Below, piece by piece: positions 1-64,000 of a stretch of 64,000 nt of DNA. Under the pieces are notes generated by a model that made no database searches, was not told where the DNA came from, and was given only the letters and a program-made list of their open reading frames with translations. Each line of letters begins with the position of its first letter. Within the stretch, counting starts at the first letter, position 1. Where the stretch lies: assembly GCA_022776445.1 (NCBI GenBank), contig JALFHZ010000122.1, forward strand, positions 1 to 64,000, written 5' to 3'. The position numbers were made by a program, and so were the translations under genes. This DNA is from Lachnospiraceae bacterium. GTDB lineage: Bacteria; Bacillota; Clostridia; Lachnospirales; Lachnospiraceae.

Positions 1-887
1 TCATCTGAGTAATAAACCCACTTCTTCTGGCTGACGAATGCAATTACCGTAAAGGTACATACGATAATGAACAGAACCCATGCCTGTGCACTTGCCATAC
101 CCATCTTATGACGCAGGAATGCATTGTTGTAAATCAGCATGGAGATCAGCGTCGTTGCGCCGTTCGGTCCGCCCTTGGTTACCAGGGAAGGAGCATTGAA
201 TTCCTGGAATGCCTGACAAAGCTGTGTGATCAGGTTATAGAAAATAACCGGTGTAATGATCGGCACAGTAATGTGGAAGAACTGAACCCATTTGCCTGCA
301 CCATCAATCGATGCTGCCTCGTAAAGATCCTGAGATACGCCCTTCAGTGCTGCCAGGAAAATAACCATTGCGGAACCAAACTGCCATACACGAAGCAGAA
401 TGATTACGAACAATGCACCGTTTGCGCTTGCCATCCAGTTAATCTTTTCACCGCCAAACATGGTGATAACCGTGTTGATCAGACCATCTGTGTTAAATAC
501 TGCTCTCCACAGAATTGCGATTGCGATGGAACCGCCCAGGATAGACGGGATATAATAAGCTGTACGGAAGAAGTTTACTCCCTTCAGCTTAAAGTTCAGA
601 ATATACGCGATGAACAGCGCAAACGCCAGTTTCATCGGCACATCGAAAATCGCATATTTAAAGGTTACTAAAAATGCCCGTACAATGTCTTCATCAGTAA
701 AAATTTTCTGGTAGTTCATAATACCGGTCTTCGTAATGCCTGTAAACAGGTCATAGTTGGTGAAGCTGTAATACAGGGATGATGCGAATGGATATACTTT
801 GAACAGTAAAAATCCGATCAGCCACGGTATTACAAAAAAGAACCCGATATTTTCAGCCACTACCTTACTGAAGCTCTTTTTCTGCAT
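1..887 (-). CDS. Sugar ABC transporter permease (CUT1/UgpA-like), 3' part truncated by window edge
   Basis: Minus-strand reading from ATG at 887 (RBS AGGAGG) gives MQKKSFSKVVAENIGFFFVIPWLIGFLLFKVYPFASSLYYSFTNYDLF..., typical binding-protein-dependent permease; open to the window edge. Confidence 0.85.
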   Translation of the reverse strand, partial: MQKKSFSKVVAENIGFFFVIPWLIGFLLFKVYPFASSLYYSFTNYDLFTGITKTGIMNYQKIFTDEDIVRAFLVTFKYAIFDVPMKLAFALFIAYILNFKLKGVNFFRTAYYIPSILGGSIAIAILWRAVFNTDGLINTVITMFGGEKINWMASANGALFVIILLRVWQFGSAMVIFLAALKGVSQDLYEAASIDGAGKWVQFFHITVPIITPVIFYNLITQLCQAFQEFNAPSLVTKGGPNGATTLISMLIYNNAFLRHKMGMASAQAWVLFIIVCTFTVIAFVSQKKWVYYSD

Positions 888-908
888 ACGGTTACCTCCT
901 GCTTTCTT

Positions 909-1247
909 TTATTTGTTTAACTCATCCATCAGCTCCGCATACTTCTCCGGCAGGATCGCACGCTCCCCACAGGCCCTGCCGATTACATATGCCAGCTGAT
1001 GTCTCATCGCCTCGTCCGGAAAAGCTTCCTGGCATCCCTTTTCCGCACAAAGACGTCTGATTCTCTGTAATTCGCCCTTTAAAATATTGCACAGAGCGAT
1101 GTAATGCTCGAATATCTCTTCTGACATTTCTCCGATCGTATCCACAAGAAGTACCAGCTGCCCGGCATCCAGTTCTCCCTGAGAACGGAACCACGCTACG
1201 ATATCCGCGTAATTTGCCTTGTCTTTCACACTTTCTCTAACATCCAT
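909..1247 (-). CDS. Hypothetical protein (~112 aa) between ABC binding protein and permease
   Basis: ORF track 909..1274. Internal ATG (MDVRESVKDK...) at 1247 preferred because it follows GAGG and the longer start lies inside a perfect hairpin. Confidence 0.6.
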   Translation of the reverse strand: MDVRESVKDKANYADIVAWFRSQGELDAGQLVLLVDTIGEMSEEIFEHYIALCNILKGELQRIRRLCAEKGCQEAFPDEAMRHQLAYVIGRACGERAILPEKYAELMDELNK

Positions 1248-1263
1248 ATGTTTATCCTCTATA

Positions 1264-1294
1264 GAAGCCGCCAAAGAATGGGTTTGGCGGCTTC
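1264..1294 (-). terminator. Intercistronic hairpin (12-bp perfect arms GAAGCCGCCAAA/TTTGGCGGCTTC)
   Basis: Perfect inverted repeat with 7-nt loop between the binding-protein stop (1339) and the next gene start (1247); no U-tract on the minus strand. Confidence 0.7.
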
Positions 1295-1338
1295 AAGCTG
1301 TTCTACGATGTCAATGATATAAGTGATTCTGAATTGGA

Positions 1339-2697
1339 TTAGTTGCCCATGCACTCATTCACGCCGTCCATCAGATCAGCTGCTGCTTTCGCGCTGTCGA
1401 TGTCACCTGCGCTCAGTTTACCGAATACTTTGTAGTAAACGCCATCCGGGTTAGCCTTCAGGTCATTGTGCTCAAACTTGGTGTCCAGTGCAAACGGAGC
1501 ATAAGCCAGAACCTTTGCGTTGGCTTCTTTCACCAGAGCATTGCCCAGCCCCTTCTCGTTCAGGAGCTTAACAGCTGCTGCGGAACACGGAATACCACGC
1601 TCGGTAGCACTGATTTCGATACCCTCATCCTCGTTTAACAGGAAGTTGATCAGCATAGCTGCTTCCTTCGGATGAGCAGAAGTTGCGGATACAGCCAGTC
1701 CCATGGAAATCTTGGTGAAGCCGCCCTTGTTCGGTCCAAGGTCGATGAACTCACCGATTACAAATTCCTGACCCGGCTTGTTGGTGGACTCCACGATAGC
1801 CTTCTCGAACTTGCTTGCAGAAGAATCCCACTCATAAATACCAGCGTACTTACCATCGATCCATTTTGCGTTCTTGTCCAGAGAGTCAGCCATATCACCC
1901 TGCAGGGTTGCGATGGTCGGGATTACATGAGCCTCTTCCAGCTTGCAGATGAAATCCATACCTTCCTGAATCTCTTCAGCGGTGTACTGGATCTCGCCGT
2001 CAGCTACCCATGGCTTGTTGTACATCTCTTCCAGATAGTATACCAGGAAGATCATGCGATCGTACTCACCAAGTGCCAGCGGATAATAATCCTCGTTATA
2101 AGCCTTGAATGCCTCACCTGCTGCCAGCAGAGAATCGGTATCGGTCGGGATTGCACATCCTACCTCATCAAAGGTGGTCTTGTTCCAGTAGAACAGACGT
2201 CCGGTCAGTGCTACCGGCACTGCCATCAGTTTGCCGTCTGCCTTGCACAGCTCCAGAGCTGACTCCGGGAACTGGGTCAGATCCAGAACATCGGAATAAT
2301 CCTCAAGGTTTGCAAAGTTGGTTCCATTGTTGGAGTAAGCTTCAATCCAGTTCCAGTTGATCTGCATCACATCTGCTGCGTTGCCGCCCAGAATATTCAG
2401 AGACTGTTTCTCTTCCCATCCGGACCATGCACCGTACTCAGGAGTCACGCTGATGTTCGGATACTTCTCCATAAATGCAGCAATCGCTTTCTCGGTTGCC
2501 TCATGTCTGGAATCTCCGCCCCACCAGGAAAACACCAGTTCAACCTTGCCGTCTGCGCTGCTGTCTGCTGCTGCATTGTCCGCACTCTTATCAGCTGCTG
2601 CCGGTGCTTCCGTCTTGCCGCCTCCACACGCGGTCAGAGACAGTGCAGTAACTGCTGCCATGGTCAATGCTGCTGCTTTTTTCATGCTTCTTCTCAT
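1339..2697 (-). CDS. Extracellular sugar-binding lipoprotein of ABC transporter
   Basis: Signal/lipobox MRRSMKKAAALTMAAVTALSLTACGGG; SBP_bac_1-like body. Confidence 0.9.
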   Translation of the reverse strand: MRRSMKKAAALTMAAVTALSLTACGGGKTEAPAAADKSADNAAADSSADGKVELVFSWWGGDSRHEATEKAIAAFMEKYPNISVTPEYGAWSGWEEKQSLNILGGNAADVMQINWNWIEAYSNNGTNFANLEDYSDVLDLTQFPESALELCKADGKLMAVPVALTGRLFYWNKTTFDEVGCAIPTDTDSLLAAGEAFKAYNEDYYPLALGEYDRMIFLVYYLEEMYNKPWVADGEIQYTAEEIQEGMDFICKLEEAHVIPTIATLQGDMADSLDKNAKWIDGKYAGIYEWDSSASKFEKAIVESTNKPGQEFVIGEFIDLGPNKGGFTKISMGLAVSATSAHPKEAAMLINFLLNEDEGIEISATERGIPCSAAAVKLLNEKGLGNALVKEANAKVLAYAPFALDTKFEHNDLKANPDGVYYKVFGKLSAGDIDSAKAAADLMDGVNECMGN

Positions 2698-2782
2698 AAG
2701 ATTCTTCTCCCTTTCTTATATTTTTCATTGAAAAGCATCTTCTCACCTGCTTCACTGCCGACGCCGACCCATGCGGTTACGT

Positions 2783-2798
2783 TTGCAAAGGTTTGCAA
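2783..2798. promoter_or_regulatory. LacI-family-type operator TTGCAAAGGTTTGCAA
   Basis: Palindromic arms TTGCAAA/TTTGCAA in the 5' leader of the binding-protein gene; similar to the site at 3008-3022. Confidence 0.5.
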
Positions 2799-2891
2799 GT
2801 GAATCTTAAAAAATTATGCATTTCTGCTATTTGTAAGTAGTTACATTTCGTTCATTTCAAGCAGTCATGCATCATTTTTGCTGATGGTTTA

Positions 2892-2920
2892 ATGATAACA
2901 CCGTTCATGTTGTATGTCAA
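2892..2920 (-). promoter_or_regulatory. SigA-type promoter TTGACA-17-TATCAT for the ABC operon
   Basis: Minus strand TTGACATACAACATGAACGGTGTTATCAT. Confidence 0.65.
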
Positions 2921-3007
2921 TTAGTCAATATGCTTACTTTGTCAAAAAATTTTTGTATATATTATCCAATTCTTTTCCAGTTCATTTCGTGGTACTATGT
3001 AAGTACG

Positions 3008-3022
3008 TTGCAAACGTTTGAA
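3008..3022. promoter_or_regulatory. LacI-family/cre-like operator TTGCAAACGTTTGAA
   Basis: Contains perfect palindrome CAAACGTTTG, just upstream of the hydrolase start. Confidence 0.5.
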
Positions 3023-3047
3023 TTTCGACAATTTATAGAAGGAGCCG

Positions 3048-4190
3048 ATGGAAAACATGAAAATTTTAGACCGTTACATCGATCAGCTTTTGGAAAAGAG
3101 CAGCCCGCAGATGCCTGTCTGGAACATTGAAAAAATCAAGCAGGGGGCAAAGCCATCCTGGAACTACATGGACGGATGCATGATCAAAGCTATCCTGGAA
3201 CTGTATCATATTACAAAGAAGGAGGCTTATCTTACATTCGCCGACAATTTCATTGACTACTTTGTAGAAGAAGACGGCTCCATCAAATCTTACGATCCCG
3301 CTGAGCACAACCTGGACAATGTCAATGCAGGCAAGACCCTGTTTGATCTGTACGAGCTGACCGGCAAGGAGAAATACCGCAGGGCAATCGACACCGTATA
3401 CAGCCAGCTGAAGACCCAGCCCCGTACTTCCACCGGCAACTTCTGGCACAAGAAGATCTACCCGAACCAGATCTGGCTGGACGGAATGTACATGGCTCAG
3501 CCGTTCTATATGCAATATGAAGTTACCTTTAACCACGGCAAGAACTGCCTGGACAGCTACAACCAGTTCCTGAATGTGTACAACCTGATGCGGGACCTGC
3601 GCAACGGTCTGTACTATCACGCTTACGATGACTCCCGCGAGATGTTCTGGTGCGATAAGGTGACCGGACTTTCCGACAACTTCTGGCTGCGTGCACTGGG
3701 CTGGTATGCCATGGCTCTGATCGATACCATGGATGTCATGCCGGACGAGACGCTAGCGGCAGAGAAGAAAGAGCTGAACCGCATTTACAAAGAACTGATT
3801 GACGCGATGCTTCCTTATCAGGATGCAGAGACCGGCATGTGGTATCAGGTAGTCAACCGCGGCGGTATCAAACCGAACTACCTGGAGACCTCCGGTTCCG
3901 CCATCTTCGCTTATGCGATCATGAAGAGCGTACGCCTCGGTTTCCTGGATGAATCCTATTTCCAGTATGGCCGCAGGGCATTTGACGGCATCTGCAGGAC
4001 ATATCTGTCCGAAGAGAACGGCGAGCTGCAGCTGGGCGGCATCTGCCTGGTAGCCGGTCTCGGCAACAAAGAAATGCGTGAAGGAACCTTTGACTACTAT
4101 ATGCGGGAACCGATCGTGAAGAATGAAGCCAAGGGTGTGGCTCCGCTGATTCTCGCTTATATCGAAATCCTGTTCCGAGGGGAAGAATAA
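3048..4190 (+). CDS. Glycoside hydrolase family 88/105-type (unsaturated rhamnogalacturonyl hydrolase, YteR-like)
   Basis: Protein sequence (IWLDGMYMAQPFYMQYE, DNFWLRALGWYAMALIDTMD) characteristic of the GH88/105 fold; RBS GAAGGAG. Confidence 0.85.
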   Translation: MENMKILDRYIDQLLEKSSPQMPVWNIEKIKQGAKPSWNYMDGCMIKAILELYHITKKEAYLTFADNFIDYFVEEDGSIKSYDPAEHNLDNVNAGKTLFDLYELTGKEKYRRAIDTVYSQLKTQPRTSTGNFWHKKIYPNQIWLDGMYMAQPFYMQYEVTFNHGKNCLDSYNQFLNVYNLMRDLRNGLYYHAYDDSREMFWCDKVTGLSDNFWLRALGWYAMALIDTMDVMPDETLAAEKKELNRIYKELIDAMLPYQDAETGMWYQVVNRGGIKPNYLETSGSAIFAYAIMKSVRLGFLDESYFQYGRRAFDGICRTYLSEENGELQLGGICLVAGLGNKEMREGTFDYYMREPIVKNEAKGVAPLILAYIEILFRGEE

Positions 4191-4192
4191 AA

Positions 4193-4230
4193 TAAAGCTG
4201 GCGCGTACTGCGTCAGCTTTTTATTTTATC
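4193..4230. terminator. Bidirectional terminator between convergent genes
   Basis: AAAATAAAGCTGGCGCGTACTGCGTCAGCTTTTTATTTTA: hairpin with A/T tracts on both sides. Confidence 0.75.
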
Positions 4231-4237
4231 TCTGTAT

Positions 4238-6409
4238 TCACCGGAAAATCGAGCAGATTGCATCCCAGATTTTCTTAAAAATCAATCCGATCCGGTGGAA
4301 CACATTGCCTTCCGGATAATAATTCTCATCCACCTCCGCCGAAGCTGCCTCGTCATCCTTCGTGATTTCTTTCGTTCTGACAATGATCTGCATGCTGCGC
4401 GGAGACGGGTTCTTCTGAGAAGTCAAAGAAACCGGTTTTGCATCCAGGTCCATATTCAGGATCGTCGTATGATCCTCGCTGAACTCATCCCACTTGTCAT
4501 CCATCGTACGGAGAATCGTATCTTTGGCATTCTTCAGAACGTCGGTCTGATCCAGACCTTCACCTGCGTGATCCAGCACATCCGCCAGACCGTTCAGCGT
4601 TGCTCTGGTTCCTTCATTCAAATTCCCGCCCGCTGACTGCATCTGATGTTCCAGTGTCCGGAAGAAAGAGCTTAAGGATCCGACTCCCGCTGCTGCCCGG
4701 TCCGTCATGACCCCCAGGTCCTCCAGCGTCTGAATCGCCTCCGGATGATGGCGTTCCAGCGTCTGGTTCAGATCATCAATATCCGTGCAGATATCTTCCG
4801 CCGCATCGCTGATCCTGGCCAGATTGTGAAACAGGTCGCTGGTCTCGGAAAGTGTCTCATCCATTTTTCCTTCCTGACTTTTCACTGCTGCCAGTACCTG
4901 CTCTGTCAGCTGCACCAATGCCGCCGCATCCTGAAGAAGTCCGCGGTTGCCGGTCATGCCGGAAGCCGCTCCCATCATTTCCCCCAGTGCCGGTTTTACC
5001 TCATCCGGAATCGTCCAACACGACTTCGTCGCACGGTCATCGATCAGTTCCACATCATCTTCCAGAGCCAGAAGCAAATCCTCGATCTCCTCCGGATCAT
5101 AGTCCGTATCCAGATCCAGGTCATTTAACAGTGCCGTCTGCTCTTCCAGGCTGGCTCCGGCTGCCTGAAGCCGCATCATTGCAGCAGTAAAATCTTTCAC
5201 GGACTGATCCAGCTCCCCCTGAGATATCATCGCCTGTTTCAGATCCTGCTCCGTCTTCGCAAGAATCTGCGCCAGTGCCTGCGACGCCCCCTCCATCTGC
5301 GGGCTGCGCAGCATCTGCCGCAAATCATCCGCATCATACTCCAGATTGCGCATCGTTTCCTTCAAGTCTTCCAGCTTCGGTTCCAGCTTATTGACGTCAG
5401 ATACCATTTCATTGATATCACCGCGGATTGCATTCAGGGCATTCTGTGCCTGATCGGTATGTTCCCGGAACGGCCGCAGAGAATCCGCCAGCGCATCCAG
5501 ATCTTCCAGAGCCTGATCTGCTTCGGCATATACGGAATCTTTGCCGGAATGAATGATCTCCCGGGCCTGATCGAGCCCGCGCAGGCCATTTGCCGTATCC
5601 GCAATCCCGCTCTGCATCTGATCCAGCGTATCAAACAGCACATCCATACTGTCACTGACCGCATTTTTGGAATCCTCCAAGGTATCCTTTGCATCCCGCA
5701 GATCCTCCACCTGCTCCAGCTGACTCAGTGTCAGCGGCACCATCAGGAAGAACAGGCCGCTGAATTCAAAATCATCGCTTCCGATCGCGATGGTGTAATG
5801 GCACTCTTCTCCCGGCAAAGCAAAGAACACAACGGCACTGATATTGCCGACTGTCTGCACCTGAGCGCCCTCCGCGCGAAGACTCAGCACTTCATCCCTG
5901 TCCACCATCGTCGTCATCGTCAGCGCCATATTGTTGCGGTAAAAATCAGAAACATTCCGGTTCGGCACCAGATCCGCCTGAATTTCCACCAGGCCGCTCT
6001 TTCCTGCCAGCTGGTCCGCCGGAGTCTCCACTCCGTTCAGGAGATAGCTCACCTCAATATCCCACGGAAGCTCTTCTTTCCGGGTCTGCGTCGTCCCTTC
6101 AAAATAGAACGCGCCGTCCTCCTTTTTCACCGGAAAGCTGTAGCCTCCGTCTTCCCTCACCGCCGGCTCTGCCTTCGTGGACAGATTTGCAACCTTTTCG
6201 TATGTACCATAATCGGTGATTTCTCCGTCTTCCCTCACCTCATACCGTTTCACTACGCTGCTTTCCGCAATTGCTCCATCGCCGTCCAGCGTAATATACA
6301 GGGTCTCATCGCAGACCGGAGGCAGCGTCCCGGCATACCCTGTCATCCAGCCGGTACCGGTCAGAATTCCGGCAAGCACTGCCGCTGTCATCTGTTTTGT
6401 CCGTTTCAT
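4238..6409 (-). CDS. Exported coiled-coil protein paired with MMPL transporter
   Basis: Signal-like N-terminus, long heptad-rich helical region, overlaps the MMPL gene by 4 bp; no confident family assignment. Confidence 0.6.
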   Translation of the reverse strand: MKRTKQMTAAVLAGILTGTGWMTGYAGTLPPVCDETLYITLDGDGAIAESSVVKRYEVREDGEITDYGTYEKVANLSTKAEPAVREDGGYSFPVKKEDGAFYFEGTTQTRKEELPWDIEVSYLLNGVETPADQLAGKSGLVEIQADLVPNRNVSDFYRNNMALTMTTMVDRDEVLSLRAEGAQVQTVGNISAVVFFALPGEECHYTIAIGSDDFEFSGLFFLMVPLTLSQLEQVEDLRDAKDTLEDSKNAVSDSMDVLFDTLDQMQSGIADTANGLRGLDQAREIIHSGKDSVYAEADQALEDLDALADSLRPFREHTDQAQNALNAIRGDINEMVSDVNKLEPKLEDLKETMRNLEYDADDLRQMLRSPQMEGASQALAQILAKTEQDLKQAMISQGELDQSVKDFTAAMMRLQAAGASLEEQTALLNDLDLDTDYDPEEIEDLLLALEDDVELIDDRATKSCWTIPDEVKPALGEMMGAASGMTGNRGLLQDAAALVQLTEQVLAAVKSQEGKMDETLSETSDLFHNLARISDAAEDICTDIDDLNQTLERHHPEAIQTLEDLGVMTDRAAAGVGSLSSFFRTLEHQMQSAGGNLNEGTRATLNGLADVLDHAGEGLDQTDVLKNAKDTILRTMDDKWDEFSEDHTTILNMDLDAKPVSLTSQKNPSPRSMQIIVRTKEITKDDEAASAEVDENYYPEGNVFHRIGLIFKKIWDAICSIFR

Positions 6410-8508
6410 GCTGTTTTCTCTCCTTTCTTCTGCCGTTTCTGAATCGGCTTGTCGAATGCACTCAGCAGGGCAGGCAGCAGGGAAAGCACCAGCACCATGC
6501 TGAGTATGGCTCCGCGTCCGACCAGACGCCCCACCTGGGAAATCGCCTGAATCGTGGACGTAACATACAACAGATATCCCACTACTGTCAGAATTCCGCC
6601 GGAAGTCAGAATCGAGAGGATGCTCTTTGTAATCGCCCTCAGCTGCGCTTCCTTCCGGTCATACTGTCTGCGGAAGCTCAGGTAATTGTTTGTCATCAGG
6701 ATCGAATAATCGATGGTCGCTCCCAGCTGCAGACAGCTCACGATGATATAGCCAATGTAGATCATATTGTCTCCCAAGATATACGGGAGGGTCATGTTCA
6801 AATAGATCGCAACCTCTATCGGAATGATCACAAGGATCGGCACCAGTACAGAATGAAACGTGAGCATCACCACAAGAGCCACACCGAGAAGAGACAGGAT
6901 CGATACTTTATTATAATCATCCGTTAAAATATCACGGATATCCATGGTCGTCGATGTCATACCGATCATGCAGGCATCTTCCGGATAATACTGCCGGATC
7001 ACCTGTCCCAGCCGCTCACTGCAGGCGAACGCATAATCACTCTCCTGCTCGGTATCCACAGATATCATAATCCGTGCATACCGCTCCGTCCGGAGCTGCT
7101 CCCGGAGCTTCTGCGGCAGGAAGCTCTCCGGAATACCTGCCGGAAGCGTTCCTGACATGGACAATGCATAATTGACAAAACCCAGATCCTCCAGTGCTTC
7201 AGTCAGGTTCCGTTCCTGCACCACAGAGCCGTTCGGCACCATGGCAATCACCAGATTGGACTTGCCAAACACACGGTCAATCTCCTTCGTGTCCTCATAG
7301 ACCCGCGTGCCCGGACAGGCACCGATCGCGTTATCCCCGTACAGGAAATGGTTCATCCCCTGTCCGAAGTAACAGGGAACCGCCACTGCAATCGCAAACA
7401 CAAACACCACATGACGAATCCGGTACATCAGCTTCGCCAGACCGTCGAAGGAAGGAAGCAGCGGACGATGCGCTGTCTTCGCGATCTTATCATCGAACTG
7501 AAGTATCAGCGTCGGCATCAGAAACAGCACTGCCGCAAGGCTGCAGAGTATTCCCTTTGTCAGTACGAACCCGACATCCTTACCAATGGTAAACCGCATA
7601 AAAGCAATCACGAGAAATCCTACAATTGTCGTCGCTCCGCTGGCAAGAATGGAACTGCAGGCCTCCTTCAGCGCTGCTTCCATAGCCAGATGGCGTTCCA
7701 TCCCCTGACTTTTATAACTGTTGAACGTATGCAGCAGGAAAATGGAATAGTCCATGGACACTGCCAGCTGCAGGATCGCTGCTGTGGAAAACGTAAAGAA
7801 GGAAATCCTTCCAAATATGATGTTGGATCCCATATTCAGAACGATTGCCACAACCATTACAAGAATAAACAATACCGGTTCCATCCAGGAAGTCGTGGTC
7901 AGCGTCAGAATCAGCAGGATAATCACCAGCGCCAGCCCGATGGCAATGGTGATTTCCCGGGTGATGGACACTTCCCTCTCCTTGCCGGACACCGCACTTC
8001 CTGCAAAGCATCCCCGATCCTTCCCGACAATCTCATAGATCTTATCAATGGCCTGATGCGTGGATTTATCCGAATCTCCGTCCTCAAAAATGATCTCAAA
8101 TACCGCATTGCCGTCTTTATAAAACTCATCAGTCAGGTCATTGGTCAAAAATGCATCGCCCATATAAACGTCGGTCGCCAGATCTGCTCCAATCACAAGG
8201 TCCACACCGTCTACTTCTGAAATCTGCCTGCGGATCGCCTTCACTTCCTGAAGTGACACGTCCTTCACCATCACACGCGCCGTTCCGGGATAGCCAAACT
8301 CCGCTTCCATTACGTCCAGTGCCTGTTTGGTCGGTGCAAAATCCGGCAGATATTTGCTCAGATCATAATTGACTCCCACAAACGGAAAACAAACGGCACA
8401 CACAATTGTCAAAATCAGAAAAATCCGTTCGATATGCTTTCCCTTGCTGACAATCTGATGAACCACCCGGTCAAACAGACGTTTATCCCCTATCTTTTTC
8501 ATATACAC
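6406..8508 (-). CDS. MMPL/RND-family transporter
   Basis: 700 aa, two repeated blocks of TM segments (e.g. ILQLAVSMDYSIFLLHTFN and LQLGATIDYSILMTNNYL) with large extracytoplasmic loops. Confidence 0.85.
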   Translation of the reverse strand: MYMKKIGDKRLFDRVVHQIVSKGKHIERIFLILTIVCAVCFPFVGVNYDLSKYLPDFAPTKQALDVMEAEFGYPGTARVMVKDVSLQEVKAIRRQISEVDGVDLVIGADLATDVYMGDAFLTNDLTDEFYKDGNAVFEIIFEDGDSDKSTHQAIDKIYEIVGKDRGCFAGSAVSGKEREVSITREITIAIGLALVIILLILTLTTTSWMEPVLFILVMVVAIVLNMGSNIIFGRISFFTFSTAAILQLAVSMDYSIFLLHTFNSYKSQGMERHLAMEAALKEACSSILASGATTIVGFLVIAFMRFTIGKDVGFVLTKGILCSLAAVLFLMPTLILQFDDKIAKTAHRPLLPSFDGLAKLMYRIRHVVFVFAIAVAVPCYFGQGMNHFLYGDNAIGACPGTRVYEDTKEIDRVFGKSNLVIAMVPNGSVVQERNLTEALEDLGFVNYALSMSGTLPAGIPESFLPQKLREQLRTERYARIMISVDTEQESDYAFACSERLGQVIRQYYPEDACMIGMTSTTMDIRDILTDDYNKVSILSLLGVALVVMLTFHSVLVPILVIIPIEVAIYLNMTLPYILGDNMIYIGYIIVSCLQLGATIDYSILMTNNYLSFRRQYDRKEAQLRAITKSILSILTSGGILTVVGYLLYVTSTIQAISQVGRLVGRGAILSMVLVLSLLPALLSAFDKPIQKRQKKGEKTA

Positions 8509-8547
8509 ACCACCTATTAAAGGACATATTATTGATTTTTCAACGTT

Positions 8548-8576
8548 TGTATATTATAATACATATGTTGATACCC
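8548..8576 (-). promoter_or_regulatory. Promoter for the MMPL gene (TTGAAG-17-TATAAT), approximate coordinates
   Basis: Minus strand TTGAAGGGTATCAACATATGTATTATAAT in the divergent intergenic region. Confidence 0.55.
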
Positions 8577-8586
8577 TTCAATAATC

Positions 8587-8605
8587 AATCACTTTCCAAG
8601 TGATT
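8587..8605. promoter_or_regulatory. Candidate TetR operator AATCACTT-TCC-AAGTGATT
   Basis: Perfect 8-bp inverted repeat in the intergenic region shared by TetR and MMPL genes. Confidence 0.5.
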
Positions 8606-8653
8606 AGTTGTTGACAGATCACACTATATTTGTTCATTTACAGGAGGATTTTT

Positions 8654-9247
8654 ATGAAGGAACAGGAGCCCAAACAGGACCGGCGCATCCGGCGTACGCA
8701 GAAGCTGCTGAAAGACAGCCTGATTGAACTGATGCAGGAAAAAGAATTTAAGAATATCTCCGTCAAGGATATTACAGAACGTGCCGATTTAAACCGTGGT
8801 ACTTTCTATCTTCATTACAGCGATACCTACCACCTTCTCCAGGACATCGAAGATGAGGTACTGATGAATTTTCAGGTAGTGATTGACAACTATAAGCATT
8901 CCTTCCAGCCCGGCACCCTGCTTCCGGTGCTGATCCCGATCATCGACTATCTGGGTGAGAACGCCGCGCTCTGCCATATTTTATTTGAGAATAATGCTTC
9001 CGTTGACTTTATGGATCGCTTCCATCGGCTGCTTCACCAGAATGGTTTTGAGCTCATCCGGGCCATGTTCCCGGATGCAAAAGAACCGATCCTCAGCTGC
9101 TGTTTTGAATTTTCAGCCTATGGCCTGATCGGCATGCTCACGCAATGGCTCAATTCCGGACAGCCGCTTCCGAAGAAAACCATCGCCGAGCTGGCGGATC
9201 AGGCTGTTATGGGAACCGCGGAACATCTGCTGGCTGCACAGAAATAA
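8654..9247 (+). CDS. TetR/AcrR family transcriptional regulator
   Basis: N-terminal HTH (RRTQKLLKDSLIELMQEKEFKNISVKDITERADLNRGTFYLHY); ATG at 8654 preceded by AGGAGG. Confidence 0.9.
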   Translation: MKEQEPKQDRRIRRTQKLLKDSLIELMQEKEFKNISVKDITERADLNRGTFYLHYSDTYHLLQDIEDEVLMNFQVVIDNYKHSFQPGTLLPVLIPIIDYLGENAALCHILFENNASVDFMDRFHRLLHQNGFELIRAMFPDAKEPILSCCFEFSAYGLIGMLTQWLNSGQPLPKKTIAELADQAVMGTAEHLLAAQK

Positions 9248-9399
9248 CGTGCAGCCGGGACTTCCGTCAGTGCATCTGTCATTTCTCCGCTCCGCCATCC
9301 AACGAGGAGAAATGCAGGTAAAACAGGGTGAGGAGGTACGGGGGACGCACTGAGGAACAAATGGTTTGGGCAGATATGGTTATTTATATGTTTCTTCAC
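9199..9399 (-). CDS. Possible small hypothetical protein (GTG start)
   Basis: GTG preceded by AGAGGAGGAGACGATT; 66 aa (VKKHINNHICPNHLFLSASPVPPHPVLPAF...); overlaps the 3' end of the tetR gene antisense; weak. Confidence 0.2.
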   Translation of the reverse strand: MKKHINNHICPNHLFLSASPVPPHPVLPAFLLVGWRSGEMTDALTEVPAARYFCAASRCSAVPITA

Positions 9400-9473
9400 A
9401 ATCGTCTCCTCCTCTTTGTACACTTCTGTTTTGTATGATACCAGGGGGAATAAACGTTCCCATAACACAAACA

Positions 9474-9510
9474 AAAGGAATGCCGCCACAGCATCCCTTT
9501 CCTCTTTTTT
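9474..9510. terminator. Bidirectional terminator (tetR / hemW convergent)
   Basis: AAAGGAATGCcgccacaGCATCCCTTT followed by CCTCTTTTTT on plus and TTTTGTTTG on minus. Confidence 0.7.
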
Positions 9511-10657
9511 ATCCCAGTAAAAATTCACACAACACCTGGTTGCTCACATCAATTCCAAGCTCCGTCAGCCGCACCATCGGCGGCTCTTCCAGAATCAGCC
9601 CCTGACGGCTGAGTTTTTCGAACACCTCTCCATACACATTCCACATGTTCTTCCCGAACCGTTCGAGAAATTCGCTGCCGGAAACACCTTTCGTCAGGCG
9701 CAGTCCCAGGAACATGAACTCTTCCATCTTTTCTTCCGGCGTCAGCTCCTGGATCTCACGGGCCGCGGCTCCCGACTCCCGCAGATCCAGCGACAGGTAT
9801 TCCTCCAAATCGGTCACATTGTGGTAGCGGAATCCATGGGTGTAGGAAGACGCACCCAGTCCCAGTCCCAGATATTCCGCACCGGTCCAGTAGCCGATAT
9901 TGTGTCGGCATTCGTAACCGGGTCTGGCGTAATTGGAGATCTCATACCGCTCATATCCCTGCGCAGCCATCAGTTCCTTCGTCAGGTGGTACATCTCCCG
10001 ATCGGTCTCCTCATCCGGAAATGCTTCCGGATTCTCATGATAACGCTCATAAAACGGCGTGCCTGCTTCAATGATCAGGCTGTAGGCGGAAATATGCTCC
10101 GGCTTCAGCATCATCACCTTTCGAAGCGTATTCTTCCACGACTGCATGGTCTGCCCGGGAAGTGCCGACATCAGATCGACATTGATATTGGTAAATCCGG
10201 CCTGCCGGGCTCTCTGATAGCTCTTCAGGAAATCATCATAGCTGTGGATTCGTCCCAGCGTCCGCAGCTCTTCCCCATCTGCAGACTGCAGTCCGAGACT
10301 CAGGCGGTTAATGCCGCAGTTTAAATACGTCTCCAGTTTTTCCATCGTCAGCGTGCCCGGATTCGCCTCAATGGTGATCTCCGCATCCGCAGATACCGCA
10401 AAACAGTCATATACCGCCACAAACAGCGCTTCCACCAGCTCCGGCGGCAAAACAGACGGAGTGCCGCCCCCCACAAATATGCTGGTGACCGCATAATCCC
10501 GGTAGGCCGTACTCTGTCCGTACATTTCTTCGATCAGCTTCTCCACATATTCCCGATAGGACCGCTCCGGTGCCGCAAAAGACAGAAAGTCGCAGTAGGC
10601 ACACTTGCGCGCACAGAACGGAATGTGGATATAAAGCTCCAGTTCCCGTTTATTCAT
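9509..10657 (-). CDS. hemW: Radical SAM heme chaperone HemW
   Basis: [16 protein letters not shown] (CxxxCxxC) and HemW-type length/order next to lepA. Confidence 0.93.
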
Positions 10658-12464
10658 TGTCCAGTTTCAATACACTCATGAAAGCCTTCTGCGGAATCTC
10701 GACATTGCCCACCTGGCGCATCCGCTTCTTGCCTTCCTTCTGCTTCTCCAACAGTTTCTTCTTACGTGAAATATCGCCGCCGTAACATTTTGCAAGCACA
10801 TCCTTGCGCATGGCCTTGACGGTTTCTCTGGCGATGATCTTGCCGCCCACAGCCGCCTGAATCGGAATCTCAAACAGATGGCGCGGAATCTCCTCCTTCA
10901 GCTTCTCGCACATCCTGCGTCCCCGATCATATGCGGAATCCGCATGAACGATAAAGCTCAGCGCATCCACTTCTTCCCGGTTGATCAGAATATCCAGCTT
11001 CACCAGCTCCGACTGCTCGTATCCCTTCAGGTCATAGTCAAACGACGCATAACCGCGGGAGCGTGATTTCAGCGCATCAAAGAAATCATAAATAATCTCA
11101 TTCAGCGGCAGATCGTACTTCAGCAGTGCACGGGTTTCTTCCATATATTCCATGCCTTTGTAGATGCCACGGCGCTCCTGACAGAGCGTCATGATTGCAC
11201 CCACAAATTCAGTCGTCACCATGATCTCTGCACTGACGATCGGCTCTTCCATATATTCGATCTCGGTCGGATCCGGCAGGTTGGTCGGATTGGTCAGATC
11301 GAACACCTCACCGTTCTTCTTATGCACCCGATACACAACGCTCGGCGCCGTGGTCACAAGGTCCAGATTGTACTCACGCTCCAGACGCTCCTGAATGATC
11401 TCCAGATGAAGCAGTCCCAGGAATCCGCAGCGGAATCCAAAGCCCAGCGCGATGGATGTCTCCGGTTCAAAGAACAGGGATGCGTCATTGAGCTGCAGCT
11501 TCTCCAGTGCATCCCGCAGATCGTTGTATTTCGCACCATCCGCCGGGTACAGACCACAGTAAACCATGGATGTCACCTTCTTATAGCCCGGAAGCGGCTT
11601 GTCACACGGACGGTTCACATCGGTGATCGTATCACCCACACGGGTATCCTTCACATTCTTGATGCTGGCGGTGATATACCCAACCATACCGGCACTCAGA
11701 GACTCGCACGGGATAAACTGGCCGGCGCCAAAGTAACCGACCTCCACCACCTCTTCCTCCGCTCCGGTCGCCATCATGCGGATCTTTGTCCCTTTCTGCA
11801 CGGTACCTTCCTTGATCCGGCAGAAGACAATCACACCCCGGTAGGAATCATACAGCGAATCAAAAATCAGAGCCTGCAGCGGAGCTTCCGGATCTCCGGC
11901 CGGAGCCGGAATCTTGTGCACGATTGCCTCCAGCACATCTTCCACATTCAGTCCCGTCTTGGCAGAGATACGGGGTGCATCATGCGCCTCAATACCGATC
12001 ACATCTTCAATCTCCGATGCCACCCAGTCCGGACGTGCACTCGGCAGGTCAATCTTGTTGATCACCGGGAATACATCCAGGTCATGATCCAGCGCCAGAT
12101 AGACATTGGCCAGCGTCTGCGCCTCAATGCCCTGCGCCGCGTCCACCACCAGAATCGCGCCGTCACAGGCCGCCAGGCTGCGGGATACTTCGTAGTTAAA
12201 ATCCACATGTCCCGGAGTATCGATCAGGTTAAAAATGTATTCTTCTCCATCCTTCGCGTGGTATACGGTGCGCACAGCCTGCGACTTGATCGTGATGCCG
12301 CGCTCCCGTTCCAGATCCATATTATCCAGCACCTGGGACTGCATCTCCCTGCTGGTCAGAAGTCCGGTCATCTCAATAATACGATCTGCCAGCGTGGATT
12401 TGCCATGGTCAATGTGTGCGATAATACAAAAATTACGGATCTTGCTTTGGTCCATTATTGCCAT
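10650..12464 (-). CDS. lepA: Elongation factor 4
   Basis: GTPase motifs [27 protein letters not shown]; 604 aa LepA architecture. Confidence 0.97.
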
Positions 12465-12562
12465 ATATCTGTTTCCTCTCTATTATCTTCCTTATCTGCA
12501 GCGGTTCAGGATGAGATGTCTTCCCGCCCCTCTGGACTGTTACGTTTGATTCTAACATTTTT

Positions 12563-13606
12563 TTATTTTCCTTGCAACACCATATCCAAAAGTTCTGCCA
12601 GCGGTTCCATGGCATGCAGCGCCTCATCCAGGGTATTTGTCTGCGCACCGACCTCAATCAGCGCTGATCTCGGACGCAGATGCAGATTATAGCGCAGCCC
12701 TTTCAGATAGATTTTGCGGGTGAATCCCGGATACCTTCCGGCAGCCAGATACTGCATCTGAAAGGAAAAAGCCAGATTTTCCTTCAGATAAGGATTCGGC
12801 AGATACTCGATCGCTCCCTCCGGAGTCCGGCTCATGCCCTGAAAGAACATGATGCTGGCCGTCTGCTTTCCGTTTACCTCACTGACCAGATGCAGCTTTT
12901 CACTGACACCGTCCCGGTGCAGATCCAGTATCACCTGAATCGACGGATACTTCTGCAGCACACCGGTAATTCCATCCAGCGCATAATTGTAAGCCCGGTT
13001 CCGGTCCAGCTTTCCTCCCTGCATATCATAGTTTCCTGTATCATGGATCACATTCCAGCCCTTCTTTCGCAGAAGCTCCGACAGATATTCCCCCACCGTC
13101 ACCACGGTTGCCTCCCGTCTGGAGGGCCCGTAATCCGCGTAGGTCTCCTGCGCATGCGTATGATAAATCAGGATCTGCGGCACACTGCCATCCTGTGCAA
13201 GGCGCAGGTCGGTTCCCAGCAGCGCTTCGGCACGCATCAGATCACGCCCCGCTGTTGTCGATGCATGCACACTGTAAAACTTCTTCATCAGGTAATCATA
13301 ATCCTGCAGCTGTGCCAGCGCCGGAACCTCCGCCTGAATTGCCGGTCCGGTCACAGCTTCCGCTTTCTCCGCGTTTTCTGCCTCCGCCGTTGCCTCCGCT
13401 CCGGCCGCAATCCCGGATGTCTCTTTTTCTTCATACAAAAACAGGTATCCGTATGATTCATACGCATACCTGTACTTCTGATATATAGTATAGGAAGGAT
13501 CCGGATTCCGGACCGCCGTTTGCCGCTCTCCCATCCCCGTGGTCGGGAAACACAGTTTCAGAACCACGGTCAGAACCAGCATCAAAATCTGACCCAGATT
13601 ACTCAA
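12563..13606 (-). CDS. spoIIP: Stage II sporulation protein P (TTG start overlapping sigE stop)
   Basis: [16 protein letters not shown]...LDLHRDG...[18 protein letters not shown] amidase motifs; TTG start within sigE TTTGAGTAA. Confidence 0.9.
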
Positions 13607-14339
13607 ACCGGATAATCTCCTTTTTCAGTCTTTTCATAATCTTTTTCTCCAGACGGGAGATATAGGACTGGGAGATTCCCATCAGATCAGCCACCTCTTT
13701 CTGTGTCATCTCCTCTCCCGACTCAGTCCCGAGTCCATAACGCAGTTCCACGATATTCCGCTCTCTGGGACTCAGACGGCTGATCGCCAGCTTCAGGAGA
13801 TCCCGCTCTGTTTCATCCTCCAGATCCCGATAGATCACATCCTCATCTGTTCCCAGAATATCCGAGAGCAGAAGTTCATTGCCGTCCCAGTCCACATTCA
13901 GCGGTTCATCAATGGAAACCTCCATGCGGGTCTTATTGTTGCGCCGCAGATACATCAGAATCTCATTTTCAATACAACGCGAAGCGTAGGTTGCCAGTTT
14001 GATGTTCTTATCCGGCTTAAAGGTATTGATGGCCTTGATCAAACCGATCGTCCCTATGGAAATCAGATCCTCCACTCCGACACAGGTATTGTCAAATTTC
14101 TTGGCTATGTACACCACCAGACGCAGATTGTGTTCAATCAGCGCCGAACGTGCCTCCTTTTCCCCTTCCGTCCCCAGCATGGCAATCATGTCCGCCTCCT
14201 GCTTTCCATCCAGCGGAGGCGGAAGGATATCCGCTCCGCCGATATAATGTACTTCCCCCTGCTTCTGCATCAGCATCGTCTTAAACGATGGTACCGCCTT
14301 AAATTGAAACCGGTTTGGTATTGAAACCTTCACGATCAT
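13599..14339 (-). CDS. sigE: RNA polymerase sporulation sigma factor SigE
   Basis: Sigma-70 regions 2 and 4 ([43 protein letters not shown]...); start chosen at MIVKVS. The upstream ORF extension overlaps spoIIGA. Confidence 0.94.
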
Positions 14340-14367
14340 GATTCTGTCCTCCAAGTCTTTCTCTCTG

Positions 14368-15159
14368 TTATAGTTCCTCTCCATGCAGAAGCATTTCATA
14401 CCGATGCCGGATGGACAACGGCTCTTTGCTGACGGCAACCCAGGGCATGTCGCAGTGCCTGACCAACACACCTTCCTTTCTCACATCCATCGCATCCATC
14501 CGAATGCCGGGCAGTATCCCATATCCGGTTCCGACAGCCGAAAACGGAATATAAATCACCCGATCCACGTTTTCACACAGGCGTTTGGCAGCCTCCCGGG
14601 TGATTACATGAACCGGCTGATGTCCGTATGGCTCATACAGCAGATTTCCCGTATCCCGAAGCGCCGTCAGCTGTTCTGTTCTTCCATGATAATAAAGAGT
14701 CACTTCATATAAATTTTTCTGCATCCGTATACTTTCCTGCAAAAAAAGAACTGCAGCGCGTCCTCCAAAGTACACACCGGCAGCACAGCACAGAAAACAC
14801 AACAGACTTCTGTTCCGGGCAAAAGATGCCGCTTCAAACACACCTCCCGCAGCCGCACTTACTATCCAGAAAACCAGCAGCTGCTTCATCCATTCCTCCG
14901 GATGCTTTTTGCCAAAGGCAAGGAACACCATTCCGGCAGAAAGAATCACCCGGGTTCCTGCAAACCACAGCCATCCTCCCAGGCGGATTTTCGGCAGAAG
15001 AACCTCCATACAGGCGCCGATCGTTCCCAGAGCTGCCGCCGCTGCCACCTGCCTTCTTCTCACAGGAGCGTGAAGTATCTTTGCTGTCATCCACAACAGC
15101 AGGACATTCATCCCCAGATTGGTAATCACAAACACATCCAGGTACAGAATGATCTCCAA
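14368..15159 (-). CDS. spoIIGA: Sigma-E processing peptidase SpoIIGA (probable TTG start)
   Basis: Membrane N-terminus [36 protein letters not shown] motif, directly upstream of sigE; TTG at 15159 with GGAGG; the longer ORF overlaps the promoter. Confidence 0.88.
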
Positions 15160-15220
15160 CCGCTGCCGCCCCACCTCCTTCAAACTTTGAAACAGGTATC
15201 CTATGTATCTGTACAGGACT

Positions 15221-15253
15221 ATTATAAGGAACACAGACTGAAAAAATTGTCAA
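15221..15253 (-). promoter_or_regulatory. Candidate Spo0A-type spoIIG promoter: TTGACA - 21 bp - TATAAT with overlapping TGTCAAA 0A-like box
   Basis: Minus strand TTGACAATTTTTTCAGTCTGTGTTCCTTATAAT; spacer counted as 21 bp. Confidence 0.65.
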
Positions 15254-15284
15254 ATGACCGCAGCATTTCCATTTTTTTGCACGA

Positions 15285-15323
15285 CAAAAAAAGACAGAAA
15301 ATCAAATACATGACTTTCTGTCT
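15285..15323 (-). terminator. ftsZ terminator
   Basis: Minus strand AGACAGAAAGTCATGTATTTGATTTTCTGTCTTTTTTTG: 9-bp stem plus U-run. Confidence 0.85.
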
Positions 15324-15340
15324 TCTCTCTCGATTCATTC

Positions 15341-16570
15341 TTAACGCTTATTCTTCAGGAAATCCGGAATATTAATCTGTGTCTCTCTGTGCATCGGACG
15401 ATATGCACCTGCGGTCGGAGCTGCCTGCGGTGCTGCCGTTGCCGTCTTCGGAGCTGCTGCCTGCGGCTGCACAGCCGGTTTCACTGCCGGTGCTGCCGGC
15501 TCAGCGGTCGCTGCTGCCTGTGCAGTGTGCAGATTCGGAGTCTGAAGTCCCATACCTGCCGGCATCTTCGGCTTGAAATTGCCAAAACCAGCCATCGCTT
15601 TATTTACAGAGGAAGATGCCTGTGCATCCAGTCCGGTTGCGATCACAGTGATCGTAGCCTCATCCTGTGCATTCTCATCATACATTGCACCAAAGATGAT
15701 ATTGGCATCGTCACCTGCCAGCTCCTGTACATAGCTTGCTGCTTCATTCGCCTCGATCAGGCTGATATCGCCGGAGATGTTGATAATCACATGAGTAGCA
15801 CCCTCAATGGTGGTCTCCAGAAGCGGGCTCGCAACTGCCTGCTTCACAGCCTCAACAGCCTTGTCATCCCCCTTGGCATGTCCGATACCGATATGTGCAA
15901 TGCCCTTGTCTGTCATAACCGTCTGTACATCTGCAAAGTCCAGATTGATCAGGCCCGGAACATTGATCAGGTCTGTAATGCCCTGCACGGCCTGCTGCAG
16001 TACCTCATCCGCCTTCTTCAGCGCATCCGGCATCGTGGTTCTGCGGTCTACGATCTCCAGAAGCTTATCATTCGGGATCACGATCAGAGTATCCACACTC
16101 TCTTTCAGATGCTCGATACCAGCCAGCGCATTCGCCATACGTGCCTTCGCCTCAAAACGGAACGGCTTGGTCACAACGCCAACCGTCAGAATCCCCATAT
16201 CTTTCGCAATCTTGGCAATCACCGGAGCTGCACCGGTACCGGTACCGCCTCCCATACCGCAGGTCACGAACACCATGTCCGCACCCTTGATCGCCTGAGC
16301 AATCTCCTCGGAGCTCTCCTCCGCTGCTTTCTGTCCAACCTCCGGCTTTGCACCGGCGCCCAGACCTTTGGTCAGCTTCTCACCGATCTGCATGGCAGTC
16401 GCCGCCTTACAGAACTGCAGTGCCTGCTTATCCGTATTGATTCCGATGAACTCCACACCTGCGATATTCTCATCCACCATACGGTTCACTGCATTGTTGC
16501 CTGCACCGCCGACACCGATTACTACAATCTTGGCGGAATTCTCTGCCTCATTTATCTTAATCTCTAACAA
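15341..16570 (-). CDS. ftsZ: Cell division protein FtsZ
   Basis: [24 protein letters not shown] tubulin/FtsZ signatures. Confidence 0.98.
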
Positions 16571-16658
16571 GATATTCTCCTCCTTAACCTTTCAGAATCC
16601 TCTTTGTATCAACTTATGTTATGTAAATCTGGAATTATCCAAAACTAGCCTACCTAAT

Positions 16659-16687
16659 ACTATATGTGATTTTTGTAAAAATAGCAA
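16659..16687 (-). promoter_or_regulatory. Promoter upstream of ftsZ (TTGCTA-17-TATAGT)
   Basis: Minus strand TTGCTATTTTTACAAAAATCACATATAGT. Confidence 0.6.
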
Positions 16688-16751
16688 CCTTTATTTTCAA
16701 AAAATTCCTCGCTGCTCTGCACGGTATCGTCCGGAATCCCTGCCGGAATAC

Positions 16752-17480
16752 TCACTGCCGCGGTTTAAAAGCGTACATGGCATTGGTCTTGGTTTCATCG
16801 TAGCTGTCCAGGTAAAGGACTCCGCTCCGCCCGGCCAGCTGCGGCAGCATATCATTCAACTCCGCCACCTTGCCGTTCAGGCTCTCGTTGTCACCCAGAA
16901 TCACTTCGATCTCTCCCATATATAAGGTTGCTTCCCCGAAACTGTTGTAGTGGATCTTGTCCACCTGCATCTCATAGACGGAAAGAATCTGCGTCAGATT
17001 CAGGATCTCACGGAAAATCTCATCGCTTTCCACCGGAAGCTTCTGATACAGCACAATCTGTCCGAACTTCAGCCCGGTGATCCACGGAATCCCCGGAAGC
17101 TTCTCATTGGCACTCTCCACAATGATACCGTCCTTGTCAAAATACATGTAGCTGCTCATGTAAGACACATATCCTACGACACTCTTCTCATAGACAATGA
17201 TCTCAACCCGCCCCGGTCCCTGAAAAACAATCTTATAATCCTCGACAAACGGAATCGTCTCATGCTCCTGAAACCGGTTTCTGAGATAACAGATGACCGG
17301 AATCCTGCTCAGCTGATCCGGGAACAGGATCTCAATCATCTGTTCATCCGTATATCGTTCGTTGCCGGTCACAGTAATCTCCGTAATCCGCACAGAGACC
17401 AGCACAATTGCCAGCACCAGTACGAGGATCACACCTGCGATCAGCCCTATTTTCTTTTTTCCTGTCTGTGCCTCTGTCAT
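16752..17480 (-). CDS. divIB: Cell division protein FtsQ/DivIB
   Basis: Single N-terminal TM, POTRA-like VRITEITVTGNERYTDEQMIEIL; position in dcw cluster. Confidence 0.8.
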   Translation of the reverse strand: MTEAQTGKKKIGLIAGVILVLVLAIVLVSVRITEITVTGNERYTDEQMIEILFPDQLSRIPVICYLRNRFQEHETIPFVEDYKIVFQGPGRVEIIVYEKSVVGYVSYMSSYMYFDKDGIIVESANEKLPGIPWITGLKFGQIVLYQKLPVESDEIFREILNLTQILSVYEMQVDKIHYNSFGEATLYMGEIEVILGDNESLNGKVAELNDMLPQLAGRSGVLYLDSYDETKTNAMYAFKPRQ

Positions 17481-17504
17481 TCTGCCGCCTCACTGTTTCT
17501 TATG

Positions 17505-18764
17505 TTATGTTGCAACGGTTCCGTACTCCATGTCTGCGCCGACACTGCAAAGGTCCCGGCAGATATCCTCATATCCCCGCCGGATATGCTCGCATCCGGT
17601 CAGAACCGTCGTCCCCCGCGCTGCCAGACCGGCTACTACTAGTGCCGCGCCCCCGCGCAGATCCGCCGCGCGGACACTGCCCCCGGTCAGAGGGTAGGTT
17701 CCATCCACCCGGACAGTCCTGTCTTCTATTATAATATGAGCGCCCAGTTTCTGCAATTCCTTTGCGCTGGCAAATCTGGCCTCAAACACCGTTTCACGAA
17801 TCCGGGATTCACCGTCTGCCAAAGCAGCCACCGCCACAATCACCGACTGCAGATCTGTGGGGAATCCCGGATAAGCTTCCGTAGCAAGGCACACTGCCCC
17901 CGGGCGCCCGTCCATACGCACACGGATTCCTTCCGGAAGAAGCTCCGTCCGGCCGCCCATCCGGTTCATTGCATGAAGCACGGCCCCCATGTGATCTGCC
18001 GGAGCCTCCCTGAGCAGCACATCTCCACCTGCCGCCAGCACAGCACCTGCGTAAGTGCCCGCTACAATCCGGTCACCAGGTACCGCAAACGTCACATCGT
18101 GAAGCGGCTGTCCCCCTTCAATCATCAGGGTACTGCTGCCGATCCCGTCAATCCGCGCGCCCATTTTCTTCAGAAAACGGCAGAGGACTTCGATCTCCGG
18201 CTCCACAGAAGCCCCCCGAAGCACCGTGATTCCCCGTGCAGCCACTGCCGCCATCACCGCATTTTCCGTAGCACCTACACTCGGAAACGGAAACAGAATC
18301 TCACTGCCGCGCAGCCCTTCGGCGGAGGCGGTAATCCGATCTCCCTCCACCCGAATCTCAGCACCGAGCTTTCGCAGCGCTGACAGATGCAGATCGATGG
18401 GACGCCGCCCGATGGAACAGCCGCCCGGGTGATGGCTCACAGCTTCCCCAAGACGCCCGAGCAGCGGTCCGAGCAGCATGACAGAGGAACGCATCCGCCC
18501 GGCTTCCGCTTCCGGAATCACTGCAGTATTCAGCCCCTCTGTAGAAATGCGCAGGGTATGTGCATTCCATTCGCATACGCATCCCAGATATTCCAAAATC
18601 CCCTTCATACAGTTCACATCCTGTATTCCGGGGACATTTTTCAGCACAACGGTTCCTCTGTGAAGCAGAGATGCTGCCATGAGAGGCAGCACCGCATTCT
18701 TGGAACCCTGTATTCGTATCTCACCTTCCAGACAATGTAAGCCGCGGATTCGAATCACAGACAA
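17505..18764 (-). CDS. murA: UDP-N-acetylglucosamine 1-carboxyvinyltransferase
   Basis: IQGSKNAVLPLMAASLL, EPSP-synthase-like fold, 419 aa. Confidence 0.93.
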   Translation of the reverse strand: MSVIRIRGLHCLEGEIRIQGSKNAVLPLMAASLLHRGTVVLKNVPGIQDVNCMKGILEYLGCVCEWNAHTLRISTEGLNTAVIPEAEAGRMRSSVMLLGPLLGRLGEAVSHHPGGCSIGRRPIDLHLSALRKLGAEIRVEGDRITASAEGLRGSEILFPFPSVGATENAVMAAVAARGITVLRGASVEPEIEVLCRFLKKMGARIDGIGSSTLMIEGGQPLHDVTFAVPGDRIVAGTYAGAVLAAGGDVLLREAPADHMGAVLHAMNRMGGRTELLPEGIRVRMDGRPGAVCLATEAYPGFPTDLQSVIVAVAALADGESRIRETVFEARFASAKELQKLGAHIIIEDRTVRVDGTYPLTGGSVRAADLRGGAALVVAGLAARGTTVLTGCEHIRRGYEDICRDLCSVGADMEYGTVAT

Positions 18765-18825
18765 TCGGATACCTCCTGTAATATGCGTCTATATTCCATC
18801 CTATGTACTTTGCCCCGAAAAGGTT

Positions 18826-19959
18826 TTATTTTTCCAGTTTTATCTGGTTCGAAACACTTAAAACCATACCAATCTCCAGCATCAGAAACAATACGGAAGT
18901 ACCTCCGTAACTGATAAACGGCAGCGTAATACCGGTATTGGGTATCGTATTGGTCACAACTGCAATATTCAGTATCACCTGAATCGCAATATGAGCCATC
19001 ACACCAACCACCAGAAGCGCTCCGAACAGATCCGGCGCGTTGTTGGCAATCAGCATGAAACGATAGATCATGAACAGAAAAATCAGGATCACGGATACCG
19101 CACCAAACAGTCCCAGTTCCTCGCAGATAATCGAGAAAATCATATCATTCTGCGCTTCCGGCACAAATCCCATCTTCTGGATACTTTCCCCAAGTCCTTT
19201 GCCTACCAGGCCGCCGGAGCCGATCGCATAAAGTCCCTGAAGCACCTGATAGCCTCCGTCCATAGGGTATGCCTCCGGATCCAGCCACACGTGAATCCGG
19301 TTCAGCTGATAGGCTTTCAGAAGCCCGATTCTCTCCAGCGCAATCGCCAAAGGACCTGCGGTCGCCACGACGCCGAGTCCCAGCACGCCGCACAGATAAA
19401 ACGGCCATTTCCTCCTGCACGCCACAAACAGCATCACAAACGCAATCCCCATAATGATGATGCCGGAACTTAAGTTGTTTGCCGCCACGATTCCCGCAAT
19501 CGGTGTTGCGAGAACCATCACCGCAATCATGTTCCTCCAGCTGTTGATCCTGCTTCCCATCTGCACAATCACGGCAGCCAGCATGACAATCAGTGCAATC
19601 TTAACAAACTCCGTGGGCTGGAAGCTGAGCGGGCCGACACCCAGCCACCGCTTCTTGCCGTTCACTTCCTTGCCGATCAGGGATACCGCTATCATCAGCA
19701 CATACGACAGCAGATAGGCAAATAACGCAAACTTCGCGTACCAGTGATAGTCCAGCTTCGAAATCACAATCGCCATCGCCAGTCCCGCGGACGAGATCAT
19801 CAGCTGACGCATCATAAAATAGGAAGCGTTCTGGTACTTCAGCTGTGCCATGTAGGAACTGGAGCTGTATATCATGACCAGTCCGAACGCCGTCAGGAAA
19901 ATCACGGAGAACAGCAGGCTGTAATCATAGAAACGCCTGGGTTTGTTTTTCTTCGCCAT
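18826..19959 (-). CDS. ftsW: FtsW/SpoVE/RodA-family peptidoglycan polymerase
   Basis: NTGITLPFISYGGTSVLFLMLEIGMVLSVSNQ SEDS signature. Confidence 0.93.
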   Translation of the reverse strand: MAKKNKPRRFYDYSLLFSVIFLTAFGLVMIYSSSSYMAQLKYQNASYFMMRQLMISSAGLAMAIVISKLDYHWYAKFALFAYLLSYVLMIAVSLIGKEVNGKKRWLGVGPLSFQPTEFVKIALIVMLAAVIVQMGSRINSWRNMIAVMVLATPIAGIVAANNLSSGIIIMGIAFVMLFVACRRKWPFYLCGVLGLGVVATAGPLAIALERIGLLKAYQLNRIHVWLDPEAYPMDGGYQVLQGLYAIGSGGLVGKGLGESIQKMGFVPEAQNDMIFSIICEELGLFGAVSVILIFLFMIYRFMLIANNAPDLFGALLVVGVMAHIAIQVILNIAVVTNTIPNTGITLPFISYGGTSVLFLMLEIGMVLSVSNQIKLEK

Positions 19960-19969
19960 ACACCCGCTC

Positions 19970-21325
19970 CTACAGATTTCTTACACATTCCTTGAAAATC
20001 TCACCGCGCTGCTCATAGTTGTCAAACATGCCCCAGCTTGCGCACGCCGGAGACAGCAGTACATTGTCACCCGGATTGGCATACGCGGCACACACCCGCA
20101 CCGCTTCCGGCATATCTTCCGCATACATGATCTCCGTGAAGCCGTGTCTGCGCGCACATTCCGCAATCTTATCCCGCGTCTGTCCGATCAGAACCAGGTG
20201 CTTCACCTTGTCACCGAATTCCTCGATCCACTCGTCATACTCGCTGTGCTTGTCGTAGCCGCCCGCAATCAGTACCGTCGGTCCCGGCATCGCGCGGATC
20301 GCCTGAATCGCCGCATCCGGATTGGTTCCCTTGGAATCGTTATAATAACGGACACCGGAACGCTCCAGCACGAACTCGATCCGGTGCTCCACAGCCTTGA
20401 ATGCCTTAACCGTTCTGCGGATACAGTCCATCGGCACATCCATGCGGATCGCAATCGCAATCGCCGCCATCACATTCTCATAATTGTGCTTGCCCAGAAG
20501 CTGCAGCTCGTGAACATTCACAACGGTTTCCTTTTTGCCGTCGTGCGCATAGATGATGTCGTCCCCGTCCAGATACATGCCGTCCTTCAGCTCCTGCGTA
20601 CTGCTGAAGAAGAATACCTTTACCTTCAGATCTTCTTTTTCACCGAATTCCCGCAGCACCGGATCATCGTAATTGAGCACCACACAGTCTTCTTCTGTCT
20701 GATTGGCTGTAATGCGCTCCTTAATCTCAATATAATTCTCCATGGTACCATGACGGTTCAAATGGTCCGGTGTAATATTGAGAATCGCGCTGACATTCGG
20801 ATGGAAGTCCATGATCGTCTCCAGCTGGAAACTGGAAACCTCTGCAACGGTAACAGACGCGTCCGTCGTATCCAGCGCCGTCTCCGTATAAGGAATGCCG
20901 ATATTGCCGACTACAAATACTTCCTCATAATGAGACTTCATGATCTCACCGGTCAGAGCTGTGGTCGTCGTCTTTCCATTCGTTCCGGTAATCGCCGCCA
21001 GTTTTCCCTTCGCCACATGGTAAGCCAGCTGAATCTCACCCCAGATCGGAATCTGTGCCTCATCCAGCACAGCAACAAACGGTGCGTTCAGCGGAATACC
21101 CGGACTGATGATGGAAAGCTCCACCCCCAACAGATCGGTGCGGGACAGCTCTCCCAGCACAACCGTGAGCTTCGCATCCTCGTCAAATTTCTCCTTTATC
21201 TTCTCCGGATCCAGGTCTGCATTGCTGTCATAGAGGACAATCTCTCCTCCCATCTTCAAGAGAAGCTTTGCCGCAGCAATACCGCTCTTTCCGGAACCTG
21301 CCACTAAAACCTTCTGACTGCTCAT
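19970..21325 (-). CDS. murD: UDP-N-acetylmuramoylalanine--D-glutamate ligase
   Basis: AITGTNGKTTTTALTGEI, NDSKGTNPDA, Mur ligase architecture. Confidence 0.96.
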   Translation of the reverse strand: MSSQKVLVAGSGKSGIAAAKLLLKMGGEIVLYDSNADLDPEKIKEKFDEDAKLTVVLGELSRTDLLGVELSIISPGIPLNAPFVAVLDEAQIPIWGEIQLAYHVAKGKLAAITGTNGKTTTTALTGEIMKSHYEEVFVVGNIGIPYTETALDTTDASVTVAEVSSFQLETIMDFHPNVSAILNITPDHLNRHGTMENYIEIKERITANQTEEDCVVLNYDDPVLREFGEKEDLKVKVFFFSSTQELKDGMYLDGDDIIYAHDGKKETVVNVHELQLLGKHNYENVMAAIAIAIRMDVPMDCIRRTVKAFKAVEHRIEFVLERSGVRYYNDSKGTNPDAAIQAIRAMPGPTVLIAGGYDKHSEYDEWIEEFGDKVKHLVLIGQTRDKIAECARRHGFTEIMYAEDMPEAVRVCAAYANPGDNVLLSPACASWGMFDNYEQRGEIFKECVRNL

Positions 21326-21341
21326 GTCTTCTTCCTCCTAA

Positions 21342-22310
21342 CTATAATCCCAGGTAAGCCAGCAGGCAGAGAATCGCGGTTGTAATCGAAAATACGGCCA
21401 CAACCCTGGTCTCAGACCAGCCGCACAGCTCGAAATGATGATGAATCGGTGCCATTTTGAAAATCCGTTTTCCGCCGGTTGCCTTGAAATAGGACACCTG
21501 CATGATCACGGACAGAACCTCCACAAGATAAATCAGGCCGATAATCGGAATAAAGAACGGCATCTGCATCATAAACGCACTGGATGCCACGAATCCGCCC
21601 AGAGCCAGCGAACCGGTATCTCCCATGAAAACCTTCGCCGGATATACATTGAACAGCAGAAAGCCCAGAAGGCTTCCCACCACCGCTCCGGTGATCGGGC
21701 TGATGCCGCTGTTCTCACCGATCGCCACGATCGTCATAAACGTAGCCACCAGAATCGTCACACTGGTGCACAGACCGTCAAGTCCGTCGGTAAAGTTCAC
21801 ACCGTTATCTGTGCCCAGAATTACAAAAAATACAAACGGAACAAACAAAATCCCCAGATTCAGATAATATCCGTTCTCAAAACCGCCGGTATACGGGATC
21901 AGTGCCGTGCACCCCACCTCGCCGGACCGGATCAGATAAAATGCAAAGATACCTGTAATCACAATCTGTCCCAGCAGCTTCTGCTTCGGATTCAGTCCTT
22001 CAGAACGCTTCATCACAATCTTGATATAATCATCCAGGAACCCGATAATGCCAAATCCCACTGTCACAAACAACACCGGGATGATCCTGGGATAATCGCG
22101 GATATAAAATAAAGAAGTGATGATGATGCTGGTCAGTATCATCAGACCGCCCATCGTCGGGGTTCCCTGTTTCTTCAAATGCGCCTGCGGACCATCATCC
22201 CGCACCTGCTGTCCGAATTTCAGCTTATGCAGAAACGGAATCACGATCGGGCAGAGGATCGCGCTGATGGCAAAGGCAATGATAATCGCCAGTATAGTCT
22301 CATTAATCAT
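21342..22310 (-). CDS. mraY: Phospho-N-acetylmuramoyl-pentapeptide-transferase
   Basis: PTMGGLMIL, NFTDGLDGL, HHHFELCGWSETRVV signatures. Confidence 0.97.
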   Translation of the reverse strand: MINETILAIIIAFAISAILCPIVIPFLHKLKFGQQVRDDGPQAHLKKQGTPTMGGLMILTSIIITSLFYIRDYPRIIPVLFVTVGFGIIGFLDDYIKIVMKRSEGLNPKQKLLGQIVITGIFAFYLIRSGEVGCTALIPYTGGFENGYYLNLGILFVPFVFFVILGTDNGVNFTDGLDGLCTSVTILVATFMTIVAIGENSGISPITGAVVGSLLGFLLFNVYPAKVFMGDTGSLALGGFVASSAFMMQMPFFIPIIGLIYLVEVLSVIMQVSYFKATGGKRIFKMAPIHHHFELCGWSETRVVAVFSITTAILCLLAYLGL

Positions 22311-22390
22311 GACAAACTCCTATATGTTATGTATTGCCGCATACTCCGGCATTCAATAGTATACGTCTTTTTAAGGGAATAATCAAGCCT

Positions 22391-24136
22391 TCACTCCGCG
22401 CTTTGTTCAATCCCGAGGTATGGCAGAATGTTTTTAAAAATATCCGCAATCACCGGAGCGGCAATGGTTCCTCCATAATAAACGCCCTGCGGCTCATCGA
22501 TCGTAATCAGCGCGATCACCTGCGGATCGTCCGCCGGAGCAAAACCCAAAAAGGACGAAATATATCGTTTCAGACTGCGAGGCAGTTTCTCCGAAGTCGC
22601 CGTTTTTCCGCCGATCCGGTATCCGGGCAGCGCCGCTTTCTTCCCGCCGCCCTCAGCCACCACCTGTTCCAGAATGTAGCGCATGGTGGCACTCGTTTCC
22701 TCCGACACGATCCGCTTTTTCACCGGATACGAAAACCGGTGCACCGCGGTTTTGTCCGCGTTCATCACCTTCACGCCAAAATGAGGAATAATCCGATATC
22801 CGCCATTGACGATGGACGCTGCCGTTGTGATCAGCTGAATCGGCGTGATCTGAAAAGACTGGCCAAAGGAAACCGTAGCCAGTTCCACCAGCCCCATGTT
22901 TTCTTTTTTATGCATGATCGTTCCCGCCTCTCCCGGCAGATCAATCCCGGTTTTCTCCTTCAGTCCGAACTGTTCAAAATACCGGTAATACGCATCAATC
23001 CCCAGACGCTGCCCCACATCAATAAAGACCGGGTTGCAGGAATTCATCGTTCCCTGCAGGAATGTTTCCGCACCGTGTCCTCCCACCTTATGGCACCGGA
23101 TTTTGCGGTCCTCCACAATGCGGAAACCGGGACAGGAAAACCGGTCCTCCAGCCCGACCACACCGGCCTCCAGCCCTGCTGCTGCTGTAATAATCTTAAA
23201 CGTGGATCCCGGTTCATAGGTGTCGTTGATGCTGGGATTGCGCCACATCTGATTCAAAAGTTCCTGCCGCTGCGAAGCCGTGGTACCTGCAGGTTCCTCC
23301 ACATTCAGCGTAAACGGATCGTTCAGGTTGAACTCCGGAACATTGGCCATTGCCATGATTTCCCCGTTTTTCGGATTCATGACAATCACCGACACACGTT
23401 TTGCTCCTTTCCGCTCCATGGTCTCCAGTGCCGCCTGCTCCACATACTGCTGAATGTTCACATCCAGACTGATCTGCAGGTCATTGCCCGGAACCGGTTC
23501 AATCCGGTCCTCAAAGGTATTGCCGATCTCCACACCTGCCGCGTCGGTCATGGTCAGAATCTTTCCGTTCATCCCTTTCAGATAAGATTCATACTTCACC
23601 TCAAGGCCAACGATCCCCTGATTGTCTCCTCCGGTGAAGCCCAGCACCCGGGACGCCAGTGAATCATACGGGTAATATCGTTTATAATCATCATCCACCT
23701 TCACACCGGCCAGATGATATCCGCGGATCCTGTCCCCGATTTCTTTGTCCACATTCGTACGGATAATCTCACGGGAACTGCGCTTTTCCACCTTTTTCCG
23801 GACTGCCGCCTCCTCCATCGAAAGTTCCCTGCACAGAGTCTCAATTACCTCTTCCCGGTCCCGGACCTGATTGTAGATCACAGACACCGTACATACCGTC
23901 CGGTTGGTGGCAATCACGGTACCTCTGGCATCCAGGATCCGGCCTCTGGCTGCTTTGATCGTACGTTCCCTCTCATGCAGATCCTCCGCCATCTGGCTGT
24001 AATGCTCTGACCGGTACAGCATCAAATAAACAAGCCGCCCCATTAATCCTGCCACGCAGATGCAAAGCAGAAAAAACAGGACGGCTATCCTCTCTCTGTG
24101 ATGGGTCTGATTGGAACTCATAACCGGCTCCTGCAA
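22391..24136 (-). CDS. Class B penicillin-binding protein (SpoVD/PBP2 type)
   Basis: Single TM, PBP dimer region, EPGSTFKIIT active-site STFK, GGKTATSEK (KTG-like motif). Confidence 0.92.
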   Translation of the reverse strand: MQEPVMSSNQTHHRERIAVLFFLLCICVAGLMGRLVYLMLYRSEHYSQMAEDLHERERTIKAARGRILDARGTVIATNRTVCTVSVIYNQVRDREEVIETLCRELSMEEAAVRKKVEKRSSREIIRTNVDKEIGDRIRGYHLAGVKVDDDYKRYYPYDSLASRVLGFTGGDNQGIVGLEVKYESYLKGMNGKILTMTDAAGVEIGNTFEDRIEPVPGNDLQISLDVNIQQYVEQAALETMERKGAKRVSVIVMNPKNGEIMAMANVPEFNLNDPFTLNVEEPAGTTASQRQELLNQMWRNPSINDTYEPGSTFKIITAAAGLEAGVVGLEDRFSCPGFRIVEDRKIRCHKVGGHGAETFLQGTMNSCNPVFIDVGQRLGIDAYYRYFEQFGLKEKTGIDLPGEAGTIMHKKENMGLVELATVSFGQSFQITPIQLITTAASIVNGGYRIIPHFGVKVMNADKTAVHRFSYPVKKRIVSEETSATMRYILEQVVAEGGGKKAALPGYRIGGKTATSEKLPRSLKRYISSFLGFAPADDPQVIALITIDEPQGVYYGGTIAAPVIADIFKNILPYLGIEQSAE

Positions 24137-24172
24137 CGCTCATTGTTATACTTATATGAGCTGGCCCATATT

Positions 24173-26389
24173 TTAGAACCCGGGCTCCGACTCGCCGCTT
24201 TCCAGAATATCCGCAGCCGGATAATCCGGATCAACGCTCACGGTTTCCCCGGACAGTTCATCATCCACTCCGCTGTCATCTCCCGGATCCTCAATATACT
24301 CATCGGTCTCATAGACCTTCGGCTCCTCAGCCGCGGCAGTCTCTCCGGATGTCGTTCCGGTCAGATCGGTGATTCCCTCCTGCTCCGGAAGCTGTCCGGA
24401 AAGCTCTTCCTGCGGATCCGCATAATCCACCGTCGGGAACACATTCAGGTACGGCAGGATATCCCCCATGATCTGAGCAAACACTCTGCTGGCATAGGAG
24501 CTGTGCGGCTGATCCTCCACATGCGGTGTATCAATCGTCACATACACCAGCACCTGCGGATCATTGGCCGGCGCGAATCCGCAGAAGGATACCAGATAAT
24601 TCTTGGCAGAACGCGGAAGCTTCTCCGCCGTTCCGGTCTTTCCCGCGATTTCATACCCTTCTACTGCTGCCGCCTTACCGGTTCCCTCTTCCACCGTCCG
24701 AAACAGCGCCGTCTTAATCAGACTGCTGGTTGACTCCGACACAGTCTCCCGCACAAGTCTTGGCGACACTTTCTTCACCACAGCTCCCTGCTCATTCAGG
24801 ATCTGCTTCACCACATGCGGCTCATAATAGGAACCTCCATTGATTACCGAACAGTAAGCCGCCGCCATCTGCACCATCGTACAGTTGAAGTTCTGGCCGA
24901 AGGAGTTGGTCGCAAGACTGGCCGAACGCATGTTGTCCGCTTCATATATCAGTCCTTTGGCATCTGCCTCTCCCGGAAGATCAATGCCGGTCTTCGCGCC
25001 GAAGCCAAACAGCTTCTGATACCGGGAAAACCGTTCCGCACCGGTTTTGGCAGCAATCTGCATCATGGCATCATTGCAGGACACCATCAATGATTCCTGC
25101 ACATCGATCAGCCCATGACCGCCCTTTACATATCCGGTACATTTGATCTTGTGACCGCCAACCTCCTGATATCCGTCGCAGTAAAACGTATCATTGGGAC
25201 CGATCACGCCTTCCTCCAGCGCTGCTGCTACCGTAAAGATCTTGGAAGGAGAACCAGGCTCATAGGTATCGCTGATGCAGTAGTTTCTCCAGATCTGATT
25301 CCAGGCCACCTGCTGTCCATAGGAACGGATCTCGTCCTCCGTAAACCGCTCCGGTACCTGTTCTATCGTGATCACCGACTGATCCGTCTTTTTATGCTGG
25401 CGGTTATAAGCGTTCATCGCTTCCTTCAGACCAAACTGATAAATCTCTTCATCCGTAAAATATCCGCCGATCTGTTTGGGATTGTTCAGATCAAACATGT
25501 GGTTATTGGCCATGGCAAGGATTTCCCCATTGTTCGGATTCATGACGACCACGCCCACGCGGTCGGAACCGGTTTCCTGCATCCACTGATTGATCCGCTT
25601 CTCCACTACATTCTGAATGTTCACATCGATCGTGGAAACAATGGTATTTCCGTTCAGCGGAGACTTGATGACACGCTCCAGATTGGAATCGTCATTCAGA
25701 TAGCCGTATTCTCTTCCGTTGGTGCCGATCAGCTCCTCATTGTAGGATTGCTCGATACCGCCGTTGCCGCTTCCGCCGTCACTGGTCGCAAATCCGATCA
25801 CATTGCAGGCGAGCGAATCATAGGGATAAATCCGCTTATACTCTTCTTCAAACCATACGCCCCTCACCCGGGCCTTGGAGTCATTCTTCTGATTGGCCTT
25901 ATTGGTTTCCTTCTGCAGGGTTTCGAACGCATTTTTCTCATCCAGGCTCAGCTGCCGCTTATAACGGACATACGCCGACTCCGGATTGCCTGTGATCAGC
26001 GTGCGAAGTTCACCGGCATCATATCCGAAGGTGCTGACCAGCGCCGAAACGGTCGCTTCCAGAAAATTATTTTCGTCCGACATAATCTGCTTCGGGTCAA
26101 TAATCAGATTATAAACTTTTTCCGTAATCGCCAGATAGGTTCCGTTCCGGTCCACAATATCGCCACGCCGGTACGGAATCACACGGCTGTCATATTCCTG
26201 CTGGGACAGCACGATCTGATTGTAGCTGTCCTTGTTCTCCTTCACAATACTGTACAATACATAGATTAATGCAAATAAAGCCAGCGTAATCACGATAACC
26301 GTAATCGCCAGCTTTTCCTGCATATATACTAAAAACGTACGTTTTCTGTCGGAGTTTGCATTTGGATTAGTGTTTTGGGATGTCCTCAT
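24173..26389 (-). CDS. Class B penicillin-binding protein (FtsI/PbpB type) with acidic C-terminal tail
   Basis: EPGSPSKIFTV active site (SxxK: SPSK), AGKTGTAEKL KTG box, D/E-rich tail. Confidence 0.9.
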   Translation of the reverse strand: MRTSQNTNPNANSDRKRTFLVYMQEKLAITVIVITLALFALIYVLYSIVKENKDSYNQIVLSQQEYDSRVIPYRRGDIVDRNGTYLAITEKVYNLIIDPKQIMSDENNFLEATVSALVSTFGYDAGELRTLITGNPESAYVRYKRQLSLDEKNAFETLQKETNKANQKNDSKARVRGVWFEEEYKRIYPYDSLACNVIGFATSDGGSGNGGIEQSYNEELIGTNGREYGYLNDDSNLERVIKSPLNGNTIVSTIDVNIQNVVEKRINQWMQETGSDRVGVVVMNPNNGEILAMANNHMFDLNNPKQIGGYFTDEEIYQFGLKEAMNAYNRQHKKTDQSVITIEQVPERFTEDEIRSYGQQVAWNQIWRNYCISDTYEPGSPSKIFTVAAALEEGVIGPNDTFYCDGYQEVGGHKIKCTGYVKGGHGLIDVQESLMVSCNDAMMQIAAKTGAERFSRYQKLFGFGAKTGIDLPGEADAKGLIYEADNMRSASLATNSFGQNFNCTMVQMAAAYCSVINGGSYYEPHVVKQILNEQGAVVKKVSPRLVRETVSESTSSLIKTALFRTVEEGTGKAAAVEGYEIAGKTGTAEKLPRSAKNYLVSFCGFAPANDPQVLVYVTIDTPHVEDQPHSSYASRVFAQIMGDILPYLNVFPTVDYADPQEELSGQLPEQEGITDLTGTTSGETAAAEEPKVYETDEYIEDPGDDSGVDDELSGETVSVDPDYPAADILESGESEPGF

Positions 26390-26846
26390 ACTGTCTCACA
26401 TACTCGCTTTCTGTTTTGTCATACAGAAGTACCTGATTTCGGTTTGCGTAAACCATGCCCAATTCCTCAGTTGCAACCTTATACACGTGATCCAGATCAA
26501 TATCCGTATGAATCGCAGTCTGCAGTGCGTCATTCTCAGACTTCAGCTGCTCCAGTTCTTTCTCCAGAAGCTCAATATGATGAATCCTGGATGCCATCGT
26601 CGACTGCACATGCAGATAGCTCACACAAATACTCAGGGCACAGATGGCCGCCAGTGTAAGCATAATCACATAAGGCAGATCCATATAGAGTGCCTTTTCC
26701 TGGTTCCGTCTCACGGCCCGGTTCACAGCCATACGGCGTGCCGCGTCGCGCTGCGGTTCCTGCATCTCCCGTCTCAGTTCTTCTGCCCGTACGGTACTGC
26801 CTGATACATAAGTTCCATATACCGGTCTTCTATTCCTTGCAGCCAT
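26367..26846 (-). CDS. ftsL: FtsL-like cell division protein
   Basis: Short bitopic protein with coiled coil after TM, between rsmH and PBP genes. Confidence 0.75.
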   Translation of the reverse strand: MAARNRRPVYGTYVSGSTVRAEELRREMQEPQRDAARRMAVNRAVRRNQEKALYMDLPYVIMLTLAAICALSICVSYLHVQSTMASRIHHIELLEKELEQLKSENDALQTAIHTDIDLDHVYKVATEELGMVYANRNQVLLYDKTESEYVRQYEDIPKH

Positions 26847-26896
26847 ACCCTATCCTCCCATTCCTTCGGTCCGCCTTCCAAACTTCCGGCATACCT

Positions 26897-27832
26897 TTAT
26901 TTTCTCTCAAAGACCCGAAGCTTGGAACTCTTCGAGCGCTTGTTATTCTCAATCTCTTCCTCTGTCGGTACAATCGGCTTGCGGGTCACCACAATTCCCT
27001 TGCTCTTTTTCCCGCACATGCACACCGGAAATCCCGGCGGACAGATGCACGGGTTCTCATTGTCCCGGAAACGTGTCTTGACGATCCGGTCTTCCAGCGA
27101 ATGGAACGTAATGATGCTCAGCCTTCCTCCCGGATTCAGAAGATCAATCATCGTATCAATGGAGCGGTTCAGCACATCCAGCTCATGATTCAGCTCAATC
27201 CGAAGTGCCTGAAACGTGCGCTTCGCCGGATGCCCTCCCGTAGCCCGTACTTTCATCGGAATCGCCGCCTTGATCACTTCGATCAGCTCTCCGGTCGTCT
27301 CAAACGGCTTCTCCGCTCTGGCCCGTACAATATGCTTGGCAATATTCTTCGCAAATCGGTCTTCCCCATAATCCCGAATGATGCGGTAGAGCTCAGACTC
27401 ACTGTACGTATTGACAATATCGGCTGCCGTCTGCGTATTTCTCTGATCCATCCGCATGTCCAGCGGCGCGTCCTCCCGATAGGTAAATCCGCGCTCCACA
27501 GTATCCAGCTGATAGGAAGATACTCCCAGATCCAGATAGATGCCGTCCACCTTGCGGATCCCAAGATCCGAAAGCACGGCTGCGATATTCTCATAGTTGC
27601 TTCGCACAATCGTAACTTTATTCCGAAATACCTTCAGCCGTTCCGATGCGGCCTGTATCGCATCCGCATCCTGATCGATCCCGATCAGACGGCCTTCGTC
27701 ACTCAGGCGGCTGCACACCTCATAGGCATGTCCACCTCCGCCCAGTGTTCCGTCCACGTAGATTCCGTCCGGCCGAATCGCCAGGGAATCCACAGTTTCT
27801 TCCAATAAAACAGATTTGTGTTCAAATGTCAT
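26897..27832 (-). CDS. rsmH: 16S rRNA (cytosine(1402)-N(4))-methyltransferase
   Basis: [26 protein letters not shown], conserved RsmH blocks. Confidence 0.97.
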
Positions 27833-28263
27833 ATTCCAAGACCTTCCATGTTCTCTGCAATTTCTTCCATGTCATCGTAGGTATTGGACTGGTTCCAGAT
27901 CTCACGGCTCCAGATCTCAATCCGGCTCCCGACTCCCACCAGCACCGCGTCCTTGTCAATCCTGGCAAAGTCACGCAGAACTGCAGGCAGAAGGATCCTC
28001 CCCTGCTTGTCTACTTCACAGGTGGTAGCACCCGCCAGAAAAAAACGGGCAAATTTACGAGCGTTGGCATTGGTCAGTGGTAAGGCATGCAGCTTTTCTT
28101 CCAGGGCTTTCCATTCGGTGTTGTCATAGACGAACAGGCATCCATCCAGTCCCTTGGTCACAACGAACTCTTCCCCAAGCTGTTCCCTGAACCTGGAAGG
28201 AACGATGAGCCTGCCCTTCGCATCTACTGTATGATTATATTCACCCATGAACATAAAAATCAC
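27829..28263 (-). CDS. mraZ: Transcriptional regulator MraZ
   Basis: [21 protein letters not shown] and second [16 protein letters not shown] AbrB-like repeat. Confidence 0.97.
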
Positions 28264-28290
28264 CTGTTACCCTATTAAGCCACTTACTTA

Positions 28291-28327
28291 CCATTTTCCG
28301 CCACTTTCATCCACTTTTCACCACTTG
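28291..28327 (-). promoter_or_regulatory. MraZ box: phased AAGTGG-type repeats every 10 bp
   Basis: Minus strand CAAGTGG TGA AAAGTGG ATG AAAGTGG CGG AAAATGG, starts at plus-strand 28321, 28311, 28301, 28291. Confidence 0.88.
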
Positions 28328-28334
28328 TAGATTT

Positions 28335-28363
28335 ATTTTAGTACATCTGTAAGAAAATAGCAA
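28335..28363 (-). promoter_or_regulatory. mraZ/dcw promoter (TTGCTA-17-TAAAAT)
   Basis: Minus strand TTGCTATTTTCTTACAGATGTACTAAAAT immediately upstream of MraZ boxes. Confidence 0.65.
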
Positions 28364-28423
28364 GGAATTTTCAATAAAAAATCCTGTTAAATCATACCAG
28401 ATTTTCCGGTTTTCTCTGCATAC

Positions 28424-28456
28424 AAAAAGACAGCTACCGCGTACAGTAGCTGCCTG
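28424..28456 (-). terminator. Terminator after the Spo0E-like gene
   Basis: Minus strand CAGCTACTGTACGCGGTAGCTGTCTTTTTG. Confidence 0.8.
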
Positions 28457-28474
28457 AAATAAATATGTATGATT

Positions 28475-28630
28475 CTAACATTCTGAAACAATATATTGCT
28501 CAATCAGCCGGTCCAACTCCACACTGTCCCGATAAATTGTCTCATAGGACTGGCGAGACTCGATACTGCCATTCAGTTTCTTTCTGGCGCACTCAATCCT
28601 TCTCACCAGCTCTTCTTTGGATACTCCCAT
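28475..28630 (-). CDS. Spo0E-like aspartyl-phosphate phosphatase family protein (51 aa)
   Basis: ATG at 28630 with AAAGGAGAAAG RBS: MGVSKEELVRRIECARKKLNGSIESRQSYETIYRDSVELDRLIEQYIVSEC; SxxLD motif (SVELD). Below the ORF-track size cutoff. Confidence 0.78.
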   Translation of the reverse strand: MGVSKEELVRRIECARKKLNGSIESRQSYETIYRDSVELDRLIEQYIVSEC

Positions 28631-28631
28631 G

Positions 28632-29506
28632 TCAACTTTCTCCTTTAGTGCCCCGCCTCAGCTTTCCGTGTTGGCTCACAAGAACCGCTGATGCGACCAA
28701 TATTAACACCATCGACAAGGCCTGAGAAACCGGAATTCCGGTGCCGAACAGGATCAGCTGATCGGTACGAAGCCCTTCAATCCAGGCTCTCCCCATACCA
28801 TAACCCATCAGATAGATCCAGAGCATCTCGCCGTCGAACTTCTTCCGCTTCCGGTACCATAGCATAAAAATAAGCAGACCCAGATTCCATACTGACTCAT
28901 AGAGAAAGGTCGGATGAACCTGAATATATTCCACACCACCCTCTGTAATCAGGTGACTGAGCACATCTGCATTCAGCATGTTGGGATTGATCAGAGAGCG
29001 TTTGATCCGCATCGCAAGCAGGCTGTCCGTATACCCGCCAAATGCCTCACAGTTAAAGAAATTCCCCCATCTGCCGATGATCTGTCCGGTTACGAGACCC
29101 AGCACACAGCTGTCTGCCATAGAGAAAAAAGAAATCTTTCTTATACGGCAAAAAATCGTCAAAGACAGTACCGCCGCAATCACACCTCCATAGATCGCCA
29201 GCCCTCCTGCCCGCAGATTAAAAATCTGAAGAAGATTTTCCTTATAATAATCCCACTCAAAAATCACATAATAGATTCTTGCCCCCATGATGGCAAAAAT
29301 GATTCCATACAATGCAAAATCCAGAATAATCTCCGGGTCTTTGCCTCTCCTTCTGGCATCTGACTGCGCAACCCAGATTCCTGCCAGCATTCCGAGGCCT
29401 ATGATAATCCCATAAAAAGCAATTCGAAATCCAAATACCGAGATATGGTTCCGCAGGTGCTGGATCGCGATTCCAAGGTGTACGAAACTGATATCGGCTC
29501 CTTCCA
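28632..29506 (-). CDS. lgt: Prolipoprotein diacylglyceryl transferase
   Basis: VTGQIIGRWGNFFNCEAFGG Lgt signature; start MEGADISF after AAAGGAG. Confidence 0.95.
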
Positions 29507-29535
29507 TTCTGATGTCTCCTTTCGATGTCTTCTTT

Positions 29536-29564
29536 ATTTTATCGCCAAAATACCCGAAAATCAA
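29536..29564 (-). promoter_or_regulatory. lgt promoter (TTGATT-17-TAAAAT)
   Basis: Minus strand TTGATTTTCGGGTATTTTGGCGATAAAAT. Confidence 0.6.
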
Positions 29565-29729
29565 ACAGATTCGACCGACGAATGTCGACAGCCGTCGACA
29601 GCTTTCCGCATTTTCCTTTCGGTCTGTTGAATAATTACGGTCTTTTCATAACGCAAATTCTATGCTACAATTAATCAGCAAGAAAATCAAGCTTTTCGAA
29701 GCATTTTTCATACAAGGAAGGTAATCATT

Positions 29730-30827
29730 ATGAAATTAGGTATCGTGGGTCTGCCAAACGTCGGCAAAAGCACTCTCTTCAACTCCCTCACCAAAGCAGG
29801 CGCTGAGTCTGCCAACTATCCGTTCTGTACCATTGACCCGAACGTCGGTGTCGTAGCGGTACCGGACCATCGTCTGAAACTTCTGGGAGATTTATATCAC
29901 TCGAAAAAGGTAACTCCGGCTGTCATCGAATTCGTAGACATTGCCGGTCTGGTAAAAGGCGCTTCCAAAGGCGAGGGCCTTGGCAACCAGTTCCTTGCCA
30001 ATATCCGTGAAGTGGACGCCATTGTTCATGTCGTACGCTGCTTTGACGATCCGAATGTCATTCATGTTGACGGAAGTGTTAATCCGCTGCGTGACATCGA
30101 GACCATCAACCTGGAGCTGATCTTCTCGGACATCGAGATTCTGGAGCGCCGGATCGCCAAGACTTCCCGTTCCGCGATCAATGACAAATCTCTGGCAAAA
30201 GAAGTTGAAGTTCTGAAAGCATTGAAAGAGATTCTGGAGAATGGAGAGCTGGCATGCACCTACCAGAATGACGATGAGGATATCATGGCATTCGTAAATT
30301 CCCTGAATCTTCTGACCTGTAAGCCGGTGATTTTTGCAGCCAACGTGGCAGAAGACGATCTGGCGGATGACGGTGCATCCAATCCTTATGTAAAAGATGT
30401 CCGTGAATTCGCCGCTGCCAACAACTCCGAAGTATTCGTTATCAGCGCACAGATCGAGCAGGAGATCGCAGAGCTGGATGACGACGAGAAACAGGAATAT
30501 CTGGAAGCGCTGGGACTGACCGAGTCCGGTCTGGACAAGCTGATCGCAGCAAGCTACCGACTGCTGGGCCTGATCAGCTATCTGACCTCCGGGGAAGACG
30601 AGACCCGTGCATGGACCATCAAAGTAGGCACCAAGGCACCACAGGCAGCCGGCAAGATTCACTCCGATTTCGAGCGTGGATTTATCCGCGCGGAGGTTGT
30701 CAACTATCAGGATCTCCTGGATTGCGGCACCTATGCAAAAGCAAAAGAAAAAGGACTGGTAGGACTGGAAGGCAAGGATTATGTCGTGAAAGACGGCGAT
30801 GTGATTCTGTTCCGGTTTAATGTGTAA
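29730..30827 (+). CDS. ychF: Redox-regulated ATPase YchF (Obg-like)
   Basis: [35 protein letters not shown] signature. Confidence 0.97.
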
Positions 30828-30914
30828 AGATTATTTTTAAGCTCTTAATTTTTCGCACATATTTCAGGATGCCCTGCTTACTGAAGTTCAGCACAAACAG
30901 CACAAACAAAACAT

Positions 30915-30961
30915 GCGCCTTACAACAGCCGAATTTTCTCATTCTCGCTGCTGTAAGGCGC
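30915..30961. terminator. Terminator hairpin between convergent ychF and lysA-like genes
   Basis: 10-bp perfect arms GCGCCTTACA/TGTAAGGCGC plus inner CAGC/GCTG; T-rich flank on minus. Confidence 0.65.
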
Positions 30962-31037
30962 GTATTCTTCTATCCGACAATATATTTTTTGTAATAAGCG
31001 ACCGCCTGCTCCCCGCAGGTGCGCCCATTGAGTTTTC

Positions 31038-32321
31038 TTACAGATATTTCTTCATCATATCACAGCAATCCAGCGTAGCGAAATAGTCCTTCGGTGTCTC
31101 CGCTCTCCGAATCATCTGCACGGACCCATCTTCCTTCAGAAGCAGCTCCGCGGATTTCAGCTTGCCGTTATAATTGTATCCCATGGAAAAACCATGTGCT
31201 CCGGTATCATGGATGATCAGATAATCTCCGTTTTCAATCTCCGGCAGCATCCGGTCGATCGCAAACTTATCATTGTTCTCGCACAGGGAACCCACTACAT
31301 CATACTTGTGAGCACAGGCCGCATGTTCCTTACCTGCCACGGTAATGTGATGGTATGCTCCGTACATGGCAGGACGCATCAGGTTTACCGCGCACGCGTC
31401 CACACCGATATATTCCTTGTGGGTATGCTTCTCATGAATGGCCTTTGTCACCAGACAGCCATACGGCGCCAGCATGAAACGTCCCAGCTCCGTGTAGATC
31501 GCCACATCGTCCATACCTGCCGGTACCAGAACCTCCTCGTAAACTCTGCGTACGCCTTCGCCGATCACCATGATGTCATTCGGCTCCTGGTCCGGACGAT
31601 ACGGAATACCGATACCGCCGGACAGATTGATAAATTTGATATGGGCACCGGTCTCGTTGCGGAGGCGGACCGCCAGTTCAAACAGGATCTTTGCCAGCAG
31701 CGGATAATACTCATTCGTCACGGTATTACTTGCAAGGAATGCGTGAATACCGAACTCCTCCGCCCCCTTGGCTTTCAGAATCTTATAGGCTTCAAAAATC
31801 TGCTCGGTTGTCATGCCGTATTTTGCATCGCCCGGATTGTCCATGATGTCGTTGCTGATTTTGAATACACCGCCCGGATTGTAGCGGCAGCTGATGGTCT
31901 TCGGAATACCTCCCAGCATCTGCTCCACACATGCAATGTGGGTGATATCATCCAGATTAATGATCGCTCCGAGCTCGTTGGCCAGCCTGAATTCCTCCGG
32001 CGGCGTATCGTTGGATGAAAACATGATATCATGTCCGGAAAATCCAACGGCATCAGACATCATAAGCTCCGTTGCAGAAGAGCAGTCTGTACCGCATCCG
32101 TAATCCTTCAGGATCTGCAGGATATATGGGTTCGGAGTTGCCTTAACAGCAAAAAATTCCTTATAACCTTTATTCCATGCAAAGGCTTCCTTCAAACGCT
32201 TTGCATTTTCACGGATTCCTTTTTCATCATAAAGATGAAACGGAGTCGGATACGTTTTTACAATTTCATCCAGCTGTGCTTTCGTAACAAATGTTTTTTT
32301 CTCCACAATCTTTTCCTCCAC
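31038..32321 (-). CDS. lysA: Diaminopimelate decarboxylase-type PLP enzyme (group IV decarboxylase)
   Basis: FFAVKATPNPYILQIL (PLP lysine), LSGGIGIPY, DTGAHGFSMGYNYNGKL. Confidence 0.85.
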   Translation of the reverse strand: MEEKIVEKKTFVTKAQLDEIVKTYPTPFHLYDEKGIRENAKRLKEAFAWNKGYKEFFAVKATPNPYILQILKDYGCGTDCSSATELMMSDAVGFSGHDIMFSSNDTPPEEFRLANELGAIINLDDITHIACVEQMLGGIPKTISCRYNPGGVFKISNDIMDNPGDAKYGMTTEQIFEAYKILKAKGAEEFGIHAFLASNTVTNEYYPLLAKILFELAVRLRNETGAHIKFINLSGGIGIPYRPDQEPNDIMVIGEGVRRVYEEVLVPAGMDDVAIYTELGRFMLAPYGCLVTKAIHEKHTHKEYIGVDACAVNLMRPAMYGAYHHITVAGKEHAACAHKYDVVGSLCENNDKFAIDRMLPEIENGDYLIIHDTGAHGFSMGYNYNGKLKSAELLLKEDGSVQMIRRAETPKDYFATLDCCDMMKKYL

Positions 32322-32349
32322 TTTATCGTTCTGTCTCTATAACAGAAAA

Positions 32350-32393
32350 GCCTGACAGGGCTGCAGTCACTGCGGCTGCAACCCATGTCAGAC
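32350..32393 (-). terminator. pyk terminator
   Basis: Minus strand TCTGACATGGGTTGCAGCCGCAGTGACTGCAGCCCTGTCAGGCTTTTC. Confidence 0.75.
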
Positions 32394-32418
32394 TTCTTTG
32401 TCCGGTAATTCTTAAATT

Positions 32419-33855
32419 TTAATCCACAACTACCACTCGCATAATATTCGTGTTGGTCGCCGGCTCATGACGGTTTGCTCTGGTCACAACACCTGCCGTT
32501 ACCACCGCAATATCTCCGTCCGCAATCACGCCCTTGCTCTTGAGAAGATCCAGGGAGGATTCAATCAGAACATCGGTAGAATCCGCGCGCTTCGCCTGGA
32601 ACGGTCTTACGCCCCAGTAAATCTGCATCTGGCGAACCGCGGAAGCACTCGGAGAGAGACCGATAATCTGCGCACCCGGTCTCCATTTGGAAAGCAGGCG
32701 TGTGGTAAATCCGCTGATACTCGGTGCAATAATCACCTTTGCGTTCAGATCATGTGCGGTTGCCACGGAAGAATAACATACTGCATTGGAAATATTCTTC
32801 TCATTCTCAGCAGAGACTCTTCTCTGACGATACGCGTTGTAATCCAGATACTGTTCGGAATTCTCACAAATCTGCGCCATCATCTTCAGCGCCTCCACCG
32901 GATACTTGCCCATCGCGGTCTCGCCGGACAGCATCACCGCATCCGTTCCGTCGTATACGGCATTCGCCACGTCGGTAACCTCCGCCCTGGTCGGTCTCGG
33001 ATTACGGATCATGGAGTCGAGCATCTGGGTTGCCGTGATTACCGGCTTGCATGCCAGGTTGCACTTGCGGATGATCATCTTCTGAATATGCGGAACCTGC
33101 TCAGCAGGAATCTCCACACCCATGTCGCCGCGCGCTACCATGATGCCGTCACTGGCCGCAATAATTGCATCCAGATTCTCAATGCCTTCTGCATTCTCAA
33201 TTTTTGCGATAATCTGAATCGTGGAACCTGCCTCGTCCAGAATCTCACGGATCTCACGGATCGCATCTGCAGTCCGCACGAAGGAAGCGGCGATAAAATC
33301 AAATCCCTGTTCAATACCGAACCGGATATCTGCCTTGTCCTTCTCTGTCAGCGCCGGAAGCTTGATCTTGACATTCGGGACATTGACACCCTTGCGCATG
33401 CCCAGCTCGCCGCCATTCAGAACCTTGCATACGATATCGGTTCCCTGGACTTCCTGCACCTCCAGCTCAATCAGGCCGTCATCAATCAGGATCCGGTTGC
33501 CTGCGGCAACATCCTCGTTCAGGCCGTCATAATTGATATGACCAATCTTGTCATCGCCGATAATATCACGGGTTGTCAGCGTATAGGTCTGCCCCGCGGT
33601 CAGCGTTACTTTCTTTTCATCTTTCAGGAGGCCGGTACGGATCTCCGGTCCCTTGGTATCCAGCAGTGCCGCGATCGGCAGCCCCACTTCTTCGCGCACG
33701 CTCTTAAGCATCTCCAGACGTGCCTTCTGCTCCTCATAATCCCCATGTGAGAAATTGAATCTGGCAATATCCATGCCATTCTCAGCCAGAGCTTTCATCA
33801 GGTTTCTGTCGTTGGTATTCGGACCCATGGTACAAATAATTTTTGTCTTTTTCAT
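32419..33855 (-). CDS. pyk: Pyruvate kinase
   Basis: KIICTMGPN, DGIMVARGDMGVEIP, MLDSMIRNPRPTRAEVTDVANAV. Confidence 0.97.
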   Translation of the reverse strand: MKKTKIICTMGPNTNDRNLMKALAENGMDIARFNFSHGDYEEQKARLEMLKSVREEVGLPIAALLDTKGPEIRTGLLKDEKKVTLTAGQTYTLTTRDIIGDDKIGHINYDGLNEDVAAGNRILIDDGLIELEVQEVQGTDIVCKVLNGGELGMRKGVNVPNVKIKLPALTEKDKADIRFGIEQGFDFIAASFVRTADAIREIREILDEAGSTIQIIAKIENAEGIENLDAIIAASDGIMVARGDMGVEIPAEQVPHIQKMIIRKCNLACKPVITATQMLDSMIRNPRPTRAEVTDVANAVYDGTDAVMLSGETAMGKYPVEALKMMAQICENSEQYLDYNAYRQRRVSAENEKNISNAVCYSSVATAHDLNAKVIIAPSISGFTTRLLSKWRPGAQIIGLSPSASAVRQMQIYWGVRPFQAKRADSTDVLIESSLDLLKSKGVIADGDIAVVTAGVVTRANRHEPATNTNIMRVVVVD

Positions 33856-33871
33856 ATTCTCCTCCAGAATC

Positions 33872-34732
33872 TTATTGCTTTCCCTCTGCCGGATTCTCTG
33901 CAGTCACATGCTGATGTGTATACAGATGATCCTGACAATACTCGTAATTCCCCTGACATTTGGAACAATAGCGGAACTCCAGTTCCGGTCCATCCAGCTC
34001 TGTACGGCCGCACACCGCACATTTGTGCCGTGTCTGCCCCTTTGGTGTGATCTTTGTCATCTCCCGCCTGAAATCCTGTCTGCGCCTGATCTCTTTGGGC
34101 GCATACCTCCTGTAATTGCGGGTCATCAGCAGGAAGAGGATCATGTTGGCCAGCGAAATCAGAATCTCTACCCGGGTACTTGCAGAACCGAAAATAAAGC
34201 TGTAGAGATACACGGCGCACTCCGCCACCGCCAGCCATCTGGCCTTGATCGGAAGCACGAAAAACAGCAGAAACTGTGCATCCGGAAAATAAATTGCAAA
34301 TGCAAGAAAAATGGAAAAATTCAGGAAACCGGTCGTCATGTAGATATTCTCATGAAATACCAGATAGGCAACCAGTGCCGCCAGCACCTGTCCGATCACG
34401 CCCATGAAGAAGAAGACGTTGAACCGGAAGGAACCCCAGATATTTTCCAGTGTCTGCCCCAGATTATAATACATAAACAGGGCAAGAATTCCGATAAACA
34501 GCTGCGTCAGAACAATGCTGCCAAAAGCCGGCGGATAGACCAGGAACGTTACGATCCTCCAGATCTGTCCATGCAGAATCGCTGCTGCATCCAGGCTGAG
34601 ATACCTCCAGTAAAACATCGGCATCTGCATCTGGATCACCAGACCGATCCCATACAGAATGATGATGTAATACATCAGATTCGGTATCGCAAACCTTCGG
34701 TACTTTCGCTCTAATTCATTAAAAAACTTCAT
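33872..34732 (-). CDS. Rhomboid-like membrane protein with C-terminal zinc-ribbon-like segment
   Basis: Rhomboid-like TM pattern (GQIWRIVTFLVYPP, FNVFFFMGVIGQ, PIKARWLA) without GxSG/His residues; HKCAVCG...YCSKCQGNYEYC at C-terminus. Confidence 0.65.
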   Translation of the reverse strand: MKFFNELERKYRRFAIPNLMYYIIILYGIGLVIQMQMPMFYWRYLSLDAAAILHGQIWRIVTFLVYPPAFGSIVLTQLFIGILALFMYYNLGQTLENIWGSFRFNVFFFMGVIGQVLAALVAYLVFHENIYMTTGFLNFSIFLAFAIYFPDAQFLLFFVLPIKARWLAVAECAVYLYSFIFGSASTRVEILISLANMILFLLMTRNYRRYAPKEIRRRQDFRREMTKITPKGQTRHKCAVCGRTELDGPELEFRYCSKCQGNYEYCQDHLYTHQHVTAENPAEGKQ

Positions 34733-34750
34733 GCATGTTCCTTTCTGAGA

Positions 34751-35701
34751 CTAAAACAGGTTCTTCTTGGCAAAAATCCATGCAATCACTCCCGTCAGCA
34801 GCGCCGCAAATCCCAGTACAATCCAGAAACCGTTGGGATCCGTCGCAAACGGCATACCGACCAGATTTACATTCATGCCATAGATACTCGCTACCATCGT
34901 CGGAATCGAAAGCACGATCGTAACAGTAGTCAGAAACTTCATCACAATATTCAGATTGTTGGAAATGATAGACGCAAACGCCTCCATCGTACTGTTCAGA
35001 ATGCCGCTGTAAATGTTCGCCATCTCCAGCGCCTGCTTGTTCTCGATGATGACATCCTCCAGAAGATCCGTATCCTCCGGATATTTCTTGATTTTCTCAC
35101 TCTTCAGAAGCTTCTCCAGCACCACCTCATTGGCCCGCAGAGAAGTTGAAAAATACACAAGGCTCTTCTCCAGTTCCAGAAGCTCAATCAGTTCCTGATT
35201 GCGCTGGGACTTGTGAAGATTCTGCCCGATCAGATCACTCTTCTTGTCAATGATACGAAGATACTGCAGATACTGCGTCGCATTCCGGTACAGGATCTGC
35301 AGAATAAAGCGGGTCTTCCAGTACGTATAAAAGCCCTTCACTCGCCCATCCATAAATGCATTCAGAATCGGCGTCTCCTCCAGACATACTGTGATCATGA
35401 TATCGCTGTGCATGATAATACCAAGCGGAATCGTCACGTACCAGTCCTTCTCATTTCGTTCCTCAATCACCGGGATATCTACCAGAATCAGGCTGTAGTC
35501 ATCCTCCGATTCAATACGGGAACGCTCCTCTTCATCCGTCGGTGCTTTCAGATGGTCGGGATCAATATCGTACCTTTCCGCAATCTCAAGAATCTCCGTC
35601 GCAGTCGGATCTGTCAGCGCAATCCAGCACCCGCTTTCCGCCTCATCAATCTGATGGATCGTTCCATCTTCCGTTTTAAAAATCTGAACCATGTCTGCCA
35701 T
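34751..35701 (-). CDS. CorA-family divalent cation transporter
   Basis: C-terminal two TM with YGMNVNL (GMN) motif. Confidence 0.9.
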   Translation of the reverse strand: MADMVQIFKTEDGTIHQIDEAESGCWIALTDPTATEILEIAERYDIDPDHLKAPTDEEERSRIESEDDYSLILVDIPVIEERNEKDWYVTIPLGIIMHSDIMITVCLEETPILNAFMDGRVKGFYTYWKTRFILQILYRNATQYLQYLRIIDKKSDLIGQNLHKSQRNQELIELLELEKSLVYFSTSLRANEVVLEKLLKSEKIKKYPEDTDLLEDVIIENKQALEMANIYSGILNSTMEAFASIISNNLNIVMKFLTTVTIVLSIPTMVASIYGMNVNLVGMPFATDPNGFWIVLGFAALLTGVIAWIFAKKNLF

Positions 35702-36055
35702 TCCTTCCTTTTTGTTTTCACAATACGATTCTCCTGCACTGTGCCTGCAATAAAAAAGAAGAAATCCTGGAGCCGCCGTCCATAACTGCTTCCATCCTTT
35801 CCCTGTTATCGTCCATTTGTGTCATTCTGCAATTGATTCCTGCAAAATACGACTTTTTCATTATAGTTTCTGCATGCCGGTTTGTCAAACCATTGCATAC
35901 GTTTTTTTCTATTCTACCATACTTTTCACTTTTTCTTAACTTTTTTTTTACGGCTTCATAAATTGTATTATTTCCTATTTTATGTTAAACTAAGCAACGT
36001 ATGCTGACTATGGCATGTTTTTAAATTTAAGGAGGCAGGGGAATACCCCGCAGTT

Positions 36056-39000
36056 ATGAATTTACATAATACGCTCGGAATCGATATCGGTTCCACAACT
36101 GTAAAGATTGCTGTTCTTGACAGCAAAAAGAATATTCTGTTTGCTGATTATGAGCGACATTTTGCCAATATTCAGGAAACTCTTGCCCACCTGCTTATAA
36201 AAGCCAAAGATAAGCTGGGCGAACTGCTCGTGCATCCGAGTATCACCGGCTCCGGAGGGCTGACACTCTCCAACCACTTACAGGTTCCGTTTACACAGGA
36301 GGTGGTGGCTGTGGCCACTTCCCTTCAGGATTATGCGCCGCAGACCGATGTGGCGATTGAGCTGGGCGGTGAGGATGCAAAGATTATTTATTTTACCGGC
36401 GGCATTGACCAGCGCATGAACGGCATCTGCGCAGGCGGCACCGGTTCCTTTATTGACCAGATGGCATCCCTTCTTCAGACAGATGCAGCCGGTCTGAATG
36501 AATATGCGAAGAATTATCAGATGATCTATCCGATTGCTGCACGCTGCGGTGTGTTTGCCAAGACAGACATTCAGCCGCTGATCAATGAGGGCGCAACCAG
36601 AGAGGATCTGGCTGCTTCTATTTTTCAGGCGGTTGTCAATCAGACCATCAGCGGACTCGCCTGCGGTAAACCGATTCGCGGTACTGTGGCATTTCTGGGC
36701 GGACCGCTTCATTTCCTTTCAGAGCTGCGCCGTGCATTTATCCGCACACTGAATCTGGATCAGGACCACATCGTTGCACCGGAACATTCGCATCTGTTTG
36801 CCGCTGTCGGGGCCGCCATGAATGCCCGTGAGGATGTCTGTGTATCCCTTCAGGATATGATTGACCGTCTGACAACCGGAATCAAGATGGATATTGAAGT
36901 CAAGCGTATGGAACCGTTGTTCCGTTCACAGGAAGATTACGATGCGTTCTGCGCCCGCCACAGCAGTCATTGTGTCAGAAAGGCGGAGCTTTCCTCCTAT
37001 ACCGGCGACTGTTATCTGGGCATCGATGCCGGATCCACCACCACCAAGGTGGCGCTGGTCGGAGAGGACGGCAGTCTGCTGTACCATTTTTATTCCAATA
37101 ACAACGGAAGCCCGCTCGCTACCGCAATCCGGGCCATGCGCGAGATCAAAGAACAGCTTCCCGACGGTGCCCGGATCGCATGGTCCTGCTCCACCGGTTA
37201 CGGAGAAGCACTTTTGAAATCCGCCCTGATGCTGGATGAGGGCGAGGTAGAAACCATTTCCCATTATTATGCAGCAGCATTTTTCGAGCCGGATGTGGAT
37301 TGTATTCTGGACATCGGCGGACAGGATATGAAATGCATCAAGATCCGTGACAACACCGTGGACAGCGTTCAGCTGAATGAAGCATGCTCCTCCGGCTGCG
37401 GCTCGTTTATTGAAACCTTTGCAAAGTCTCTGAACTACAGCGTAGAGGATTTTGCCCGCGAAGCTCTGTTTGCGGCAAATCCCACAGACCTGGGCACCCG
37501 CTGCACCGTTTTCATGAACTCCAACGTCAAACAGGCACAGAAGGAAGGCGCCACGGTTGCCGATATTTCCGCGGGTCTTGCCTACTCGGTCATCAAAAAT
37601 GCCTTATTTAAGGTCATCAAGATCACCAGTGCTTCCGACCTGGGCAGTCATGTGGTCGTTCAGGGCGGAACGTTTTACAACGATGCCGTGCTCCGCAGTT
37701 TCGAAAAAATCGCAGGATGCGAGGCAGTACGTCCGGATATCGCCGGCATCATGGGCGCATTCGGCGCGGCTCTGATCGCAAGAGAACGCTGCAATCACGC
37801 CAGAGGCACTTCCATGCTTCCGCTTGACAAGATTCTTTCGCTGAAGTATGAAACCTCCATGACCCGCTGCAAGGGCTGTACCAACCACTGCGTGCTGACT
37901 ATCAACCGTTTCGGCGGCGGACGGCAGTTCATCAGCGGCAACCGCTGTGAGCGCGGGCTCGGCAAGGAAAAGGCGAAGAAAGAGATTCCGAACCTGTTTG
38001 ATTACAAATTTCACCGTATGTTCGATTATGAACCGCTGACCCCGGATCAGGCACCGCGTGGTACCATCGGGATCCCGAGAGTTCTGAACATGTATGAGAA
38101 CTATCCGTTCTGGGCTGTATTTTTCAGGGAACTGGGGTTCCGCACAGTTCTGTCCCCTCAGTCCACCCGAAACATTTACGAGCTTGGTATCGAATCCATC
38201 CCAAGTGAATCCGAATGTTATCCGGCCAAGCTGGTGCACGGTCATATCAACTGGCTGATCAAACAGGGAATCCGCCATATCTTCTATCCGTGCATCCCAT
38301 ATGAACGCAATGAGACCCCGGACGCAGGCAATCACTACAACTGCCCGATGGTCACCTCCTATGCGGAGAATATCAAGAATAATGTGGAAGAACTGGCTGA
38401 ACATGATATTCATTTCATGAACCCGTTTATGGCGTTTACCAGCGAGGAGATTCTGACCCGACAGCTGATTGTTGAAATCGGAAAAGAATTTGAGATTTCT
38501 TCTGTAGAAATCCAGAAAGCCGCCCATGCCGGCTGGCAGGAGCTTCTGGCATCCCGTGCTGACATGGAGCGAAAAGGAGAAGAGACGATCCGGTGGCTGA
38601 AGGAACATAACCGTCACGGCATCGTGCTGGCCGGAAGACCTTACCACGTTGACCCGGAGATCCACCACGGTATTCCGGAGCTGATTACCTCCTACGGTTT
38701 CGCGGTTCTGACGGAAGATTCCATCTCACACCTGAGCGAAGTAGAGCGTCCTCTGGTTGTCACAGACCAGTGGATGTACCACTCCAGACTTTACAAGGCA
38801 GCTTCCTATGTGAAGACCTGTGACTGTCTGGATCTGATTCAGTTAAATTCCTTCGGCTGCGGTCTGGATGCCGTAACCACCGACCAGGTGCACGATATCC
38901 TGTCCAGTGCCGGCAAGATTTACACCGTACTGAAAATCGACGAAGTCAACAATCTGGGCGCTGCCCGGATCCGGATCCGTTCCCTGATCGCTGCACTTCG

Positions 39001-40294
39001 TGTACGGGAACAGAAGCATTACGAACGGAAGGTCGTATCCAGCGCCTACAACCGCGTGATATTCACCAAAGATATGAAAAAGGATTACACGCTGCTCTGT
39101 CCGCAGCTGTCCCCGATTCATTTTGAGCTTCTGGAACCTGCAATCCGCTCTTTCGGTTATAAAATCGAGATCCTGCAGAACGACGACCGGGAAGCCATCG
39201 ACACAGGACTCCAGTACGTCAACAACGATGCCTGCTATCCATCGCTGATCGTCATCGGTCAGATTATGAAGGCGCTTCTCTCCGGCAAATACGATCTGAA
39301 CAAGACGGCCGTTCTGATGAGCCAGACCGGCGGCGGCTGCCGTGCTTCCAATTACATCGGCTTCATCCGACGTGCTCTGGAGAAGGCCGGCATGCCTCAG
39401 ATTCCGGTGATTTCCATCAATGCCAACGGCATGGAGACCAACCCGGGCTTCACCTTTACGCCTGCTCTGATCACAAAAGCCATGCAGGCGATCGTATACG
39501 GCGATGTGTTTATGCGGGTTCTGTATGCGACCAGGCCTTATGAGAAGGACCCCGGCTCCGCCAACGCACTCCATGAAACATGGAAGAAGCGCTGCATTCA
39601 GAGTCTTTCCGGAAAATCACCGAATATGATTGAATTCGGACGCAACGTCCGCGGGATTGTCCGTGCGTTCGATCAGCTGCCGCGCCTGAATGTCAGGAAG
39701 CCAAAGGTCGGCATCGTCGGAGAGATCCTCGTGAAATTCTCTCCGCTCGCCAACAATCACATCGTGGACCTGCTGGAAGCCGAAGGCGCAGAAGCCGTGA
39801 TGCCGGATCTGATGGATTTCCTGCTGTACTGCTTCTACAACAACAATTTCAAGGCAGACCATCTGGGCGGCAAACGTTCGACCGCACGGCTCTGCAACCT
39901 GGGTATCTCCCTGCTGGAGTACCTGCGTAAGACCGCACGAAAAGAGCTGGAAAAGAGCGAACACTTCACCCCGCCATCCCGCATCTGGGAACTGGCCGAT
40001 ATGGCAAAGGAATACGTGTCTCTCGGCAATCAGACCGGAGAAGGCTGGTTCCTGACCGGCGAAATGCTGGAGCTGATCCATTCCGGCGTGAAGAATATCG
40101 TCTGCACACAGCCGTTCGGATGCCTCCCGAATCACATTGTCGGCAAGGGCGTCATCAAGGAACTGCGCCGGACCCATCCGGAATCCAACATCATTGCGGT
40201 GGATTACGATCCGGGTGCAAGCGAAGTGAACCAGCTGAACCGAATCAAACTGATGCTGGCGACAGCACAGAAAAATATGAAAATGGATGCATAA
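36056..40294 (+). CDS. Tandem BadF/BadG/BcrA/BcrD-type acyl-CoA dehydratase activase with DUF2229 and HgdB-like region
   Basis: Two activase ATPase domains ([29 protein letters not shown]), CxxC-rich central region, 1412 aa. Confidence 0.9.
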
Positions 40295-40299
40295 AATAT

Positions 40300-40880
40300 G
40301 CCCTCAGGCTTTTCGCCTGAAGATTCAAATCCAGATCCCCGCCATCCGGGGTATCGTATTGGATATCATGAATTTTGCACCCATAACACAACGATGACGG
40401 ATATCAATGAGTTTTCTCTCTTCCTGAGTTCTTCTCTCTTTGATATCCGCCCTTAATTAGACTCGTCCATTGGACTTTACCTCTCTTATTCAGTTTTTCT
40501 TTGTTCTATATGTAATTGTTTCCCTCTGCTTCTGCTAATCGATCATCCCGATATGGATTCCATGTTCAACTGATATTCTTACATCTTGTTATCCGATTCT
40601 AAAATCTATCTTTCTAATTATACTTTCTCGTCATATAACTAAACCGATTCTTTTCAGTTATTGATAACGTTCTGATCTGGTTTTCTTCGAATTTTCTGAT
40701 CTTTCACACTGCAGATTCGTTTTTCCTATGTTCCCAACTATCTCACGGAATAGCAGAAACGAAACTAACTATCTCGGTGGACCGTACCTCCTTCTTTCAG
40801 ATTTTTTGAAATTCCCTTCACGATGGGGAACTTCTTTGAGGATTTTTCTTATCCTCTTTTGTTTCTCTCTTTCTTTGTTG
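40300..40880 (-). ncRNA. Candidate large structured non-coding RNA (~580 nt)
   Basis: Near-consensus promoter pointing left into an ORF-free purine-rich (minus) region with many hairpins (e.g. GGATATCAA/TTGATATCC, GAGGAT/ATCCTC, CCCCG/CGGGG, TCAGGC-GAAAA-GCCTGA). Confidence 0.5.
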
Positions 40881-40885
40881 TCTTT

Positions 40886-40914
40886 ATAATACTAGATAGA
40901 TCTTATTTTGTCAA
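40886..40914 (-). promoter_or_regulatory. SigA promoter TTGACA-17-TATTAT for the ncRNA candidate
   Basis: Minus strand TTGACAAAATAAGATCTATCTAGTATTAT. Confidence 0.75.
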
Positions 40915-41045
40915 CACTTTTATTTAAATTTTTTATTATTATTTGTAAATTGTCAAATTGTATAATAATTTTCAAACAATACATTCTTTTATGACACCAG
41001 GATTAAAAGATCATGCATGAAATGCAAAACAATCCGTGCATCATA

Positions 41046-41075
41046 GGGGGCAAACCGTGTTTTGCCCCCGTTTTC
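41046..41075 (+). terminator. Intrinsic terminator GGGGGCAAA-ACCGTG-TTTGCCCCC-GTTTTC
   Basis: 9-bp perfect stem with a T-rich tail only on the plus strand. Confidence 0.65.
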
Positions 41076-41093
41076 TTTCACGCGCACGTTTCA

Positions 41094-43007
41094 TTACTCC
41101 AGTTCACTCACGCCTGTATACAGTTCATAATACCTGCCCTTCATCGCCAGCAGCTCATCATGATCTCCCCGTTCGATAATCTCGCCCTTTTCCAGTACCA
41201 TAATCGCATTGGCATTTCTTACGGTAGACAGTCGGTGAGCGATCACAAACGTTGTCCGGTCCGCCATCAGTCGGTCCATACCGTGTTCAATATGTTTCTC
41301 GGTTCTGGTATCGACAGAGCTGGTCGCCTCATCCAGGATCAGGATCGGAGCCCTGGACAGTGCCGCGCGTGCGATGTTCAGGAGCTGCCTCTGACCCTGA
41401 CTTAAATTCGCCCCATCACCCTCCAGCATCGTGTCATATCCTTTTGGCAGACGCATGATAAAGGAATGCGCGGAAGCCGTCTTCGCCGCCTGGATCACCT
41501 CTTCATCGGTGGCATCCAGACGTCCGTAACGGATATTTTCCCGCACCGTTCCGGTAAACAGATGCGTATCCTGCAGAACCACAGCAATATTCTCTCTCAG
41601 ATTTTTCCGCTTGATATGACGGATATCCACACCATCAATGGTAATGGTTCCGCTCTGAATGTCGTAGAAACGGTTAATCAGATTTGTGATTGTGGTCTTG
41701 CCCGCCCCGGTGGAGCCGACGAACGCAATCTTCTGACCGGGCTTTGCATACAGGCTGATATCTTTCAGGATCACTTTGTCCGGATTATACCCAAATGTCA
41801 CATGATCCAGAATCACATGTCCCTGCATCGGCTCCAGTTCCACAGCATCCGCATCGTCTGCCGCCTCCGGTTCTTCATCCATCACGGCAAATACCCGTTC
41901 TGCACCGGCCAGTGCCGAAAAAACGCTGCTGACCTGCATGGAAATCTCATTGATCGGACGGCTGAACTGTCTGGAAAAGTTCAGAAATACCGTCAAGCCA
42001 CCCACATCAAAGTTCCGGAAAATGCAGAGCAGACCGCCGATACACGCGGTCAGGGAGTAGTTTACCTGGCTTAAATTCCCCATAACCGGCCCCATAATTC
42101 CGCCGAAGAACTGGGCGCGGATCTGATTTTCACGCAAATCCCGGTTAAGCAGTTCAAATTCTTCCTGTGCAGTTTCCTCATGGCAGAATACCTTCACCAC
42201 CTTCTGCCCGGTGATGGTCTCCTCAATATAGCCGTTCAGGGCACCCAGAGATGCCTGCTGCGCCGAGAAATACTTCTGGCTTCGTCTCGCCACAGCCCCG
42301 CCGGCCTTCATCATCAAAGGAATCATTACCACGGTAACAATTGTCAGCCAGATATTGGTATACAGCATCAGAATCAGTGTACCGATGATGCTCAGAGCAC
42401 CGGAAAACAGCTGCACCAGCGTATTGCTCAGCATCTGCCCGATCGTATCCACATCATTCGTAAAACGGCTCATCAGATCACCGTTGCTGTTCGTATCGTA
42501 AAAGCGCACCGGCAGGCTCTGCATCTTTCCGAACAGCTCATTGCGGATTTTCTTCAGTGCATTCTGGGCAATGGTCAGCATAAGCTTTGCCTGCAGATAA
42601 TTGGCACCGACACCGACCAGGTAGACTGCCGCCATCACCATCAAAGCCCCCGCCAGTCCTGCTGCACTTCCACGGCTCCCGTCAGTGGGGGCAATGTAGG
42701 TATTGATAATCGGGCGCAGCATATAAGCGCCTGCCAGTGTGCCAAATGTATTTAAAATCACACAGCCAAACGCCAGACACATCCGGAGCGTATCCTCATG
42801 CAGATATGCCATCAACCGCCGAACCGTATCTCCTGTATGCTTCGGCTTTCCTCCGCCCATCGGTCTGCGCCCCGGACCGCCGGGGCCCATGCCCGGTCCT
42901 CCCGGTCCATGTACCGGGCCACCGGGACCTGCCGTCGGCGTCGATGCCGTCTTTCGTCCGTAACGCCGCTTCAGGCTCATCATTCTGTTTTTCTGCTCCG
43001 GTGTCAT
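41094..43007 (-). CDS. ABC exporter (fused permease/ATP-binding), heterodimer partner 2
   Basis: ABC TM domain plus Walker A GSTGAGKT, signature LSQGQRQ. Confidence 0.95.
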   Translation of the reverse strand: MTPEQKNRMMSLKRRYGRKTASTPTAGPGGPVHGPGGPGMGPGGPGRRPMGGGKPKHTGDTVRRLMAYLHEDTLRMCLAFGCVILNTFGTLAGAYMLRPIINTYIAPTDGSRGSAAGLAGALMVMAAVYLVGVGANYLQAKLMLTIAQNALKKIRNELFGKMQSLPVRFYDTNSNGDLMSRFTNDVDTIGQMLSNTLVQLFSGALSIIGTLILMLYTNIWLTIVTVVMIPLMMKAGGAVARRSQKYFSAQQASLGALNGYIEETITGQKVVKVFCHEETAQEEFELLNRDLRENQIRAQFFGGIMGPVMGNLSQVNYSLTACIGGLLCIFRNFDVGGLTVFLNFSRQFSRPINEISMQVSSVFSALAGAERVFAVMDEEPEAADDADAVELEPMQGHVILDHVTFGYNPDKVILKDISLYAKPGQKIAFVGSTGAGKTTITNLINRFYDIQSGTITIDGVDIRHIKRKNLRENIAVVLQDTHLFTGTVRENIRYGRLDATDEEVIQAAKTASAHSFIMRLPKGYDTMLEGDGANLSQGQRQLLNIARAALSRAPILILDEATSSVDTRTEKHIEHGMDRLMADRTTFVIAHRLSTVRNANAIMVLEKGEIIERGDHDELLAMKGRYYELYTGVSELE

Positions 43008-44737
43008 GCACTCACCTCCCTGTCTCTCTGCGAGTAATAAATTTCCTGATATGCTTCACAGGAAGCCAGCAGCTCTTCATGTGTACCGGTTCCGATGATA
43101 TGACCGTCATCCAGCACCAGAATCAGATCCGCCTCTTCCACGGAACCAATCCGCTGTGCAATGATAAATTTCGTGGTATCTTTCAAGGACGTCCGGAAGC
43201 ATTCCCGAATCTTTGCTTCCGTTGCCGTATCCACCGCACTGGTAGAATCATCCAGAATCAGAATCTTCGGATGCTTCAGCAGGGCACGGGCAATACAAAG
43301 ACGCTGTTTCTGACCGCCGGACACATTGACACCGCCCTGTCCCATATCGGTATCATATCCTTTCACAAAGGATGTGACAAAATCATCCGCCTGGGCAGCA
43401 TCGGCAATCGCCCGGATTTCCTCCTTGGACGCATCCTCTTTGCCCCAGCGCAGATTCTCCTCAATCGTTCCGGAAAACAGAACATTTTTCTGAAGAACCA
43501 TACCGACTCCTTCTCTCAGGTTATGCAGGGAATAATCCCGGACATCCACGCCATCCACCAGCACTTCTCCCTCCGTCACATCATACAGCCGCGGAATCAA
43601 CTGCACCAGCGAAGTCTTGCCGCTTCCCGTGGAACCGATGATGCCGATCACCTGTCCCGGCTCAGCCATAAAGCTGATATGCTCCAGAACCTTCTCCGCG
43701 CCTTCCTTCTGATAGCTGAATGCCACATCACGGAACTCGACACGCCCTTCCGTCACCTGCTTATCCTTCTGCGCCGCATGTTCATCGGTCAGGTCAATAT
43801 CCGTCTTCATGACCTCGTCAATTCGCCGGATGGAAGCCATGGCCCGGGAACTCTGCAGAAAGACCATGGACAGCATCATCAGCGACATCAGAATCTGCAC
43901 AATATAGGTGGTGAACGCCGTCAGGTCTCCCACCTGCATCTTGCCGCCGATGATCAGATTACCGCCGTACCAGACCACCGCAATCGTTGTGATGTTCATG
44001 GCAAGCATCATCACCGGCATGGTCATAATGACAATATTCAGGGCTCTCAGGCTGTTCGCCTGCAAATCCTCGTTATTACGACGAAATTTTTCCTTTTCGA
44101 AATCTTCCCGCACAAAGGACTTGACTACCCGTACATTGGTCAGTGCTTCCTGTATTCCGGAGTTCATCTTGTCCAGCTTCGTCTGCATAATGCCGAACCG
44201 CGGATATGCTGTCATCATAATCGCGGCAATCGCAGCCGCCAGAATCGGAATGACAATCAGAATGATCAGCGCCAGCTTCGGATTCATGGCAAACGCCATG
44301 ATCAGCGCTCCGATCAGCATCCCCGGCGAACGCATCGCAAGCCGCAGCGCCATCATCAGAAGCTGCTGCACCTGCTGGATATCATTGGTCAGTCTGGTCA
44401 CCAGAGATCCCGTACTGAATTCATCAAGGTTGCGGAACGAAAACTGCTGCACCTTCGCAAACAGATCCTGCCGCAAATCACTGGTGAAACAAATGGATGC
44501 TTTAGAAGAAAAGTAAGCGCCTCCGATACCGCTGACCGCCATCACCAGCGCAACCAGCACCATACACAGTCCGATCCGGATCATGTAACCGCTGTCATGA
44601 TTTGCCACTCCATGATTGATAATCAGAGACATCATCTTCGGAAGCATAATCTCACCAAACACTTCCGTCAGCATCAGGCACGGCCCGATGATAAAAGCAC
44701 TCAGATATGGTTTTACATATTTTGCGTATCGCTTCAT
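43004..44737 (-). CDS. ABC exporter (fused permease/ATP-binding), heterodimer partner 1
   Basis: Walker A GSTGSGKT, VSGGQKQR; overlaps downstream partner by 4 bp. Confidence 0.95.
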   Translation of the reverse strand: MKRYAKYVKPYLSAFIIGPCLMLTEVFGEIMLPKMMSLIINHGVANHDSGYMIRIGLCMVLVALVMAVSGIGGAYFSSKASICFTSDLRQDLFAKVQQFSFRNLDEFSTGSLVTRLTNDIQQVQQLLMMALRLAMRSPGMLIGALIMAFAMNPKLALIILIVIPILAAAIAAIMMTAYPRFGIMQTKLDKMNSGIQEALTNVRVVKSFVREDFEKEKFRRNNEDLQANSLRALNIVIMTMPVMMLAMNITTIAVVWYGGNLIIGGKMQVGDLTAFTTYIVQILMSLMMLSMVFLQSSRAMASIRRIDEVMKTDIDLTDEHAAQKDKQVTEGRVEFRDVAFSYQKEGAEKVLEHISFMAEPGQVIGIIGSTGSGKTSLVQLIPRLYDVTEGEVLVDGVDVRDYSLHNLREGVGMVLQKNVLFSGTIEENLRWGKEDASKEEIRAIADAAQADDFVTSFVKGYDTDMGQGGVNVSGGQKQRLCIARALLKHPKILILDDSTSAVDTATEAKIRECFRTSLKDTTKFIIAQRIGSVEEADLILVLDDGHIIGTGTHEELLASCEAYQEIYYSQRDREVSA

Positions 44738-45225
44738 TCCTGCTCCTCTCTTTCCGCTTCAGGCAGAAGTCCATTCAGGTTCTTCCGGATCCGGCCCAGA
44801 TACCCATAAAGCATTTCCATTTCCTCCAGGGAAAATCCGTCAAACATATTTTTTTCCACAGTCTGAAAATACCGGACGCTTTTTTCCACAATCTTTTCCC
44901 CTTTTTCTGTGATACAGATCTGGTTGTACCGGTTATCCTCCTGATCCACCACACGCCGGATGTATCCTCCGCTCTCCAACTTTTTCAGCGATACCGCCAC
45001 GGTCGCCGCTGACACATGATGCAGTCTGGCCACCTCTTTCTGTGATGCGTTGGGGTGCTCTGCAATAAACATCAGAAGCTGGTGCTGACTGCGGTATACC
45101 CCGGTCCGGTTCAGTTCCCGCTCCAGCACATTCCTGTGCAGCCGCGCAACACTGATATACAGATCCACCAGCCTGTGGAACGGTGTATCCAGCCATCTTC
45201 GATGACTTTCACATTCTTTCAGCAT
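44734..45225 (-). CDS. MarR-family transcriptional regulator
   Basis: wHTH NASQKEVARLHHVSAATVAVSLKKLESGGYIRRVVDQEDNRYNQICITEKG; overlaps ABC gene. Confidence 0.92.
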   Translation of the reverse strand: MLKECESHRRWLDTPFHRLVDLYISVARLHRNVLERELNRTGVYRSQHQLLMFIAEHPNASQKEVARLHHVSAATVAVSLKKLESGGYIRRVVDQEDNRYNQICITEKGEKIVEKSVRYFQTVEKNMFDGFSLEEMEMLYGYLGRIRKNLNGLLPEAEREEQE

Positions 45226-45251
45226 ACTGTCTTTTTCCTTTCACCTGAATA

Positions 45252-45265
45252 ATTAGCCTGCTAAT
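45252..45265. promoter_or_regulatory. Candidate MarR operator ATTAGC-CT-GCTAAT
   Basis: Perfect inverted repeat plus adjacent half-site AATTAGCTAG just upstream of marR. Confidence 0.55.
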
Positions 45266-45293
45266 AATTAGCTAGTTTACTATATGGCATTAT

Positions 45294-45325
45294 AAAAGCA
45301 CTTGTCCCAAAAAACAAGTGCTTTT
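45294..45325 (-). terminator. Terminator AAAAGCACTTGT/ACAAGTGCTTTT
   Basis: 12-bp perfect inverted repeat downstream of the phosphoesterase gene. Confidence 0.75.
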
Positions 45326-45351
45326 ACAAAAACAATTTTCATGCAGTCCGT

Positions 45352-45957
45352 TCAATCCGGATAATCAACCACATAATGATCATATGCATTGACGACCATA
45401 GTATCTTTATACCGATCCACACGCTTGAAATCGCCATAATTGGCATGTACATGCCCGTGGACGAACAGCTTCGGATGATAGGTTTCCATCAGTGACCGGA
45501 AGCACGCAAAGCCCTGATGCGGCAGGTCCTCCAGATCATTGACGTCTTTTGCCGGCGCGTGAGTTACCAGAATGTCAAACCCTTTCTTCCATTTCAGCTT
45601 CAGCCAGAGCCGGCGGATCCTCCTTCTCATCTGCTTTTCCGTATACTGATTTTCCGCCTCCGGATGGTATCGCATACTGCCTCCCAGCCCCAGAATGCGG
45701 ACTCCCTTATATTCAAAAATGTCATTTTCAATGCAGACGCAGCCTCCGCAGCCCTTATCATTCTGATACCAGTAGTCATGATTTCCGAGCACATACAGTA
45801 CCTGCGCATGTGACACAGTCGCAAAAAACTCCAGATATCTCCGATCCAGATCCCCGCAGGCAATAATCAGTTCCACACCCTCCAGTTTTTCCGGAGCATA
45901 ATGCTCATACAGGGACTTTGACTCATGATCTGCTAATACCAGTATTTTCACCTGCAT
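45352..45957 (-). CDS. Calcineurin-like metallophosphoesterase
   Basis: GDLDRRYL, GNHDYW, THAPAKD, HGHVH motifs. Confidence 0.88.
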   Translation of the reverse strand: MQVKILVLADHESKSLYEHYAPEKLEGVELIIACGDLDRRYLEFFATVSHAQVLYVLGNHDYWYQNDKGCGGCVCIENDIFEYKGVRILGLGGSMRYHPEAENQYTEKQMRRRIRRLWLKLKWKKGFDILVTHAPAKDVNDLEDLPHQGFACFRSLMETYHPKLFVHGHVHANYGDFKRVDRYKDTMVVNAYDHYVVDYPD

Positions 45958-47905
45958 GTACCTCCGCTGTACTGTCTTTTGCTTTCTCTGTCTGCATCCG
46001 GATCACCGGCTGCATCTCCTGTTTAAATGCTGAAATATCCGGAATCTCTCCGATTACGTTCTCCACCAGCCAGTCCATATTGATGATTTCCTGCGGACTC
46101 AGCCCGTTTTCATTTCTGTCAGCTGCAATCACCCTGCCGTTCTGAGCATAGATGGGCCCCACAAAAATGGGGAATCCTCCTTTTTTGATGGAAGACTTCA
46201 GGAAATGGATCAGACGCTTGGTTCCGATCGGGATATTCTCAGAATACACCACATCAATGATATCCGACGACATCCCCCACCAGTAGTTGAGCGCCCGCCG
46301 CCCCTTCTGTCCTTTCAGGTCAATCGCTCCATGGCAGATCATCTGAACCAGCCGTTCGTAGAATTTGCCCCAGTCACAAAGTGACGTTGCCAGATTTTCT
46401 ACCGTCCCGTCCGGCAGCTTGTGATACAGGCCATATTCTCTCGTCCCGCGGTCCGGCGTAATCATATCATCTCCGGAAATAAAGGTAATGCCTTCCTGTT
46501 CCAGCTCCCTGCGGCAGTTATGCGTCTTCAGTCCGGACCATTTCAGATGAATCTTCGCCCGCGGGTTGACCATTTTGGCACCAAGTGCAAATGCATTGAT
46601 ATTTGCGACCATGCCATAAATCGGATAATCCGCAATGTATCCCAGATCGTTCGATTCGTTCATCGCTGCCGCCAGCGCTCCCAGAAGGAATTTGGACTCA
46701 TACATACGCGCGTAATACGTGCAGATCGAAGAATAGGACTCGTTGACCGAACAGTTGAAAATCCGGATCTCCGGATGGTGAATTGCCACCTTGACACTGT
46801 AGGCAGTCATCAGCGGCGCCGTCGTGAAAATCACATTGCAGCCGGCAGCCACCGCCAGGCTCATTGCATTTTCAATCTCCGCCTCGGTTCCGGCATTTTC
46901 AAATGCCAGGGTCTGAAGCTTGTGGTTGAAGCACTCTTCCAGATAGATCCGCCCCAGCTCATGACCATAAGCCCAGCTGGAGTTCTCCCTGTTTTTCGTA
47001 TAAATAAATGCTGCCTTCAGCATCTCCGGTTCCACATTTGCAGACGGCTTCAGCCAGTTCAGCAGGCTTGGTGCGGTTTCCTCCGCCTCTTCCGGCTGTT
47101 CTACCAGAGAAATCTGGCCTCCGTGAGATTTTAACAAAAGCTCGTTCCAGATACTGTCCAGACCCCGCTTCATCTGGCTCTCTGTCTGCTTTTTCACCAC
47201 TGAATATCCGAAGAACTGCAGATAGATCAAAAATGCATCGGAAGCGGTCATCTCAATCTCTTCCGTCCGCTTTGCCTGAAACACCCTGTCAAACATCTCA
47301 TAGGTCGCCTTAAAATAGCTCCGTTCGTCCGGATCCCAGACTTCTCCGGGCTTCTTTCCCAGAACCTCCAGCAGCTGACTGTAGCAGCCTTCCTTGCTGA
47401 ACCAGATATCCGAATTAAACGAAACCTGATAAAAGTCCAGGAACTCGTAGTACAGACGGCTGTCCAGATCATCCGAACGTCTTGGAATCAGCCGGGTCAC
47501 CGTAGCCGTAATGCTGTACGCATGCACGTATTTCAGAACGCTGACGCGCTTATTGCCTTCCATCACGTAGTAGCGGTTCATAAATTCGTAAGCAACGATC
47601 GGATCATGAATACCTTCTTCAATCTGATGATCATAAAGATACGCCCATTTTGCACCGAATTCCGTCTTTTCCCCCAGAAGCGGCATGAAATTGCTGGCAA
47701 ATGCCTGCGTCCGTCCCTGTGTCTTGGTACCTACCACGCGCTCCAGCGGAATATCCTGAAGCCCCAGATTGACCTCGGAAACAATATCCGTATTGGAAAG
47801 AATTTCATCCAGAACCGGCAGGTAAGGATACTCTCCTTTCGACACTGCCGCCTGATACTGCCTGCGTCCCAGACGCAAAGCCCCTATATAATCATATAAT
47901 GCCAT
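45923..47905 (-). CDS. ParB-like N-terminal region fused to BMP/Med-type periplasmic-binding domain, no signal peptide
   Basis: FMNRYYVMEGNKRVSVLKYVHAYSITATVTRL resembles ParB-like fold; C-terminal half AAFIYTKNRENSSWAYGHELGR...GCNVIFTTAPLM...YYARMYESKFLLGALAAAM resembles BMP lipoproteins. Confidence 0.7.
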   Translation of the reverse strand: MALYDYIGALRLGRRQYQAAVSKGEYPYLPVLDEILSNTDIVSEVNLGLQDIPLERVVGTKTQGRTQAFASNFMPLLGEKTEFGAKWAYLYDHQIEEGIHDPIVAYEFMNRYYVMEGNKRVSVLKYVHAYSITATVTRLIPRRSDDLDSRLYYEFLDFYQVSFNSDIWFSKEGCYSQLLEVLGKKPGEVWDPDERSYFKATYEMFDRVFQAKRTEEIEMTASDAFLIYLQFFGYSVVKKQTESQMKRGLDSIWNELLLKSHGGQISLVEQPEEAEETAPSLLNWLKPSANVEPEMLKAAFIYTKNRENSSWAYGHELGRIYLEECFNHKLQTLAFENAGTEAEIENAMSLAVAAGCNVIFTTAPLMTAYSVKVAIHHPEIRIFNCSVNESYSSICTYYARMYESKFLLGALAAAMNESNDLGYIADYPIYGMVANINAFALGAKMVNPRAKIHLKWSGLKTHNCRRELEQEGITFISGDDMITPDRGTREYGLYHKLPDGTVENLATSLCDWGKFYERLVQMICHGAIDLKGQKGRRALNYWWGMSSDIIDVVYSENIPIGTKRLIHFLKSSIKKGGFPIFVGPIYAQNGRVIAADRNENGLSPQEIINMDWLVENVIGEIPDISAFKQEMQPVIRMQTEKAKDSTAEVHAGENTGISRS

Positions 47906-47923
47906 CGCACAAACACTCCCTTC

Positions 47924-50900
47924 TCAAGCATCACTGCTGCAGTCCAGAATCTCCAGAAGATCCTCCCTTGTCAGGCTGCTCAGAGAAACCGTTCCCTCCG
48001 TGATGATCTGCTCCGCCAGACTTTTTTTACGATCCTGCAGCTTCAGGATGTTTTCTTCAATTGTATCTTTCATAATCAGCTTCCAGACCGTCACCTGTTT
48101 TTCCTGGCCGATCCGGTGCGTACGGTCTGTCGCCTGATTCTGAGCCGCCACATTCCACCACGGATCATAATGGATCACGATATCGGCAGCCGTCAGATTG
48201 AGTCCCGTCCCTCCTGCTTTTAAAGAAATCAGAAATACCGGAACCTCATCATTCTGAAATGCACCTGCCATGCGGATCCGCTCTTCCTTGGGTGTGGAAC
48301 CGGTCAGCATGTGACAGGCAATCGCCTCTTTTTTCAGTCTCGCTTCAATCCGTTCCAGCATGGAAGTGAACTGTGAAAACAGCAGAATCTTGTGACCTCC
48401 GTCAATTCCCTGTCGGATAAGGTCCATGCAGGTATCCAGCTTTGCGGAACCGCCCTTGTAATTGCTGTAGCAAAGGGAGGGATCGCAGCAAAGCTGACGC
48501 AGCCTTGTGAGCTGTGCCAGAATCTGCAGCTTGTCGGAATCGACAGAAGCACCATCCAGTTCTTCCAGCATGGTCTTCAGTTCCAGCGCATGCGCCGTAT
48601 AAAGCTTCTTCTGCGCTTCTTCCGCTTTGGAGTAGATCACACTCTCCAGCTTCTCAGGCAGTTCCTTCAGGACATCTCCCTTCAAGCGCCGCAGAACAAA
48701 CGGTCCGATCATCCGGCGCAGCACCTGTAGGGCTCCGCTGTCTTCTCCCTTCGCAATCGGAGTCTCGATCTCCCGACGGAATCTGGAATATGAAAACAGA
48801 AATCCGGGCATCAGGAAATCGAAAATACTCCAGAGCTCGCTCAGCCGGTTCTCCACCGGAGTACCCGTCAGAGCGAAACGGGTCCGGGACTGAACCTGTT
48901 TGACTGCCCGTGCGCTCTGTGTTGCCGGATTCTTGATAACCTGTGCCTCGTCAATAATCTGATAACGGAACCGGAACGACAGATACTGTTCCATGTCACG
49001 TTTCAGCAGGTCGTAGGAGGTAATCAGCACATCCGGTTCGTCAGGACTCGCAGTCTCCCCGGATCTGCGTGCCTGATCAAGCAGCTGCTCCCGCTCCGGC
49101 GCAGTTCCGGTCACCGTCAGGACTCGCAGCTCCGGTGTAAACCGACGGATCTCATTCTCCCAGTTATAAACCAGCGAAGCCGGACAGACAATCAGCGATA
49201 TCTGTTCCGGATGCTGCTGTCTCTCATCCAGCAGCAGCGCAATCACCTGCAGGGTCTTTCCCAGACCCATATCATCTGCCAGAATACCGCCGAAACCGTA
49301 AGCGTCCAGTGTCTTCAGCCATCGAAAGCCCGTCCGCTGGTAGCCGCGCAAAATTGTCTTCAGGGATTCCGGCACCTCATAATCGCTGTCCTCGACCGAC
49401 TTCATGCCGCGCACCACCGACTTGAACAACTGGTCACGGTAAAACGTAATGCTGCTGCCCTCTTTCAGGACACTGTCCAGATACAGGGCACGATAAGCAG
49501 GAATCCGGAAATGCCCCTCCTCCAGCTGATTTCTGCTGATTGCCAGCTCATCCACCAGATGCGCAACCGTCACCAGACCATGTTCGTCCAGCTGCAGAAA
49601 TTCACCATTTTTCAAACGATAATACGGCTTCTTCGGATCATATTCCGCCAGTATCTGCTGAAGCTGAGCCGCAGTCATTCCCTCTGCGTCCACAGAAAAG
49701 TCCAGCCAGCTGCCATTCATCCGGACACCTACCGATATCTTCGGCGGCGGAAGAACACGAATGTTTCTCGCCGCATCGGAAATACGCACTTCACCAAGCT
49801 GCATGAATTCGCCGATGCCCTCGCTGAGCAGGCGATACAGCGCATCGTCGTCATTCCGGATAATCAGATTTTCCGCCGCTTCATCCCGATACTGAAAATA
49901 ACGGGTGATCAGCTGACTGATCCGGAATTCCCCGGGCACATCCCGACAGATCGTCCGCGGCACCTTGTCATCCTCAATCGGAAGAAACGTAAAATCACCG
50001 TAAGACAGCTCCGGACGCATGATCAGTTCCCCCGGACGCTGACTGTCAAACCGGAACACCGCCTTCAGTTCCTGCGGCTGATAATGCTCCAGATCTACAT
50101 CCTTCACATCCAGATGGGCGTACGGCATAATTTTCTTCAGCACACGCTCGTAAAATAACGGGATATCCCGTTCCTGTACCTCCGTTTCGTGTCTGCTGCG
50201 GCTTTTCAGCATCTGCTCCAGAAAAACCGTCAGAGCTTCCGTCTCCGCACAATCCAGGCGCAGCAGCTTCATGCCATCGCCCACATACAGATGGTGTTCT
50301 CCGGAAAACGCATACAATTCCGGCTTCAGAGCCACGCGGATTCCGTCACGGCCTGCCTTGCATATCTTCACATCCAGCTGAACCGGTTCGGATTTTACCG
50401 GAACCTTCATACGTGCACCGTTCTGCATCTCCACCTCCAGCTCCCGTCCCTCCATCAGAGCAAAAAACCGGTCCCGGTTTGCACGGCTTACATTCAGTTC
50501 ACGCAGTCCCTGAACCGTCACATATGCACTCCTGCGGAACTGTTCAAAATGCTCCTGATATACGTTCACCAGCTGCGTCAGAAGCGACACCAGCGGCCGG
50601 TCAGCCTCCGCAAATGCATGGATATTGTGGTGAAAGGACAGCTGCTTGCCATAAGTCACAAGAGAGCCCGTCTTCACCGCCTCGGAAAATGCCACGAGAT
50701 CCTTCAGCACATACAGGCGGTCGCGCCCTACCCGAAATTCCAGAAGCGTCCTGTCATCTCTCAGAAGCAGACATGGCACCAGACGCACCTGGCGCACCTC
50801 ACTTTCCTGAATAATCTGTGCAACTTCCCGGTTGGTATACTCCCGGATCATGGTCCGAACCTCCTGTGAAGTGGATACCGGGCGGCCGCTGTTCGCCGCC

Positions 50901-51133
50901 GCCTGCTTCTGATAAGCATCCCAGATCAGCTGTGCATGTCCGCACATTCCCCGGCAGGAGTTCCCATTTACACAAGAACAAGAGTAGTCATGTATCTGAC
51001 TACCCTTGACATAAAGACTTACTTTATAGTGTTGACTGCCATCCTCAACAATCCCCCTGACGCCCAGTTCTCCTTTCCAGAAGGTACTGGTCGTCATCTC
51101 TGCAATCTTCATCAAGTCCTCCATTCCAAACAA
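47924..51133 (-). CDS. SWIM zinc-finger SNF2-family helicase
   Basis: CSCVNGNSCRGMCGHAQLIWDAY (SWIM), ADDMGLGKTLQVIALL (Walker A), DEAQ, TDRTHRIGQEKQVTVWK (motif VI). Confidence 0.92.
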   Translation of the reverse strand: MFGMEDLMKIAEMTTSTFWKGELGVRGIVEDGSQHYKVSLYVKGSQIHDYSCSCVNGNSCRGMCGHAQLIWDAYQKQAAANSGRPVSTSQEVRTMIREYTNREVAQIIQESEVRQVRLVPCLLLRDDRTLLEFRVGRDRLYVLKDLVAFSEAVKTGSLVTYGKQLSFHHNIHAFAEADRPLVSLLTQLVNVYQEHFEQFRRSAYVTVQGLRELNVSRANRDRFFALMEGRELEVEMQNGARMKVPVKSEPVQLDVKICKAGRDGIRVALKPELYAFSGEHHLYVGDGMKLLRLDCAETEALTVFLEQMLKSRSRHETEVQERDIPLFYERVLKKIMPYAHLDVKDVDLEHYQPQELKAVFRFDSQRPGELIMRPELSYGDFTFLPIEDDKVPRTICRDVPGEFRISQLITRYFQYRDEAAENLIIRNDDDALYRLLSEGIGEFMQLGEVRISDAARNIRVLPPPKISVGVRMNGSWLDFSVDAEGMTAAQLQQILAEYDPKKPYYRLKNGEFLQLDEHGLVTVAHLVDELAISRNQLEEGHFRIPAYRALYLDSVLKEGSSITFYRDQLFKSVVRGMKSVEDSDYEVPESLKTILRGYQRTGFRWLKTLDAYGFGGILADDMGLGKTLQVIALLLDERQQHPEQISLIVCPASLVYNWENEIRRFTPELRVLTVTGTAPEREQLLDQARRSGETASPDEPDVLITSYDLLKRDMEQYLSFRFRYQIIDEAQVIKNPATQSARAVKQVQSRTRFALTGTPVENRLSELWSIFDFLMPGFLFSYSRFRREIETPIAKGEDSGALQVLRRMIGPFVLRRLKGDVLKELPEKLESVIYSKAEEAQKKLYTAHALELKTMLEELDGASVDSDKLQILAQLTRLRQLCCDPSLCYSNYKGGSAKLDTCMDLIRQGIDGGHKILLFSQFTSMLERIEARLKKEAIACHMLTGSTPKEERIRMAGAFQNDEVPVFLISLKAGGTGLNLTAADIVIHYDPWWNVAAQNQATDRTHRIGQEKQVTVWKLIMKDTIEENILKLQDRKKSLAEQIITEGTVSLSSLTREDLLEILDCSSDA

Positions 51134-51163
51134 ATTGAACGGGTACTTTGTGAAACGATATCC

Positions 51164-52933
51164 TTACATGCGTTCCGGTGCATCAAACCCCAGCACATGA
51201 ATGCAGTTGGTCAGCACATCCTTCACCAGCGTAATCAACTGAATCCAGCTCGCCTGCTGTGCCTTGTCCTCCTGTGCCAGAATCCGTGTGTCATGATAAA
51301 AGCTGTTAAACGCATTGGACAGGTCATAAATGTACTGACAGATCCGGTGCGGTGCCGTCTCCGCAAAGCTGGTCTCCATCACGTCATTATACTTGGACAG
51401 CTCCAGCATCAGTGCCTTCTCTGCATCACTTGCCGCCGGAAGGATCACCGGCGTGCCGTCGTAACGGTCATTCGCGTCCTCATATTTGCCCAGAATGGAC
51501 TTGATGCGGACGATCGTGTACAGGATATAAGGACCGGTATTGCCCTCAAAGGAAACAAAGCGGTCGATATCAAATACATAATCCTTGGATGCCTGATTGG
51601 AGAGGTCCCCATATTTCAGAGCTGCCAGACCCACGATCTTCGCAGTCTCCTTCGCCTCCTCCTCGGAAACGGTACGGTTCTCCATGATTCGCTCATAAAC
51701 AGCCGCATCGATATCGGCAATCAGGTGTTCCAGCCGCATCACACCGCCGTCTCTGGTCTTGAATGGCTTGCCGTCCTTGCCGTTCATGGTACCGAAGCCG
51801 ATGTGAATCATCGGGACATCCGGTCTTACATAACCGGCTTTCTTCGCCACGCGGAATACCTGTGTAAAATGCAGTTCCTGACGTTTATCAGTGATATAGA
51901 TGTACTTCGCCGGGCGGAAATCCTTCTCACGCTCGATGATTGTTCCCAGATCTGAGGTCGCATACAATGCCGCACCATCCGACTTGCGCACGATACACGG
52001 CGGAAGCTCCTTGGTATCCGCAGGCTCCGCAATATCCACAACCAGAGCACCCTGGCTCTCATAAGCCAGCCCCTTGTCCTGCAGATCCTGAATCAGCCAC
52101 GGAATATACGGCTGCGCGTCGCTTTCGCCCTTCCACAATTCAAAATGTACATTCAGGTTGTCGTAATTCTTCTTCAGATCAGCCAGAGAAACAGCCATAA
52201 TGTGTTTCCAGATTGCCATAAATGGCTTATATCCATTCTGCAGCCGGAACGTTGCATTCTGTGCCCGTTCCTTAAACGCCTCATCCACCTTGGACTTGCC
52301 GCTTGCAGTCGGGTAAATATCCTCCAGCTCGCTGATGGTAAACGGCGCCTCCTCCGGATATTCCCCGGTATAAGACTCGTCAAAATAAACGAGATCCGGT
52401 TTCCGGTCACGCAGCTCCTCAATAATCAGTCCCATCTGCAGACCCCAGTCTCCCAGATGCACATCACCGATCATGATATATCCCAGGAAATCTCCCATGC
52501 GTTTGATACTCTCACCAATAACCGCAGAACGCAGATGGCCGACATGCAGAGGCTTCGCCACATTGGCTCCGCCGTAATCCACGATAATCGTCTCGCCGCG
52601 TCCGATCTCCTCCACACCAAGCTTATCCGCTTTCTGCATGCTGTTCATATAATCAGCCAGATACTGCGGATCCAGGCGAAGGTTGATAAATCCCGGCATC
52701 ACTGCATGGATCTCAGAAAACATCTCCGCTCCCTCAAGCTTTGCCACCACATCATTCGCAATATCAATCGGTTTCTTTTTATATGCTTTCGCAGCTGCCA
52801 TAGCACCGTTGCACTGATATTCGCACAGATCCGGGCGATTGGAAAGCACTACCTTTGCGTATGCCTCATCATAACCGCATGCGGCAAAAGCAGACTTCAT
52901 CTCAGCTGCTATCAAATCAAGAATCTTCTTCAC
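51164..52933 (-). CDS. argS: Arginyl-tRNA synthetase (GTG start)
   Basis: VDYGGANVAKPLHVGHLRSAVIGES, C-terminal anticodon-binding domain; GTG with AGAAGGAGA RBS. Confidence 0.96.
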   Translation of the reverse strand: MKKILDLIAAEMKSAFAACGYDEAYAKVVLSNRPDLCEYQCNGAMAAAKAYKKKPIDIANDVVAKLEGAEMFSEIHAVMPGFINLRLDPQYLADYMNSMQKADKLGVEEIGRGETIIVDYGGANVAKPLHVGHLRSAVIGESIKRMGDFLGYIMIGDVHLGDWGLQMGLIIEELRDRKPDLVYFDESYTGEYPEEAPFTISELEDIYPTASGKSKVDEAFKERAQNATFRLQNGYKPFMAIWKHIMAVSLADLKKNYDNLNVHFELWKGESDAQPYIPWLIQDLQDKGLAYESQGALVVDIAEPADTKELPPCIVRKSDGAALYATSDLGTIIEREKDFRPAKYIYITDKRQELHFTQVFRVAKKAGYVRPDVPMIHIGFGTMNGKDGKPFKTRDGGVMRLEHLIADIDAAVYERIMENRTVSEEEAKETAKIVGLAALKYGDLSNQASKDYVFDIDRFVSFEGNTGPYILYTIVRIKSILGKYEDANDRYDGTPVILPAASDAEKALMLELSKYNDVMETSFAETAPHRICQYIYDLSNAFNSFYHDTRILAQEDKAQQASWIQLITLVKDVLTNCIHVLGFDAPERM

Positions 52934-52994
52934 GTTGTGTTCTCCTTCTATATGTTTTGGACAATGACCGACCTTCACGGCTGTCGCTGAAATC

Positions 52995-53023
52995 ATTATA
53001 TCCAACCTGTCCCCAAAAAGCAA
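52995..53023 (-). promoter_or_regulatory. argS promoter (TTGCTT-17-TATAAT)
   Basis: Minus strand TTGCTTTTTGGGGACAGGTTGGATATAAT. Confidence 0.6.
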
Positions 53024-53029
53024 GGTTGT

Positions 53030-53797
53030 TTACCCCAGACTTTTATGAATCACATTCAGGATCTGATCCAGTTCACAGACGTCCACCTGACCGGGTGCAG
53101 AAACATTGGTTGCCGAGCCGAATGTCATAGCCGAGCCAAAGATCTCGCCGGAAAGCCGGCTCACCACGCCGGTTCCCGCCATGGACATCGTGACAATCGG
53201 CCGATCCGCATACTTTTCTTCCATCTCCAGTGTTGCCTCCAGAAGCTTCAGAACATCCCATCGGGTCAGCGGCATCACCGCAATCTTCGGAATATCTGCT
53301 CCCAGCTCCTGCATGCGGCAAAGCCGCTTTATCATCTCCTCTTTCTCCGGAGTCTTGTGGAAATCATGATTTGAACCCACCACCCGGACCTGCTTTCTGT
53401 GAGCCGCTTCAATCACCTGTTTCACCGGCTCATCTCCGGAAAACATCTCCACATCAATCAAATCTGCAAAACCGCTCTCCGCCACAGCAATATTCAACGC
53501 CACATAATCCTCCGGCTCAATCGCACGGGCTCCTCCCTCTTTCAATGTCCGGAATGTAAAAAGAATCGGGGTATCCCCCAGCGTCTCCCGCAGTGCTTTC
53601 GCCGTCTCCAGAACCTTTTCCGTATCTGCTGCCTCTTCATACCAGTCAGCACGCCATTCCACGATATCCACCGGCAGATCCGCAAAAGATGCCGCCTCCG
53701 CCAGGATACCTTCTCTGTCTTTATTCACAATAGGGACACAGATCTTGGGTCTCCCATTTCCAATCGTCACATTTCTTACATTCACTGATTTCATCAT
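53030..53797 (-). CDS. aroD: 3-dehydroquinate dehydratase, type I
   Basis: ICVPIVNKDREGIL, DIVEWRADWYE, GSNHDFHKTP, MSMAGTGVVSRLSGEIFGSAMTFGS. Confidence 0.95.
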   Translation of the reverse strand: MMKSVNVRNVTIGNGRPKICVPIVNKDREGILAEAASFADLPVDIVEWRADWYEEAADTEKVLETAKALRETLGDTPILFTFRTLKEGGARAIEPEDYVALNIAVAESGFADLIDVEMFSGDEPVKQVIEAAHRKQVRVVGSNHDFHKTPEKEEMIKRLCRMQELGADIPKIAVMPLTRWDVLKLLEATLEMEEKYADRPIVTMSMAGTGVVSRLSGEIFGSAMTFGSATNVSAPGQVDVCELDQILNVIHKSLG

Positions 53798-53913
53798 CCA
53801 TACCTCCCATGTCCTATGTCTTTTTCATTATACATGCATTTACTTTTTTCAGCAACCATTTGCCATCTTCCTTCAGATTTCCTTAGCGTTCATTGCACAT
53901 AAGAAATAGCGCC

Positions 53914-53940
53914 CCTGCTCTGGAAAGTAAGGCGCTATTT
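53914..53940. terminator. Hairpin AAATAGCGCC/GGCGCTATTT
   Basis: 10-bp perfect arms; second hairpin downstream of efp. Confidence 0.6.
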
Positions 53941-53954
53941 CTCAGCTGATTATT

Positions 53955-53987
53955 TGACCCCGGGAAACACAAGACTTCCCGGGGTCA
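53955..53987. terminator. Hairpin TGACCCCGGGAA/TTCCCGGGGTCA downstream of efp
   Basis: 12-bp perfect arms with 9-nt loop. Confidence 0.7.
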
Positions 53988-54002
53988 CACATATCGTTCT
54001 TA

Positions 54003-54560
54003 TTAAACACGAGACAGATACTCACCAGTACGGGTATCAATCTTGATCTTGTCACCGTTATCAACAAATAACGGAACATATACGGTAGCACCAGTCTCAA
54101 CGGTAGCCGGCTTGGTAGCACCCTGTGCAGTATCGCCCTTGAAGCCCGGCTCTGTATTGGTGATCTCCAGTTCTACGAATAACGGCGGCTCAACAGAAAA
54201 TACCTTGCCGTTGTAAGAACATACTTTCACAACTTCGTTCTCTTTCACGAACTTCAGTGCATCGCCGATCACATCCTCTGCCAGTGCCATCTGCTCGTAG
54301 TTATCCATGTTCATGAAGTTAAACAGATCGCCATCTGCATACAGATACTGCATATCTACACGGTCAATTCTCGCAGACGGGAACTTCTCAGTCGGACGGA
54401 AAGTTCTCTCAACTACGGAACCGGTCATAACGTTTTTAATCTTCGTTCTTACGAAGGCAGCCCCTTTACCTGGCTTTACATGCTGGAACTCTACGATCTG
54501 ATATACTGCACCCTCGATTTCCAGGGTAATACCGTTTCTAAAATCACCTGCTGAAATCAT
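54003..54560 (-). CDS. efp: Elongation factor P
   Basis: [36 protein letters not shown]. Confidence 0.97.
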
Positions 54561-54663
54561 GTGATATTCCTCCTTAAATTGCGTACTCGCTCTTAATCTA
54601 CTTTATTCTATAATATCTACTGAAATTATGCAAGCTAATTTTTGCGTCATTTTTGACTGATCT

Positions 54664-55167
54664 TTATCTGTTCTTCTGTCTCTTATAAAAATAAAGCACA
54701 ACAGCTTCCAGATAGCGTTTCAGCACAATCTGAATCTCCTCTTTCGGATGAATCGGTTTGACCAGGATCGCGTAGATTCCGGCGCGGTTCGCTCCGTACA
54801 CATCTGTAAACAGCTGATCCCCGACGAAAATCGTCTCCTCCTTCGTCGTTCCCATAATCTCCATCGCACGATAATAATTCTTCACCGATGGTTTCCCGGC
54901 CTTATAAATATAGGGGGAATCCACCTGCGCGGCAAACGCGGCCACCCGCGGCTCTTTATTATTCGACAGAAGACAGGTTTTCATCCCCATCTCATGAAAC
55001 TTCCGAAACAGCGCCATGGCACGCTCATCCGCCGGTGCATCATGGGGTACCAGTGTATTGTCGATGTCAAAAACAGCGCCCCGAATCCCCTTTCGATACC
55101 AGTCTTCCCATGGAATCTGATATGTGCTGTCCAGCCATTCTTTCGGATAAAATGATTGAAATATCAA
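54664..55167 (-). CDS. YqeG-family HAD IIIA phosphatase
   Basis: VFDIDNTLVPHD, LLSNNKEPRV, VGDQLFTDVYGANRAG. Confidence 0.93.
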   Translation of the reverse strand: MIFQSFYPKEWLDSTYQIPWEDWYRKGIRGAVFDIDNTLVPHDAPADERAMALFRKFHEMGMKTCLLSNNKEPRVAAFAAQVDSPYIYKAGKPSVKNYYRAMEIMGTTKEETIFVGDQLFTDVYGANRAGIYAILVKPIHPKEEIQIVLKRYLEAVVLYFYKRQKNR

Positions 55168-55652
55168 TGCTGCATTCTCTCTTTCTGACTGTCCTGCTGC
55201 TTGTTCTTCAGCAGTTTGCCAAGTTCTTCCATAAATGTGTTGACGTCCTTAAACTCCCTGTAGACCGACGCAAAACGGACATATGCCACCTCATCCAGCA
55301 GCTTCAGCCTGCGCATCACCAGCTCGCCAATAGCAGAAGTCTCCACTTCCTTTTCTTCCATGCCAAAAATCTGATTCTCAATCTCATCAATCACAGCATT
55401 GATCTGCTGCGTGGAAACCGGACGCTTGTGACAGGAATGAATAATGCCCGCTTCAATCTTGGAACGATCATAGGCTTCCCTGGACCGGTCCTTCTTAATC
55501 ACCATAAGAGGCATTGTCTCCAGTTTCTCATAGGTGGTAAACCGTTTTCCACATGTTTCACACTGGCGGCGGCGACGGATCGAGCTGTTGTCATCAGCCG
55601 GTCTGGAATCGATTACCTTGGTATCGGATGCGTTGCAATAGGGACACTTCAC
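55164..55652 (-). CDS. nrdR: Transcriptional repressor NrdR (GTG start)
   Basis: KCPYCNASDTKVIDSRPADDNSSIRRRRQCETCGKRFTTYE; GTG with AGGAGG. Confidence 0.97.
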   Translation of the reverse strand: MKCPYCNASDTKVIDSRPADDNSSIRRRRQCETCGKRFTTYEKLETMPLMVIKKDRSREAYDRSKIEAGIIHSCHKRPVSTQQINAVIDEIENQIFGMEEKEVETSAIGELVMRRLKLLDEVAYVRFASVYREFKDVNTFMEELGKLLKNKQQDSQKERMQH

Positions 55653-55734
55653 CTGTTTTATCCTCCTGTTCCCATGGGCATGTGCCATTTCTATATGTTT
55701 ATTTTACTCTACGCCCCGGATATAAGCAAGCAGT

Positions 55735-56000
55735 TTAATCATATTTACAAGGCTTTTCTACGTCCTTGATCGCCTTGATCTCCACCAGAATGATATCCGC
55801 CCCGATCTGTTTCACATCACAAAACGGAATCACAAATTCCTTTTCCCTCCCGAAAATCCCGCACAGACACCCGGGTCCCGGTATGATCAGATGCGTAATG
55901 CATCCTGTCTTCTCATCAATTTCCACATCTCCGACAAATCCCAGACGCTTACAGTCGCAGATATTGATCACTTCTTTTTTTTTAAATCAAAAATGCGCAT
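55735..56000 (-). pseudogene. YlmC/YmxH-family PRC-barrel sporulation protein with apparent frame break in an A9 tract
   Basis: Frame 2 from GTG 55971: MINICDCKRLGFVGDVEIDEKTGCITHLIIPGPG...; upstream ATG 56000 encodes MRIFDLKKK then stops. One extra A gives MRIFDLKKKEVINICDCKRLGF. Confidence 0.7.
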
Positions 56001-56037
56001 AGTCTGCACCTCCCCCTATTGGTGCATTCTATGCGCA
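55987..56037 (-). terminator. Terminator-like hairpin overlapping ylmC SD and ATG
   Basis: Minus strand ATGCGCATAG AA TGCACC AATAGGGGGA GGTGCA GA CTATGCGCAT TTTTG: 10-bp outer and 6-bp inner stems followed by T5. Confidence 0.7.
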
Positions 56038-56048
56038 TCCCCCACTGT

Positions 56049-57071
56049 TTAGTTCAACCAGCTGTCTTTCTGATCCAGAACCTGACAGTTTCTCTTATCA
56101 TCCGCAGTCACCTTAATCACACCGTCATACAACGTGTGGTGATACTCCGCTCCTGCTTTCTGATAATTATGATATACGTCCATGCTTCCCATCTCATCCC
56201 CCATGACCGCCGTGATACGCGGCTGCACGGTTTTTATCCATTTTTTTGAATTGGACGTATCTTTTCCGTGGTGATTGGCCTTTGCGATATCGGCCTGCAG
56301 TTTTCCCCCATACTGCTCAACATATTCACGTTCCTGTGCAAGATAAAGATCACCACCGAAAAGAGCCGTCGTTTCCCCAAAACAGAATTTCATAAGCAGA
56401 GAATGATCATTCAGAAACTGCGTACTGTTTTCCGGAAATCCATCCGGATATGTAATCTCCTGATCCGGTCCCAGAATCTCAACCTGTATCTGGTCTCCAA
56501 ACGCAAACACATCCCCGGTTTTCAGTTTCACAAGCTCTGCACCACTCGCCTCTGCTGCATCCAGATAACTCTGGTAAGTCTTCGTGGTATATTCCACATA
56601 AGAAGAATAAAGCTTCTCCACCGGAAACTGCTCCATCACAGCCGGTATGCCTCCTATGTGGTCAATATGCGGATGCGACACTACCAGATAATCAATCTTC
56701 TCCACCCCCAGATCCTTCAGAACGGAAATAACCTGATCCGCTGCATCCGGATGTCCCGCATCCAGCAGCATCACACTTCCGTCCGGAGCGATCAGAATCG
56801 TAGAATCTCCGGATTTATCCTTTGCATCCGGTCCTGTCTCCAGGTCCAGAAAATAGATCGTCAGTTTTCCCTCATCCTGACTCCGATCCACAATTTCCTC
56901 ATAATGATCGGAAGAAACATCCGCCGCAGTTTCCGGACTCCCGACCGCCTCTACCACCATCTGCTGTGCCGCGGTGGTATCTGCCGGTTCTGCTCCGGAA
57001 CTGCACCCGGAGAGACAGACTGCCGACAGAATACCTGCCAGCAGGTATGTCACGCACTTCCATCTTCTCAT
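56049..57071 (-). CDS. Lipoprotein with ComEC-type metallo-beta-lactamase fold
   Basis: Lipobox LSGCSS; VVSHPHIDHIGGIPAVM; GGDLYLAQE; KANHHGKDTSNS. Confidence 0.88.
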   Translation of the reverse strand: MRRWKCVTYLLAGILSAVCLSGCSSGAEPADTTAAQQMVVEAVGSPETAADVSSDHYEEIVDRSQDEGKLTIYFLDLETGPDAKDKSGDSTILIAPDGSVMLLDAGHPDAADQVISVLKDLGVEKIDYLVVSHPHIDHIGGIPAVMEQFPVEKLYSSYVEYTTKTYQSYLDAAEASGAELVKLKTGDVFAFGDQIQVEILGPDQEITYPDGFPENSTQFLNDHSLLMKFCFGETTALFGGDLYLAQEREYVEQYGGKLQADIAKANHHGKDTSNSKKWIKTVQPRITAVMGDEMGSMDVYHNYQKAGAEYHHTLYDGVIKVTADDKRNCQVLDQKDSWLN

Positions 57072-57083
57072 ATCTGTTTCTTC

Positions 57084-57965
57084 CTACTTCATTGCTGCCT
57101 TGGAATAACCGGTCAGCATATATTTCTGGAAAATAAAGAACAGGATCACAACCGGCAGAATCGCCATAACCGCACCTGCCATAATCTCGTGGTTGTTCAT
57201 CGTGGACTGTCCCGCAAAGGTGTTTTTCAGCTGTGCCAGACCGATGGTCAGGACACGCCTCGTCTCATTCTTTGCAATGATTTTCGGCCAGAAATAGTTG
57301 TTCCATCCGTTGGTAAACGTTACCAGAGTCGTGGTAATCAGCGTAGATTTACACATCGGTACCAGAATCTTGGTAATGATTCCCACGCGGCCCAGTCCAT
57401 CTACCTTCGCCGCATCCACATAGCTGTCGTCAATCGCCATAAAGGTCTGTCTCAGCATGAAAATATAATATGCAGACACACACTCCGGCAGAATCAGTCC
57501 CAGGAACGTATCAGCTAGGCCCCAGTTTGCACACATAATGTACAGCGGGATGAATGTAACCTGAATCGGAATCATCAGCGCGCCAAGCACAAACATAAAC
57601 AGTATGTTCTGGCCTTTGAATTTGCCTTTGGAAAATCCATATGCCGCAAACGCGCCGGTCACCATCTGTGAGATCAGGATTCCAGCCGTCATAACAATGG
57701 TATTGTAATAGTATTTGCCGAAATTGGCGCGTTTGAATACGTTAACATAGTTCTCCGGATGCCATTCATGCGGCCATAACGTCGGCTTCAGCAACAGAAT
57801 CTCTTCCTGAGATTTGAACGACGAAACGATCATCCAGTAAAGCGGGAAAAGAACAAACAGCGTAATGATGATTGCCAGCGTGTACTGCGCAACAGCCAGA
57901 ATCTTTTTCTTACGTTTTGCAGCCAGATCCCGTTCCAGATGAGAATTTGTTTTTACTTCACTCAT
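57084..57965 (-). CDS. Sugar ABC transporter permease (MalG/UgpE-like)
   Basis: EAA-type loop YVDAAKVDGLGRVGIITKILVPMCKSTLITTTL. Confidence 0.93.
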   Translation of the reverse strand: MSEVKTNSHLERDLAAKRKKKILAVAQYTLAIIITLFVLFPLYWMIVSSFKSQEEILLLKPTLWPHEWHPENYVNVFKRANFGKYYYNTIVMTAGILISQMVTGAFAAYGFSKGKFKGQNILFMFVLGALMIPIQVTFIPLYIMCANWGLADTFLGLILPECVSAYYIFMLRQTFMAIDDSYVDAAKVDGLGRVGIITKILVPMCKSTLITTTLVTFTNGWNNYFWPKIIAKNETRRVLTIGLAQLKNTFAGQSTMNNHEIMAGAVMAILPVVILFFIFQKYMLTGYSKAAMK

Positions 57966-57980
57966 GCCTGCTGCCTCCTC

Positions 57981-58889
57981 TTATGAATCATAATGTACGT
58001 TCTTGTTGGAAATCTTAAAGGTAGATACCGTCACAATCAAAAGCAGAACAAAGAACGCAATTGCAATGACGGACGCTCTGTCCATTCGGAAATCCTCCAT
58101 CGCGTACAGATAAATCTTATAAACAAATACCTCCGTTGAACGGTACGGTCCACCCTGCGTCAGGATATCCACGGACTGGAATACCTTCATGGATGAAATA
58201 AAGGTCGTAACGAACAAAAACAGGGTTGTCGGAGAAAGCAGCGGAATGGTAATCTTCCAGAACTGCTGAAAACCGGTCGCACCGTCCAGAGATGCTGCTT
58301 CATAATAATCTTTGGAAATGCCGATCATCGCAGACAGATAGATCATCATGCCGTAACCAAGCGTTCTCCAGGTGGTCAGCATCAGCACGGAGATCAATGC
58401 CGTCTCACGCTGTCCCAGCCAGTCCACCGCCGGAATACCGATCAGACCCAGCAGGTAATTCAGGACGCCGCTGTCCGTGTTCAGAATCCACAGATAAACA
58501 ACTGCCGCTGATGACATTGCCACATACTTCGGCACAAATACAATCGCTCTCATGATTGAGAAAGTTTTAGTCAGACGATTGAAAACCAGAGCCAGAATCA
58601 GACCTCCGCCCATGGTCACTGCCAGTTCACCGAGTGAATACAAAAACGTAACTCTCAGGGAATTCAGCAGATGTTTGGTACCGGAACCATTGAACAGCCA
58701 GATCCAGTTTTTCAGGCCCACATAATTCCAGGTATCATTCAGCAGGTTCCAGTCCGTAAAGGTAATCTGAACCAGTTTACAGATCGGATAATAAGTAAAA
58801 ATAACCAGCAGAACAATAGCCGGAAGCACGCAGGCGAAATCTTTCAGAGCTGAAATGGTCTTCGGTTTAAAAGATGTTTTTTTCTCCAC
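57981..58889 (-). CDS. Sugar ABC transporter permease (MalF/UgpA-like; GTG start)
   Basis: YYEAASLDGATGFQQFWKITIPLLSPTTLFL EAA loop; GTG with AGAAGGAGG. Confidence 0.92.
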   Translation of the reverse strand: MEKKTSFKPKTISALKDFACVLPAIVLLVIFTYYPICKLVQITFTDWNLLNDTWNYVGLKNWIWLFNGSGTKHLLNSLRVTFLYSLGELAVTMGGGLILALVFNRLTKTFSIMRAIVFVPKYVAMSSAAVVYLWILNTDSGVLNYLLGLIGIPAVDWLGQRETALISVLMLTTWRTLGYGMMIYLSAMIGISKDYYEAASLDGATGFQQFWKITIPLLSPTTLFLFVTTFISSMKVFQSVDILTQGGPYRSTEVFVYKIYLYAMEDFRMDRASVIAIAFFVLLLIVTVSTFKISNKNVHYDS

Positions 58890-58977
58890 CTTGAATCCTC
58901 CTTCTGAAAGACAGCCCCCGGTTTCCGTATACCGGAGGCTGTCCATTCTTTCAAGCTGCAATCAAAATCATTGCGGG

Positions 58978-60357
58978 CTATGCATCACCGAGTACTTCGT
59001 CGATCTCGTCCACCATATCTTCAATCATCGTCGGAATATCAACATCCTCGATCATAATCTCAGCCATGTAGTTTTTCCAGATGGTAGCCAGCTGACTCCA
59101 GCCCGGATGCTGAATACGCGGGTTGATCAGATCCAGATTGTCGAAGATGCACTGGAATGCCGGTTTCTCCTCCAGGAACTTCTTGCCTTCGTCGGTCGTC
59201 AGAACGGAGTTACGGGTTGGCATGTAACCAGTCTCGGTTGCCCATTTCATGTTGACTTCTTTACCGCACAGATACATCATAAACTGCCATGCAGCATTCT
59301 TGGTAGCCTGATCATTCTTAGCCGGGATCAGAATCGCGCTTCCGCCGATCTCCTGATTCTTGGTGTCGCCGCCCGGCAGCCATGCCATGCCGACTTCGAA
59401 ATCACACTTGTCCACATACGTGTTGTACAGGGAGCTGGTATGGCTTACAGAAAATGCCTTGCCATCGATGAAGTTCTGTCTCATGATGGAGGATGCATCT
59501 GTACCGTTTGCCCAGTAGATGTAACCCTTATCACACCACTCTTTGAACTTGTTTACCAGAGCCACTGCCTCATCGCTGCCCAGATCCGTGGTAACCTGGT
59601 CATCATTGATGATCTTCACGCCGTTATTCAGATAGAAGGTCTCAAAATACCACTGATCCCATCCAGGAATCACACATCCGTAACGCTCTGTCTCACCGTT
59701 GTTTACGATGGATACCTTCTCCAGATATTCGTCCATATCAGAGAATTTCTCCGGAATCGTAACACCAAGCTCATCTGCAACATCTTTGTTGTAGTAGATC
59801 ACCTGCGTGGAAATCAGGAACGGCAGTGCAACCTGCTTGTCTTCGTAGGAAGTTGCTGCGATCATACCTGCACCGAAGTCAGACAGATCATAACCGGTTG
59901 CCTCTGCATACGGTTTTAAGTCTTCACACAGGCCGCCTGCACCATACTCCGCAATATACGGGGTATTGGAAACGGTGATAGCCGGAAGTCCGGTTCCTGC
60001 CGCATGAGCTGCTACCAGTGCTTCATTCACTGCTGCATAGTTGCCAACATAAACCGGCTCAACGGTAATCAGATCCTGAGAGCTGTTGAATCCGTCCACG
60101 ATCTCCTGTACGGTCTGGGAATACTGATCCTCCAGAGCATGCCACCACTGAATGGTAATCGGCTCGGTAACTTCATATTTCGATGCGTCCACTGCTTCAG
60201 CCGCTGTAGTCTCAGCCGCTGCTGCTGCCGCGGTCGTCTCTTTCGCAGCTTCTGTCTGCTTCACTGCTGCTCCTCCCGTAGAACCGCCGCCGCTGCATCC
60301 GCTCAGCAGGCTGCATCCCATTGCTGCTGTTAAAGCAACTGCCAACACTTTTTTCAT
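58978..60357 (-). CDS. Extracellular sugar-binding lipoprotein
   Basis: Lipobox LLSGCSGGG; SBP_bac_1-like sequence. Confidence 0.93.
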   Translation of the reverse strand: MKKVLAVALTAAMGCSLLSGCSGGGSTGGAAVKQTEAAKETTAAAAAAETTAAEAVDASKYEVTEPITIQWWHALEDQYSQTVQEIVDGFNSSQDLITVEPVYVGNYAAVNEALVAAHAAGTGLPAITVSNTPYIAEYGAGGLCEDLKPYAEATGYDLSDFGAGMIAATSYEDKQVALPFLISTQVIYYNKDVADELGVTIPEKFSDMDEYLEKVSIVNNGETERYGCVIPGWDQWYFETFYLNNGVKIINDDQVTTDLGSDEAVALVNKFKEWCDKGYIYWANGTDASSIMRQNFIDGKAFSVSHTSSLYNTYVDKCDFEVGMAWLPGGDTKNQEIGGSAILIPAKNDQATKNAAWQFMMYLCGKEVNMKWATETGYMPTRNSVLTTDEGKKFLEEKPAFQCIFDNLDLINPRIQHPGWSQLATIWKNYMAEIMIEDVDIPTMIEDMVDEIDEVLGDA

Positions 60358-60715
60358 AAAGTAATTCCTCCATTTCTTCTTATTACTTTCCCGGAGATGC
60401 GAATCAGTTCTTTCTCACATCCGACAGAATATTGTTGAACTTTGTTGAACTTTTTACTCAAAATCCGCGCGCATCGATTTTAAGCGGTTTCGCATCACCT
60501 TTTTGTTTTTTGAGAACTGTTTCCCCATGCCACTAGACTACCATATTTTTGTACATTTTGTCAATGATAACCACGATATTTTTCTTGTGTTTTACATTTT
60601 TTACACATATTTTTCATTTAGTTTGTTATTTTATTGTCAGAACTATTGATTTTTTAGTTGAATAATGCTAAACTTTATGCAAAAGAGAAACATGCATTTT
60701 ACAGGAGGATTTTGT

Positions 60716-61777
60716 ATGAAGAAAGCAACGATCAAAGACATCGCAGCAATCGCAGGAGTATCACCCTCCTGTGTTTCCATGATTTTAAATGAACATAACC
60801 TCTCCCGCTTTTCTGAAGAAACCATTCGGAAAGTGCATGAAGCCCGCCGGGAAACCGGATATATTCCAAAGAAACAACAACGTCATAAAAATCCCAAAGA
60901 ATCGATTCTCCTGATATGCCCGTCCATGATGAACCCCTACTACGCCACTCTGATTCAGGGTATGGAACAGGAAGCCAGACAGCGCGGTTATCTCACCCTG
61001 ATTTTCACTACATACTGGGACAAAAAAGCAGAAAAAGAAATTCTGGATATGATTACGGAATCCGCTGTCTCCGGCGTCATCTTTTCCATGATTCCACAGC
61101 AGCCGGAGCTGGCAGAGGCCATCAGCCAAAAGGTACCGATGGTTGCCGTCGGAGATCTGTCAAGCAGTCTGAAGATTGATACGGTAGACGTGAATAACTA
61201 TCAGGCAGGACGGACACTGGCTTCCCACCTGATCGGGCTCGGCCACCAGCAGGTTGCCTACATTTCCACCACGTTGAATGCGGAACATACCTCACGGACC
61301 AATCGCTTTGATGGTCTCAGGGACGCGTTCAGCCAGTTCTGTCCGCACGGTGCCGTCCTCACCTATACACAGGATGTGCCGTCAGAGGAAGAGCTTTCCG
61401 TGACCGGCATTGAATTCGAGGTAGGCTATAGGCTGGCAAAACAATGCCTGGCACAGTCACCGCAGGTCACTGCCATCGTTGCCATCAACGATATGGTAGC
61501 TTACGGCGTACGCCAGGCTCTCTATGATGCCGGGAAGCGCATCCCGGAAGATATCAGTCTGTGCGGATTCGACAATATCTATCCGTCCCGGTTCCACGGC
61601 ATCGATCTGACCACCATCGAACATGCCATTGTGGAACGCGGGCGCGGCAGCATCCGTCTGCTTTCCGCAAAGATGCACAAACAATCGAATCTGATCGACA
61701 GCAATGCCATCACCCGAATGGAGTATCAGAGCAATCTGATCATCGGAACTTCCACCGGTCCGGTCCGCAAGGACTGA
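60716..61777 (+). CDS. LacI-family transcriptional regulator
   Basis: MKKATIKDIAAIAGVSPSCVSMILNEH LacI HTH; ATG with AGGAGG. Confidence 0.94.
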   Translation: MKKATIKDIAAIAGVSPSCVSMILNEHNLSRFSEETIRKVHEARRETGYIPKKQQRHKNPKESILLICPSMMNPYYATLIQGMEQEARQRGYLTLIFTTYWDKKAEKEILDMITESAVSGVIFSMIPQQPELAEAISQKVPMVAVGDLSSSLKIDTVDVNNYQAGRTLASHLIGLGHQQVAYISTTLNAEHTSRTNRFDGLRDAFSQFCPHGAVLTYTQDVPSEEELSVTGIEFEVGYRLAKQCLAQSPQVTAIVAINDMVAYGVRQALYDAGKRIPEDISLCGFDNIYPSRFHGIDLTTIEHAIVERGRGSIRLLSAKMHKQSNLIDSNAITRMEYQSNLIIGTSTGPVRKD

Positions 61778-61786
61778 GCACTCTGC

Positions 61787-62422
61787 CTACGGTTCCGGTT
61801 TCTCCCCGTGATCCTCCCAATATCTGCTGAACACATGGCGCAGCAGATAGGAGTTCACAAAAGCAGCCAGTCCCATGAAAACCGGGAACAGAAGCAGTGC
61901 TCTCCAGGACAGTGCCAGGAATGCCGCGTCAATCACAAGCATCGTGATAGATACAGGGAGATTTCCCATCGCCATGACTAAGCTGTGCGTCAGAATGGTT
62001 TTCACCGGCAGATCAAATCGGGAAAGGATCGGGAAAACATAAAGCGCAGTCAGCACATACGCCAGTGCCAGGCACAAGAGCAGCGCCAGGCTGATGATCC
62101 GGACAAGCCCTGCCGGTGCGATCGTCATACATGCCCACAGGTCTGCAGCCACAAATATGCCTGCGGCCAGAATGATCAGCCACAGAATCGTCGCCTGGAT
62201 GAAGTTTCTGCGGAAAGCCTTCCAGAAGCTTCTCCACACATACCCCTCTTCATCATCGGTCTGCTTCAGCGTAAACTGGTACAGGGACGTTGTGGCCGCA
62301 CCTGCCGTAATGACCGGAATACATGCGATATACCACAGGATTCCAATAAACAGGGCATCCGATATTTTATTTAAAAAACCCCAGAAACGATTTTCCGGAT
62401 TAAACATGGTATTCATATCCAT
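61787..62422 (-). CDS. YesL/DUF624-family membrane protein
   Basis: FMNKISDALFIGILWYIACIPVITAGAATTSLY motif typical of the family, 211 aa. Confidence 0.82.
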   Translation of the reverse strand: MDMNTMFNPENRFWGFLNKISDALFIGILWYIACIPVITAGAATTSLYQFTLKQTDDEEGYVWRSFWKAFRRNFIQATILWLIILAAGIFVAADLWACMTIAPAGLVRIISLALLLCLALAYVLTALYVFPILSRFDLPVKTILTHSLVMAMGNLPVSITMLVIDAAFLALSWRALLLFPVFMGLAAFVNSYLLRHVFSRYWEDHGEKPEP

Positions 62423-62495
62423 ACGCGCAGAACCATCCTTTTTGTCGTACTTTTATACAGTATACCATAATCATCCGCAGTAAGGAGATACTTTT

Positions 62496-63179
62496 ATGAA
62501 TTTTTTCAAAAAGCTAAAGGAAAATATGGAAAAAGACCGAAAGACCTTAAAACAGCTCTCGTTCCGGCAGAAAATACAATTTATCCGGGATTATTACAAA
62601 GGGCAGGCTTTTGTTCTTTTCTGTATCTGCCTGCTGATTTTTTATGCAGGCGACGCATGGATCACTGCCCAAAAAGAGACCGTGCTGGAAGGCTTCTTCA
62701 CCAATGATGAAGAAAACCTGTTTCCGGCAGGACAGATTGCCAAAGACTTCAGCGCATATCTCGGACTGTCTCCGGATCAGCAGGTACTCTTCGACGACAG
62801 CCTCTTTGTCCGTCCGGGCTCCGGCGGTGATTACGAGACCTCCAGTCAGAGTAAAATCGTGGCTTACATTTCTGCAAGAGAGCTGGATTTTCTGGTAACC
62901 ACCGAGGAGCTGACGGCCTATTACTGTAAAAATTTCCCGCTGTATGATCTGGAAGAACTGCTTCCGGAGGATTTAAAAGAACAGCTGAAGGATGACTTTT
63001 ATTATGCACAGGACGGTTCCAAAACACACAAGGCCTGTGCGGTCAGTCTTGCAGACTCCCGTTTCGCAAAGGGTATCGCTTCCGGGGATGCGGCCCCGCA
63101 CTACCTGATGGCCTTCTCCTACACGGAACATGCAGATACGCTGCTTCAGTTTCTGGAGTATGCATTTGATACAGACTGA
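62496..63179 (+). CDS. Hypothetical membrane-anchored protein
   Basis: One N-terminal TM followed by an acidic extracytoplasmic domain; RBS AAGGAGATAC. Confidence 0.65.
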   Translation: MNFFKKLKENMEKDRKTLKQLSFRQKIQFIRDYYKGQAFVLFCICLLIFYAGDAWITAQKETVLEGFFTNDEENLFPAGQIAKDFSAYLGLSPDQQVLFDDSLFVRPGSGGDYETSSQSKIVAYISARELDFLVTTEELTAYYCKNFPLYDLEELLPEDLKEQLKDDFYYAQDGSKTHKACAVSLADSRFAKGIASGDAAPHYLMAFSYTEHADTLLQFLEYAFDTD

Positions 63180-63184
63180 CCGGT

Positions 63185-64000
63185 TCAGCAGCAAAGATCC
63201 GCAATCACCTGCGCAAAGATCTTCGCACTGGTCAGCAGTTCATCCACCACTGCAAATTCATCTGCGCCATGCATCTTATTGTCGGTTCCCGGCATGGAAG
63301 CACCGAATGCGACGCCGTTTTTCAGATTGTGCACATAGGTACCGCCGCCGATCGCCAGGCACTTTCCTTCCTGACCCGTGTAACGCTCGTATGCTTTCAG
63401 CAGAGTCTTTACAAACTCCGAATTACCATCCACCATATGAGGCGGGGTCATGGAATCGTTGTGAAGGGTCAGTCCCTGCTCAGCCATCTTCGCCCGGATA
63501 ACCTGAAGTACATTTTCTTCATTGCCGCATACCGGAACACGGCTGTCGAACTCTCCCTTCAGGCTGTCTGCCGTCACTGTCAGCATGGAAAATGCCAGCG
63601 TCAGCCGCCCGGATATCTCATCCTGCAGATCCACGCCAAGGGAAGTTCCGTTTACATCGCCGTGCGGCATCAAAGCAGCCGTCTTCTTCAGAGCTTCCAT
63701 CTGCGGACATGCTGCGAAAGGCAGCGCCAGCAGAAGCTCCAGAAGTGCCGTGATCGCATTGTTGCCCTCCTGAGGAGTAGAGGCATGCGCCCCCTTGCCG
63801 ACAGCCGTCATCTCACAAAGACTGCCGTCGCAGACAAACCGGAATTCCACACCAGTTTTCTCTGTCACAGTCTTTGCTGCCGCTTCCAGAACAGCCAGTT
63901 CCAGACCTTCCGTCTTTGCTCTGGCTTTCCCCGGTACTACATTGATCTTGGTGCCTGCCTGAATCTCTACCAGACGCGGCAGCGCCTCAGACGCCGCAAA
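63185..64000 (-). CDS. M20-family dipeptidase (PepV/Sapep-like), truncated by right window edge
   Basis: KGAHASTPQEGNNAI, AIGGGTYVHNLKNGVAFGASMPGTDNKMHGADEF; the frame remains open to 64000. Confidence 0.9.
   Translation of the reverse strand, partial: FAASEALPRLVEIQAGTKINVVPGKARAKTEGLELAVLEAAAKTVTEKTGVEFRFVCDGSLCEMTAVGKGAHASTPQEGNNAITALLELLLALPFAACPQMEALKKTAALMPHGDVNGTSLGVDLQDEISGRLTLAFSMLTVTADSLKGEFDSRVPVCGNEENVLQVIRAKMAEQGLTLHNDSMTPPHMVDGNSEFVKTLLKAYERYTGQEGKCLAIGGGTYVHNLKNGVAFGASMPGTDNKMHGADEFAVVDELLTSAKIFAQVIADLCC

Follow-up and report, generated by a model that had tools for sequence, protein, structure and literature searches.

Genomic context of the RNA gene

The window (the whole 64,000-nt stretch of DNA analysed) carries on its minus strand a gene for an RNA of about 490 nt (Table 1). 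On one side of it lies an activase gene of the BadF/BcrAD type, which is convergent and stops at 40294, and on the other a pair of ABC-exporter genes with a MarR regulator. The promoter of the RNA matches the consensus at 11 of 12 positions, the minus strand downstream of it is purine-rich and without a long ORF, and the z score of the predicted fold against dinucleotide shuffles is -4.8 over the 596-nt region and -4.0 over the 490 nt of the refined gene. A preliminary description of the region had recognised the promoter, the purine bias, the structured RNA and the inverted repeat GGATATCAA/TTGATATCC, and all of these stand; the repeat is exact (40399-40407 and 40440-40448) and is the covarying 3' terminal hairpin of the RNA family described below.

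The same description placed an RNA of ~580 nt at 40914-40300. That this is an independent RNA gene is upheld, with its extent corrected to ~40879 to ~40390. The genome holds a second copy of the RNA on another contig (88% identical) and a third, shorter copy. Because the second copy loses similarity at ~40372, the conserved RNA ends near 40390 and not at 40300, and therefore a TCAGGC/GCCTGA hairpin that had been listed as a 3' hairpin falls outside it; this hairpin probably terminates the convergent activase gene. The reported lack of a credible ORF is true of long ORFs, while a conserved five-codon ORF lies at 40470-40453, and an RNA ending in such a mini-ORF is not the purely non-coding molecule that had been supposed.

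A similar imperfect hairpin repeat (GGGGCAAAACACGGTTTGCCCCC...CATGCATGATC) adjoins each of the three copies of the RNA that the genome has (40983-41066, L002:1349-1430 and L003:1240-1330), and at L002 it is part of the duplicated segment. The second copy lies upstream of an ORF that reads as tyrosine-recombinase-like (L002:2881-3507, G000:C41), which suggests a segmental or mobile duplication.

The promoter recurs in relatives. Among 80 independent relative loci, an exact TTGACA-N16-18-TATAAT is present at most 650 nt upstream in 41 (0 expected), and a promoter with at most one mismatch in 64 (1.4 expected). This near-consensus sigma-70 strength suggests high expression of the RNA.

Table 1. 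Features of the RNA gene in the window (positions are those of the window)
Feature	Position	Strand	Evidence or remark
Promoter TTGACA-N17-TATTAT	40886..40914	-	Inferred RNA start near 40879
RNA gene, ~490 nt	40390..40879	-	Copies in own genome, colinear blocks in relatives, fold z = -4.0
Internal start-less module AAGGAGGUACGGUCCA-CCG-AGA-UAG	40769..40793	-	Consensus built on 166 start-less internal modules
Hairpin with invariant 11-nt loop UGACGAGAAAG (loop 40633-40623)	40612..40644	-	59 windows
Shine-Dalgarno-like sequence AAGAGAGG of terminal module	40480..40487	-	
Mini-ORF ATG GAC GAG TCT AAT TAA (MDESN), five codons	40453..40470	-	
3' terminal (terminator-like) hairpin, directly after mini-ORF	40399..40448	-	Compensatory changes, match to covariance model R1

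Distribution and neighbourhood

Relatives bear out the expectation that the RNA is conserved. Blast found matches in 21 of 200 Lachnospiraceae genomes, many of them as colinear blocks, and the promoter and several blocks are conserved in a MAFFT alignment of the relatives. A scan with the 16-mer TATGACGAGAAAGTAT, filtered for the other blocks, gave 79 places, from which came 64 non-redundant members with promoters, belonging to Hungatella, Enterocloster, Lachnoclostridium and other Lachnospiraceae. R1, a covariance model made from the 3' module, matches the window at 40390-40488 (E = 2e-14). At E<=0.01 its matches, with E values from 2e-19 upward, reach 195 of 397 Lachnospiraceae genomes, and ~140 of these remain at E<=1e-5; since the model was built from one clade, the count of 195 is probably a lower bound. 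R1 also served to gather, beside the first set of loci, a second set of 80 in additional genera.

In a class-level sample outside the Lachnospiraceae, R1 gave nothing below 1.7e-5. An order-level match at 4e-6 was judged false on inspection, and the five best class- and order-level matches inspected were the hairpin alone or an ordinary gene start, and so not relatives. Hence the family is, as far as tested, restricted to the Lachnospiraceae. A phage or plasmid origin was rejected: collections of both gave no blastn match to the RNA, and six IMG/VR matches to the module pattern lacked the core loop, the promoter and a proper terminal module.

The genes that flank the RNA differ from clade to clade, which argues that it acts as an independent unit. 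The downstream gene is convergent in the window and in ~44 of 73 first-set loci, where it is a radical-SAM gene that we take to be PflA/PflX-like; for the second set, the nearest downstream gene is on the same strand in 46 loci and on the opposite strand in 33. No same-strand downstream gene of the kind expected for an attenuator leader is consistent across the loci, and the earlier statement that the RNA is not a leader holds at the window locus. In some clades the RNA is followed on the same strand, at 1-280 nt, by another gene, which in some of them is for a MATE-like pump. In one clade (20 second-set loci, L203-L231), the gene that follows on the same strand, at 1-216 nt, is for a conserved membrane-anchored protein, whose N-terminal 200 aa have no Pfam match; read-through from the RNA into this gene, specific to the clade, is possible.

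Other RNA genes occur near some members. In nine same-genus genomes (G681-G685, G687, G689-G691), 6S RNA is encoded 1.1-2.4 kb downstream on the same strand; this arrangement was not seen in the scanned Enterocloster and Hungatella loci, and a general linkage to 6S RNA was rejected, being found only in the genus of the window. The Clostridiales-1 RNA (RF01699) lies just upstream in L066 (L066:3817-3974).

A conserved five-codon mini-ORF before the terminal hairpin

The 3' terminal hairpin shows two-sided changes in 12 of its 14 pairs, with 96% of cells paired versus 81% in shuffled and 37-44% in slid controls; in the window, the U-tract that follows it is weak. Directly before the hairpin, every first-set member examined (59/59) opens with ATG, GTG or TTG and reaches a stop codon (TAA in 23, TGA in 20, TAG in 16), after five codons in 52 cases, six in 4 and ten in 3. 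The same start-to-stop reading is found in all 78 readable members of the second set (five codons in 58, six in 16), a set that is enriched for the mini-ORF since R1 was trained on this region; R1 does not ask for variable stop types, in-frame length changes or a serine codon swap. Taking both sets together, 125 of 132 mini-ORFs are exactly five or six codons long, as against ~15 in shuffles (maximum 25 in 1000) and 2 and 1 in the other two frames.

All three stop codons are used among the 132 mini-ORFs (53/53/26). Codon 2 is Asp (GAY) in 117 of them (GAU 61, GAC 56), and serine at codon 3 is encoded by both AGY and UCA. The commonest peptides are MDEIV (17) and MDSIV (16) out of 77 distinct ones, the length being more conserved than peptide positions 3-5. 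In nearly all cases the stop falls between 3 nt inside and 1 nt before the predicted hairpin. Directly before the start codon, CCA is near-universal in the RNA; only 12 of 397 ordinary genes preceded by GGAGG have CC there. Thus the start codon, Shine-Dalgarno sequence, in-frame stop conserved beyond chance and synonymous change of a translated minigene are all found, and by these sequence comparisons the terminal mini-ORF is under selection for its frame, its length and, in part, its amino acids. We consider it very likely that both the family and the mini-ORF are real.

Two members contain two complete terminal modules (minigene and hairpin) in tandem within ~200-570 nt (L237:1293-1369 and 1501-1578; L231:929-1005 and 1501-1575).

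Further upstream, the stem that presents the UGACGAGAAAG loop is paired at 90-98% in its outer pairs, and single pairs show as many as 28 two-sided changes. This hairpin occurs in 59 of 135 RNAs, mostly in one clade, and no complement to its loop was found in the rRNA locus of one genome (G046).

Repeated Shine-Dalgarno modules

The RNAs carry 1-7 copies each of a single-stranded module with the consensus AAGGAGGUACGGwCCA-NNN-NNN-NNN-UAA. With a weight matrix, 326 modules were located in the 135 RNAs, often in tandem, with a spacing peak at 50-58 nt; inside the modules, the base-pair probabilities of a hairpin reach at most 0.32, with no consistent structure. The terminal module has a start codon in all 132 RNAs where it was placed. 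A start codon is also found in 28 internal modules, 17 of which are three codons long, and is missing from 166 others, which have CCA, CCG or AAG at its position in 147 cases and another triplet in the rest. Of these 166 start-less modules, 113 keep an in-frame stop exactly where a three-codon ORF would end. Extended pairing of the module part UACGGwCCACCG with the 16S 3' tail was considered and rejected beyond the Shine-Dalgarno sequence, as shuffles pair about as well. The conservation of UACGGwCCACCRAAAACGUAA in the start-less modules is thus not explained by 16S pairing, and the conserved part beyond the Shine-Dalgarno sequence may be a protein-binding site.

Some members carry 4-7 tandem modules, and many others have one 5' module, a long structured middle and the 3' minigene. 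The minimal members L235 (207 nt) and L262 (184 nt) hold little besides modules and terminator, so that the family is defined by its modules and terminal minigene and not by the large folded middle. Likewise, since divergent members are short (~200 nt) and consist mostly of unpaired modules, what defines the RNA is not that it is an "ornate large RNA", as it was initially portrayed. Of the members seen, L265 is the most repetitive, with six tandem modules at ~62-nt spacing (GGAGGGACAUUCCAAUGGG...), most with AUG, at -793 to -481 before the model match.

Comparison with known RNAs

A search of the window with 4227 Rfam families gave no match above the gathering threshold. No relevant match to the window RNA appears even at E<=10, and at E<=0.5-1 the RNAs of 18 relative loci have none either; rRNA, tRNA, 6S RNA and the Clostridiales-1 RNA pass the threshold elsewhere in the relative loci, and nothing does over the RNA itself. 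The preliminary description had offered a ROOL-like RNA or a new class, and had named ROOL, OLE and GOLLD as large RNAs of about this length. The covariance model of ROOL (RF03087) has no match in the window region (E<=10) or in the 18 relative loci (E<=0.5-1), that of OLE (RF01071) none in the window or the relatives, and GOLLD none in the window or the relative loci, so that the first part of the proposal falls and the second is retained. Replacement of 6S RNA or tmRNA is unlikely, as both are matched separately in relatives; in the draft genome of the window (G000), 6S RNA is on another contig and tmRNA was matched below the cut-off only.

Several known systems share single properties with the family. 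OLE, like it, is a large Bacillota RNA (in an RNP), with a link to translation initiation such as is proposed here; its anti-Shine-Dalgarno mimic binds bS21 (PMC12054373), whereas the RNA described here bears copies of the Shine-Dalgarno sequence itself together with mini-ORFs. ROOL is of comparable length, also from Bacillota, and a stand-alone intergenic RNA, but the present family is modular, its modules are mostly unpaired, it has an ORF and it has no match in the phage and plasmid collections. The STAB-SD known in Bacillus, a ribosome-protected Shine-Dalgarno sequence without a start codon, resembles our start-less modules in being strong and lying in an untranslated region; it occurs singly, in the leader of an mRNA, while the modules repeat in an independent RNA and have an extended conserved motif. 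Minigenes of two to a few codons (the axe-txe leader, lambda bar) are likewise tiny ORFs, each served by a ribosome-binding site of its own, but act in cis in leaders or belong to phage elements, whereas a conserved terminal five-codon ORF here defines a family of independent RNAs. Finally, dual-function RNAs of the RNAIII and SgrS type are regulatory RNAs that also encode a peptide; theirs has tens of residues, unlike the five found here, where start-less ribosome-binding-like modules are present as well. The literature searched, with incomplete coverage, contained no description of such a family. Within that literature and Rfam, then, the RNA is a previously undescribed class of unprecedented architecture.

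Proposed function

In light of the gene boundaries, conservation, covariation, mini-ORF and module architecture, what might the role of this RNA be? From these sequence features we infer ribosome binding, translation of the mini-ORF, an abundant RNA and a decoy role. We give roughly an even chance to the RNA being a trans-acting molecule that engages ribosomes or 30S subunits, or serves as a decoy for them, and in which docking modules precede a pentapeptide minigene. The near-consensus sigma-70 promoter would drive a stand-alone RNA that ends at the terminator-like hairpin. Its last module (Shine-Dalgarno sequence, UACrGUCCA and start codon) would direct translation of a pentapeptide of the MDEIV/MDSIV type (MDESN in the window), with the stop codon falling at the foot of the hairpin. 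The upstream modules, which have the same Shine-Dalgarno block and mostly replace the start codon by CCR or AAG followed by an in-frame UAA, would dock 30S subunits without productive initiation, and the occupancy of the RNA by ribosomes would report on translation initiation or buffer it. More tentatively, the RNA may be, across the family, a strongly expressed natural sink or sensor for 30S subunits, the tandem start-less modules capturing initiation-competent subunits and the minigene reading out translation at the terminator. Lachnospiraceae would then have a layer of translation control that was not known before.

Other readings explain parts of the evidence. The RNA could be a stability cassette, in which the 5' module works like a STAB-SD against 5' decay, a ribosome on the 3' minigene shields the 3' end, and the variable middle holds the real activity. 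STAB-SD elements in Bacillus, which are discussed for example in PMC4113751, offer a precedent, and many members do consist of one 5' module and a 3' minigene around a long structured middle. Protection of RNA by minigene-bound ribosomes has, moreover, been proposed for axe-txe (PMC8708949). Since L235, L262 and the members with 4-7 tandem modules leave little middle to protect, we regard this as unlikely, if well short of negligible. The pentapeptide may instead be the product that matters, a formylated peptide of the MD[E/S]IV type acting on the ribosome or as a signal. The preference for Asp at codon 2, the two leading peptides and the serine encoded by both codon families favour this, but the existence of 77 distinct peptides and the better conservation of length than of positions 3-5 do not, and the start-less modules are left unexplained, making it improbable.

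A minigene effect, with peptidyl-tRNA dropping off and tRNA or ribosomes being titrated as three- and five-codon ORFs are translated again and again, would fit the good ribosome-binding sites of these ORFs, and strongly expressed minigenes are known to act in this way elsewhere (PMC8708949); with the start codon absent from most internal modules and the last sense codon variable, it is quite doubtful. Marginally more doubtful still is an attenuator, where translation of the mini-ORF would melt the terminator hairpin and let transcription pass into the next gene. The mini-ORF stop does overlap or abut the hairpin foot, and some clades do have a close same-strand gene (the MATE-like pump, or the membrane-anchored protein of 20 loci), but because the downstream gene is often convergent, as in the window, and varies between clades, this is unlikely in general. 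Least probable by far is a ROOL-like or other known ornate RNA, or one that titrates CsrA. Size, purine bias and a stand-alone intergenic position are alike, but Rfam gave no match, and a CsrB-type sponge was rejected because 118 of 326 modules have no GGA and eight RNA-bearing genomes of the genus gave no CsrA match.

Returning to an RNA that engages ribosomes, the combination of repeated ribosome-binding-like modules with a conserved five-codon gene suggests a new way to engage the protein-making machinery. If the pentapeptide is active, few of the conserved gene-encoded peptides known to us are as short. To our knowledge, gene finders ignore five-codon ORFs, and comparable elements may therefore be widespread and overlooked. 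The RNA is present in a large share of the sampled genera of Lachnospiraceae, a dominant gut family, including cultured species of Hungatella and Enterocloster, and is therefore directly testable. Should this RNA indeed capture ribosomes, translation would be under global control of a new form.
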